From contig OX387204.1 in assembly GCA_947561715.1 (NCBI GenBank), positions 17,737,001-17,801,000 of the forward strand: a stretch of 64,000 nt of DNA. Reading direction: 5' to 3'. The position numbers and the translations under genes were made by a program. Below, one piece after another: positions 1 through 64,000 of the stretch (position 1 is its first letter; every line of letters starts with the position of its first letter). The DNA comes from Ascidia mentula. Its lineage: Eukaryota > Chordata > Ascidiacea > Phlebobranchia > Ascidiidae. Under the pieces are notes generated by a model. The model worked only from the letters and a program-made list of their open reading frames with translations. It did not search any database and was not told the origin of the DNA.

Positions 1-532
1 TTCGGCCAACAACTGAATCCAGTGAGTTTAAGTAAATTTGTTTATTATTTTGTGAAAAAATTTTACTGTGACAGGGAATCAATTTTTTCTTCCTGCTGTG
101 CAATTTTCTAAAATTTTGTGGTGTACTTTTGTTTTTTTTGTCATGACTTGTTTTGTATAATTTGAGAATTTTTATGGTTGACAGGCAGTTTTCTTTTCTC
201 ACAATTGCTTATATTTTTTTCCCAATATTTATGATTTAAAATTCATGAGCAATAAAATGAAAGTTTACACAGCTATTGTAAACAGAACACATCAAACTTT
301 TAAGTAACTAATAATTTGTGTTCCATCTTTATGGTAAACATATTTAGTTGTTTGCAAACTTTGCAAATATTTACTTTTTCTCACAGTGGAAAAATTCTTT
401 GCCGATATTTGCGGCGAGTTTCGAATAGCAGATGTGATTAAAGAGGCAGCAGTTGTTGTGAATCTTCAACATCATGGTGTGCCACAAGCAACCCCACAAG
501 ATCTTGTCACCATTGATCAGATTAACTTTTGA
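1..532 (+). CDS. 3' terminal two exons of an unrecognised gene (partial)
   Basis: The window opens inside an exon (about 1-21) ending in a good donor (CCA|GTGAGT); a T-rich acceptor (ttttctcacag) at 386 opens the last exon, 387-532, ending in TGA at 530-532. The two pieces join in one frame (A|TG) and give about 53 residues: RPTTESMEKFF, then ADICGEFRIADVIKEA, then VVVNLQHHGVPQATPQDLV and a short tail. The composition and splice signals look like real coding sequence, but I do not recognise the family and assign no function. The body of the gene lies to the left of the window. An ordinary chance ORF is possible but the matching phase across the intron argues against it. Confidence 0.5.
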
Positions 533-2141
533 CTTGAAACATAAATTCTTAACTGCGTATTTCCAACTGGCTGGGCCACATATCATTGAACTATATTTTG
601 TCAATGCATGTTTTGTTAAAATTTCTAGCTTTTGTCTCAAAAACAAACAGTGCAAATTTATTGTGTAATGGAATCCCTTTATACTTACAAATAAGGGTTG
701 TTGTTGCTACTTCTTTTAATACTTTTGCTTAACTTTGTCATAAATTGTGTTACAAGGTTCTATTTTTTTAATTTGGCAGCTATGTAAGGCTTTTTGTCAT
801 GCGGTTTAGTGAAATTGTCTTCAGAATTTTATATTTTGCTAATTTGTCATTTCATGAAACATGAATATCGCCATTACTTGTTTTTTATTGTCCTGCATAA
901 AACAATCTTGAAGCACATGGGCATGTTGAACAATTGTTTTTTGATTCCTTCAGCATCTAAATGCTAAATATAATAAAAATTGTTCCATTAAGTTCACTTA
1001 TCTTCCAAATTTGTACTGGTGCCTTTGAGATATCTGCTTTGGCACTTTTTCAGCAACTAAATTTGATGCCATTGCAGAAGAGTTGGAACTTACAAAAAAA
1101 TGCAAATGAGTGGGTAGTTGAACGATTCATTTTTCTGCAAAATCCAGTTCTAATTTTTGTTGCTTTTTTTGTCCAAATATCGACTAACCAGGGGGGGGCA
1201 AATGCCTCCATGGGGTGGCTAAACCATTTTTCTAGTGACTAATTTTGTTTAAAATTTGTTGATCTGGAATGGATCTTTCATAAAATCACGAATGATTGGC
1301 CACTTAAACGATACATTTTTCCACAAATACAGCCTGAATTTTGTGCACCAATTTCACCATAATTATCAGCACCCACCAACAAGTAAGTACCTGATTGAAA
1401 TAGCCCAAATCTGCACCAAACACCCTAAATTTCGCCATGTGTGCGACACGTATGTGCGCTCATTCAACCGAAAAATTGAGCCCTGTGCGTCACTGGTTTG
1501 CTCTGTGACGTGTCCTTTCCATTGTGACAAAGGTTTACAACCCCGCCACCGAAACTTGTTTTCATAGAAATACCAATATGCGTCCTTTAGTAGGTTTTAT
1601 GTTCCACCGTCGGTGCCGCTTGCAAATAAAGTCCTTACAACGTACATACATTGTGTCTGTTGTACTTTGTTTCATTGGGATTCGTCTTCATCCCGCTCTT
1701 GCGTTTGATTTGTCAACAGAGGTTATCAACCTCAAAATTTAAACGACAGATTTGGTGATAATACATGAACTATTGCAATAACCACTACCTTTTGCCATTT
1801 TTGTGCGGCTGGCAATTGAGTAACTGCGGTATCTTTCGGAAAGAAATTGAAAGCTCGATTCCACTAAAGATGAATGGAATGATGTATTGAATCGAAAGTT
1901 TCAGCAGCAAAAAATCTGTTGACGTGTGTTTGAAAAACAATTTTGCAGCCTACGGTTGAATGAGAACTTCCGATGGTTGCAGAAAACGATGAGTGGTCTG
2001 ACGACTTTAGAAAGTTTTAGTCGATTTGCAAAACATGACAACGAGTTACTGCGGAAAAGTTTGCGGTTTTGGAAGCATGAATGGAAAAGAATGTATTTGT
2101 ACAAAATTGGGGGTAAAAATTTTCTCTTCAATATTATTTCA
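533..2141. other. Intergenic, 3' flanks of two converging genes
   Basis: AT-rich, no coding exon, RNA gene or clear transposon seen. Open frames at 961-1242, 1256-1567 and 1926-2177 have no splice logic and no familiar motif. A short run of eight G at about 1191 is the only low-complexity feature. Confidence 0.5.
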
Positions 2142-5100
2142 CTACCAACAACATCCTTTTTTCTTGTGATCAGCTAGTGCCTGAATTTCCAACTCGATTG
2201 ATTCGGCGACAATGTTTGCACCAGGTGGCGCCAGAACGTCGTATTTTTCTGCCATTAAAAGCCTGTAGAAAATAACGCTGTTTAGTAAACTTAATAGGGA
2301 TCAAAAGTATTTGGTTTCTTACTTGGTTAGTAACTGAAACGCTTCTTCTACATTTTCTCCCGTTTTTGCGCTCACTAACGAAAATCCAGCTCCAATCTCT
2401 TCCGCCATCTTGCGGCCTGCTTTCCTGCTAATTTCGGGACTGCAGTCAAGTTTGTTTCCAATCAACATGACAACTGTGCGTGTTTTTGTTACCTAAAAAA
2501 TGTCATGTATGTTTTCAGTGTAACTGGACCATAGCATGTCTATCCAGCTGAGCTGTCGCAGCTTAGTCAATAGAGCAGTGACTCGGTGTGTGGAGGGTCG
2601 TGAGTTCAAACCCAACTGGAAGCGTGATTCTTCGTATATCTCAATACTGGCTTTAATCTAACGTGGCTGCGATATAATTTAACCGCATACTTGATATTGG
2701 CAGACGTTTTTTGTAAGTTGGCGGCTGTGCTAAGTGGGCATAGTGACTTCAAGATGCACACGATATATGGCCACATGCGGAAGGAATTCTTAAACGTTCT
2801 GGTAGCATTTTTTCGTGGGTATATTAAGCCTTTAGAAGCTTCATCTACTAAAATCTTCTGAAAGTACGTTTTGATTTTTGTATAAACTTTAATATAATAG
2901 CGAATCTTATCACAAAGTAAATAGTTTTCACTGCAGAATCCAATGAATTGGACCGTATAGCGACATCACCACATACCGTTCACAGACGATTCGAGTTTCT
3001 TTTACAGAGCTTAGCTAAGATATCATCAAAATATACCTCTGCACAACTGATCCAATGACGCACATTTTTTATGCTTTTCTCGTTTGTGACGTCATAAATC
3101 ATCATAATCCCGTCCGCTTTTCGAAAGTAAGATTTGGGGATGCTTCGGAAGCGTTCCTGTCCGGCCGTGTCCCATAATTGCAAGGTTGAAGTCCCGTTAT
3201 CGGTGGTCACGTCTTTAGTTTGATAAGTGATGTCTGGAAACAGTAAAGTGTGAATGCAAATCATGCAAGTGAGTGGGAGGCGAAAAACACCACCTATAGT
3301 TATGCATGAACGATTTGGGATGTTTTTACTAAAAAGGTTCGAACATTTTTTCCAAGATAATTTATTGTTTGAGTCATGTTTCACTTCATCAATATAAAGT
3401 TATTTAACATTTATAAAAGCCAGTAAATGTTTATACACAAGCAATTGCACTCCAGAACAGCAACTTCTGCGATTCGGCAATGTTCACAAAAAAATTTGGA
3501 ATGATCGTTTTATGCGCGCAAACCACCGCCTGCTTCTTTTTCTTCACTGGTAAATTCACAGAAGCACTAGCCAGCAAATGTTTTGTCTGTCATGATTAAA
3601 CATTTTCACGTTTATGCTGTGGCTGACAATGGGGTGAATTTATCAATCACATCACACACGCACGCTCACCCAATGTGGGATTTCGATCGCCAGAAAATTG
3701 ATTTTCACAAAAGCGTTGGATGAGACTCGTCTTCCCCACGTTTGAATCCCCGACCATGATTACTTTGTACGTGTCAGTCGCTGATTGGACGGCTGGTGTC
3801 TCTTCGTCACATTCATACTGGGGACTTTGCACTGCCAAGTTCTAAACGTAAAGGCCATGATCTCTGATACGTTCAGCGCCGCAGTACAAGAGTTAATACG
3901 CGTCAAAATTAGTTTTCTTTTAAAAATACGTTTTTAATCTAAGGCTTCATGCCAAGAGACAAAAATGGCATAAAATGAGTACCATGTTTGCATCATTGTG
4001 GCATTTCTCTCCATCGAGTAATCGTTGCCTGAAAAACATCCTTTTGTTAAAGAAGCAGCAGAAATTGGTTGGACTTTTCCATGGCTATATGCGTTATATG
4101 TTAGGCGCCCTCTCGGCTTAGTTGTAAATTATTAACGTTAAAAAAATTGCGGACAAATTTAAAACTCTTTGGGGTTCACTCAGCCAATTGGCAGATGCAC
4201 GAAAAGGTGTCTCGACTCAATTGGTTTTAACGTAGACAAGTGTTTTGCTGGCAACTGTTTAACAACACTAAGCCAATTTTTGTAATTGAATTACCCTTTG
4301 TTGGTTTATCAAAGTAACCCAAATTTTTCTCTTATACGGGGGAAATATATCGTGTTTTAGAACGCATGAAAGTTTTATCCCAATTATTCAAGGTCATCTG
4401 TCCATTTATACGAACTTTAGGTGTTCCAGTTGGATGTCTGTTGAGGAATTATCTCGGAGGTTTTCCTGCTTTTGTGCAACCGCGTCTTGGAACTCGCGAA
4501 CGATTTCCCTTTTCTCGATTTCGGCTTTCTCGTGCAGCTTTACACAGAGTTCCTGCGAGCGCTGCAGACTGTCCAATGACACGGAGAGTTGCATGTGTAG
4601 TCTGTGGTTTTCCTTTAAATCAATACATACATGTATTAGGCCTTTCTTAGGAGATGGAAACAGTTTCGGCCTACAAGGTCTCATCAGTGCAGTTGGTGAT
4701 TGTGGCACTGAGGTAGCTTTAAAACTAGCACCTAAGGCCTAAACAGTACGTTCACCTGTCCGCATCTCTTAATCATAATTATGGCTCTTTTGCATATATA
4801 TCTTATACTTTGACTTACATTCACTTACACAGTATCAAAAACTTTGTTACCGAAATTAATCAGTCTAATTATAAAAGAAAGAAACGTCTCCGAGGAGTGG
4901 CTAATACGGCTAAAATATTATTTTTACCCTATTGAATAAAGTGCAAACAGGGTTGGCGTGCTGACACGTATGCACATTTTCCACCACATTGTTGTACAGT
5001 TTTACCAAATGTCTGTTACCTGGAGCAAGTCGTCGTTTTCCACCTTCAGTTCGTTCTCTCGACAAGTTAACTCTTCGATCACCTTGTTAAGGTTTCGGAT

Positions 5101-7369
5101 ACTTTCGCTGCTCCTCTTCTCGCTTAAGTTTATGTCCGCCAGTTGGCGCTCGAGACCCCGTTTTCGTTCAGTGACGTCATCGAGTTCTTGTTGTTTCGCG
5201 TCGGTTTGTCGCCGTAACTCGTAGCGATATCTTTCTTCGCACTAAGGGTGTTAACGTGAACAACAACGTCAAGGTCAAGGTTAAGGTCTTGGTCAATAAG
5301 CTCAAGGTCAACAATGGCAGCGAGCATCGCTACGTTATAGGTGAAAACCGTAAATTATTGCGCAAAAATTTATTCAATATCTTGTGTTGAATTTTTTGAT
5401 CTAACCTGCTGGGCGTAAATCTGATTACCAACATGCAAATTCCAGTTACTAGGTTTAAAATGACGTTGATCAGTTTAACACATCGTTGATGTAATAGAAA
5501 ATACGTCACCAAGATAAATCAATAAATATTTTATGAGTGTTTACAGGCAGTTGCCAGGTAAATTCTATTCTACGGGCCATGTATCATCTAAATTGGAAAT
5601 ATTATCAATTACAGTTTTATGCTAAACATTCAGAACATTAAAAATGTATAAATCATGAAGCTTAACAAATCTTAAATGCAATTTCCCCCGTTATTTGCAA
5701 CAGATAGATCACACGATAACCATATATAAAAAAAATTTTCTAGTTTAAATTAAGATATCTATGGATTTATTACATTTTGATCCACATAGAAACAAAACAC
5801 CATCAAAGAAAAGTCAACTCCACCTCTGTTTTGATTCGTTCTCTTTCCTCTTCTAGAATCCGCTCAACATCAATGAATATTTGTTGCGCTTCACGTTCGC
5901 TTTGTTCTTTACTGAGAAAAAAATATGAAGGTTTTTGTCAACAGGTTGTCATAAACAGGATAAATTTTCACGCAAATGATTACGAGAAAAACAAAAAATA
6001 CGATTTTTCGTGTGTTTTTCCGAAATTGGCACTTTCTTGTGCAAATGTTAAGTTAAGGATATTTTCTTTTTATATACTTTGTACATAAAGACACATAGCT
6101 CTGATTAACTTTTTTTATGGTCAGTGCGCTTTGGCCTTTACCGCATTACTGTGCACATTTATACCTGGCAGCGTCAGTAACGTATTGTTTGACAACGTAG
6201 GATTACTCTTTGCACGCCTATAATCGGGTTGCGTCGTAACCATAGAAGTGCATGCTCTACGGACAACTTGTAATTAGTTGTCCAGTGGTATAATTTACTG
6301 CATGTCAACATATGGCACCGACCACCACCATAAAGTTTAGAAAATGAACTTGGGTAGCAGGGTCTGTAATGTTTCGTGCAACCACAGCATTTTACCTTTT
6401 CAATGCGATATTTTTGTCCCCACGAATTCTGTCCATTTCTCTAACCGCGTTGTCAAGGAAAAATTCGAAAGTGTCGAGAAGTTCTGGTTCGTCGCGACGA
6501 AGATGCGTCCACAGACCTTGCAGGTTCTCCTGTCTGTAAAAGAGTGTTATACAGGTCGGAGTTTTTGGAAGTACCCGATAATTTACCCGAAATTCATCAT
6601 ATCGGTTATAAACTTGTTTCTGTCTGTTTTCCCGTCAAATGTAGGAGTTGTGTTTCAGTTCATGTGACGTAGATATGATTAACTATGCTGCCGTTCTGCA
6701 CGACGAGCACCACAAATAATGTTTGTGTGTTTAATATAAATTTCCTTAGTTTTTTATTCTTACGGTTTGCGCATAAATGAACAACGGAAATAAAAAAAAA
6801 TATTTGATGCTTTTTAGACTATAAGGGAACACCACAAACACTTTGGCGACCATTACGACACAAAAATGTTGGTGTAACCAGCAACCTTAAAAATAATATG
6901 TGGTTTTGAGTATGAAAGGCAATATTAAAAATCAACACCGATTTTTGACAAGTAACTCTTTAAAACATGCCCCAAGTATCTGTTAAGTTAAATGTAAAGC
7001 TATGATGAATCGTTTGTGATAACATTAGGTTGTACGAAACCTATAACACCCAAAGTCATTATTTGCTTTCATTACGAACTGAACGGCAACCGTTAGACGC
7101 AATCAAACAGTCGTAATATCATTAGGGGACTCGCAAAAAGAAGACATTTACTCAGTGATTTACAACTTGCGAAGGGACGAGTATAATTTCGACCTCGTGT
7201 TGTCGATCGATGACACCTGATTTGCCAACTCGATCTACACAGAGCTTTACTTAACTCACCTTTGAAGCAAGGTCTCCGCTTTAATTGTGTTTAGGAATTG
7301 CATCCACTCTTCTTGTTCGCTGTCATAGCCCTCGCCTTCGTAAAACGTGTCATCTTCGTACGAGTACAT
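2142..7369 (-). CDS. Coiled-coil large Rab GTPase (CRACR2A/EFCAB4B-RASEF/Rab44-like)
   Basis: Nine exons in consistent phase: 7260-7369, 6396-6533, 5824-5911, 5020-5241, 4412-4612, 3670-3841, 3037-3233, 2323-2492, 2142-2262; about 472 aa. Residues 1-260 are acidic and helical: [14 protein letters not shown] followed by [16 protein letters not shown], like the segment after the EF-hands of CRACR2A, then heptad-rich coiled coil. The C-terminal 180 residues are a Rab domain: P-loop GDSNVGKTS, switch [22 protein letters not shown] (close to RASEF), GNKLD, SAK, and a prenylatable end KKKGCCW. Family members couple calcium to vesicle transport and bind membranes through the lipidated tail. The ATG at 7369 follows CCAAG; no EF-hand exon was found upstream, so either the gene lacks it or the N terminus is incomplete. 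CRACR2A versus RASEF orthology is not settled. Confidence 0.8.
2557..2800 (+). repeat. tRNA-derived SINE-like element in Rab-gene intron
   Basis: An A-box-like string (agcttagtcaatagagcag, 2559-2577) and, 20 nt later, a B-box-like string (ggtcgtgagttcaaaccca, about 2596-2614) have the spacing of an internal pol III promoter. The sequence then runs into a non-tRNA tail. Part of the tail (ctaagtgggcat) recurs at about 63.6 kb. It lies in the intron between the last two Rab-core exons. Confidence 0.55.
4650..4810. repeat. Head-to-head relics of a hammerhead-bearing repeat
   Basis: On the - strand, 4694 down to about 4652 reads AACTGCA, CTGATGA, a five-base stem II (GACCT/AGGCC, one mismatch), GAAA; the 3' half of stem I is missing. 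On the + strand, 4708-4805 aligns by eye with the 3' part of the 47.3-kb ribozyme repeat (AAACAGT, CACCTGTC, then TATGGCTCTTTTGC). It sits in an intron of the Rab gene. Confidence 0.55.
5256..5312. repeat. Short CAAGGT minisatellite-like tract
   Basis: Irregular repeats of a six-base unit (caaggt / ttaaggt / caaggtc) lie in the intron just upstream of the 5020-5241 exon of the Rab gene. Confidence 0.5.
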
Positions 7370-9456
7370 CTTGGTCGCATATCACACAGTATGGTGGACT
7401 ACGCTCCAGAAATTACCCAAAAGTCCTTCAAATTTAATCAAAAGTATATGGTTAAAATCTTATCGCATACACGCAAAGGCAAAACAAAAAACAGTTTTCA
7501 GTGAAATTTCAATTCAATAAAAAAATACGTTGGCCAATTTCTTTTCATGCAGATTCTTTTTCTTCTGCCGTTGTTTCGAGCAAGACATTTGCGCTTGCGT
7601 TATTTAACTCTTATGTGTTTGCTGTTTTGAAACGCAATTTCCTATATCCCTGTCAACGACGTTATAAAATTGCGACAGTTCCTTGCACAAAGCCCTGTAA
7701 AATATACCTGAATAATCCTTAAAAAGTATCTAAACTTTGCAAAGTTAATTGTAAGAAGGTGTGTGTCACTACCTGGTGTCAGCAGTAACTTAAAGTCGGA
7801 TACGATTCTCTGAGTGGTTTACGCTGCATATTGATCGCAACCTTATCCACGAAAACAACACGCACATTAGTATGAGAAAACTCCAAGCGAAGAACACGCG
7901 AACGATCAGGCCGAGCTGAGAAGTGGCGGGCATTCTTGCAGTACCATTGATTTTTACTTTCCTGTGCTCTTGGACCACCTCTCCCCGGGGTTGGCGGCCC
8001 GTCATTAATATTGCATTGCGGCTTCCTAGCGCCACGTTTGTCGTACGAGCAGTTTAAACTTGCCAAAGATGGGCAACAAAGATGAACTTTGGTAACACGT
8101 AGGCCTAACAGCCATTTTCGGTTTCGTGTAATGGTCCATGTATTTTAGTTCACTCGTTTTCTACTTTCAGCTGCCATATGTAACTATGATTGTGATTACA
8201 TAAAACTTACAGACGCGGTTCTATTTTTGCTTTGCAATCAAAGATTTAAAATTTAAAATTTTTGGTACTACACAATTTTTAAGCATATAGTGTCTTTATT
8301 GCCAGTGCTATGAGGTGCATTTGCATTTTTTATAGCAGAAGAAATAAACCCTAACAACATATTTGCACTTTGCCCGTAAATGTTCTCCGACTCCAAATGA
8401 GACCACCAATGCGACCAGTCATGCAAACTGTCTATTTTGTATGCCAATAAAGTCACGAAGGGATATTGAACAGGCTGCAGTTAGACAATCACAACGTTTT
8501 TCTACAAATGTTAAAATCACCAAATTTCTACATTTTTTTTTTATAAAACCATGATTTTTTACTTCTCATGTGTAATCCAAGTGATGCAATCGCAATCGTT
8601 TGGGTAACTCATTAATACGACGTGGTTTGGTTCTGATTGTGCAATAAGTGGAAATTATCAGTTGGTTTCACACAAGTCAAACTAAACTGCTGTTCGTAGA
8701 TTTAAAATCCCAGCTCTGCATGGATTTTATTAGTCCAATCAACGATTCCGAAAGTCTATTTATTGTCATTAAAAATTACTTCCCAATTTTATTATTGCAG
8801 CTAAAATATGCAAGTGACTTGATCGAACCGTTGTGATTTTACCACCAGCTGTTTATCTCCGTTCAACACGTGACAAAAAAATTGCATGGAAATGTCTGAG
8901 AAGTTATTCAGCGATAAAAATTGGCAAAATATTTTATTTGATAAAGATGGTTATCCAATTTACTTAACCATATGATGTCTTAACTTAGCTCTATTGTAAA
9001 AGGACGTTAGTCATCTAAGACCTAACCTTGACCAGAGAAAGTCAATCACGAGAATCGAAGATATCTATCTGTCCAAAAAATATTACGAGACTCGAAGATA
9101 TCTGTCCAAAAAAATGTGCCAGAGTTAGTTTTATACTACCTCTGTCATTTAAAATACGAATAACTACGTTTTGTCTTTAAAACAACGTTAAAAAGCAACT
9201 ATATCAGTAATTACATCAGAATTACAGAGCTTCTAAGTGAGAACATATTCTTTATACAAAAACTTTATTGATGTACGATAGCTTTTATTGCAACATCACA
9301 ATTTTTGTCGTACAGGCTTTACACTTTGTTTAAATCCTGTAGTTTTGTTGTAGTAAACATTTCATATCACTAAGCGGATTTTAGTTTTACTTTAAAACAC
9401 AAAAGTTTGTCTGTGAGGCGTTTTGTGAAAAACTGCTTACAGCGCATCATTTAAAG
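7370..9456. other. Divergent intergenic region between the Rab gene and ETF1
   Basis: This 2.1-kb gap must hold the promoters of both divergent genes. A 95-codon open frame (7779-8066, -) has no recognisable domain and no EF-hand. A degenerate tandem duplication of about 36 bp lies at 9049-9114 (cgaagatatct...gtccaaaaaa twice). I see no TATA-like element I would defend. Confidence 0.5.
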
Positions 9457-13441
<3,985 letters not shown>

Positions 13442-13892
13442 AAGTTCAACATATTGCCAGGGCACCAGCAGTGCTTCCCAAGTCCCAAGTGTACAGTTGT
13501 GGGTGTTGCTGAAGTGACCAACAGTTTGGTAAATCTTGATGCAGTTGTTATGACCATGCCTGGAAAAAGCCTTCCATTTGAAACAACTGCTCTTGTGTAT
13601 GTTTTAGTTAATTGTATTGGTGTTTTAAGTGGTTTTCATGTCACAGATCCCTAAATTTAACATTGTTTTTTTTGTCTTTTTGCAAAAATCAGTTCTCCTT
13701 CTCCAGGGGTTGCTTTCTGTTTAGTTAATACTGCACATGTGACGTTTGTATATGTGCTACTTGGCAGCATTTAATATATTTATTAAGAAATGGAACAGAC
13801 CAATTTATGTTATGGTTATGCACTCCTTAACTACCAAAACTAGCTGTGCATTGAAAAATATACTGCATTCAACTGTTTCGAATAGTGGAATT

Positions 13893-13898
13893 TTTATT
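13893..13898 (-). terminator. Candidate PTRHD1 poly(A) signal
   Basis: AATAAA on the - strand lies about 70 nt after the PTRHD1 stop codon. Confidence 0.5.
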
Positions 13899-13905
13899 AA
13901 GTTTC

Positions 13906-13915
13906 AATAAATAAA
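13906..13915 (+). terminator. Candidate ETF1 poly(A) signal (two overlapping AATAAA)
   Basis: aataaataaa lies about 465 nt after the ETF1 stop codon and is the first canonical signal downstream. Confidence 0.45.
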
Positions 13916-13969
13916 ACTTTCAAGAAGTAAAAAGGACCATCATCAGGCTGCGTTTGTGAAACAACAAGT

Positions 13970-14441
13970 TCATTTGAATAATTTACACTTTTTGAAATAA
14001 TTCTGCACAATATCTTTTTGGTATGGTTTGATGACCAAACAAGTTGGTGTATTTTCTGGTTGCTCAATCCAAAGCTTGTGGTCAATATTGTTTTGTTGAA
14101 GGGTTGCACCTAGTGCTCTCAATTGGTCTTCGTCCTTGGCCTAAAAAGAAATTGCCTGGTTTACAACATATTAGTGACTCCAAACTCTTTTGAATTGTTA
14201 AGAGTTTAAATTTATACCCACATGGCAACAGTCACAAAAACATTTTACAGACCTCCAGAACCACTTTCCGCATGTTATCCATGTCTTTCGTGTATTCAAT
14301 TACATTTTGATCATCTCTGTAAACCCACATTACAGCAGTACAAGCATGGCACGCTTGGGCCACCAGAGCCCCAACGGGCCAGTTTAAGACTCGAAACAAA
14401 TCTCCCCTTAGTATTACATATTGCACTAACGTACTGCCCAT
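13970..14441 (-). CDS. PTRHD1: Putative peptidyl-tRNA hydrolase PTRHD1
   Basis: Two exons, 14253-14441 and 13970-14140, give 119 aa. Residues 1-15 match the PTRHD1 start ([11 protein letters not shown]), then [16 protein letters not shown], the conserved Pth2-fold helix, and MRKVVLE. Exon 2 continues [19 protein letters not shown] and [20 protein letters not shown], ending in KKCKLFK. The human protein shares this order and length (about 140 aa, with a longer N terminus). Family members have the Pth2 fold; enzymatic activity of PTRHD1 itself is poorly established. A T-rich acceptor (tttgtttgcag) stands nine bases before the ATG, so the mRNA 5' end is formed by splicing, either from an upstream leader exon or by trans-splicing. 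Confidence 0.93.
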
Positions 14442-14957
14442 GCTATTCAACTGCAAACAAATATAATTGCACTAATTCACCAAAAACGGTACAGCTGGGG
14501 TTTTGCAAGTGATATAATATGGCTCTGTGCATTTATTTTTGCAAATAATACACAAATTAAGACATTTCTTTTGCAAAAAGCCTTTGCCAATTTCAACAAA
14601 ACTTTTTGTCAAACAGGAAGTTTTTTGCCAAATACACCAAAACACATTTTTCATACAGAAAAATATTTCGTGTTACAGATTCCTTTATCAGTTTATATGT
14701 TAAAATAATAAAATGAACTTAATGGATGGAAAAAATTCTTGTCACGTTGTACATAATTGTTTTGTTACATACAGCTATACTAATGCAATGCTCAAATTAA
14801 AGCAGTGAGATTTTGTAACTTCAAGCAACACAGAAAAGTTAAGGCAGAACACTCAAACACCTTTAACTTTCAACTTATGTATATTTGTACACAAATATAT
14901 TTGAAAAAAAACAGTTAAATAAGAAGCTTGTACAGGTAAAGTCATTTATTTTGGGGT
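14442..14957. other. Gap between PTRHD1 and TMEM129
   Basis: About 500 bp of AT-rich sequence between two genes of the same strand. No exon or repeat seen. It would contain the TMEM129 3' UTR and either a PTRHD1 promoter or, in an operon, only a processing site. Confidence 0.45.
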
Positions 14958-16201
14958 TCAAGCTTGCTGGATTATTGATACATCTAACATGCAAAAATGT
15001 GCTCTACACATTGGACAAGTGGCAAAACTTCCAAGCCAAGTTTGCGGACTTGACTGATCTTGCCTGCTTGCATACCACCGACCCATACATTCCAAACACC
15101 ACAAAGGGTTACAGTTACATCTTTCACAATCGCCTTCATTATCTTCAGCACATTGTTTGATCAGTTTAACGCCTGCAGGTTTTTGATCGCAGCCAATACA
15201 ATTGCTCAATTGCAGGCTTCTGTCCACCAAATACAAAGGATTCTTCAACACTTGATCCCGAAACGCCTCCAGAAAAAGTTCACTTGATGTACGATGGATG
15301 GTCAAACTAGGATTTGCCTGAACTTCCACTTTCAATTTAGCCTTGAATTCTGTGTAATCCATTGACATAATTCGAATTCCAAAGGGTTTGTAATTTTTCA
15401 ATGGCTGAATGTTAATCCTCACATACTGTACAGTTGTCATGGAATTGGGTGAAACATGATATTCCTCTGTTTTTCCCACACTGAGACGAACGAAGTCTTG
15501 ATGCACGAATGCAACATCATATGGTCCAGATTTTATTATCCAGTTGTCTGTGACTATGAGAGATGAACTGCTGCTAGGCCCACTGGTGTATTTGTCAATG
15601 CTACGGAACTCAGAATTTATTGCTGTTGCAAGTTCCTGCCATGACTGGGAATAAAGACACAGGTTGCGAACTATTGGATGGTTCGCCCAATTGTTCATGT
15701 ACCAGTAAAATATCAAAGTAGCGGCAGCAAGGAATATTGCAACTGCGACGTAAAAATAAATTTGCCACCCAGTATGGATTGCCCATTCTGAGATTTCCAA
15801 AAAATCCAATCCGGATTCTCCGACGAAGGTCATTCCAATGAAGTAACCTTCAAAGAAAATAAGTTATTTACACCTAACTGACATTTACAGTGTGGTATAT
15901 GATAATAAGCACACCTCTTCCATGGTGTCAATAAAGCTTGTCCTGTATTAATGCTTTCGAATCACATACCAGTCAAACGGAACTTACCCAATGGAAGGCT
16001 GGCATGGAATATGATTGTTGTGGAAGTTCTTCTGATGTGATAATTAACAAAGTTTGTCATCTCACTTCCCAGCCAACTTGAAAATATGCTTTGTATCGTA
16101 AAACCGGCGGATTGAAATTCAGTTGGTGATACAACAAAACAAAATGCCACCAGCCAATAAAACAACGAAAAGGCAATTGCTGGACTTATGGTCCAAGCCA
16201 T
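14958..16201 (-). CDS. TMEM129: TMEM129, ER membrane RING-type E3 ubiquitin ligase
   Basis: Two exons, 15988-16201 and 14958-15847, give 367 aa (human 362). It starts MAWTISPAIAFSLFYWLVAF (first membrane segment), then SPTEFQSAGFTIQS and SSWLGSE, typical of TMEM129, a second membrane stretch early in exon 2 (GYFIGMTF) and a third near IYFYVAVAIFLAAATLIFYW. The cytosolic region carries NSEFRSIDKYTSG. The C terminus is the atypical cysteine-only RING: CIGC, CERCNCNPLWCLECMGRW, CPMCRAHFC. Family role: ER-associated degradation with Derlin-1. An acceptor-like tttttttgaag stands just before the ATG. Intron 140 bp. Confidence 0.97.
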
Positions 16202-17207
16202 ACTTAATTCTTCAAAAAAAACCTGCTCAAGCAGCAAGAACAGAAGATGAATAACGTTGAGCAACATATTACGACTAATTTGCATGTCACACGCATGCAT
16301 GCACAGTATTTCTACAACTTATATTAGCCTATGTGTTACAATCTCAGTATTAACAAATCGTAACCTAATAAAAAAGCTCGTTTTATTGAACGCGGGCTTA
16401 TGTAGTAATAGTACAATTACTCGCGCGAACATTACTTTGCCCCACATTAACCCTGTCCTTTAATTACCTCAACGCTCTCGTTTGTCGAAGTCGAACGTCC
16501 GATGATAACAAGAGAATCGTGTCGTGTTTCGATTTCCTTTTTTTATTTTTCTCTCATGCATATTATGCTCACAACGATTGCTGCTGTTTAATGGACCCAT
16601 TTTTTTCAGGAATTCGATGTTATTTTCTTTAAATTGTATTTACTGTAGGTATAACTTTTTGTTTAGCTAGCTACACATAGCACTCTGGAAGAGAGACACC
16701 TTAACCGCACGCGGCTCTTTAATTCCTCTGTTCTACTTCTGAATCAATAAGCAGCAAGGTCCTGGCCCCACGAGAGGGGGGTGGGGGGTGTACAAATAGT
16801 GCGGTGCATCGGGGCCTGTGCAATTGCAAAACTAGGGAGCCTACGAACACCATTGTTTTCTCAAAACTAAGAGATTGTAAATGCTGTGTTCCACTTAAAA
16901 AATTATGTAATCTCCAAAAGAAAAGGTCCTTGCATCGGCACATCTTTCTCTCTCAGGGGCCCTGGCAAGGTCATTGGTAAAAAAACGAGTATGTGAATAA
17001 ATGATTGATCAAACGCTTCCAGTTCACTTGGACAAAATATAAAATAGGTTTTGCAGCAGTGAGCACATTTTAGTTTTTGAAACGGGATCCAACTGCCTCC
17101 TTGTATTTCTTAATTGCATAGAATCATTTATTTAGGAACTTGCAAAAAATAAACGCAATTTATTCCTTTAGTAGTCATGAATTTATCAACTTGGAAAAGA
17201 CCCGTGC
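16202..17207. other. Intergenic between TMEM129 and the CARF-like gene
   Basis: Contains a G/C-rich MITE-like block (next entry); otherwise AT-rich with nothing recognisable. Confidence 0.4.
16757..16968. mobile_element. Possible short terminal-inverted-repeat element (MITE-like)
   Basis: The left end reads tggccccacgagagggg and the right end, reversed, reads ccagggcccctgagagaga. The two are loosely complementary and enclose about 200 bp of AT-rich sequence. No clear target duplication, so the assignment is weak. Confidence 0.3.
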
Positions 17208-18571
17208 TCAAGTTGCACGAACGAAGTTCCCAACTTCGTTTTCATTTTCCTGTTTATGGATGTAGTCCGTAGAATTAACGCCCGACTCTTGAATTCGTGC
17301 CAAGGCCCTGATAAAAGAGATTGAAACAATTCGGCCAGAAAACATAAAATAAATGGTCAAACCTTTTTCTATGGGACCTCAAATTATCATCAGTTGGAAA
17401 AAATCTTCGATTAGATTTTGATGGTGGCGGCTTATCTCTGAAAAGTTCATTACAGACAAAACTATCCAGTTCCCTTTTTATCGCAGGGAAGGAAGACACC
17501 CCTTCCTGAATCAGTCCACTAATTTTTAATATTATTCTTCTGTCAGTGGGTTGGAATGAGCCTGCATCCTAGTAAAGCATTGCAAGCTTTGAAAACCATT
17601 TTGTTTGAAATAATATATTTTAATTTCATTATTTTCTGGTGTACCTGCCCAACCACATGCCCTGTATGAGAATCGTCTGCCGGAAAGGAAATTTGATATA
17701 AATGCTCTTGAGTTATTTCACTACTTTGGTGGCGAAAATCAAAAAGAATTTGTTTGTTGACTTCCACCCTCTTTCTTCTTGACAGTGAAGCTGCGTACTG
17801 AGCAAAAAAGTGATATTAGTTTCAATTATTCTCAAAAAATCACTTAAATTCTCAGCAATGATAATTGTTTTGCATTCTACTGCATAATAAAGGAATTATT
17901 TTTTAACTTTGCAACAAATGGTTTCCTGCTGTAAGAATCTCAATGGCAAAAAAATCAAACAAGAGTTAACCTGATATTGTGGAAATTGTACTAAATGTGA
18001 CACAGCAATAGAAGCTTGGCAGTTGCCTTTTTTGGACTCTACAGTTCGCTTGTACTTGCGCTTTTCCGGTTTATTTTCTGCATCAGGCTTTTTTGCAATA
18101 TCCCTGCTTCTGCTATGCTGACAATACCATCTTGAATACCCCACAATAACATATGGATTTCCTGTGACAGTGTCCCAATGCAATAAGCTTTTTGTTGTGT
18201 CTAAAATACAATTTGAAAGCTATGTAGAAAATTGCTAGTAATAAAATACATTAATCTAAAAAAAGGCCTGCACCATAGCTTTTGTCCAGAACTTGCAGAA
18301 ACTTGGTAACAGTAGATATCTCATATTCCTCAATGATTTCCAAAACTTTTTCAAACGAAGAGGTAAACTTGTATACAAAAAACATTCTTATTGTTTTCAT
18401 GCATATTGAAATATGGTAATAAATCATATTTACCAGTTTAAATGTGTTTGTGCCACATTTTCCATCTTCTTCATCCACAACTTCAACTATCATGGGATTC
18501 TGTGATGCATTTTCTTCTGGCTGATCAACGTCAATTAGACAAAGGATTTTACTGGGCTGATTAAGTTCCAT
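17208..18571 (-). CDS. CARF/ALS2CR8-domain-like protein
   Basis: Six exons in phase: 18434-18571, 18274-18367, 17971-18200, 17645-17797, 17363-17568, 17208-17307; 306 aa. Conserved-looking blocks in order: HWDTVTGNPYVIVGYSRWYC with a following QH, a basic stretch (PEKRKYKRTVESKKGNCQAS), HLVQFPQYQ, VNKQILFDFR, ISFPADDSHTGH, SGLIQEGVSSFPAIKRELDS, and NRRFFPTDDNLRSH. This succession resembles the ALS2CR8 domain of calcium-responsive transcription factor (CARF), recalled from memory. A DNA-binding role would follow if right; the Cys/His pairs could bind zinc. The protein is short, with almost nothing beyond the domain. The last exon adds about 32 residues. An alternative is a domesticated transposon-derived domain. 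Confidence 0.6.
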
Positions 18572-19299
18572 GCTTGTTACTTGGTTGGTTTAAAGCAACC
18601 ATACAGATACAATTTCCGAAATACAACATCATATGTAGAAAGTTTACCAAAGAACTTGAAAATGTAAATAAAGAAATTATGACAAATGTGAAACCCCCAG
18701 CAGTGTAGTATGGAATGTTTTTTTATTTAGTTGCGTAAAATTTTTGACTTGTTTACAAATAAAACGCACAAAGTACAAAAAATATGCACCGAAGCTGAAA
18801 TAGGACGTTACATGTTATAACTCTCGACTGTCACCTACCGCATACTGTTTCATAAACTTCTAATCGCAATGTGGGGCTAAACGCACTAAGTTTCATAAAA
18901 ATCTTATGAAGACAACTGTCGACATATTAATTCGTATTTTCACGTGTCACGAAACTAACTAAATCATGGTTTTGTACGGATGTTAAATGTTGGGGTTTAA
19001 CGTATGTTATTTGTTTTTTCAATCTTATGGATTCTGAGCAGGTTTTTCAATTAAAATTAAATACTGGGGTAGGCTACTTGCGGGTGGCTTTTGTTTCATA
19101 TCAAATTATGAAGGTTTAATATTAAATATAAATCGTTTTGTTTGCTCCAAATAAATGTCCAATAAAAAGGCAATAATTTACCCCACCGTCTTCCAATTCA
19201 TCCAAGTTTATAACCAACCACAAATAAATAGCGCATACAGGATTTAATCTTGAATAAATCTATGTACACATGGCGAACGTGATTATGGAACACGATGTT
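18572..19299. other. Intergenic between the CARF-like and SLC17 genes
   Basis: AT-rich, same-strand neighbours; nothing else recognised. Confidence 0.4.
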
Positions 19300-22200
19300 T
19301 CAATTCAACAAACAAGCGTTTTCCTCGTCATTTTCGTCTTTGTTCCAGTGCTGTTCCTTTCCGCTTCCGAATGCAATGTACAATATGGTGCCTGCCGCAT
19401 ATATTATGAAGGAGATGATGAACACATAAACCCACGGAGTTCTGGAGACCTGAGACACCGTTTGGAAAGTATTTAACTCTATTCTGATGCGATACAGACA
19501 CTATAAGATAATACAATTGTCGGGCGCAGGTTTCGAAAAGGAATAATGTACATGTGGCATTGAATGGAAACCCCACATAAAAATGTGACGGTGCTGGACC
19601 TTCGTTGAAAATTCTCAAACTTTTAGAGGATGTTATGAGTTTCTTTTAGGGGACTTTTAGAGGATGTTTTGGGTTTCTCCGTTTCAAAACAAACAATTAT
19701 ACAGATGTTATTCATGCTTTCTACAAACTCGCATGGGCCCTGGTGCGCCGTACGGGGTGCACCACCTTTTCGTTAGGCCTGCAGTTACAAATCATCATAC
19801 CGCATTTTCTGTCAAGACGCCAACGAGGAATGGGATAAGGAAGACGGGTATCGTGTTGAGAGTGTTGGATATTCCCATCAGAAGACCCGAATATCTGTGA
19901 AAACAACAAGTTCACGTATTTGTCTGCAACCCCGAGCTAAACACAAAGACAGTTTCCCATTCCCAAGCAAAATATCCCAAATCACGTTAATAAACAAAAA
20001 GGCATTGTTAAATACGTTTTTGGATATAACTTTTAACCGTGTATGGCTTGCTGAACAATTTTTTACATACAAATTTACCTCGGCGCAATATCAACAAGGT
20101 TTGGGAGGGACGACGCTAATTGGATCCCTATGAAACCAGCTGCAGCTGAGATAATGCTTACTGCCACCACACGGTTGCAACCAACAATTCCAGTAACCAC
20201 CATCAGAACTCCCGCACCAGAAGAACCTTAATGAAATCAATTTCAGAAAAAGGCAGATGTTACATAAAGCAGGGCTTCCCAAGTTGGGGATCGCGACTCT
20301 GCAGCAAGACCCTAATATGTCGAATTTTATGAGTCGCAGGAGTCTATGCCACACCAGGTACATTTCGTTGTACCATTTCATGAAGTATACGCTAACTTGA
20401 GTGTTTTTAAGTTGTTTTATTATAACCAACTGTTGCAATAAAATAATAAAATATAACTTACGAACAAACATGAAATTTAAACCAATTTAAATGGGTCGCT
20501 GGTGAAAAAGTTTGGGAAGCCCAAACATTCTTTATACCTACGCTTGCCCACACAAGCCTTGTATTTGTGGTGCTTAAAAGCTGGGACTTTTGCACTTCGT
20601 CTGCGGCAATACCTCCAAATATTAAAGTTAGGAATGTGATTAGGTACGGCAGTGCAGAAATAAAACCATTCTGAAAAAGAGAAGCAAAATGTTAACTTGC
20701 GCAAAATGTAGTTTCATTCAGGCATTTCTGACACTTCTATAATATATATACCATTACCCTTTTCGGTTATCATGTTCCCCTTTACACAAGCGGTACTTCG
20801 TTCACCCCAATGTTGTGCACTGCATTCATTGTTTTATAACATTTTTTTTAAGGGTGAACGTCACTAGTGGTGATATTAAAATTCTGTGAGCTGCATACAA
20901 ATGATGGCCACTGTTTCGGTCTATATAAGGTCTCTTCAGTGCAGCTTGGTGTGACCATGAACGGTCTCACCGGTCAAACAGCCATATATTATATATGATT
21001 CAAACAGGAGTGCTCTCTGACGTAAATTGACGTAATTTATTCTTCCGACGTTTAGTCTGATTTGTGATACGAAGTTTTTTTTAGATTTTATGTGATATTA
21101 AAAGTTGCAAAAACAATTGTCGCATGTCAAAAATATGGATAATTCACCTGAGGAATGGTGAAGCGCAATACTTCCCTGAGATACAAAGGCAAAGATGTGA
21201 CGAGAGTGTAAAGTCCCCACATGTTGATAAACTGTAACACCATTACAGCCCACACGTTTTTGCTCTTAACTATCTCCAACCAGGGAATAGCTGCCGGCCG
21301 GGATGGGGTCTATCGCATAAACAAAAAACATTATTTAAACAGACCGATTAAAATGGGGATATAATAAAAACTACGAATTTAAAGTTCGAAACAATGAGAT
21401 AGCTATTGAGTTGTTGGGAAAACTATACCGACGCAATATTGCTTTCAATATACTCTCGCTCCTGTGATGAAATCCTTGGGTGATTTTCCGGTGTGTCTGA
21501 CACCATGCAAAACCAGAAGATACTCCAAAAAAGACCGACTGAACCTGAGTTCAAATGAAGTGATTTTAACAATGCAAAACATAAAGTAAACTTAGGTGCC
21601 CATTACCAGTTGCAATATCCATATAGTTGTATAAACAATGTGTCGCAAATTTACAATTTTGTGACTTGTAAATCTGTTGTTGATGCGACGTTGGTAACAA
21701 ACGAATAAAATTTAGGTACCAAAGAACAAGGTTGAACTGAGCAATACCCGCGTGCATTCGTGGCATATTAAACGCTTGATAAGAATATTTGAGTATACAG
21801 TGATAACAGTTTTTCATGTATTTTTTTTTTTGTCAGAAGTCAATAGATAAGTATCGATCAGTGACAAACGGTTGCTGAGTTGTGCACATTACAACATGGC
21901 TCAAGTCTAAACGCTGTTCGAACATTTTCGAATTTCGACACCGGAAACGCTTACCGAAGACGTAAAACACAGAAGACCAGCCTCCAAGAACATCAGAGAT
22001 GCTCATAGCTCCCGTAATGGCTTGCGACGCTGCGAAGCCAAGATAGATTCCCGAAAAAGCTATGGAAACCATTTGGCTTCTTTCAAGCGGTGGCGCCCAA
22101 ACTCCAAGCAACGACAGCAACGCAGGAAGCACGACACCCTGATGTCAAAGTATGAACAAATTAGAGATGGAGGATGCTGATCAAGGCGTTACTTCGTACC

Positions 22201-23602
22201 TCACCGAGCCCAGTAAGAACGCGCAAAGCAACCAGCCATGCTAGGCCTGCTCTTGCAGCAATCGGAGTAAGCAACGTCAACACAGAAGACCACAGAATCC
22301 CACCACCAAAGAGCAACTTGCCGCCAAACCTGAACGAACGCTGTATTGAAAAACTGTGAATGCATGAAACTGCCAGTCGCATTCACTACGATTGTATTGC
22401 AGTCAACCAAACAATAAACAAATCCCTCCGCTGTCATTTTAAATCGTGCCAAATATTTTATGTGTAAATAACAAGGAAAAAACAAAAACTAAGCGAAGGT
22501 AGCACCAACATTGACATTTATTCTGGACACCATAATCCAGATCAGGTTTTTGCTTGATAATGGGTCGGTCGATTGACCAATGTAATATTGCCAATCGCTC
22601 GCACCCAAAACGCGTTGTTTTGCTAAGAATCGCACAAAGAAGAGATAAGTGTAGTTTGCAAGCTGCCATCGATTCTGAACTAAATTGAAACCGTAGTTTA
22701 CAGGCAATGTGTAAAGGTGGCTAATCGCTTGTGTCAGCTCCAGTATAATCTTACTTGGTGGCGAGATAACCTCCCGGAAGTTGCGTCACAAAGTATCCGT
22801 AGTAAAATGCAGATAAAACGACCCCCATTTCCTTTGGTTCCCATCTCAACTTGTCGACTTGTGCGGGATTCTAAATCACATTTATTCTGTTGTACGTTTG
22901 TATATAATGAAACGACATTTGTATTTATGGTTGTGCATGTTTGAATACTGAATATTACACGTTAAATTACTGCTGCAATTATGACAAACGCAAAAAAACT
23001 GGCCTTTGAATTGATTTATTTTAAAAGGCTGGAAAGGTACAGTAATAAAGTCAACTTCCCAGTTAAAGTACCAAACGCAGTCAATTCTTCCAACAAAATA
23101 TACTCACGCCAATTTTGATATGTTCCATATAACCTGGACAAGCATCCATGTTGTTATTGTTTTGTATTTGAGCACTTGAATTTACCATTGGAATAAGGAC
23201 AATGTCGAGACTGGCTCGCATCATATGCATTACAATTGTTCCCAGACCAGCCAAATAGACCAGACTGAATCGAGTTGAAAACCATTTTTTGACTGTGGAA
23301 AATGGAGGAAGAACATAATGTTAATGTAGGTTTATTGAACACTGCTTGGACTATAAATCCAATAAAACCACACTGACTATAGCCATGGCTACGAACATCT
23401 CGTTATACATATGTGTCCCAACTTGGTCTGCTAACGGATTTTAAACTATTTTTATTCAATTAATTTTTGTTTGCTCCTTTCAAACTTTATGTGGTATGAA
23501 AACACAGAAAAACTACAACAAAACAACTACGTCACCTGGTGGTTGTATCTGCTGTTCATATAATTCGTCAGCAATCTCCTCTAAAGGTATATCCGCTACC
23601 AT
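19300..23602 (-). CDS. SLC17 family transporter, sialin-like
   Basis: Eleven exons in phase: 23536-23602, 23108-23292, 22755-22870, 22200-22329, 21955-22138, 21429-21544, 21148-21309, 20538-20670, 20079-20226, 19801-19894, 19300-19449; 494 aa (human sialin 495). Diagnostic strings: [116 protein letters not shown] and FGSGKEQHW. This is a 12-helix MFS protein with a cytosolic acidic N terminus, an asparagine-rich first luminal loop (NSSAQ sequon), and an acidic tail ending ACLLN. The family moves organic anions (sialic acid, glutamate, nucleotides, phosphate) driven by proton or sodium gradients or membrane potential. The order of motifs favours sialin over VNUT, but substrate cannot be told. 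Introns hold a hAT MITE and a hammerhead. Confidence 0.92.
20270..20523. mobile_element. hAT-type non-autonomous element (MITE) in SLC17 intron 8
   Basis: The left end cagggcttcccaag and right end tttgggaagccc are inverted repeats of the CAGGG-TTCCCAA kind typical of hAT elements. Inside, ggtcgc-type strings recur near both ends (gatcgcgac, gggtcgctgg). About 250 bp. No clean target duplication. Confidence 0.6.
20889..20946 (-). ncRNA. Type I hammerhead ribozyme, stem II disrupted
   Basis: On the - strand: stem I AGCTGCA (20946-20940) pairs perfectly with TGCAGCT (20895-20889). Core CTGAAGA (20939-20933), GAAA (20917-20914), helix III closes through ACAG/TTGT, and the cleavage site UA sits immediately before TGCAGCT. 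Stem II (GACC...GACC) has lost complementarity, so activity is doubtful. Stem I and core are the same as at 47309-47363; upstream flank includes a TATGGCTGTTTG-like string matching that repeat family. It lies in SLC17 intron 7. Confidence 0.65.
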
Positions 23603-24245
23603 TCCTTTCCAGATTTCTTACACAAAAAGAGGGTTTAACGACGCAATAAATGCCGTACGTATAACTTATTTGGATTACTCCTAATCTACAGATGCGATAA
23701 AAAAGCCTAATCATATAAAATACCTTATTTCTTATCGCAACATATATTTTAACGCTTATTTGTTGATGACTTTTTCTGTTATGTTCTAACCTGAAGCGAC
23801 AAACTTTTGAACTTTCAAAACTCCCAAATGAAGTCTTGTAGAAATTTAGGAAAAAGCGGCTACAGTGGCGGTAAACATATTGTTCTCTGCACAGATAAAT
23901 CGTGTTTCCCGATTGCTTCAACTATTCCGGTTTGTGACAACGCAAACTGTCAAAAAAAATTACAGCAATTTTGTTCGTGGTGAGTTTCTTTGGCGGAAAC
24001 AGGTTTTTCAACGGATAATTCTCGAACATTGCGTCGTTTTGAGTTTCCGAGTGCGTCGCGCACAAATTTAAACTGAAATAAGGTTCGACAATAAAGAGTT
24101 TTTGAAACTGAAAACAAATTTATTCCTTCTTGCGTTAGAAATTTGATCTGCAAAATAATTTAGTACAAATTTTTAGCAGTTTAAGTTTATTTTTCAAACT
24201 GAACATTGAATACATGGTGTACAGTCGGTATCGACGGTTTGCAGT
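23603..24245. other. Intergenic between SLC17 and ADRM1
   Basis: About 640 bp; should hold the SLC17 promoter and the ADRM1 3' UTR. Nothing else recognised. Confidence 0.4.
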
Positions 24246-26756
24246 TTAGTCGACGCTCATGTGTTCGTCTTTCGAAGGTGGTTTCTTCGCTTCGTCTTGC
24301 ATTGCCTTCGCAAAGGCCTCCACATCTGCAATAGGACAACAACAAAGTTACATGCTGAGTGCAAAGTGCTGACCAGACTGCCGGGCTCAGCCTTCAATGA
24401 AACAAGATTTGGCCAAAGGAGCTTTGCTGGGTGAAAACATTTGCAACTATCTTGATTATAAAGTTGTATGCAGCAAACTGAAGGATCTCGAAAAACTCAG
24501 AATACCTCCTTTATTAGCAGCAGTTTGAGCAGCCTCTGGCAACCCGAACTGAGCTAGCAGTGAACCAAGTTGTCCTGAAGCCAATGCAGAACTGAACGAA
24601 CTCATGGCTTGTCTAAAGTGGGGTGAGTGTGCAGTCGAGCGTAACTCCTCTTCTGTGGAGGTCAAAGTTTCACCTTGGGGCAGAAAAGGCTTCAGGCGTT
24701 CCTGGATCTTGGGGTCAGCCAATATCGGTATCATCGCCTCAGGAGTGATTGCATCGGCCAAGTTGATTGCTGGAAACGGTTTTGATTACAGTCAAGTTAG
24801 CAATTGCTTCAGCCAAGAACACTAAAAACTGGTGAAAAAATATAAAAAAAGTTTGTTTAAATTTACTTTCTTTTGGCTTGGACGCTCCCATCTGTGAGAG
24901 AATGTCTTGCAATTGACTTAACTGCACCGTGGACTGATTGTTGCTGGGTGTTGTGCTAAATAGGTAAATAGGCTTGTTTAAAATACTGACTAATTGTAAA
25001 AAAAAGTTTTAAGTAACAAGTATATAAAGAAGGTTAAGAAAAAAACTTAAGCACAGCCATGACATAAAAACAATTTACAGTAAAAACTATGGTATTTTAA
25101 ATCCTGTTACACAGATGAAAGGAAAGGCACAGTTTCGTCAAATAAGAATGAAAAGTATGCTGTTAAACAGAGTTAAATGCCAGTCTAATAAATGAAGTCC
25201 AAGACTTTTTTAACAAAGAAATTTATCATGAAAAAACCTGGTGGTTGTTGTAGTAGTGGTAGGGGCAGGTGTAGCTGTAGCTGCTGCAGTTGTTCTTTGT
25301 GGTGTTGCAGTTGTTGAAGTTGGCGTGCGTGTAGCACTTGCACCAGTGTTTCTACTGCGTGATCGAGTTCCACCTATATAACACATTTTAGTTGTTGTAA
25401 AATATCATACTTAGAATGCAAACAAGGACTAACCCTGACCCAACAGGTTTCCTAATCCCCCACCAGCCATTAGTTGAAGTAACTGCTGTTGATCCATGTT
25501 GTTGAATAAATCCTAAACATAGGCAAGTTTTATTATCCACTGTAGCCTCACAAGCTGTCATTGCTACCTGGCTACCACACAATGCACAACCAATGTCATT
25601 TGAACAAACTTTAAAACAACTAAAAAAGCAATGAGCTTTTCATACTAATTTAGGTTCGTGTTAAAAAGTTACAATATTCGGAAATGTTGTGTTGTTAGTA
25701 AAAGACAAACGGTACAAAACATTAGTCTGTGTCCACCAAGTGTTTGGCAGAAATAAAATCACAGAATTTTAATAAAACCTGCAAGTTAGCTCCCTGAGCA
25801 AGTGCCTCGAGGCCACCCAAGTCAGCAGCAGATGGTTGCCCTTGACCGGGCTGCGGGGGATTGTTCAGGGCGTCATTCACTTTCTTACAAAATTCCTCAT
25901 CTTTATCAGACTTCGGTTCCTAAAGAAAAAATAAGTGTAAATGAAGCACATCTATCTGTGAAAATTAATTTTTAAATTAAAGCCTTGTCTATAAAGAAAG
26001 TTTTACCAAAAAGTCTTTAAACAATATGTTATTGAAACCACTTTTTTTCTTCCCAATTAAATTGGACGTTACATGACATTATGAAGACATAAAAATAAGC
26101 AAAATTGTTGTACCTGCATCCAAAAGAACATTTTTTTATTTGAAATTTTAAACCGTAACAAAAAGACCCTTCCAGTTGTGCATTGAGGAACTCGTTTCAG
26201 TTCACAATCATCTGCAAACAGCAATAAAAATAATAAAATTGATGTTAAAATAATAATCAACAACATGTTATACCTGGAAATATGATCAAGTCATCTTCTA
26301 GGGTTCCATTAGTTCGATCTTTCCAACACAAATGCATCAACGAGTCCTCTGCTTGATAAACATAAACTTGACCCTTTCTTTTGTCAGGAGTAACAGTTGT
26401 TCCCTGTAAAAGTGACAAAAAATAAAGTTGAAATTGCAAGGTGCTATGCAAGAGAAATAGAGGAACAAGGTGTCAGGGTTTATTTTACGCAAACGTTTAT
26501 TGTGTAAATAGTAAGTGCACCAACAGAAGGTTTTTTGCAGAATAATGAATTAGCTAACTTTTTAGGCATGGAAACCCAATAAAAATAAAAAAGCAAAAAA
26601 CATACGATTCAATTGTGAAAACACATTACATTTTTCAGGTCATATTACAACTGCAAAAGGTAATGTACAATATTTTACTTTCAAATGCATTTTCCCAGCT
26701 CTGAATTCAACAATGTTTTTGGTTGTGCTTCTAGCATTGTTCCCAAACAAAGACAT
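24246..26756 (-). CDS. ADRM1: Proteasomal ubiquitin receptor ADRM1 (Rpn13)
   Basis: Nine exons in phase: 26679-26756, 26274-26403, 26114-26211, 25779-25919, 25434-25512, 25238-25373, 24867-24955, 24506-24769, 24246-24325; 364 aa (human 407). The N-terminal Pru domain (about residues 15-110) has [65 protein letters not shown] and KKMFFWMQ, the ubiquitin- and Rpn2-binding fold. A Gly/Gln then Ser/Thr/Pro-rich linker follows (exons 4-6, with a run of seven threonines). The C-terminal DEUBAD domain ([52 protein letters not shown]) recruits UCH37. The end, KDEHMSVD, parallels human DMSLD. It acts in the 19S cap. The linker is shorter than in human. Confidence 0.97.
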
Positions 26757-26963
26757 AGTTGTTGTTTTAACTATTAAGCCTGTTTCTTTTTAAAGAATAG
26801 ATCTAAAAAATCAAATTTAGTCATAAAATAAATATGTGCTAGTGCCACAAATAGGAAATCGTATTCTTGAAAACGTCCTACAGTATATCGGAAAACACAA
26901 TACATATTATGACCACACAGGTACATGTAAAAATTTTTGGCAATAAAAACGTCCTCGCAATTT

Positions 26964-28576
26964 AAAAACGCAAAATTGCAATTTTTATGACTACTGTCAT
27001 TCTGGCAGAATCCGAATATGTTTCTTTAAAAAAAGTTTTCCGCATCAATGATCACCATTTCACTAGATGGTTTATAAGATATAAACGTGTTTGTTCTGTC
27101 TATGAATCACAGTACGTCTAATTATTCAAACCAAAATCAAACTGGACAGTTAGTACACAGAAGTTAAAGCCAGCATATCCCACGTTTTTCATCAGAATGG
27201 CTACAAACATCAGCGATTTTTACGTATTTCACTACAGGGTGAACATCACATCCAACGACATACCAAAATACTTTCCGCCCCCTATAATTTTTTTTTAAAT
27301 CTCTGTATCTGTCAAGAATCTAGTGCTGATTAACGGGAAGACAATTAAAATCGGTACAAATCCCAGGTATTCCATCAGAATGACTTCAAACACAAGCGAT
27401 TTTGCGTGTTTTGTTAAGGGGGTACGTCACATTCAACCGCGTGCCAAAATACTTTCCGCCCCCTATAATTTTTTAAAAATCTCTGTATCTGTTAAGAATC
27501 TAGTGCTGATTAACGGGAAAACAATTAAAATCGGTACAAATCCCAGGTATTCCATCAGAATGACTGTGTTGGAGTATCGCTATTCCCATGAAAATTTTTT
27601 TGGGGGGTTACAAAGAATATTCTGTGTACCTTGTATTTGCCTCCAATGTGTACACCAATTGACTGTCAAGAATCTAGTGCTGCTTTTTGTGCACATGAAA
27701 AGGTAGTTAAAAGGATTAGTGCTCACTGCTTATATTTCTTTTTCACACATAAATGACAGGCGTGCCATAAAACATATATAATATTAAACCCTCTGCTTGT
27801 TTAATGGATGAGTATGAACTATTTACCCTCTCTGCCAATTTTTTCAATTATATTCGTTCAGACGCGACAAGCAAAGTGCAGCTAATAATATGAATTATGT
27901 AAACTGCATACAGATGACCACTGTTGTACCTAATCACATTCACGCGAAAGGGGAAAAACCTGCGTAGACCTATGTCACAAATAGTAATTGTGAGTGACCT
28001 GCGATTACCGATTTTAATTGTTTTCCCGTTATTCAGCACTAGATTCTTGACAGATACAGAGATTTTAAAAAAATTATAGGGGCCGGAAAGTATTTTGGCA
28101 TGCGGTTGAATGTGATGTACCCCCCCTAGCAAAACACGCAAAATCGCTTGCGTTTGAAGTCATTCTGATGGAATACCTGGGATTTGTACCGATTTTAATT
28201 GTTTTCCCGTTAATCAGCACTAGATTCTTGACAGATACAGAGATTTTAAAAACATTATAGGGGGCGGAAAGTATTTTGGTACGCGGTTGAATGTGATGTT
28301 CACCCTGTAGTGAAATATGTAAAATCGCTGATGTTTGTAGCCATTCTGATGAAAAACGTGGGATTTGCTGGCGTTAATTTGTGTGTACTAACTGTCCAGT
28401 TTGATTTTGGTTTGAATAATTAGACGTACTGTGATTTATAAACCGAACAAACACGTTTGTGTCTTATAAACTATCTCGTGAAATGGTGATCATTGTTGCG
28501 GAACGCTTGTTTCGAAGAAACATATTCGGATTCTGCCAGAATGACAGTAGTCATAAAATTTGCAATTTTGCGTTTT
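26964..28576. repeat. Large foldback element: 570-bp inverted repeats with internal 183-bp direct repeats
   Basis: The left arm 26964-27536 is the reverse complement of the right arm 28010-28576. Each arm contains two copies of a unit of about 183 bp (in the left arm from cccacgttttt at about 27180 and from cccaggtattcc at about 27362, with a third partial copy), sharing ctttccgccccctataatt and aatctagtgctgattaacgg. The ends read AAAACGCAAAATTGCAA and its complement. A 470-bp spacer carries one more fragment of the unit (about 27664). No transposase frame and no target duplication seen. Long, subrepeated TIRs are typical of Foldback-type DNA elements. It lies between the divergent ADRM1 and MAGT1 genes. 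Confidence 0.9.
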
Positions 28577-29252
28577 GACCGAAGGCGCAGTCAATGGTCA
28601 AATCGCAATGTCTACTTTTTTTCGCTTCCATAATTTTAATGCACGGAATTTTAAATAATGATTAGGTTTAAAATTTCGTTCCGAAGGAACAAGGTTAACC
28701 AAAATTAAATTGGCAATTTTCTAGCGTGTATTAAAATGAAAACGAAATCTGACGATGTAAATTAAGTTTTTTTGGGTACACGTATTGTATCATTGAATCG
28801 TAGCATACTTGTGAATAATTTGATCGAGAAAATGCTAAAACCAAACACTGTTTTACCGGCATGTGGGTTTAATAAAATAGAAATGATATTTTGGATTAGA
28901 CAAACGTCATCAAAAGTGGATAACTTGTACGTGAGTGCAGGGCGGATAAATTAAACCCAATGCATTAGTTCACAAGCGTCTTAACTTTTAATTTTGACTG
29001 AAATTAACTTTCCAAAATTGTATCCTTTGACAAAACTTCTTGCTTAACGAGATACAGTTATTAGAATCAGAGTCAGCGGACCCCGTGCTGAATATAGGTG
29101 AAACCTACTTACCTTGAAGTCACTTGCAAACTTTTGTTTCTTTAACACAATATGGGTTTGTGTCGGATTGCCGACGGGTTTCATTTAGCCTACTGTAAGT
29201 TAGTGGCTAAAATTTTATTAACTTTATTACGTTTGTTTGAAGGTTAGGTTGA
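28577..29252. other. Upstream region of MAGT1/TUSC3
   Basis: AT-rich. A 60-codon frame at 28772-28954 has no support. The stretch next to 29253 should include the MAGT1 promoter; an acceptor-like tttgtttgaag lies shortly before the ATG. Confidence 0.35.
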
Positions 29253-31313
29253 ATGAATAAAATGAAGGCACTTAACTATGTGATTCTTTCCTGTTTGGTT
29301 GTGCTGATGTATTGGTGTCAAGTATCCAATTCCAAAACTAAACAGGTGATAGTTGTAATGTTTTAAACTATTTTTAATACGAAAACGCGCATAACTTTGA
29401 TTAAAAAATGATTTAATGCCCTTGTGTTGTTGGAATGAAAATTCATTGTTGGTTTGTTTTGCTACACAAGTTAAAAATGCATTCTTAATATTCTATCTTC
29501 TGTAATTCGCTTAACTTATGTTTTACTTATTGTGGTATTATTTACTGATTTGAACTCCCTATGCTTAATGTAGGAAGTTCTCAATGATAAGGTGAAGCAA
29601 CTAATGGATTGGAGTAGTCGGCGTACAGTTATTCAAATGACCGGAAGCAAGTTTTCCACTTACATTAAGTAGGTTGTATTGCTATTCCACCTAAAAAAAC
29701 ATATTTCATCTCTACACCTGTTAGAGATGATGAAAAATTAAATCAAATACGTTTTGTGCACTGTTTTGTGCAAATAATTTATAATGAAGTACACATTATG
29801 ACTGTGCTTAATAGGAGCAAACCAAAGAACTATTCTGTGATTGTGATGTTTACCGCTCTAAACCCCAAGCGAGGCTGCAGTGTGTGCCAGGAGGCAAATG
29901 ATGAATTTACAATTTTGGCAAATTCTTATCGCTTTTCTCCTTCATACGGCAACTCATTGTTCTTTGTCAGTGTTGACTTCGATGATGGCCCAGATACATT
30001 CCAGAATGTAAGTCATTGTTATATTACTGAGGAAAAAGTTGCTTTCACTTAAACTGTATTAAAACAAATGAAGAGGTTCATACCTGACAAATTATTAATT
30101 GTATTTACAGCTTGGACTAAATTCTGCACCTGCCTTTATGCATTTTCCTGCGAAAGGAAAAAGAAAAACCCAGGACACTTATGATATTCAAAGGTTGGGT
30201 TACCATGCCGACAACCTTGCTAAATGGATGGCTGAAAGAACTGAGATTGTGGTATGATTTTTATACCTTAAGAAAAACCTAGAACCTGAAAAACATGTTG
30301 TCAATAATTCTTCCAGGTTAGAATATTCCGCCCGCCTAATTACACTGGAACCGTTGTGCTTGTTCTGCTGTTTTCTCTTGCTGGAGGTTTGCTCTACGTC
30401 AGGCGAAACAGCTTGGAGTTTATTTACAACAAAACCTTTTGGGGGTCGCTTTCTATTGTAAGTGTTAATGTAAGGATGTAATCTTAACTTCCATTTCAAT
30501 GCTAACCATGTTGCATGTTTTAGTTTGTTATCCTTGCCATGACCTCAGGGCAGATGTGGAACCACATTCGTGGACCACCCTATTACCATAGAAATCCGCA
30601 GAGCGGGGCCATACATTACATTCATGGAAGTAGTCAGGGACAACTTGTTGCAGAAACTCATATTGTGATGGTCGTCAATGCAGCAATTGTTGCTGGTTTT
30701 GTTTTGTTAAATGAAGCCCATCAACCGAAGACTGATATTTCCAAACGTAAAGGTAAATATGTCAAAACATTCATAAAGTGGGCTATGTCAGGGTTTCCCA
30801 AACCTTTGTATGAGAGTTTCTTCTTTCTCAACAACAGCTTAACATAAATTGCTGGTACAGCTAATAATGCAACATGTTGGCCTGAAGGCCCCACACATGA
30901 TGTATATACAGTATATTGTCAACATCATGTGTATAGTTGTCCAGCTTTTTACTATAGTGTGAGTGTTGATCTCAGTGAATCGGAGTTGTGTATGTGGAAT
31001 TTTACCAGAGTTGTGCAGCCAATATGACAGGAAGTAGCACACAGGATTAATATGAGCAATGACTGGTGGATTGGGCTTCTTTCCAATGTAGACAACACTG
31101 ATAACATTTAAAGTGATTTTTAATCACATTGGTTTGAATTTAAGACTTCACCAGATGAAAACAACAATTGTTTGTGTTAAAGTTTTTTAAATTTTTTTAT
31201 TTTTAGTGATGGCTGTGGGAGGTTTGGTGCTGGTTGCATTCTTTTTCAGTTTGCTGATGTCAATATTTCGACAGAAATACCACGGTTACCCCTACAGTTT
31301 CCTGCTGCGTTGA
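29253..31313 (+). CDS. TUSC3: Oligosaccharyltransferase subunit MAGT1/TUSC3 (OST3/OST6)
   Basis: Seven exons in phase: 29253-29345, 29574-29668, 29815-30007, 30111-30251, 30317-30457, 30524-30752, 31207-31313; 332 aa (human MAGT1 335, TUSC3 348). A signal peptide (about residues 1-28, [16 protein letters not shown]) precedes a luminal thioredoxin-like domain with active-site CSVC, as in TUSC3 ([17 protein letters not shown]). Then [27 protein letters not shown] (TM1), [20 protein letters not shown] (invariant in the family), [17 protein letters not shown], and a last helix ending [11 protein letters not shown]. It assists N-glycosylation of cysteine-rich sites by the STT3B complex in the ER through mixed disulphides. 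It looks like the single ancestor of the two vertebrate paralogues. Intron 6 starts with a hAT-like end (tcagggtttcccaaac, about 30787). Confidence 0.97.
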
Positions 31314-33390
31314 GATTCGTGTCTCTTGCTTGCAATAAGCTTCTGTGATGCTCCAATATTTCACCAGATCCCCAGTTCATTACACTGTTTAGCCAATGCT
31401 ACATAGGGGTTTGTTAGTTAAACCGATTTATAGTATTGTCATTTTACAAAATTATTTCAAAATGTGTACTAGCCTGGTTTAGACGTTTGACATAGTTTAA
31501 ATTTATGTGGCATGTTTTGTTGGTTTTTCTGTAGGCAAGTACACACACATATACTTTTGCAGTATATTAAATGTGTTATCATTTGCTGCGTACATGCTGC
31601 TAGCCAATGCTTTTTGACATGAATTGTTTTCACAAACGCAACGCCTAATTAAACAGAAAAAAAATCGTGTATGTTGCTATAGGCACTGTTCGGTGCAGAA
31701 GATGTGCAACGACATCCAGTAAAGAATTTTTTAGTTATGTATGTTACGCGACTTACTTGTATAGTCAAACCGTACCTAATTGATATCGGCATTATTGTGC
31801 CATTCGTTTATAATGACGGAATTGTCCATGTGTTGTTAAAGTTGGCTGGTAAACATTTTGTATTGATCCGTATCTACGCTCGCGGTTTGACAAGATTCCC
31901 AGGATTAGAAAGACTCACTTCTGCATCGTGAAAACAAACGTGAAAAGTTTGCAGTTTGTTCCGCTAGATGGCGATAGAGCTACGGGAAATGGTAAGTAGA
32001 CAAGCCTGAAAGGCTGCCAGTTGAAGGTATTATATGTACAGTGGAAATTAAATGGAGATGATTCTGAACCTACAAGCTTCAGTCAAAAAAATACATTTTC
32101 TTTGATTTCGAACTGGTGGATAGAAATGAAAATATTTCTTGTTGTCGTGGACACTGTTTGTGAAACTTGTGTGTGTAATAATGTTTGCAATACTCTGGAA
32201 GATATGGAAATCGGTGTTAGATCCAAAATGAGAAACCGGATTGTGTTCACCGGCCAACTGAAACCTTTTGGTGCTGCAAAAAGATCACAAACCAAGGGAA
32301 GGTTATATGTAATCCTTTTTTAGGTAAAAAAAAGTCAGTAAAATGGTATGTCACAAATGAAGCAGGCCCAAATATCGCGGAACAAAGTTGATCTTTTTTC
32401 CATTAGAAAAAAAAAGCAAAAAAATATGTTCTAGTTACACAGCAGTTTATTTCACGCAAATATTCCAATGTAGGTAAGATCATATTAGTGCGTAAAAAAA
32501 TAGAAAATCGCCGTGCGACAATACAAATGCATCCTTCCGCGACACAGAAAAATCAATGAGCTCTTGAAACAACTTTAGAAGGGAATCGCTCGCAATCAGT
32601 GACGTCATACAAAAGTTTTATGCGAAAGACACGTACAAAGTTTTGGTTCTGAAAGTGACCGAGCTCATTTTCACAAATAAAAAGGGACTGATTGACCAGG
32701 ACTACAGACATACTCGTAAAGGCGCATAAAAAGTTATAGCAGCCATCACTGCTCGCCAGTAAAAACCAACAGGAAGAAACGGTTTGTTTAAAAAGGCACA
32801 ATTGAAGTTAATTTGGAAAGAAAACGACAAATAAAAGCCCATCATAGCTCAATACTTAATAGTGGGGATGCCAAATGTTTTTTACCTTACAGAGTTCGAA
32901 TGATTGCCACGCTTTCAAACAAAAAGTTTAATCAATAAATTGTTTATCTCATGATTGGTGATATTAGTTTGTGAAAAAAATCTCTATTTCCGTCGACATC
33001 AGACCACGTTACAGAAGGAAAATATATCATGCTGCGGAAAAATTCCTGAACATTAGGGCACAATGCCCCTGTCGACATTTCAACACTAAACAGCAAGATT
33101 TGGGCAACACCGAGGTATTCTGCGAAACAATAAATATCACAACTCTCTTCGCTTTTACATAAGTCAGTTTTAAAGGTAAAAATACGTGAAAGACTTTGGT
33201 AATGATGGACGTTCAATGAATATATCGGAAGAAGGCAAAGTGTATAAATAAACCTAATCACGTCACAGCTCTCAAACTCAATAACTGTTATGCTGAAAAA
33301 CGTTCACTCAGTTGCAAAGAATGGAACAAAATATGTTCGGCATTCGATGACTTTATCGCAAAACAAATTGGTTGTTGCGAATCGTGGCCA

Positions 33391-33576
33391 GTGTGGATCC
33401 AGGAGGGGCAATAGCCAAGAATTTGTTAAAACATTAAAAATTACGCAGTAATAGACAAAAGGGATTGGTTGTTTTTGACTGATTGTTCGTTAATTACCCG
33501 ACAAAAAACCTCATAGTCGCAATGATTTTGGTTAGTAAAGGCCCCACCTGCCCCATTAGTTAAAAGCCTGGATCAA
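33391..33576. mobile_element. Short MITE with GGATCCAGG-type ends
   Basis: Left end gtgtggatccaggaggggca; right end, reversed, gttgatccaggcttttaact followed by ggggcaggtgggg. Inverted ends around about 185 bp of AT-rich sequence. Superfamily uncertain, hAT most likely. Confidence 0.45.
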
Positions 33577-33604
33577 CATCGTTCCAAATCGTCCTTTTTC
33601 TAAC

Positions 33605-33662
33605 GTCACTTGTTGTGCGTGACACAGGTGGAAACTTCATGTTTGCGAAATTACAATATAAA
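33605..33662. repeat. Dispersed repeat, copy 1
   Basis: cacttgttgtgcgtgacac, aggtggaaa and attacaat occur in the same order and spacing at 42111-42167. Family not recognised. Confidence 0.5.
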
Positions 33663-33967
33663 ATAAAACACAATTCTGAATCAGTCCTTGGCCGAGACCG
33701 TTATTTCCTTCTATGAAAACACATTTCTAACATTCGTACCTTCGACAGCACCACGGCTCCTACACCTGTGGACGGGAAGTTTAAATTGCTATAATAGAGA
33801 AAGATGCGCCAGGTCTTTGCACAAACGAACGAAGCGTTTCACGCCCAACTGAAAAATACGAAAAGGTAAAAAATCAGCGTTGCTTTTTAGTTTATCAATC
33901 GGTCATGGACCCTTTTTGTTGGTCCCGCTCCAAAACCTTTCGTCCTTCCGTAGGTAGGTCAGGTACA

Positions 33968-36900
33968 TTAACATGCGCACATAACCTTTGTCCTAAACTC
34001 GTTGTAAATTTTGGCCCATTCGTTCTTCATGAAACCCTTCTTGATGTCGCTGCGTTTGCGCTTGTAGCCAAGGAAATGATGGGCGATCGTTTGGTTAGGA
34101 GTAATCACCATACCACTGGGCATGCCCAACTTCTCTCGTAAGATACCCGTTATCCAAACGTCATCGACGCTTAGGTGGGGCGTGCGAACCGATACGCGAA
34201 ACAGTTGTTCTACCGCCGTAACGCGAGTGCTGTAGAAACCACCCAGACACGACTTCGGATAGAACGGCCATTTGAACTCTTCCTCAGAAATGTACCACTT
34301 TTTGTACAAGCCAGTCTTGTTGCGATACGGCTGCGCTAACTCCAATGTCCTGTACGTACAGATGATGGGAAACTCAGGCCACTTGTAATTGGTTACGTTG
34401 CTGATTCCTTCGTCGACGATTTCCTGCAGTCGACCTACGTTCACCATGAAGTCGTCATCCCCAGAGGAATAAAAGTAATCTCCCGGGAGGTTGTCTTTCG
34501 CCCACTGCATACCGGCAAGCGTTTTCAGCGGCATGCTCCTAAAAACCAACCAGTTAGCAAAAGCTGCCGGTCTGTGGCCATAGCAAAAAGCGGCCATAAA
34601 ATATAAAAATACCATCACCCTGATGAAGCCACGTTGCATAGCGGGTGAAATGTCAGTAAATAAAAATTAGAGTTGAGTTTTTGCCGAAAAGTCAGATTCT
34701 TTGCAATTACAAATCCCTTACAGCAACAGAATATAAAACACCTACCGATAGTCATCAGGGCCGTCAAATATCAACAAGTCGCCGTAACGGTTCCATTCCT
34801 CAGCCAACAGACGGTTGTTGAGTCCTTTTACTTTCCCGATAACAAATACTGTGGCGAACCTCCCTGAATCCACGTGCCTCATTGACCCCCACGTCCTTCG
34901 CAGGAGTTCACGACGGATAAAATTTCCCGCCGCCGATTTAATGAAGTTCACCATCGACCATTTGTGATCTGCACCGAACATCTTTTCATTTAAAATCAGT
35001 TTTCGATTGAAAAAATGGGGTGGCATTCGATGTAAACTCTAAAAATGGGGGTGGCATTCGGTCAAAGCTGTAATATTTGTCTTGTATTCACACCAATGCA
35101 TTACTAGGGGCTTGACTACTGTTTATTCATGGTGGTACAAAACAGTGGGAATTTTATCACTTGCACAAAACATGAACATAAATTGTTCAGTGCTGTGAAC
35201 GGGTGTGCGACCATTCATTGAACAAATATGTTATGCATTGACCCTAGAGAAAAGTAAATGATGGCGAAAATCAAGTCTTTTATTGTCTGGGTTAATTTGT
35301 ATGATTGGTTGAACTCGTTTCTAAAACTGAACTTTGTGTATAACAACGTTTTGTTTCGAAGCATTTAATGATATTTGCAGGTCTCTGAATTGTGTCTTTT
35401 CCCATGACGTCATAATTCCTGCGGCACAAACGTGGTCGTGGAATTAGAGCGAAACTTTTCGGTCTTTTGTAAGTTTCCGGCAGAAACCATGTTTTTGAGG
35501 TTACTGGGTTTGGTCGTGCCGAACATGTTTGATTACGGATGCCAAAACCTTGTGGGTAGAGTTACTCGGGATTATACTCAGGCTGTTGCGCAATGTCACA
35601 AACGGTTTGTGGAAATTTCACCGACAAGCGCGGTTAATAAATGCAGCGGTGCGTTACACGAACTTGGCGTCATGAACATTTCTCTTTCGCTCGCAACTGT
35701 GGCGGTCGATACGCCTCATATATAGAGGACACATTTACATCACCACATTTAAAAGTTAAAATTGTTTTAAGAATCGCTTGCTCTGATGTTTGGAATGTTT
35801 GAGAAAGGAGAATAGGATTTGACAAAAGGACAAATCATACTTTCTATTGAAACGTATCCAGTATTGCTAAAAAATAATTACATCAACGTACGCGCAACAC
35901 TAAAGAAACACCGGTTCATGCTATTGTGCGTTTCTTAACAGCGGAATGCAAATTACGTAAACATTTCATGAAACCATCGCGTGCGAACTTACTCGGTTAT
36001 GGAGGTTATTAAAATCTAGGGCATCCTGTTATATTAATAACGGGTGACATTGGCAAAGATAGTATAACTGGTTCGGGCAGAAGTATTAAGTGCATAATTA
36101 TCAAACATACATGGATCGCATTTTTACAACAATTGCTATACTTCACTTATAACTTGGAATCAGACTAGTTTATGAAAAAAAAATATCAAAACTATGTTTT
36201 TGCGATATTTTCCCTACATGGAAACTCATTTACTCATTCATTCACACACGCACGTCTTGGCACTCTTTCATGAGGAAACGTAATCTTTAAACGTTGACAC
36301 AAGATATGACAAAGTATGTAGGAGGAACTTACGGTGTTTGGCTCCACATTCTCTCCCGCAAGTATCGTTAAAAATCGAATGCGGTTCCAGAATAAATTTG
36401 AATTGGGGTCGAACGAACGCCGTGCTTTCGGTGGCGGCTGCTTCTGTGGTTTTCTCCCGCTCACTTGCTGACGTGGTTTCCAACCTGTGTCGCTTGTGTG
36501 ACGTTTTTTTGCTGACGTTTGAAAGTGGATGTCTCGCATTGAATTTTATTTCGAACTGTGGGAGCGACCTGTTGACAAAACAACAAGACATTGCAACTTA
36601 AGTAACCAAACGCAATAGACAGAACTTTGGTGCTTTAGCCAAAGTACAGGCCAGTTTATCACCAGCACAAAACTGAACAAACGCCCACGTTTAACATTAG
36701 CTTTAATGCTGGCTACGAATCAGTATCAAAGAAATGATATTTCATTGTCTAGGAAACTCTCATTGTTTTCTATAGTGTTAAGAGCAGACTGAGCTGTGAT
36801 TCTTTTTTCTTATTGAGAAGGGCTGCTTTATCTCAAAAGGTTTTTGTCGCGATTTCCAAAGGAACCCCCGAAGGAGTCAATACGTAAGAATGTTTGCCTC

Positions 36901-39900
36901 CTTCAACAAACTCGTCTGTGATCCTTCAAGTTTCGACAGTTTCCTGTCCTGTGATGAGATGGGATTTGGTTCCCACATGGCGGCCACACATTAACGTCAA
37001 CTTGATGAACATTTAGTCTGGATTGTAACTTTGTGTTCGGATATATAAAAATGTTTACAAAAAAACGTAGATTTCCCACTGATAACTTGGGTTGGTTTTG
37101 GGATAAAGCGCTAAAATTCGTTCAAAAAGTGATGACCAGGACTGGCCTAGATTGCTACTTCATCATCCAATCAAGATGTGTTTTTTAAATATTTATATTT
37201 AGCCTATGCCGCATCCTCAGTATTCTTATTCAAATAGAATCTTGTGTTCGGAGTTGCGTTTCTGGTTTCTTTTAAGTGATAAGCAACAAGAGTTGAAGCA
37301 TACCAAGCCCTGTTGTTAGACATACTATACAACTTCTCAGAACCTTTTTGTTTGCTATCGCAAACCTATGTACACAACGCTTCGTTTGTCGTTTAAAACA
37401 TAGCGGGAATTCCCATGTTTTACTTTGCTCAACATTTAATGCACAACGTGAACATTGGTTCGAAGTTTTATTCCTTGTTAAGTTTCGTGTATAAGTGATA
37501 TGCAGCATTAAATATATTTTAGTTAATACTGATGCTTGTACTGAAATCTGTCATAGGGTTGAAACACTCTATAACCAATGTTGGCGGTCGACTAGGTACC
37601 AATACGAAACCTGTTTGTTTTATATGCAAATGCAAACCACTTGTGTCTCAACGTATCATATCTCCCACGTTGCGTGTAAATGGTCTTTTTGAAGTTTTTT
37701 ACCTAGAGTTGGAATGTCCATCAGCCTTGGTGCAAGAATATCAAGTTTCAACATAAAATCCAGAATACGTTAGTTGATTGAAAGCGGAAGTGGAATTTGT
37801 CTGCATCAAAGAGCAGACTTTCTACTGCATGATAAACTACTGGATAATTGTTGGGGTGCATATTTGCCTCGTTTCCGTCATATCTCTATACTTTGATTTG
37901 AAACTTTAAATTTTGTACTTCTGAAGGTAGTAAATAAGTTGTTCAAAACGTTCCACATGAATCCATAAGACTTGCAGGTGAACCTTTGATAACATATGGA
38001 TCTGGGTGATGACAAATACGAGCATCAGCAAGCAAAGAAGGGTGTTTACGCGGATGTAGAGTGCGAACCACCTGGCGCAAGTATTGGAGGTTGACGCAAT
38101 ATGTAATTATAACTTAAACATATTTGGAACGTCACGGGACGTGACATCATTAATGACGTCACGGCGGTGATTGCGTTTATTGCAAGTCCTAAATAACTAC
38201 AATGCCCAAACAAATTAAATCACTGTGCTTGCGCACGTTTCCATATTATTCACAAAGCGCCGCTCCTACGCGCCCAGGCGCTCGAATGGGCTCTGACGTC
38301 ATCGTTTCCCTTCCACATAGGTTGTATCTTGGCCGGGCTGGTTGATGCAAAACTTCTCCCCGACTAGCTTTTTTTAAGGCTAACTGGACAGCGATGCCAG
38401 AAAACACCAATTAAGTGGAGTTTAGTATTTTTGTTTGGACGCTCTAACAGTCAAAACCACGACTGCGTTTAAGGGTTGAAGCATTTTCAACACCCTTAAA
38501 CATTGTCCTCGCAGCTGTTATGTTCGATATTTTTACACGTGATATTACAATGTCGTTTATCAAAACATGGGCTTGGCATTGATTTTCTTTGTTGTTATAT
38601 CCCACCAAAACATATGGCACCCATAGATGATAGTTTCATAACAAAACCTCAGCAAACGTTGTGTACGTGGTCGAATGACACACGTTTTGTTTCAATATGG
38701 ATGGAAAGGTGATCACACAGCCCTTCTCCACTTCCGTTGAGTTAAACTCGTGAACCGATGCCGGGAGAGGGAAATGAGGTTTCCTATACTGCGCTTTTCC
38801 ACTTAATTTATTCACTGTCCGCCGTTTTTTTTTTAATTTTTGAGGGACGGTACGGAATGCCCACGCACTAAGGCTTGAACAGAACCGAGGAAAAAACCCA
38901 ACCCCGAAAAAGTTTTCTGCTTAGCAATAAAACTAAAGGAAGAACACAAGAAATTACGTCATGGCGTTGGCTGCTTAAACGTTTGGAAACAAGGAAAACA
39001 TTTACTCAGAGCTTCAGAATACGATATGATTGGGTACACTTCTCGTTTTGTTTTTAAACGAAATGAATTTTTTATAAGTTTGTTTTTACAAGTGTTGGAC
39101 TCAAAGTGGGACTCACAAGGCTACCAAGAAACTCAAACCAACCGTGTTTTCATTCCTCAGGGAGAAAAACAAAACAATTGCTGCCCAGGCGCTGCGTGGG
39201 TCTTTCCTGCTGCTGCATTCAATAAACAATCACTTCAAAAATAAACTCTTTGCTTCCGTGGTGTAAAATACAGGCATGTATAAACACCGTGCATGCTTGT
39301 GTGGTTATATTGTTCAACATGAGCTTATAACTGTGGATTTACATAAACCCAAGCAATGGTTTTGTGGGGTAACGTGGGAATTACTAATTGCATGTTTACC
39401 CATTGAGAAGCACTTTTCCAAAACAAACTGGATTGGCAAATCGACAAATATTTACCAAGAAGGAATGCGACAAATTTTGCCTGGGACAAATTGCCACTCC
39501 CTAAATAAATCCACAGCCAACAAGGCGATCCACTTAATGCATGGACATTTAAACTTGGATACATTTTAATGTTCAGCCCTGGCGATAATATTTATACGAC
39601 CAAAATCTCACAGTGAACTAAAAGCGCTTCGATCATTTGTCGTAGTTCCAATTCTAATTTTGCTCTTTTCTTGATTGTGTAGAAAATTGGTGAAATTCCA
39701 ATATACTACGAAGATCAAACACAATGTAACTGCATCGTTCATATGCTTGGGTCGGGCGAAGTAACGTAGATCTACTTTTTAGGTGACCATACAAAACGTC
39801 ATTACATTTCCTCAAACATAAACTAATTTGTACAACTGATTAAAGATGTTCAAACAAAACTGTTTCAGGGCAAATATCATTTCAGGACAATGTCCTGTTC

Positions 39901-40184
39901 GGTGGTAACCGACGGAACTGCCTTTAATTGTCAGCTATCCAAATATACTTAAAAAGAGCAGCTTTCAATTTTTAAACAAGAAATAAACGATTGTATTGAC
40001 ACAGATTGTTAGGCTATTTTAATGTTTGTGGAAAAATAATGGATTGAAAATGTTGAAATGTGGCTTACCTGTCTTTTCTCACAGTGTTAAGGTCAGCAGG
40101 TTGACTGAGGATGTGTAGGGTCAGTGAACAGGTTATGGCAACAGCCACGTACAGGCAAATCTGCAGACGCCTATAACGGTTCAT
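33968..40184 (-). CDS. GT31 beta-1,3-galactosyltransferase-like protein, copy 1
   Basis: Four exons, 40069-40184, 36333-36568, 34746-34968, 33968-34538, phases 2-1-2; 381 aa. Exon 1 encodes a type II Golgi-style N terminus: MNRYRRLQICLYVAVAITCS, short basic tail then membrane anchor. Exon 2 is a stem (Lys/Glu/Ala-rich) running into FVRPQFKFILEPH. Exons 3-4 hold the Galactosyl_T domain: LLRRTWGSMRH, YGDLLIFDGPDDYR, LKTLAGMQWAKDNL, the metal/UDP site YSSGDDDFMVN, WPFYPKSCLGGFYST and SVDDVWITGIL. It should transfer a hexose from a UDP-sugar in beta-1,3 linkage to a glycan in the Golgi; donor and acceptor unknown. Intron 1 is 3.5 kb, unusually long here, and carries two TGACGTCA sites (38154, 38294). 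Linking exon 1 to the rest rests on phase and order. Confidence 0.8.
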
Positions 40185-41554
40185 ACCGATTAAACACAAC
40201 TGCGCACGCCCTACCAGCGCCTGGAAGTAGAAATGAATGTGGAAGTGTGAAAGTTTCGTGTCACTGGAAGGAACCAACAACAATCCCCGACAGACTAATG
40301 TCAGTCGCGGCACTCAATCATTGCCGCCAAATCACATCTACTGTGGTATGAGTTTAGAACACAATCGAATTGCCACAGTTTTGGGAATGACATTAATCGA
40401 AATGGTGTTTGTAACGTCACATAGGCGAAATCGCGTCGTACTTATATTTACCTGAACAATAAGCCTAGTCAACAGAAGTTACTGACATACAACAAATGCA
40501 TTATTCAAAAGTCTCGCTCATTCAAGCACTTTTAAATATTTTGACCTGACACAGTTGTAACAACACTAAAACCCCGGACACGTTTGGGACAATTCTGACG
40601 TGTGGCAAAACGTTTGTCACGCTTGGGCAGTTTTTTTATATTAATTCTTGACTTGCACCTGAACATTTTTGCCTCCAATGAAGCAGACCTGCGAAGTCAC
40701 AGGTTACGACGTTTTATCGGGTACCGCACCCTCACAGAGCTATTCTAACTAGTTGCTTATTCGAAGAAAGCACCCACAACCACAAAACACTTCGATGAAC
40801 AGTTGACTCAGCTGGCCATTAGTGGCTGCGTTGACGCAACTACACAAAACAATTAACCACTACGCCGAAGACGATGTGCTGGTCACCTATAACAACAACT
40901 CACCGGCGAGCTAGTCACCAGCACTGCGCACTCTCAACGTCTGTCGTTTATGCTTTCTTCAAGTCTAGCTATGACACACTTTTTACTAATTCGCAGTTTA
41001 AGGCTCTCATTTGTGGAATATATGCGCGGTCTTGTTTTTTCAAAGCTAGAAGACCTCAGTGGGATATAAAGGGGATAAAGGCAATTGCTCAGCAACAATG
41101 GAACACTGAAGTTAAAACAACACCGCAAGTCCAATCGCTTTACTTCTTTCATTTCAAAGGAAAAAATGCCAAATTGATAACAAACTCAAATTATTTGTCG
41201 CTACTCTATATTCGTTCTTCATCCCCCTGTAAATTTTCGCATTCCAGGCTTATGTGAAACGCTAAGTGACTAAAAATAGCCACCGGTCCAATAGGAGCGG
41301 AAGTGGTGGGCGTCCAGAGCGATGCTGGCTCTTTGTTCAGGGCCTTCTCTCTCGGGATACCGGCCGTTTTTCCACATGGTTAATTCTCCATGGACTGAAA
41401 ACAACGTACGAGCAACGGGTGACGCTGATGATTGAGAAAAATTTCTTCACTCGGAGCGTTAACACCCGTGATAGTTTTTACCACATCACGCCTATTACAT
41501 CACACCGGTTTAAACCTTAGTCTTGTTTTTTTTTTAAATAAAGCTGAATGTAAA

Positions 41555-42037
41555 CTATAGGCCTCCAACTTGAAAGGAGCAACGGGTTTCTGAGATCAGT
41601 AAACACTGATTTATTGAAGACCAGATATTAACCATTTGCGCACACACAGCAACCACCGCGAACCAACTGTACAGAAACATTACATCCGTTACGGGGAACC
41701 AACATAATAACTGTTTCATATACCATAGTTTATAATTCTTTAGCAAACACAGTGCGCTCCGACGATTTTGTGTGTAGAGATCGGTGATTTTTTTATCTCC
41801 GAAACCTACTTTCGGTTTCTTAATGCGTGGCTCTGTTAACGACATGCGGACAATACGCCAGACAATTTTATTGACCACTTCAGTTATACGGTTTATGATT
41901 TTGGGAATGTACTCGTATCTGCTCTGAAAGGCGGTGGTCAAGAGCTGTTGTGGCCTGCTGTTGAATTGAACTAGGGTCCATGAAATTTTCCAAACTGCGC
42001 TTATTCCTTGGATGATAACATTTGGAAAAATTCCCAT
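41555..42037 (-). CDS. Uncharacterised open frame (160 aa), doubtful
   Basis: A 160-codon frame starting MGIFPNVIIQGISAVWKIS, with a basic middle (EPRIKKPKVGFGDKK) and one plausible membrane stretch (CWFPVTDVMFLYSWFAVVAV). Its length is notable for AT-rich noncoding sequence, but I recognise no family, see no convincing splice partners, and a dispersed repeat lies close by. It may be chance or part of an old repeat. Confidence 0.2.
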   Translation of the reverse strand: MGIFPNVIIQGISAVWKISWTLVQFNSRPQQLLTTAFQSRYEYIPKIINRITEVVNKIVWRIVRMSLTEPRIKKPKVGFGDKKITDLYTQNRRSALCLLKNYKLWYMKQLLCWFPVTDVMFLYSWFAVVAVCAQMVNIWSSINQCLLISETRCSFQVGGL

Positions 42038-42110
42038 ATTCCCTATCCCTGCTTGCTGATAATTGCAACAATAATTATTGTTTTCTTCCTGAAATCAACC
42101 TTTTTCCGAT

Positions 42111-42167
42111 CCCACTTGTTATGCGTGACACAGGTGGAAAATTTGCATTTAAAATTACAATCTAAAC
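42111..42167. repeat. Dispersed repeat, copy 2
   Basis: Matches 33605-33662 (cacttgtt-tgcgtgacacaggtggaaa, then attacaat). Downstream, attgtaattt at about 42290 is an inverted echo, so the full element may extend to about 42310. Confidence 0.5.
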
Positions 42168-43702
42168 AAGCCTCATGTCTGGACCCAGTGTCTATTTGAA
42201 CTTATATGATGATGATGATGATTTCATAGCGAAACATGTGTTCAGAACATAAGTTGTGTTTAGACACGAGTTCTTTCTATATTGTAATTTGATCACTACA
42301 TGTCAATGCATCCTGGTGTTTGTCACCTTCCGAAAGCCTTTATCGTACGGCTGACACACAGTTGAAACTTCCAAGACCGCACTCACATTACGGAATAACC
42401 CCCACTTGACTGACGTCATGTCGGAAGTTGCGTAATGAAGCAACAGTGCTGAAGCCGCAGGGCGACCTAACTTGCACGGGCGCCGGTAAGTTTTCCTCGT
42501 GGGTTTAGTTGAAATAACTTGCGCAACCCTGGTATCCTAACGCCATTGCCGTCCAGCTGCAGAGACTCGATTAATTTTAGCTTTAACTTATCTACCGAAA
42601 GTAGCATGACAACTTCCTATTAGCTGTTTGCCTAAACTTTACCTGCTGTGTAACGAATAAACAATGATTTGGATTGTGACGCATACTTAAGTTATGTATA
42701 CGGATATTTTCTCAAAGTTATGTATACAGTAAGTCTGGGCCAAAGCGTCTTACTTTAGGTTTTGTAAGTTATCTAGCGAATTGTTTATTTGCAAGCAAGA
42801 ACTGATCGCACAAGGCGGCAAGAAAAAAAAAACAGACGTAAATGTCATTAACATTTAGTTTGGAATGTCAAAACTCTGTCACCACTTACTATTCTGCTTG
42901 AATCCAAGATTCATCATCAACAATTGTACCTTTGTTGGTAGCTACTTAACTTAATTAGAAGATCACGCATCATTATACAGGAACGTCTGCTATATTGTCG
43001 ATACCTTTTCCTAGTATCTCCTATTCACTTATTAAAACCGTGGTTTAATTTTCATAATATTAGGTCTTTAAAAAGTTTTAAGATCTACTCAAGCTCTATT
43101 ATTTCTACAACTTGCAAAACCTTGTAAAACAAAAACCTCGTCTGAAAATATTTTACCGCCTTCAATTGACTCCTTGCTGTAAACGACAACTTTAAACTGA
43201 CACGCAGCACAAACAAACCCTGCCACACATCCGTGTCACCCTGTCGAAAAATACACAAGAAACACACAAGCAATCCTTGTCCAACAAACAGTGCAGTTGC
43301 CAGGCAGCACTTTCTTCGAGCAAGCGACCTATTTTCCTTCCAGAACGTTACGCAGTCGCCGAATGACGCAACGAATCAACATGAATGTTGTTCACTCGCT
43401 GCGCATGGCAAAAACGTCGCAATTCGTTTCACAATCGCGCACTCGCGCCTTTATTAATAGACACCAGGAAGGAATCAATCGTTCTGTTGAGACCCTTGCC
43501 TTTTGTTGAAGTTTGTGGCAATCGGTTTTGTATTTTCTATTCCTCGCGCGGAAAGTCTGAAGAAGCGAAAACTGGCTTTGGAAAGTTCTGGAAAGTTTGC
43601 AACATTATACTCTTAATGCCCTACTTTAAAGCTCCTAGCTGTCATGCAAAAACTTGCGTTTTGATCTTTTCCAAGAACACCATGCCTTTACCACTAGTTA
43701 AA

Positions 43703-44005
43703 CAGGGGCGGGCAAAATTTTCGACTCACGGGCCAGAAATTGTCAAAAATTTGACAGGCGAACCAATCCATGTTAGTATAAAGTGAACAAGAGTGTTTAC
43801 ACTACAATTTAGGAACTAACTTGTTTGCAATGAAACAAGTTTCAAAGTTGCAACTGAAAGGTAAAAATCCTGCACTGAAATCACATTAAAACTGCAAAAT
43901 GAACAGTTTGTTAAGTGACATTAATTTCTACTAAACCTCGGCGGGCCAGATTGAAATACCCAATGGACTAGATTTGGCCCGCGGGCCCAAGTTCGCCTTT
44001 GCCTG
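43703..44005. mobile_element. hAT-type MITE, about 300 bp
   Basis: Left end CAGGGGCGGGCAAA, right end reversed CAGGCAAAGGCGAA, both followed inward by complementary GGGCC-rich blocks (cacgggccaga / ggcccgcgggccc). The flanks agttaaa / agttaac suggest an imperfect 8-bp target duplication. No transposase. Confidence 0.65.
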
Positions 44006-45645
44006 AGTTAACCAGCACTCCAAATAAACCGAGACGTTTTGACTCATGGGCGCCTGACTTGATAGCTTATGGTTTTATTGTTTCCCATTCTCATGCTTAA
44101 TGTTAATGTGCGCTGCAGTTTTTTGGTTCATAATATAAATGATTTGATCAACACAAACATAACCTGGAGCACTTGTCCAATAACCTCGTTGAAGGGGTCT
44201 TTGTCTTTACTCGGGCTTACAGACTTCCCTTGTAATTTATTATTCACGTACTTCCGCACGTTTTAATCCATGCAGCATTGTTTGGCAAAGTTGTGGTTTT
44301 GTCAATTGTGGCGCAGACGACATCACAACAGGTTTATAGTTAGTTGCACGACCGCACGTTGTTTTTCTACTTTAAATCCTAAATTGTTACCTGCTAAGTT
44401 GACAAGCATTTCAACTGTCAGTGGTGTCTAACTGCAATGTTGTTCGGTTAATTGTGGTGTACCAATGTTCCCACGTACTGCACCATTGATAAAGACCTGA
44501 GCTGATTTTACCTTCCTGTGCCATATAAATCTACCCACAGCGTCAAACAGAGGGTGTCAGTTCAATCCACTGTAAGTATACAATAATCAACTCGGCATCA
44601 AAATGACACAAGCTTGCCAAGTTCGCGACCGGACCAATACCATTTGCTGATAGACGACTTCCTTCCATTGAAAATTCATTGCAGACTGTGGCCCAGCTTG
44701 GGGGCAACAGCGGGCACGCACTTTGATTTATCCGCAAAATGCAAATCAGACAAGGCACTAGGGGAACTTGAGCTCTTCACAAAGCTGATGTTTGGAGGCA
44801 AGAGTCCAATAACGTGGTTGCTTGCTGACGTTTGAATATGCGTGAGGATAAAAGGTGAACGCCATCTGCGATACACGGTGGCACTGAGTACAAAATACTA
44901 ATCTCAATCTAAATAAATTCCATCCCTTTTTGCTGGTAAAAAGGCAAAATGTATCTTAGAAGTCGTAGCATAAAAAGCTATCTTTGATAATTACATCAGA
45001 CGTTTGGGTTAAGTTTGTAAACTTTTTCTATACAATAAACCTCACCTACGGGAACAAACGTAATTAGATTAATGCATTCAGGTACAGGGAGTTTGTTGCG
45101 AGGCTACTTTTGTCCAGGGGTCCTGTGATGACGTCAAAGTGGCATCGTTTCATTTATTTAAAGATGGATCCACTGGTACCTTTCGATACAAGAACAGTCT
45201 CAAAATAATTCGAATTTTGAAGTTAAACATGAATCAAATGAACTGAACTAACTGAGTCAGAAGATGTGGTTTGCAAGATATATTTCGCTTGTAACAGTGC
45301 AGTTCAACAGGAAAACAGCAATACGTATTTATATTTATGGTGACGTAATGAACAAAGGTGTGAAGGCGTAAACGTCACAAAAAAGCAAAAGTAAAAAGAA
45401 ATAAGAAATACGTATTTGCTCAGTTAGTTATGCCTGAGTTAGTCTAGTGCGAATTGACTGTTAAATTCTTGTAAATTCTTGTTTTTTTAATGTCACAATG
45501 GAAACAATTTGCTCTAGAAATCTATGAGCATTGCCTACGCGAGTTATTGTGTTTAAAATGTTCGGTTTTCCCTTAGTTTAGCACTATTCATTTCTACTGC
45601 GTTACACATAAACCATATTTCACATGATAATATGGCATTAAATAT

Positions 45646-48276
45646 TCACTTGATCTGTTCCACTCTTTCAGGGCCTCGTTTAATAATGGCAACTCCCAGA
45701 ATTCCAACGCCCGTGGCCCTGCCTATTTGCTTTACTTCAAAGAAGTGTTCCTGATTAAATTTGTTCTCCTCCTGTGCCTGTTTCTCAATAAGGAATTCAT
45801 CGGGCGTCTTGCCGACCAAGTGTTCTGCTATTTTATCAGGCGTCGCGATCAACATTTCGTTCGGCATTCCGATTTTCTGTCGGAGGATGCCAGTGATCCA
45901 AACATCGTCGACTCGCAGGTACGGTTCGACTCGGGAAAGGTCGTATAACTGGCTGATGACGTCAACACTTGTTGTGTAGAAGCCGCCGAGACAAAATCTT
46001 GGGTAAAATGGCCACCTGTACTCATTAGGTTTAATGAACCACTTTTTGAAAATCCCAGTTGCGTTTCGTACAGGTGAACTGTAGTAGACCTGGCGGTACG
46101 TGCATATGATTGGAAACGTGGGCCACAGTTGCTTAAACTGGCTGTCTCGAGATCGTTGGACAATATTGTAGAACTTCTGAACGTCAACTAGAAAGTCGTC
46201 ATCGCCCGAAGAATAATAAAAAGTCCGGGGAAGATTCTCTGACGCCCATTGCATTCCAGCAAGGGTCTTCAGTGGCACAAACCTATAGTAGAGAAGTTTT
46301 TTATAGACGCGAAAATCAAACAAGGGATGGATTTATCGAAAACATGTTTTGAACACTTTGATTGTTACAGATTGCTGTCATAAATTATGGCCAAATGCTA
46401 AAAATGGGTCATTTTATGGGGCAGAATTTACTGAATGAAAACAGCTCAATTACCAAATTTTTTGGTAAAAATGTTTAACAAACCTCAAAAGAACACAACA
46501 AAGAGACTAAAATAAATTTACTGCAATTGAGGAGATTTATAACCTTGTTTCCGAATTTGCACCCAAATGGCATATTTTTGGACAGGCGTAAATTACTGGG
46601 ATGGCAATATATTATACCTGTACTCATCTGGCCCATCCATTTGTAGGATATCGTTATATTTCCGATGTTCTTCATCCAATAAAATGGCGTCCGTTTCCGA
46701 ATTGGTTTTCGCCACAACAAAAATTGACTTGAACTGGGCGTCCTTGTAAAATTGCGACTTTTGCCACATGGAGCGCACCTGAGCACGATGGAGAAAATGA
46801 TCCGACTTTGATTTGATGAAATTGACCATCGTCCAAGTCACGTCTGTCAGAAAAGTCTCGTTTAAGCGCTATTATTTGTTGTAGTATTTCCTTAGGAATT
46901 TTTCTAGGGATTTATTTTACTTATTATTAATAGCTGGTGAGATCGTCCCCAAAAGTCCCAAAAGCTGCACTGATGATGCTTAGGTGGAAACGGTGGCCCC
47001 AACTGCAGCATATCTCGTTTTTTTTTTGTAAAGAACCAAACTGATACTATTGCCCACGATAGTGAAATATACGAAAACAAGATCGCTACCTTCTGTGCGA
47101 GACAGACGCGTGAGAATGCTGCCGGGTAATATGGAAATCTTTGTGGTTTTCCAAACAGTTGTTTTGGCCATAGTGCGCTCCACGTGGTTCATATCTGTTT
47201 ATTGGTACCTAGTTTGGTACCCAACATATCGACGATTGACCGAAAGGTACCACAAAGTGGAAATCTGTGTGACTGCTAGTCTACCAGCTAGCACAGTGCC
47301 ACTTCAACAGCTGCACTGATGAGACCTTACAGGTCGAAACAGTGTGTACACCTGTCTGCAGCTCTCATTGAATGTTATGGCTCTTTTGCGCATATAATAT
47401 GCTTTGTGGTTTTATTCTGTTACCTACGTATGGTTAGGGATGTGGTTTCGTGGCAATGTTGAAACATGTCCTCAAAACCCACACGTTTATCTTGCACGAA
47501 ACACTGATGTTTTCTCCCAGCTTTATTTGCATTGGCGAAAAAACCAGTTAGAATAATAATTGGTCCCGTTATGCCAAGTAACGATGCTTTTAACCCAAAC
47601 ACTGAGCTTTGTCGTCAAGTGCTTCGTTGCCAGGACAACCGATCCCTAAAAAGCTTTGACTTAAGTCAAGCAGCAGATGTATGTGGCGAGCAAGATATTG
47701 GAAAGATGCTTTTATTCCACGAAACTCTAAATGTTTGGTGTGTATAGAAGAATGATATAGTTACGGACGTTGTGTAATAAAAAACGAACCAAATTGAATT
47801 AAACCGGAAGCATTAAAAAGCAACAAATTTCTGACTATAGCAAATGTTATCCGGCATGTAAAAGTCGATTTTGCTTTATAGTCTGTACAAATAACACAGA
47901 TGATTGTTCGAGTAAAAGTAAACAGTTTGTTTTTCTCTATTGGCTGTTAATTAATATGGCCCGAAGAAAAGTGATGCAACGTCTGAAGATTTCACGGTCT
48001 GATAACTTTTCTTGTTATGCTTGGTATTAGCATTTATCACGTGAATCTCTTGCTGTGCTATGAAAAGTCGTGGCTGCTTTAATATCTCTTATATTATAAT
48101 TCTGCACATAAATATCACAATGGATTGTTCCAGTTAACAGTAAAGACTCACGCGACAAGTTGTTGTAGCTGTTATTCTCACATCGTTGGGTTAAGTAGTC
48201 AGTTGGTTCTTTGAGAAAACGAAATCTCGGTCGAAGAAAGTTCTTGTCCATGTTATTTTCATTGAAATCGTAAGAT
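45646..48276 (-). CDS. GT31 beta-1,3-galactosyltransferase-like protein, copy 2 (first exon not found)
   Basis: Three exons identified: 48152-48276, 46618-46843, 45646-46282, same phases as the other copies. The stem exon reads YDFNENNMDKNFLRPRFRF. The catalytic exons give TMVNFIKSKSDHFLH, KYNDILQMDGPDEYR, LKTLAGMQWASENLP, YSSGDDDFLVDV, WPFYPRFCLGGFYTTSV and RVDDVWITGIL. The C terminus is longer than in the paralogues (about 50 extra residues, EFLIEKQAQEENKFNQEHFF). The expected membrane-anchor exon should lie between 48277 and 50629 but I could not identify it, so the protein is partial here. Intron 2 contains the hammerhead repeat at 46963-47363. Confidence 0.78.
46963..47363 (+). repeat. 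Retrozyme-like unit bounded by two hammerheads
   Basis: Two hammerhead motifs with the same AGCTGCA-CTGATGA opening occur in the same orientation, 346 bp apart (46963 and 47309). The interval has no coding sign. Animal retrozymes are non-autonomous retroelements built of tandem units a few hundred bases long, each with a type I hammerhead; this fits in form. The upstream ribozyme (46963-47009) keeps stem I (six pairs), CTGATGA and GAAA, but stem II is weak and the base expected to be U at the cleavage site is not. Only one full interval is present. Confidence 0.55.
47309..47363 (+). ncRNA. Type I hammerhead ribozyme, apparently complete
   Basis: All invariant parts are present. Stem I AGCTGCA (47309-47315) pairs perfectly over seven bases with TGCAGCT (47357-47363). 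CTGATGA at 47316-47322. Stem II GACCT/AGGTC (323-327 with 331-335 of the 47 kb block), five perfect pairs with a UAC loop. GAAA at 47336-47339. Helix III opens with ACAG/CTGT. Cleavage site UC lies at 47355-47356, so cutting is expected between 47356 and 47357. Predicted to self-cleave when transcribed on the + strand, antisense to the host gene. Confidence 0.85.
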
Positions 48277-50629
48277 CTGCGCCCTCGTATTTTTCCAATG
48301 CTAAAATAGAAATCTTATTCGTTGATGCAATACGTTATTTGTGACTTTCGAGTTAGAGTGACATATCAAAATATTTCTGCGAGACGTCGATTTTTAAGTG
48401 TGTCAGTTGAAAATGTTCTGGGAGTTTCGCGTACTGATTGCCATCGCAATCACACTTGCTAAAATAAAATAAGCGTTTGCCGCAAGGTACTATTTTGGCA
48501 CCTTAAAAACTGTTAAAAACTTGTCATGATACTTAAATAAAAAAGCCAAAGATAATGTTAAAGTTAAAGTAGAAATGTTGAAGCAGACGCTTTAAATCGT
48601 GCCCAACATCAGAGAACCATTGTTAAATGACTGAGACAGACGGAAGCTAAGAGGAGCAAAACGCAAAGATGATAATCACGTGATAACAACTTTCCTGTGA
48701 CGTCATGATGAGCATACAAAATATATCACCGTATACTGATGGTGCCAAGATGCACAAACGTTTTGTACATACAATTATTACTGGAAAGACATTTTGTATT
48801 CAGCACAATACCATGCATCGATGATTTTAATTGGACGTCGCGAACGTTTCGTCCCTTCTCAACATGCTTTTTAACCTGAAAGCCTTTTGTATTGCAAATG
48901 GTCGTCGATATATATGGACTTGGGCGCGCTTCGGTTGATAGGACGTCACTATAAAACGGGCTGTTCGCGTTTGCTTATCGTCAAAGGCGTAACATCGCAA
49001 TATATAACGCGCAGCTTTTGTGTCTAAGGATGACACGCAGATATGTTTGGGGAGAGTCCTCCTAATATTTGCGGGTATTTTATTTTGCTTGCCACAAGAG
49101 CTTATGCCTTACAACGGAACGAAATGGGTTGTGTTTAATGATTTTACAAGATACTCCCCCCAGCCTTTCCTTTACACCTTTTAAACGTGATATCGTATGT
49201 ATAGTCGTCTGAGGGGCCACGAGTTTTATTTACATTAACCGTGGTAATGTTTCCCCATATGTTTTACCGGTTGTGCAATCCCATATAGAGGGCGCGTTTT
49301 TATTCATGTTAGCCCTGATATTTATGTCATAAACTCAGTTATGTTCGAAATGTCTGAAAAATATGTCCAGTATCTTAGCTTTGGATTTCATATTCAAAGT
49401 TGTTCATTAACTCATGCAGCATGTTCTATATTCTAATTACTCTTACCTATTTTGTTGGAACAGGAGGCACAGAGCAGTGAAAAAAACGCTCGAACCGAGC
49501 AGGAACTGCACTTTACGTTTTGACACCATTTGTTTTGGTTTCAGCATTTTTTTAATAAATATAAATCACACAACCTTAATGAAAAATACCGTTGTTAATT
49601 CATCTTATTTTCTTCAAACCATGAAGTATCACCGACGTAATCTTTGCATCTTACATGCTACGTGAGCATTTGTCCTTATTAACTTTTTAACTTGCTATGT
49701 GAAAACTATAGGGATGTAACAAGCCCCTTGAATTTACCACTGCCACGAGCCTATAATTACATTTCACTTCATGTCCGGCACGTTAAACTGATCAACAGCT
49801 CTGTCGAGCCGATCCCGAGGGTGAATGGTTGCTCAACAAAACACTGTCTTGCGTCTCAACTCAACCGTGGCCATCTATGGCAAGGTGTGTCCAGACAGCA
49901 TACGCCCGGAGTGTGATCATTGCCCGTTTCCTCACGTGTCCGGGGTGTTTGATGCGTCAACCCCACAGGTTTTTACGGTATGGAGAAAAGCGTAACTATA
50001 TAGCTCATTGACAGACGATCGTAACATTTATATCTCATATGTATAAGGTTACAGCACCCTTGCAGCACTTTCTAGCTAGACAACGTATGGAATTTGGCAC
50101 CAGGCCTATTTAAAACACACGTAATCCTAGTCATTGCTTAAACTAATGAAAATTACTGCCTCATGTGCGCCATACTTTCTATTACAAACCCTATACATAC
50201 ACCTTGTTGACATCGGCTATACCAATACTTTATGTTTCTTGTTCGTTACCAATAGGTATGCAAAAATGCACATAAGCGTTAAATTAGTCAAGACAAACAT
50301 AAAATACGGAAGACGATCATAAAAGAAATTTCTCATAAATAACCACAGTTATCTCAGACTTTTGTGCTTCAAAATGACAAATCTTGGAAATAAGGGCAGT
50401 TTGGCAGGTGTGGTTGCGAGAACAATAACTGACACAATTTTTGTAATTTCATTTTACTTTGCTAAGTTGGGCGCAACATCAGTTTGTTAAACAAACGAAT
50501 TTGTAGCGTTAAAGAATGTTGGTTATGGTGTAGGATCGTAATGGTTCTGGAAAATCATATTTTCACCTAAAATCTCATGAAACTTTTGTAAAAACAAGAC
50601 AGAGAAATACAACATCTTCCAACATAAAT
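48277..50629. other. Region upstream of GT31 copy 2 and downstream of copy 3
   Basis: About 2.35 kb. It should contain the missing first exon of copy 2 and its promoter. TGACGTCA at 48698. Frames at 48827-49036 (-) and 49414-49665 (+) carry no membrane anchor or known motif. Confidence 0.4.
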
Positions 50630-52246
50630 TTAAAACTTCTCTGAGGAATTTAATTCCACATCTTCGGGCTTGCGAAATGTGATGGGTGGTCCAGAAACGC
50701 CTAAAATCAATTGATCGGGCATCATGATTTTGGCGCGCAAAATTCCTGTGATCCATACGTCGTCTGCGGGTAAGTACCTCTCCCTTGTGGATGCTTCAAA
50801 AAGTTGCTTGACAACCGCCACACTGGTGGTGTAGAATCCTCCGTGGCAAAACTTTGGGTAATAAGGCCATCTGTAATGCACTCCCGGCGCGAATCTCAAT
50901 GACCCGTTTTCAGTCCGTACCGGCGCTTGACCTTGGAGCACCTTGTGGACGCAAGCAATGGGAAACTCGGGCCATTGCTGGGCGGTCACAAGTTTTAAAA
51001 CATTTTCTACGACTCCTTTCAATCTCGTGACGTCGACTTCAGTATCGTCGTTCCCGGATGAGTAGAAGAACTTCCCTGGAAGTCGATTCGAAGCCCATTG
51101 CATGCCGGCGAGTGTTCGTAAGGCGGCGTACCTGTACAAGACTTTAGTTTTTATGGCGTCTCACCAAGAAGAAAACCTGATTCGTGACCAGAATACCCTA
51201 TGTTCAAATCGCGGTGGTTAAAAAAAGAAGTTAATAGTGGCGCAATGTATGTAGGTATTGTTTCTTAACTATATGTAGGTGAAGTATCGAGTAGAAGGAA
51301 TACATGGGATTGTGATTTTTTCTCATTCCTTTTAAATACGTCACCCACCTATCTCCATCCGGGACACCGATCTGCAAAATATCGCCAAAAATTTTCGATT
51401 CTCTTTGCAATCTGTTTTCGAATTCGGGCAAAGGTTTCGCTACAACGAATATTGTCCGGAAACTTGCACCGTTAATCCACCTGCTAGTAGCCCACGTACG
51501 TCGCAGAGAGTCCCGGTTTGCAAAGTTGCTGACTTTCGATTTGATAAAGTTCACCATCGTCCAACGAGTGTCTGCAGAGAATTAGGTTTGGTTTATATTT
51601 CTGTTGATTTGATGAAAGTGGTTAAATTGTTGTGTTATATATGAGGAACTTGTTCTAAGCGGGCCGTATATGTCCATGCTGTGTTTTCTGATGGCGTTTG
51701 CGGCTACGGACGAACAATAATAAATGAACTAATTGTTTTGTACATTCTATAGTTTCTTTTTAAAATATAACTTTACATTATTTATCATGTATCATTATAT
51801 ATAGTTGTGTACGGTGGGGGTTACGATTGTACTTATCTGTGGCTCAACCACACAGGTACAACTGCCAATGTCCCTTTCGTAAGAACCGCTAATAGGCCAA
51901 TGGTTCGGTAACACCACATTGGAGAAATGAATCCACAGACATACTTTGTTGGTAAATGCATTCCATTTTATCGCATGGTCCCGGCTTGACGATCCATGGT
52001 TCCATACCGAACCTGAAGGGCGGGCGTTGAAACGTTTGAGATGATGACGTCATGTTTTCGTTGTAGTCGTACGCGAACGGTCGAAAGTTGCCGTTGTAAC
52101 TTTGCGTGTACGGAAAAATAACGGTGATAATAAACAACTTTGAGTGAAGTGAATATGAGGACTTACCTCAAACTAAATGCGAAAATGAAGATGACGAAAC
52201 AGAGAGAAGTGGTGACAAGGAACAATAAACGTAATTTGCATTTCAT
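50630..52246 (-). CDS. GT31 beta-1,3-galactosyltransferase-like protein, copy 3, altered DxD
   Basis: Four exons: 52167-52246, 51945-52099, 51349-51571, 50630-51131, phases 2-1-2; 319 aa. Type II anchor MKCKLRLLFLVTTSLCFVIF, stem with FAYDYNENM and PPFRFGMEPW, then TMVNFIKSKVSNFANRDSL, RRTWATSRW, FGDILQIGVPDGDR, LRTLAGMQWASNRLP, WPYYPKFCHGGFYTTSV and PADDVWITGIL. The usual DDD reads NDD (YSSGNDDTEVDV), and the DGPDDY block reads VPDGDR, both unlike the other three copies. The C terminus is the shortest. This is the most diverged copy and may have lost or changed activity. All splice signals and the frame are intact, so it is not an evident pseudogene. Confidence 0.82.
51166..51219 (+). repeat. 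SINE-like fragment with B-box-like end
   Basis: agaagaaaacctgat, cgtgaccag and at.ccc recur in order at 63718-63765; here they are followed by tgttcaaatcgcgg, which resembles a tRNA B box. It lies in intron 3 of GT31 copy 3. Confidence 0.45.
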
Positions 52247-54393
52247 TGTTGAAATTTTGCACTTCTGGTAATCCTAGTACTATCTTACAGGCGGCATTTC
52301 TGCGAACGACAACAACATTACACATAATTTTGTCGATCACACATTTAGTGTGCTGTGACCTATGAGCTACCGATTGGACGTTAAATGTTTAAAAGCAACT
52401 GATTTAAAGTAGTCTTATGATCAATAAAATAAAGTTTGCCAGAAGGGCAGTATTCAGCAATAAATATGCCTGGCAGCATCAGTACTGCGGAACATTCTAT
52501 ATCCTAACATACACACTTCTTTTGGCCTGTTTTCAACCAGTCCTAAACAAAACGTCATTAACAAACACCTTTTGCTTTTCTAACGTATACTGATCTTATT
52601 CTATTACGTCACACAACGCCATCAATGTTGTCATCGACCTTCCATAATCTATTTGTCAAGTCTCAAGTTGAAAACATTTCCCCGTTACCATGGCATCGCG
52701 AAACTGGAGCTTGTCAGTCTACATGGCTTTCAAAGGGAAATAATGACTCTTCAGACTGTGTGGCTTTCCGCTTGACTTCAGATGAACCGTGGAATCACGT
52801 ATATACGTTCGTAACACCAACGAGGTGGGGTTTCTTGGGGCGACACACCCTCTGTTTCACGCGTGATTGGGCCTCAATACGTATTTAACGCAGAATGGAC
52901 GATTTCTTATCCTTGATGTCGCAGGGGATTTGTAACTTGCTTCTACATCATACTTTCTGTCCAACGTATAATAAACCTTAAGGCGTTGGTGCATGATTAT
53001 TTACATCACGAATCCGCAATGTGAACTTTAAACGATCCTTAACCAAACGCACAAAAGAATAAAAACACGTGTTGAAATCAAACTATCCTTATCATCCACG
53101 TGATCCAATTCTAGCTAATTTCGCAGTCGCTCAACGTGGAATTCAAAGTTTTCTTTTCTCGGAATTCGAGTTAATTTTGTTTCGAACCAACTTTTCGCTA
53201 AAGAGAATTTCCCTGTTCTCATTCACGGTGCGTCGGTTACAGAACTAGATCTGCCCTAGTACAACCTTTAGCATGTCGACAACCTTTAGAATGCAACGAC
53301 CCAAGGTCAACGACCTAAATTAAAACATACATAGAGCCACTGAATCTAGGTTGGTGGAGGTTGTTTTGATTCTTTAATCCAGTGCTTCCATTGGTGGGTC
53401 GCAAAGCTATTTCAGGTGGCTCGCGAAGCATTTCTGAATGTTACAGTTTTCTATTAGATCACGAACAATGCATGTGTATACATTGTGTTTTTTTTCTCAT
53501 TAAATTCTTTTTCATTCGTTTGGTCATATCTCATTGTGGGTCGCACAATAAAACTTGCATTAAGAGTGAGTCGCGAACTGAAAAAGGTTGGGAAGCACTG
53601 CTTTAATCCACACGAAACAAAATAACCGTCACTATAAGTTTTCAGTAAACTCGCATAACCTACAGGTACAGCCAAGTGCACCAGAAGTTTGGTGTGTTTT
53701 GTTTATTTACATTACTGCTATTTTCCTAATTGAGCTTAACCTGTTAGGATGATTATAGGATGAAGGCGTCACATGCCAGGGCCATACCATGTATCTGTTA
53801 AAATTGTAGTTCATTTATCCTGACAGAGAGAACAGGCCTTATTTCCTTTTTTTGCCCTTTACCAAATTTATCTGAAGTTGATGCAAGACGAAATATTAAA
53901 AACAACAAACACAATATAGAAACAAAAATGTTGGTATTTCAGCCGAAATAATTTAAAACGACGATACAGCATGGTTCATACTATTGACCAGCACACAAAA
54001 TACAACAATAAGTTATCAGTTCGAACATGAAAAAGTACGCCAATGTTTTTCGCCTGTTTACCGCAGTAACAGCGGGCATTGGACCTGAACGAATGTGAAA
54101 AATCTAAATCTAACACGAAGCTTAGTCAGCATCAAAAGCAAGCAGCGTTTGCATCCTATTGTTACATAGAATATCACCCTTACTCAATAATTAGTATGGC
54201 GGCAGATTTATTGGAAAGGGAATTTGCATTTCATTTGCCGACAACCAAGTGTTTTCGGGAGTCACCTTGTGGCGGATGAAAATAAATATATTGAAAATTG
54301 CATGTCCTTCAAACTATCCAGAAGCTTGATATTTTTTGTATCTTATTTCGTCTTTACCTCTTTTGTTTCCCAACCGCGTGGGAAAGCGCATTG
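52247..54393. other. Intergenic between GT31 copies 3 and 4
   Basis: About 2.1 kb without a supported gene; contains a well-defined hAT MITE (next entry). The stretch next to 52246 should hold the copy 3 promoter. Confidence 0.4.
53380..53600. mobile_element. hAT-type MITE with perfect 8-bp target duplication
   Basis: The 221-bp element has ends CAGTGCTTCC and GGAAGCACTG, exact inverted repeats of ten bases, and is flanked on both sides by CTTTAATC (53372-53379 and 53601-53608). gggtcgca strings near both ends resemble those in the 20270-20523 element, so the two may be relatives. No transposase. Confidence 0.85.
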
Positions 54394-56875
54394 CTACGCC
54401 TCCATGTTAGGCATGACAGCTATAAACTTAAGCAAAGCTTTTGAAGTTTCATTTTTATGTAATTTTGTTTCGTTGAGTTTGGATATGAGTTGTCCGACGC
54501 CGTGAAAAGCTATTTTCTCTGAAGGTTCGATCACCATAGTGTCCGGCATGCCCAGTTTCAATCGTAATACGCCGGTTATCCAAACATCGTCGACACGCAG
54601 GTAGGGAGTGGTCCTCGCGGCTTCTAAAAGCAGTTTCACCACTCGGACGCTGGTCGAGTAAAACCCGCCGAAGCAGCCACGCGGGAAAAACGGCCACTTG
54701 TACTCGCTTTTTGCAATGTACCACTGCTTGTACCTCCCCGTCATATTGCGATACGGCCTCGTGAAGTCCATAGTTCTGTACGTGCAAATGATGGGGAATT
54801 CGACCCAGTCGTGCTTGGTCGAAATGTCGATGTACTCATTCATAACTTTGTGCAAACGGTCGACCATCACCATGACATCATCGTCGCCGGAGGAGTAGTA
54901 ATGGTCGCGCGATAACTTGTCCACAGCCCACTGCATACCGGCCATTGTCTTCAACGGAACGTATCTGTCATTACAAACAAATGTGCAGCTAACATTAAGT
55001 CTGTTTATAAAGAGACTGGTTCATGGTGTTGAAGACATTAACTTGTTTTAGTTATTTTAAAGACGTTTAGGCAAAAAAATCCTATCATCGGTTCAAAATT
55101 GCGGGGTTGGTCTATCTTCATAGTTTAGACAGAGCTGGCCTGATTGACGTCACAGAACGTAGATAATGCTCACGTGGGTGGCGACGTCATGCATCATTGA
55201 TATCAGTGACTCACATAGAAGCGGAAAAAACAATTAACACGCAGTAAAAGGCACAGTGACAGTACATTAAATATAAACAGAGGAGCTGAGGTATACTGCC
55301 CATATTAAAATGTGGCTGCTGTTGTATGTTTTTTGCAGTATTGATTAGTCTCTCCATTCTCTGAATTATTGAGTAAATTATTAGTGTTTCTTAGTCTGTT
55401 TACTTTTTGCAAATGCTGTAGGCCTATTCTAACCTAATCAAGCTTTTTTGCTGTTACGATTTATAGAAAACCGCACATTTTTTAAAATCCCTGTATGTCG
55501 GGTGCTGGTATTTCCTCACATGGTGTTTTACAAAAACCCGTTGACCTCATTATAATGGAGCAAAAAGTCAATTGCCAATTTTTAATGTTATACTTTTGGA
55601 AAGCAAATATTTGTACAAAATGACCCTTCACAAAAACTATTAAAAGAAACTAATTCGTTAATGGGGCTTCTAGGGCCATTTTATAGCGTATATCTTTTTA
55701 ACGGCAAGCAAACATTCGACATACTTGTAGTCATCAGGGCCATCGTACTGTAAAATGTCTCCATAAATCTTCTGCTCCATCCGTAGCTGAGTTTCAATGA
55801 TAATATCGTTGGACATCCCCACGACAAAAACATTGTCGAATCGCGAACCATTATAGTAAGTCTTGTGTGCCCACATGCGACGGAGGTCGTTTCGGTGTTC
55901 GGAGTGATTCGCTTTCGACTTCACAAAATTTACCATGCACCAACTTGAATCTGTGATATTTAAACATGTTACTCGAAAATGCTTGCAAGGGAATTTGCAA
56001 TTTCGTCAGTATTCATGGGACTTTGGAATTGTAATCGTGTACCAACAGAAAACCTTCAAAATTGTGTGAAGAAAATTAGGAACAACGAGAAACGTAAAGT
56101 AATTTCGCACGTGGTCACTATTTTACTGACTTGGGGGTATTCCCGTCCTACAGCTTCGTCGGTGAACATGTCTAGGTTCGATGAGATATTGAAAGTTAGG
56201 CCTCACGAAGTTGTAGCCGATGATTTTCTCGTCGAAATCGTACGCCAGGCGTTCGTTAAGCTTCACAACAGCCGAGTTGTTCAACGTTCGTCTGCTTCTA
56301 ATTGACTGGCGTTCAACTTGTCTGTAGAACATAATTCAAAGCGTACTCAATTAGGTGACTAATCTGCCTCGTTGTCGTTTTACGTCACTTCCTTATCCTT
56401 GTGTTGTTTGTTATTATCGCAACGCTCTTGATGGTCCGTGTTCATTTGGGGATCAGATTGAAAGAGAATGAAAATGCTTTGACACCAATGAGCTTTTTAA
56501 TTTAGTTTACTGGTTTTGCGCAATGCTAATGTTGTCAACAATTGTTTCCTCTGTTAATGCTGATTTTTCGAGTTTAACCAGCGCGCATTTATTCAATTTG
56601 CCTCATGGCAGACGAAACGTCGTTTGAATAAAAAAAAAATTTTCCTGATTGTCAAAAGACCATCAGCCCTCAACAATTACATTACACATGGAAGCAACAG
56701 TAGCAGAATATTGGTTTAATCCGTAGCGTAATCCACATTATTTCAATAAATGGATGAAATTAATACAACGTTCATCTTACCTTAGACTTCGAGTGATCTG
56801 AGTCCAATAAACGAACCACGATGTTGTTAACAGAAGAAACACCATCGACATTCGAATTTTCGTCAGCAGTTTCAT
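54394..56875 (-). CDS. GT31 beta-1,3-galactosyltransferase-like protein, copy 4
   Basis: Four exons: 56781-56875, 56131-56321, 55725-55950, 54394-54964, phases 2-1-2; 360 aa. Exon 1 is a type II anchor (MKLLTKIRMSMVFLLLTTSW, then FVYW). The stem contains LAYDFDEKIIGYNFVRPNF. The catalytic part has MVNFVKSKANHSEH, DLRRMWAHK, YGDILQYDGPDDYK, LKTMAGMQWAVDKL, YSSGDDDVMVMV, WPFFPRGCFGGFYSTSV and RVDDVWITGVL. The last exon has exactly the same length (571 bp) as in copy 1, and the two share ICTYRT, PYRN and TG-YK strings, making them the closest pair by eye. Two NET/NMT sequons could be N-glycosylated. Introns contain TGACGTCA (55145) and a retroelement-end relic (56595-56633). Confidence 0.88.
56595..56633 (+). 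repeat. Penelope-like 3' end relic in GT31 copy 4 intron 1
   Basis: cctcatggcagacgaaacgt followed by cgtttgaataaa has the layout of the hammerhead-plus-AATAAA terminus seen at 57389-57430, with palindromic ACGT after GAA, but a degraded core. Confidence 0.4.
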
Positions 56876-57388
56876 TTTTTGACGCACCAGCACGCATAGT
56901 GCGAACTCACTAACAGCTGTAATGAGATGTAAACAAAAGTTATATGCGCACAATGTTTCGGCAGAGTAAAAAGTATATTTTTTTGGTTTGCTTTGTGCTG
57001 TCAGTCGGATTTACAAAAACCTAACACTGAATATAATCTATCTTCAAGGCTCTTAGACTTGTTAGGTCAACTGCGTTCGTTTAGAGTGAACGTTACCAAA
57101 CTAGCTACACGCAATCCAAATATTATCTAACTTTGGAAATAGTACTTTACGTTTCAGAAATTTACAAGAAAACCACAGAGAGAAAGAAAAACGTCACGAA
57201 CATTTAGTTTCAAATTCGTTAAAATGATGAATTGTTTTGTTACCAGTTCCTGGGTACGCAAACTTTTCATATGAAAGGCTAGACTCAGTTGATTCAATAT
57301 TCTTAACCTGCGCTATGTCAAGTTTAAACAATTAATACAATTGTATTGTTATGCTTTTATAAGAGACTGACTGTTAAACAAATTTATT

Positions 57389-57430
57389 CGCACGAGCTTT
57401 CGCGAGATTGATCTCGCTTCATCAGGTGCA
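57389..57430 (-). ncRNA. Hammerhead-like motif at the retroelement terminus
   Basis: On the - strand: 5' TGCAC (57430-57426) pairs with GTGCG (57393-57389). CTGATGA at 57425-57419, one unpaired A, stem II GCGAGA/TCTCGC with loop TCAA, GAA, helix III palindrome AGCT, cleavage site UC before GTGCG; AATAAA follows. Hammerheads with minimal helix III are known from Penelope-like elements. Short stem I and the bulge make activity uncertain. Confidence 0.55.
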
Positions 57431-57758
57431 GCAATCATAGATCAGAGACAGACACGACAAACTGAAGAAATTGAAATACAATTGTATTTTTCACCATCTT
57501 TTTTGAAGCCAAGCCTGCCAACCGTCTTGTGCTTCTGACACTCTCAAATTTGAAATCGCAATTGTGGCCTTTTAAAATGTACTGTTGACAAAAATCTTGT
57601 GACATGAGAAGTGCGATTCTAGGAAAGACCAACAGACAAAAAACCTGATGTCCAGCCACAGACCAAAGCTCTAATAGATTTGTGTAACTTCGTGGGCATC
57701 TGGCTAACTGGACCAAACATATTCGCGAACAAATGTTAGAGCGAATATGACTCCGCAA
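57389..57758 (-). mobile_element. Decayed 3' end of a Penelope-like retroelement
   Basis: Upstream on the - strand a broken frame retains a string like the C-terminal GIY-YIG nuclease region of Penelope-like elements (LKGHNCDFKFESVR). It is followed by a structured terminus with a hammerhead-like motif and AATAAA. Old and incomplete; only the last few hundred bases remain recognisable. Confidence 0.45.
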
Positions 57759-60700
57759 ACAATGTAATTGACGTAAAATATTTTAATGGCAACCTCAGAA
57801 GGAATAAAACGAGAATGCCGCATTTCAGTAAATCAACAGTCCCAAGCCTGACTCAAGACGTTGTTTATTCAACCGTATTGCTCCTTTCTTATTCTCAACT
57901 CTAGCAACAATACATTCAGGTTTGTACCGACACCAAACCAATCAAATGTAGCACACATAATCGACCTTGACTTTACTGTACTTATATTACAACACGTTTA
58001 AATGTTATAAAACCCAACTTTGGCCGCATACCACTCAGAGTGTTGATGTAACATTTTGCTTGTTGCCTATCCTGTGGCAGGTAACTTTCAAACAGCCACG
58101 TTGCAGCTTTTGATGAGAATAAAAATCTCCGCAATTATCAAAAGTGCGAATTCTATAATTTTCTCTACGTTTTGTTTTCCTTTTTATGTCTGTCTGTAAA
58201 CTGTTTTGTAGTTTGATGAATTACTGCAACTACCGACCGTGGCTTGCATCACATATGTTGTTCGGCGAGTGGCATGCATTCTACGTAGGTGTTGTATGAG
58301 TTTAAGCGGAACCAAATGAGTGGTTTGTTGACGATTAGTCTGAAGAATTATTGTTAAGTTTGTGTGCGTGGCGTTGATTTCCGCATGACCGGATCGAAAC
58401 GTTTGGTTTGGTGCTTATAATAATGTTCTCTGCCACCAAAAGTAAGCCGCGTCAACAATCATACTGTGTAAGTTTGGCGGGGCATAAAATGTTTCCAGCT
58501 TGCGGATTGTATTACATAATCACATGCCTACCTCAATATTTGCTCTCAATAAACGTCCAACAAGTCTGTAAACCTCGCGGACAACTTCATATTACAACTC
58601 TTTAACTGCCCATAAAATGACATTCTTTGACGGTACATGCGGCAAACCATAAGGATTTCGTCATAGATTGCTAATGTTATGACGTATGTTCAAAACGGTT
58701 TTAGCCAACGAGCTTTTTAAACTTCACTCTCAGTTATGTTGGAAGCCATGTTTGAATAAATGACAAATTTACGAAAATCTTACAATGGTCGAAAACCGCA
58801 TTAGCCTAAAGACACATACTTGCAAACCACGCTTCTCATTTTTCTTCGATGTTGCTACGTGAAGGACTAAACTAGACCTACGCAGCTATACGCCATGCAC
58901 TAAGTCATTACGAAAAGTTAAACATTTGGAGCCAATAAACTTTTCCCCTGGTTTGTTGTTAAACAAGGAAAGTGCTTATTTACTGTACCATTGTTCCGAA
59001 GCGAAACAACAACACAAAGTGGAAAACCTAATGGATCGTTCGTTATCGGCGGCTGCTGATGGGAACAAAACAAGATCAATAATCGTCGTTTTATTCCGTG
59101 CCAGCCTCGGTTTCAAAATTAACTTCACCCGCCGAACTGGTGAATGGAAAATGTATTGGCGAATTATTGTTTGGGAATTTGGAGCTTTAACAAAGCACGT
59201 CAGCCGGCAAGTCGTTGAGGCGAAACTCAACTCTCTGTACTTCCTTTGTATGTAACTTATTTCGCTTTTTTCAAAAATTTAACGTGACTCGTAGTTCTGA
59301 CTTGTCTTGAAATAAACTGTGCCTTGCCTTAATTTTTTGTTTCGTCTTCTCACATAATAAAAAGTAATCTACCATACGTGCTGACACGAACCTCACTTCG
59401 CTACAAGTATTGTTGCAACCAACACATCTTCAGTCATGGAGCAAACCAAACTAAATACACTCATGTTGGAAGAGATGAACAACTACCGGCGCTGTGCTGA
59501 CATAAGGATGCGCGTGAATGGTCAGTGAGGCTGAATTGAATTCATTCAAGCGACGATTGAGTGGGTTACTTTTAGTCAAATATTACCCGAACCCGTGCGC
59601 GGGCCCCCACCGAGGTGGGGAGTAATTTTTTTGAACGCTTCCAACTGCAGTTAACGGATTCTTTAGATATGACTTAATCGATCACTCGAACCCAGCAGAT
59701 ATTTGCGAATGATTTAAACGGAATGGAAAATTCTCCTTCAACGTAGAAAATGTCCACTTGTATCAAACACCTTCACCCACCAACAAATTAGCTAGAACTC
59801 TCAATGTTTTTATCGCAACATTTGCAGCATGAAAAGCGCGATTATTTTTAAGGTCTGTTTTAAATTGTTTGCAACAAGCCATCTTACGTACTGCAAATTC
59901 AACAAATTCGTGTTACCATTGTGACTGTTTGACAAAAAGAATAGTTAACACGTGCATGATGTGCTTTGATCAGATCCATGTCTGATTTTATACCATATCT
60001 GGCGAAGAGTTATGAATAAACGCTCGAACATATTCGCCTGCAAAACATACCCAAACTGCTCGAAATGGTTGTCGTGCGCACAAATTTCCGTTTCCTTGGT
60101 GACGCGATTGTTCTCCGGTGTGCGTCATTCTTTAGTCACTCGCCTGTTGCGATGTACGTTACGTTCACCATGTAGCATAAACATAAACACACAACACGCT
60201 TGTTGCCCTGTCACATACAAACTAGAGCTTATGCTTAGTTAAACTAGAGCTTATGCTCTGTTCCATGCTTAGTTAAAGCGACATTTTATTTGTTAACTTG
60301 GCTAACTTTTCCCTGTCAGCCGTCAACTAAAATTAATACATGTGAAAGTTGTTTTACCTGAAATTTTGTTGCTGGATAGTAGTGAAGTTATCCCATCTAA
60401 TAAAAGCATGCCAACTCAATAGTTATTGAATTGTTCTGCCGATATAAACCAAACAGTTAAACTGACCCTTGGCGACTTATATTTGTTTCGCAAATTTTGG
60501 CCAAGCAGTAGAGGGATGTAGGCGTTAACACAAAACGAAAAAACAACGCTGGTTAAATTTTGATATTCCGCAAACTTAAAATCTTTATATTCAAACTTTC
60601 CTTTATACATCCTTCCCTATGTGGACGCGACTCTAAACTCGTCTTCTTTGATATAGGCGCGAATAGTCTGGTCTGGTCTGGTCGTGAGTGTTTGGTGTTA

Positions 60701-60828
60701 CAGATGTGGCCCAAGTCAAAAAGGCTGATAAAAATCAACCCTACACCAAGCTGCGTTATAATAAAAACTATTCATTTCTCAATTATGCACATATTTTATT
60801 AAATATTTGTACTTAGGGTTATGAATCA
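57759..60828. other. Region without supported genes
   Basis: About 3 kb, AT-rich. Frames such as 58926-59255 (+) and 58976-59230 (-) overlap antiparallel and show no motif. It should contain the promoter of whatever lies beyond, but nothing specific is seen. A 28-bp tandem duplication (actagagcttatgct) lies at about 60222-60260. Confidence 0.4.
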
Positions 60829-61308
60829 TTGGCGTCGGTTTAGGGGTGACATATCACCCCTCACAAATAAACAGAGGTGACAACGCATGTACTGTCACCA
60901 CTGCATTTCGTGTAATTTAAAATTATTGTCAGAAAAACAACGTACTTTATTGATTATACTACGCGTTAAGCTTGTTTGTATTATTACCGTCACAATCATG
61001 ACAAACACTAGTGTCTCTTCATGTTACGCAGGGCAGCAATTGTTGTAGCATAATGGCAAGAATCGGCATTGATGCGTAATAGATTTGTTTGTTACTTCAT
61101 AATGCAATAGACCGAGTGAAACAAAAATTTGCCGCTTTCAGTGAGGGGGTTCGTAATTAAAGTGTTTAAAATTTAGTGCCATGACAACAAGAAACTGACA
61201 CGAAACGGAAGTTGCGTCGTTTGCCTGCGTTTAGGGCGATACGTGTTTTAAAACCTGGAAATGTCACCCTCAATATTTTACAAAAACGTTGAAAAATCGA
61301 CGCCTATG
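60829..61308. mobile_element. Possible TIR element with GGCGTCG ends
   Basis: The left end ggcgtcggtttaggggtgacat and the right end, reversed, ggcgtcgatttttc... followed inward by gagggtgacat, are inverted repeats around about 475 bp with no transposase frame. Target duplication not clear. Confidence 0.5.
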
Positions 61309-62218
61309 GGTATGATAGTATCACATTTTTGCACCAAATTAACATAAATAACCGAAAGTTGAAAAAATCATGGTCGTCATCGGTGCATGATATATTTGGT
61401 ATGACGATAATGGAAGAATGAAAGTCGGGCGTTCCCAGTTGTTCAAATGTTTGCATCACAGGTTTCTCTCCGCACATCCTTCAATGTCCAGAAACCTCGC
61501 CAGCTTGGAGAAAAGCGATTTGCAAACAGAGTCGGCTGGAATTATGTTTGGAGCGGGTTTGACTGCTTTTGTTCTAACGGGAAAGGCCGGAATGACGATA
61601 TTTGAATCTCGACAGACACCAGCAAACGTATTGGTCTATTAGTCCCCATGACAACGAAAACAAGCTTAGCACAGAAATTCCTTGAACGTTGGAACAACGC
61701 AACAAATCTTAAAGACTTTTGGCAGAATGACCGTCGGGATAAACTCGTAAAAATTGTGAAACGATCATTCCATAAATTCCCGTTTACATTGTCATCGAAT
61801 ACCAGCAAAATCAGAGTAAAATCTGTCAGGGATTTACGACTAGCAATTGGGTCAAACTGGGCGGTGGCACCGGTTCGCTCCTATTGTGTTTGAGGTATTT
61901 ACTTCCGAGCCTCTGCTAAAACAACAATCTCCTGCTCGGCAAACCGACAGCAAATGTATTTTGATCGAACACCTGTTTTGGCAACACGAGCGTTGCTCAA
62001 ACGTGTGTCTGAGTTGTCGATAATTGTGTTGTGAACACAATCTTAACTGGTTGCTCATAACTCATAAGCAGCCTATCAACAAGCAAACTTATTCGCTAAA
62101 CCAACAGCATACTCCACCAAAATTTCAGGTTTGCGAAGCCATTGTTATAACATCACCACAATTGGGCACCATTTGAAAGCCTTGCTTTGTAAAAGAATTA
62201 TTCCGAATTGGACCTGTA
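61309..62218. other. Region without supported genes
   Basis: Frames at 61418-61642, 61648-61893 (+) and 61542-61808 (-) overlap and have no recognised motif. Nothing else seen. Confidence 0.35.
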
Positions 62219-62457
62219 CAGGGTTCCACAATGTTGCGTCGCGACCCACTGGTATGTGGTATTGGTGTTGTTGGGCCAACGCAAGCTGGCTTAGAGGATT
62301 TTACTACCCTGTCCCATTGTTTGGCCTTTTAGTTCTCATTAACATTTTACAAATTGTAGATCTAATAATTGCAAAAAATGCATTTTTTTAGTTGCGTTGT
62401 GTAACATTTTTGTTGGTAATAAGTGCGTCACCGGGCTTTGAAAGTTGGGACCCACTG
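62219..62457. mobile_element. Possible hAT-like MITE
   Basis: Left end cagggttccacaa with gcgtcgcgacccactgg inside, right end reversed cagtgggtcccaactttcaaag. The ends are loosely inverted and resemble those of the 20.3-kb and 53.4-kb elements. Confidence 0.4.
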
Positions 62458-63474
62458 ATAACTACTAAAGTTTATAGGGACAAGAATAATACGAGGTTTT
62501 TAACAAATTTGCCTTTTTTTAAAACTTGTTTTTTTCGAAGACGATTTTTCTGCTAAATGTTTGGATTGAGCGCCAATTATTTGAGCTCACCGAACATTAC
62601 TAAAGTTGGGAATACCGGACGAGCGACATCCACCGGTAATGAAAACAAATAACGGCTGCAACTGGGGGGCGATAAAGATTGAATTCGTTTTACCATGAAA
62701 CAGGACGACTGTTTGGGTTTGTATACTTGGTAAAATGGCGAGTAATCTCTGGTAAAAGTAAGTCGGTGCGGTCCGGTACGAATGCAATGACTGGTGTGTC
62801 CCATATAGTGATGAGAAAATGTATCTAGTAAATTTATTGACTTAAAATTTGATATAGTATACGAAAATACATTGGTTTATTTTTTCGCATAAATTTAATC
62901 GTTCCGGTAAGTCCTTTTTTACTTTCACCACTGCGTGAAAGCATTGTTGGGTTGGAAAACACATATTGACAAATTGTGGCAGAAAATTAAACATATTGGC
63001 CTTAAACTAGCGTCAAGTAATGCTGAAGACCGAGTCCGCGAGTTGGACATTGGTGCGATGATGCCACGGATCATCCTACTGGTAAATATACACTTGCATA
63101 TATATATATTTTTATGTATATATATATACATTCAAGCTGTATGTATGGTTGAAAGTAAGAGCATGCAAGTAAGAGCGGCATACAATGGACAACAGACAAC
63201 TTGCGACGTGACGCGTTGTGCTTTAGCGGCGATGTCGACATTGTGGTAAACCCTCTAGCTTTCAGGCAACAGATCGTATTGGCTCATGACAGTATGACAA
63301 CGAACGGTTGGAGCGAATTTCCCGTAATTGTTGCCTGTGTCCTCATACAACACCTCGTCCCAAACCATAAGCATGACAACAAATGAAAGATTGGCAAAAC
63401 TTAGCAACCTTGAAAAATGAGCCTTATTGTGAACGGTTTCTTGCTTCAGTAGGCTTTACACCTTGCGACTGAGC
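62458..63474. other. Region without supported genes
   Basis: AT-rich; contains a (TA)n microsatellite at about 63099-63129. The 104-codon frame 62935-63249 (+) runs through that microsatellite and is not credible as a gene. Confidence 0.4.
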
Positions 63475-63499
63475 TTAGTACGAGCCGTAGACAGTTCTG

Positions 63500-63800
63500 T
63501 TTCTTTTTTTTACCACACCGGGATTTGAACTCAGTATATCCTGGGACACACTTGGAATACGGGTCGGGCCCCTGCTGCGACGTTGCGTTTCGACCACGTG
63601 TGAGCATCTTGCACCACTAAGTGGGCATGCATGACAGTATAGTCCTTCCACCAAGTGTGGACAAAACTGCCTACATTTGGTAAAGAAGCAACATTGGTTA
63701 AGCGCCCGACTCATATACGAAGAAGAAAACCTGATCGGGACTCGTGACCAGGATATCCCGGCTGTCAAGTCAGACAATGTTTGCATGTGTTGGAAATTCC
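63500..63800. repeat. SINE-like composite repeat
   Basis: On the - strand, gagttcaaatcccggtgtgg at about 63541-63522 resembles a B box. On the + strand, attggttaagcgcccgactc (about 63694) resembles an A box and is followed by the agaagaaaacctgat...cgtgaccag string shared with 51166-51219. ctaagtgggcatg (about 63619) is shared with the SINE at 2.7 kb. A 152-codon - frame crossing it is repeat sequence. Confidence 0.45.
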
Positions 63801-64000
63801 TTTCAGCTAAAACCGTTAAAATCACTGACGTTTTATATTGTTCGCTGCCGTGCAGTTTAGTTTCGTGGAAATACAAAGCCACGCTTAGTAATCGTATTTG
63901 CGAACACGTTTTTCTCAAACGAATTTTACACAAGCGAAAAAGCTGTGACGTTTCAAAACAACTTTTACGACCCGATAATTTGGTGAAATTTAAGAAAAAA

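What the first reader, a model, noticed from the sequence alone, without database searches (positions are those of the whole stretch)
47309..47363. Sequence-complete type I hammerhead ribozyme in a GT31 intron
Every element of the hammerhead consensus is present and internally complementary: 7-bp perfect stem I, CUGAUGA, 5-bp perfect stem II, GAAA, a closing helix III and a UC cleavage site abutting stem I. The joint chance of the two cores plus two independent perfect stems is negligible. It lies antisense in an intron of a glycosyltransferase gene.
Basis: partly seen in the sequence, partly recalled or inferred. Interest (0 to 1): 0.85.

Follow-up and report, generated by a model that had tools for sequence, protein, structure and literature searches.

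The report
Self-cutting RNA in a jumping element
The sequence is a well-formed hammerhead self-cutting RNA, but it belongs to a small mobile element present in thousands of copies in this sea-squirt-type (tunicate) genome, and the way copies end in the DNA suggests they are moved by Penelope-type retrotransposons.

Summary
In detail: 47309-47363 (+) holds every element of a type I hammerhead ribozyme, although it misses Rfam's gathering thresholds. It is not a lone intronic ribozyme but one copy of a repeat: a loose hammerhead pattern occurs 2,335 times in the 196-Mb genome against 27 for the reversed control. The window copy is a 251-bp insertion (47151-47401) with a perfect 12-bp target-site duplication, in a GT31 intron on the strand opposite to the gene. 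Full units are 285-293 nt, in tandem or head-to-head arrays: a metazoan non-LTR retrozyme. The host reads as a tunicate (COX1 code). The less ordinary result is in the insertion ends. In 17 independent insertions with 11-15-bp duplications, every one has a 3' end about 35-48 nt past the ribozyme cut; in 9 of 9 head-to-head ones the opposite outer end lies 9-16 nt past it. Penelope-like elements (PLEs) of the same genome show one short and one long end in 11 of 11 pairs fetched. This matches the published PLE "tail" and supports, without proving, that PLEs mobilise retrozymes, a point reviews leave open. No RNA or cleavage data; no retrozyme-PLE sequence similarity found.

The parts
47309..47363 (+). 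type I hammerhead ribozyme; predicted cleavage 47356/47357
   Evidence: sequence; fold; sub-threshold Rfam hammerhead matches; own model R1, built partly from this copy, 77.2 bits
47316..47322 (+). core CTGATGA
47323..47335 (+). stem-loop II GACCT-TAC-AGGTC
47336..47339 (+). core GAAA (last A pairs in stem III)
47339..47355 (+). stem-loop III ACAG...CTGT
47151..47401 (+). retrozyme monomer, 5'-truncated (family A unit position 83 to 293, then 1 to about 44, counted from the ribozyme cut)
   Evidence: 93.6% identical to the family A unit of L068; bounds from the target-site duplication
47139..47150 (.). target-site duplication, left copy CTTTGTGGTTTT
   Evidence: (family D5)
47402..47413 (.). 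target-site duplication, right copy CTTTGTGGTTTT
   Evidence: (family D5)
47387..47401 (+). outer 3' end of the insertion, 45 nt past the ribozyme cut in the window (unit position 44 by projection): the long-end class
46593..46868 (-). GT31 exon on the other strand, downstream of the insertion in gene direction
   Evidence: Pfam Galactosyl_T E 2.4e-6
45649..46332 (-). GT31 exon (catalytic part)
   Evidence: Pfam Galactosyl_T E 3.1e-18
48030..48314 (-). putative upstream exon of the same gene; places the insertion in an intron
   Evidence: no Pfam match; similar to the corresponding open frame of the neighbouring paralogue, E 2e-6

Best explanation
The site is one 5'-truncated copy of a tunicate non-LTR retrozyme: a non-autonomous element of 285-293 nt per unit whose RNA carries a type I hammerhead. 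Proposed cycle: tandem copies are transcribed; the hammerhead cuts the RNA at GTC/TGCAG (inferred); some RNA with the cut junction intact or re-sealed, an uncut multimer or a circle, is bound by the reverse transcriptase/GIY-YIG endonuclease of a Penelope-like element; that enzyme cuts AT-rich DNA with a stagger of about 12 bp and starts copying at two internal sites about 12 and 40 nt past the ribozyme cut, one for each target end, leaving head-to-head copies with one short and one long end and a 12-13-bp duplication. Shown here from sequence: the ribozyme motif, the repeat family, duplications, two classes of ends, tandem and head-to-head structure, PLEs with intact open frames and the same one-short-one-long anatomy in the same genome. 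Inferred: cleavage, circularisation, and that a PLE protein is the mobiliser. The copy in the window is probably inert for the GT31 gene.
For: Genome-wide repeat: 2,335 pattern matches vs 27 control. Tandem 285-nt array of 5.9 copies at 99% flanked by 12-bp duplication ATAACACCTAAT. Of 60 insertion clusters examined (10 overlapping loci left out first), 24 share a flank word of 11 bp or more; for mismatched flanks the fraction is 1.8% of 2351, itself inflated by duplicated loci. After removing 1 artefact (L004), 2 segmental duplicates (L021, L037) and 4 copies of one older insertion inside another repeat (L041, L043, L044, L045), 17 insertions remain, duplications 11-15 bp (mean 12.5; 78% AT against 62% in the window). 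17 of 17 have a 3' end at +35 to +48 from the ribozyme cut; 9 of 9 head-to-head ones have the other outer end at +9 to +16; 0 of these 26 ends lie at the cut (positions uncertain by a few nt because of microhomology and indels). PLEs: 121 GIY-YIG matches (150 of 382 candidates scored), open frames up to 892 aa; two frames scanned hold RVT_1 plus GIY-YIG. 11 of 11 PLE head-to-head pairs fetched have one short and one long end, counted from a hammerhead-like motif: P1 +74/75 and +111 to +117 (6 pairs), P2 +19 to +55 and +82 to +84 (5 pairs); duplications 12-14 bp, against 2 of 110 mismatched flank pairs with a word of 10 or more. Published hallmarks agree: a 31-bp tail at one of the inverted pLTRs with a 9-bp duplication (PMC3846280, passages); two adjacent internal RT start sites that correspond to the tail, called unique to PLEs (PMC11167929, main text).
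Against: No significant similarity between retrozyme and PLE tail sequences (shuffle p 0.095-0.81), so no donor PLE is identified. No RNA data. In family A, units within arrays are hardly more alike than units of different arrays (2.0% vs 2.5% difference), so a circular template is not shown; L002 (identical) and the B array L067 (99%) are compatible with it. P2 short ends are scattered (+19, +44, +49, +53, +55). 36 of 60 clusters lack a duplication of 11 bp; in family A most of their 3' ends fall in the same two classes, but some do not (among them L003, L018, L028, L059), and in family B they were not resolved (match ends at 20, 28, 29 and others). Stem covariation is nil: 0 of 16 pairs changed on both sides. 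Loci are best BLAST hits and the first pattern hits of one contig, not a random sample. No LINE insertions of this genome were examined as a negative control.
Confidence: 0.78

Rival explanations
1. A retrozyme mobilised by a LINE (target-primed reverse transcription, with head-to-head copies produced by twin priming) rather than by a PLE.
For: LINEs also give duplications of this size and 5' truncation (general knowledge); published work names LINEs or PLEs.
Against: Twin priming is expected to give a variable outer end for the inverted piece (general knowledge); here it lies at +9 to +16 in 9 of 9. By eye no poly(A) or simple-repeat tail sits at the 3' ends printed. PLEs of the same genome show the same asymmetry. 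LINE insertions themselves were not examined.
Confidence: 0.12
2. An intronic hammerhead kept for a host function, for example control of the GT31 gene or of an antisense transcript.
For: All core and stem positions of this copy are intact.
Against: It lies on the strand opposite to the gene; it sits in a mobile insertion with an intact duplication; related copies lie on nine contigs and the motif is found thousands of times.
Confidence: 0.02
3. A chance or decayed hammerhead-like motif with no activity.
For: Below Rfam gathering scores; fold energy ordinary; no covariation.
Against: The full motif recurs: of 94 motif occurrences collected (core required by the search, overlapping loci counted more than once), 36 are one identical sequence with all 7 stem I pairs; pattern 2,335 vs 27.
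Confidence: 0.05

Closest known systems
Metazoan non-LTR retrozymes (Cervera and de la Pena 2020, PMC7229834)
   Same: Type I hammerhead in short repeats (published 150-450 bp), tandem, thousands of copies, duplications longer than 4 bp, PLEs in the same genome.
   Different: A tunicate: 'tunicate', 'ascidian' and 'Ciona' do not occur in that paper's main text; head-to-head copies and a two-site end anatomy, which the sections read do not describe; stem II loop only 3 nt; circular RNA not tested here.
Penelope-like elements with hammerheads and pLTRs (PMC3846280; PMC11167929)
   Same: Head-to-head terminal copies, tail on one side only, short duplications, AT-rich targets.
   Different: No PLE protein is encoded in a 285-293-nt unit; a 4-bp stem III, whereas PLE hammerheads are described as minimal variants lacking helix III; two ends closer to the ribozyme cut (about +12/+40 against +75/+113 and about +50/+84 in PLEs of this genome).
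SMalpha-type SINE-like elements of schistosomes (named in a passage of PMC8490949; hammerhead link recalled)
   Same: Short dispersed non-autonomous repeat related to hammerheads, according to recall.
   Different: Not compared by sequence here.
Plant LTR retrozymes (PMC4918200, search listing only)
   Same: Non-autonomous retroelement with hammerheads.
   Different: Plant ones have LTRs, type III hammerheads and 4-bp duplications (as stated in PMC7229834).

Membership tests
type I hammerhead ribozyme | CUGANGA and GAAA cores joined by three helices | tested here: met
type I hammerhead ribozyme | UH cleavage dinucleotide next to stem I; chain ends at stem I, helices II and III closed | tested here: met
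   GTC then TGCAGCT
type I hammerhead ribozyme | Rfam gathering score (a detection threshold, not a structural feature) | tested here: not met
   RF00163 search of the genome uninformative
type I hammerhead ribozyme | covariation in the stems | tested here: inconclusive
   copies too alike: 0 of 16 pairs changed on both sides
type I hammerhead ribozyme | loop 1-loop 2 tertiary contact | not tested
   loop II is only TAC; contacts were not modelled
type I hammerhead ribozyme | self-cleavage | not testable with these tools
   needs an in vitro assay
metazoan non-LTR retrozyme | type I hammerhead inside a repeat of about 150-450 bp | tested here: met
   293-nt (L068) and 285/286-nt (L067) units
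metazoan non-LTR retrozyme | tandem multimers in the genome | tested here: met
   5.9 copies in L067; short arrays in L068, L071, L072
metazoan non-LTR retrozyme | target-site duplication longer than 4 bp | tested here: met
   11-15 bp in 17 insertions
metazoan non-LTR retrozyme | no LTR, primer-binding site or polypurine tract | not tested
   no dedicated search made
metazoan non-LTR retrozyme | expressed as linear and circular RNA | not testable with these tools
   no RNA data
mobilised by PLE machinery | two discrete 3' end sites, one on each side of head-to-head insertions (tail) | tested here: met
   9 of 9 with a clear duplication; PLE comparison 11 of 11 pairs fetched
mobilised by PLE machinery | PLEs with intact RT and GIY-YIG frames in the genome | tested here: met
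mobilised by PLE machinery | sequence shared with a PLE at the RT start region | tested here: inconclusive
   no significant similarity to two PLE families; other families not compared statistically

The most novel reading that the evidence does not exclude
Animal retrozymes are satellites of Penelope-like elements: their insertions carry the PLE two-site tail, so a PLE reverse transcriptase starts internally at about +12 and +40 on a retrozyme RNA whose ribozyme junction is intact or re-sealed, which would identify the long-sought mobiliser and make the retrozyme cycle testable in vitro.
Probability: 0.72. Interest if true: 0.65.

Novelty: new member of a known kind. Interest (0 to 1): 0.55.

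Why it matters
The ribozyme itself is an ordinary retrozyme ribozyme, in a host group for which I saw only a count of 9 Rfam-type loci in print. The end anatomy matters more: which enzyme moves animal retrozymes is given as open in the passages read (LINEs or PLEs). A two-end signature shared by retrozymes and PLEs of one genome is genomic evidence on that question, and it predicts the RNA positions at which a purified PLE protein should start copying.

Tried and rejected
Host function in the GT31 gene: rejected, since the ribozyme is on the other strand and inside a mobile insertion. Covariation as support: tried on 11 chosen copies, nil; the invariant core in that alignment is no evidence, because the search that collected the copies required it. 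Circular-template test by within-array homogeneity (12 pairs within arrays, family A): inconclusive (that script stopped with an error before its last part, and the window copy was not among its 36 projected copies). Sequence link between retrozyme and PLE tails: no significant similarity, p 0.095-0.81; the two retrozyme tails resemble each other (p 0.012) and the two PLE tails each other (p 0.028). Rfam on the retrozyme-bearing loci L067 and L072: no hammerhead family listed at E 0.1 or better; mir-50 and MIR2680 rows in L072 lie on inverted-repeat arms. L041, L043, L044 and L045 first looked like separate insertions; with L042, L046, L050 and L051 they are copies of a larger repeat (shared stretches up to about 2.9 kb within loci of 3.2 kb) that carries one older retrozyme insertion, so they were dropped from the count of 17 (that insertion itself shows ends at +11 to +14 and +39). 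A first pass on PLE ends gave a wrong shared word for the pair L088/L089 and a wrong offset for L103, because its window was too wide or its motif search failed; one search replaced it. The first hammerhead-collecting regex missed most of family A and was replaced.

Full report
1. Observation. The stretch 47309-47363 (+) contains the stated hammerhead elements at the stated places, and the minimum-energy folds of the 55-nt piece and of the 251-nt element around it contain that junction, though the energy alone is not exceptional. Rfam gives no match at gathering score and two weak hammerhead matches below it. The type I family model rang nowhere, not even in the tool's control genomes, so it decides nothing.

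2. It is a repeat. A 281-base query has 81 listed matches in the genome (40 of 2009 candidates scored), the best besides itself at 91-95% over about 200 bases, on nine contigs. A loose hammerhead pattern gives 1154 + 1181 matches against 16 + 11 for the reversed pattern. Two families were looked at: A, 293-nt unit (the window's), and B, 285/286-nt unit. They share a 35-nt ribozyme stretch at 94% and a 63-column stretch at 78%. One B array holds 5.9 units at 99%; four columns differ among its five complete units, each in one unit only.

3. The copy in the window. It spans 47151-47401 and is flanked by a perfect 12-bp duplication CTTTGTGGTTTT. It begins at unit position 83 and ends 45 nt past the ribozyme cut in the window (unit position 44 by projection), so it lacks nearly 40 nt of the unit and has a single ribozyme; on its own it could cut but not release a circle (inference). 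It lies between a GT31 exon at 46593-46868 and a putative upstream exon at 48030-48314, both on the minus strand, so the gene's pre-mRNA carries only the reverse complement.

4. Host. COX1 (contig C79; stretch fetched) gives the residues expected from recalled COX1 sequences only if AGA/AGG are read as glycine, the tunicate mitochondrial code. Three of six contig ends fetched read TTAGGG repeats, the other three read N. The species was not identified.

5. Insertion ends. The loci are top BLAST hits of the window copy, the first 30 pattern hits of one contig, and some larger stretches around them. Ten overlapping loci were left out, as were clusters under about 60 bp or close to a locus end; 60 clusters remained. 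Of these, 24 share a flank word of 11 bp or more, against 1.8% of 2351 mismatched flank pairs. Seven were dropped (L004 artefact; L021 and L037 segmental duplicates; L041, L043, L044, L045 one older insertion inside a larger repeat), leaving 17. All 17 have a long end (+35 to +48 from the cut). Nine are head-to-head (L002, L006, L009, L014, L020, L030, L035, L067, L069), and all nine have a short end (+9 to +16) on the other side; the eight others (the window copy among them) have a 5' truncation there. Positions are uncertain by a few nt. If each outer end chose freely, nine of nine mixed pairs would have probability 1 in 512 (my arithmetic). No 3' end of the 26 is at the ribozyme cut, so the copied RNA ran across the cut site: either a re-sealed circle or an uncut multimer (inference). 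Of the 36 clusters without such a duplication, those of family A mostly end in the same two classes, with exceptions (among them L003, L018, L028, L059); those of family B were not resolved.

6. PLEs of the same genome. There are 121 GIY-YIG matches (150 of 382 candidates scored), some with open frames of 801-892 aa; two frames scanned hold a reverse transcriptase and a GIY-YIG domain. For two families the outer ends of 11 head-to-head pairs were fetched (with L079 and L080). All 11 have 12-14-bp duplications (2 of 110 mismatched pairs have a shared word of 10 or more) and one short plus one long end, counted from a hammerhead-like motif not shown to be active: P1 +74/75 and +111 to +117; P2 +19, +44, +49, +53, +55 and +82 to +84. 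Other pairs in the list were not fetched.

7. Comparison with print. PLE papers describe a 31-bp tail optionally present on one of the inverted pLTRs, with a 9-bp duplication in the example given (PMC3846280, passages only), and two adjacent internal RT start sites that correspond to the tail (PMC11167929, outline and main text). Retrozyme papers describe short type I hammerhead repeats and call PLEs a strong candidate mobiliser (PMC7229834, outline, results parts 1-2 of 3, discussion and passages; PMC7761336, passages); a 2024 review still says LINEs or PLEs (PMC11722881, passages). The searches listed no paper whose title or shown abstract start reports a tail signature in retrozymes; most listed papers were not opened, and the library lacks most subscription journals, among them two PLE-hammerhead papers asked for. 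For tunicates I saw only 9 type I hammerhead loci reported in Didemnum vexillum (PMC8704543, passage).

8. Verdict. A real hammerhead motif in an ordinary retrozyme copy; the value lies in the insertion ends, which tie retrozymes to PLE-type integration. Sequence similarity between retrozyme and PLE start regions was sought and not found, so the donor PLE is unknown, and no biochemical step is shown.

Noticed in passing
20889-20946 (-): A second well-preserved retrozyme hammerhead, closest to family B (model R1 51.2 bits).
   Followed up: partly
4652-4800 (-/+): Older head-to-head family A retrozyme remnant; its ribozyme matches model R1 at 28.7 bits.
   Followed up: partly
46963-47010 (+): Decayed hammerhead (model R1 27.4 bits) about 346 bp upstream of the main one; by eye its stem I is still complementary.
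   Followed up: partly
57398-57425 (-) and flanks: CTGATGAAGCGAGATCAATCTCGCGAAA motif, by eye nearly identical to the stretch after the stop codon of a PLE at L081: probably a PLE end fragment.
   Followed up: partly
52421-52484: Fragment 93% identical to a dispersed repeat with a different hammerhead-like motif (L076).
   Followed up: no
L041-L046, L050, L051: A larger repeat (shared stretches up to about 2.9 kb) carries an embedded head-to-head retrozyme insertion and has multiplied with it.
   Followed up: partly
L020 1501-1790: A retrozyme inserted about 0.6 kb downstream of a PLE open frame (737 aa), with duplication TAACATGTTTTA.
   Followed up: partly
window 45649-46332, 50633-51160, 54394-55020 (-): At least three GT31 (Galactosyl_T) genes in a row on the minus strand.
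   Followed up: partly
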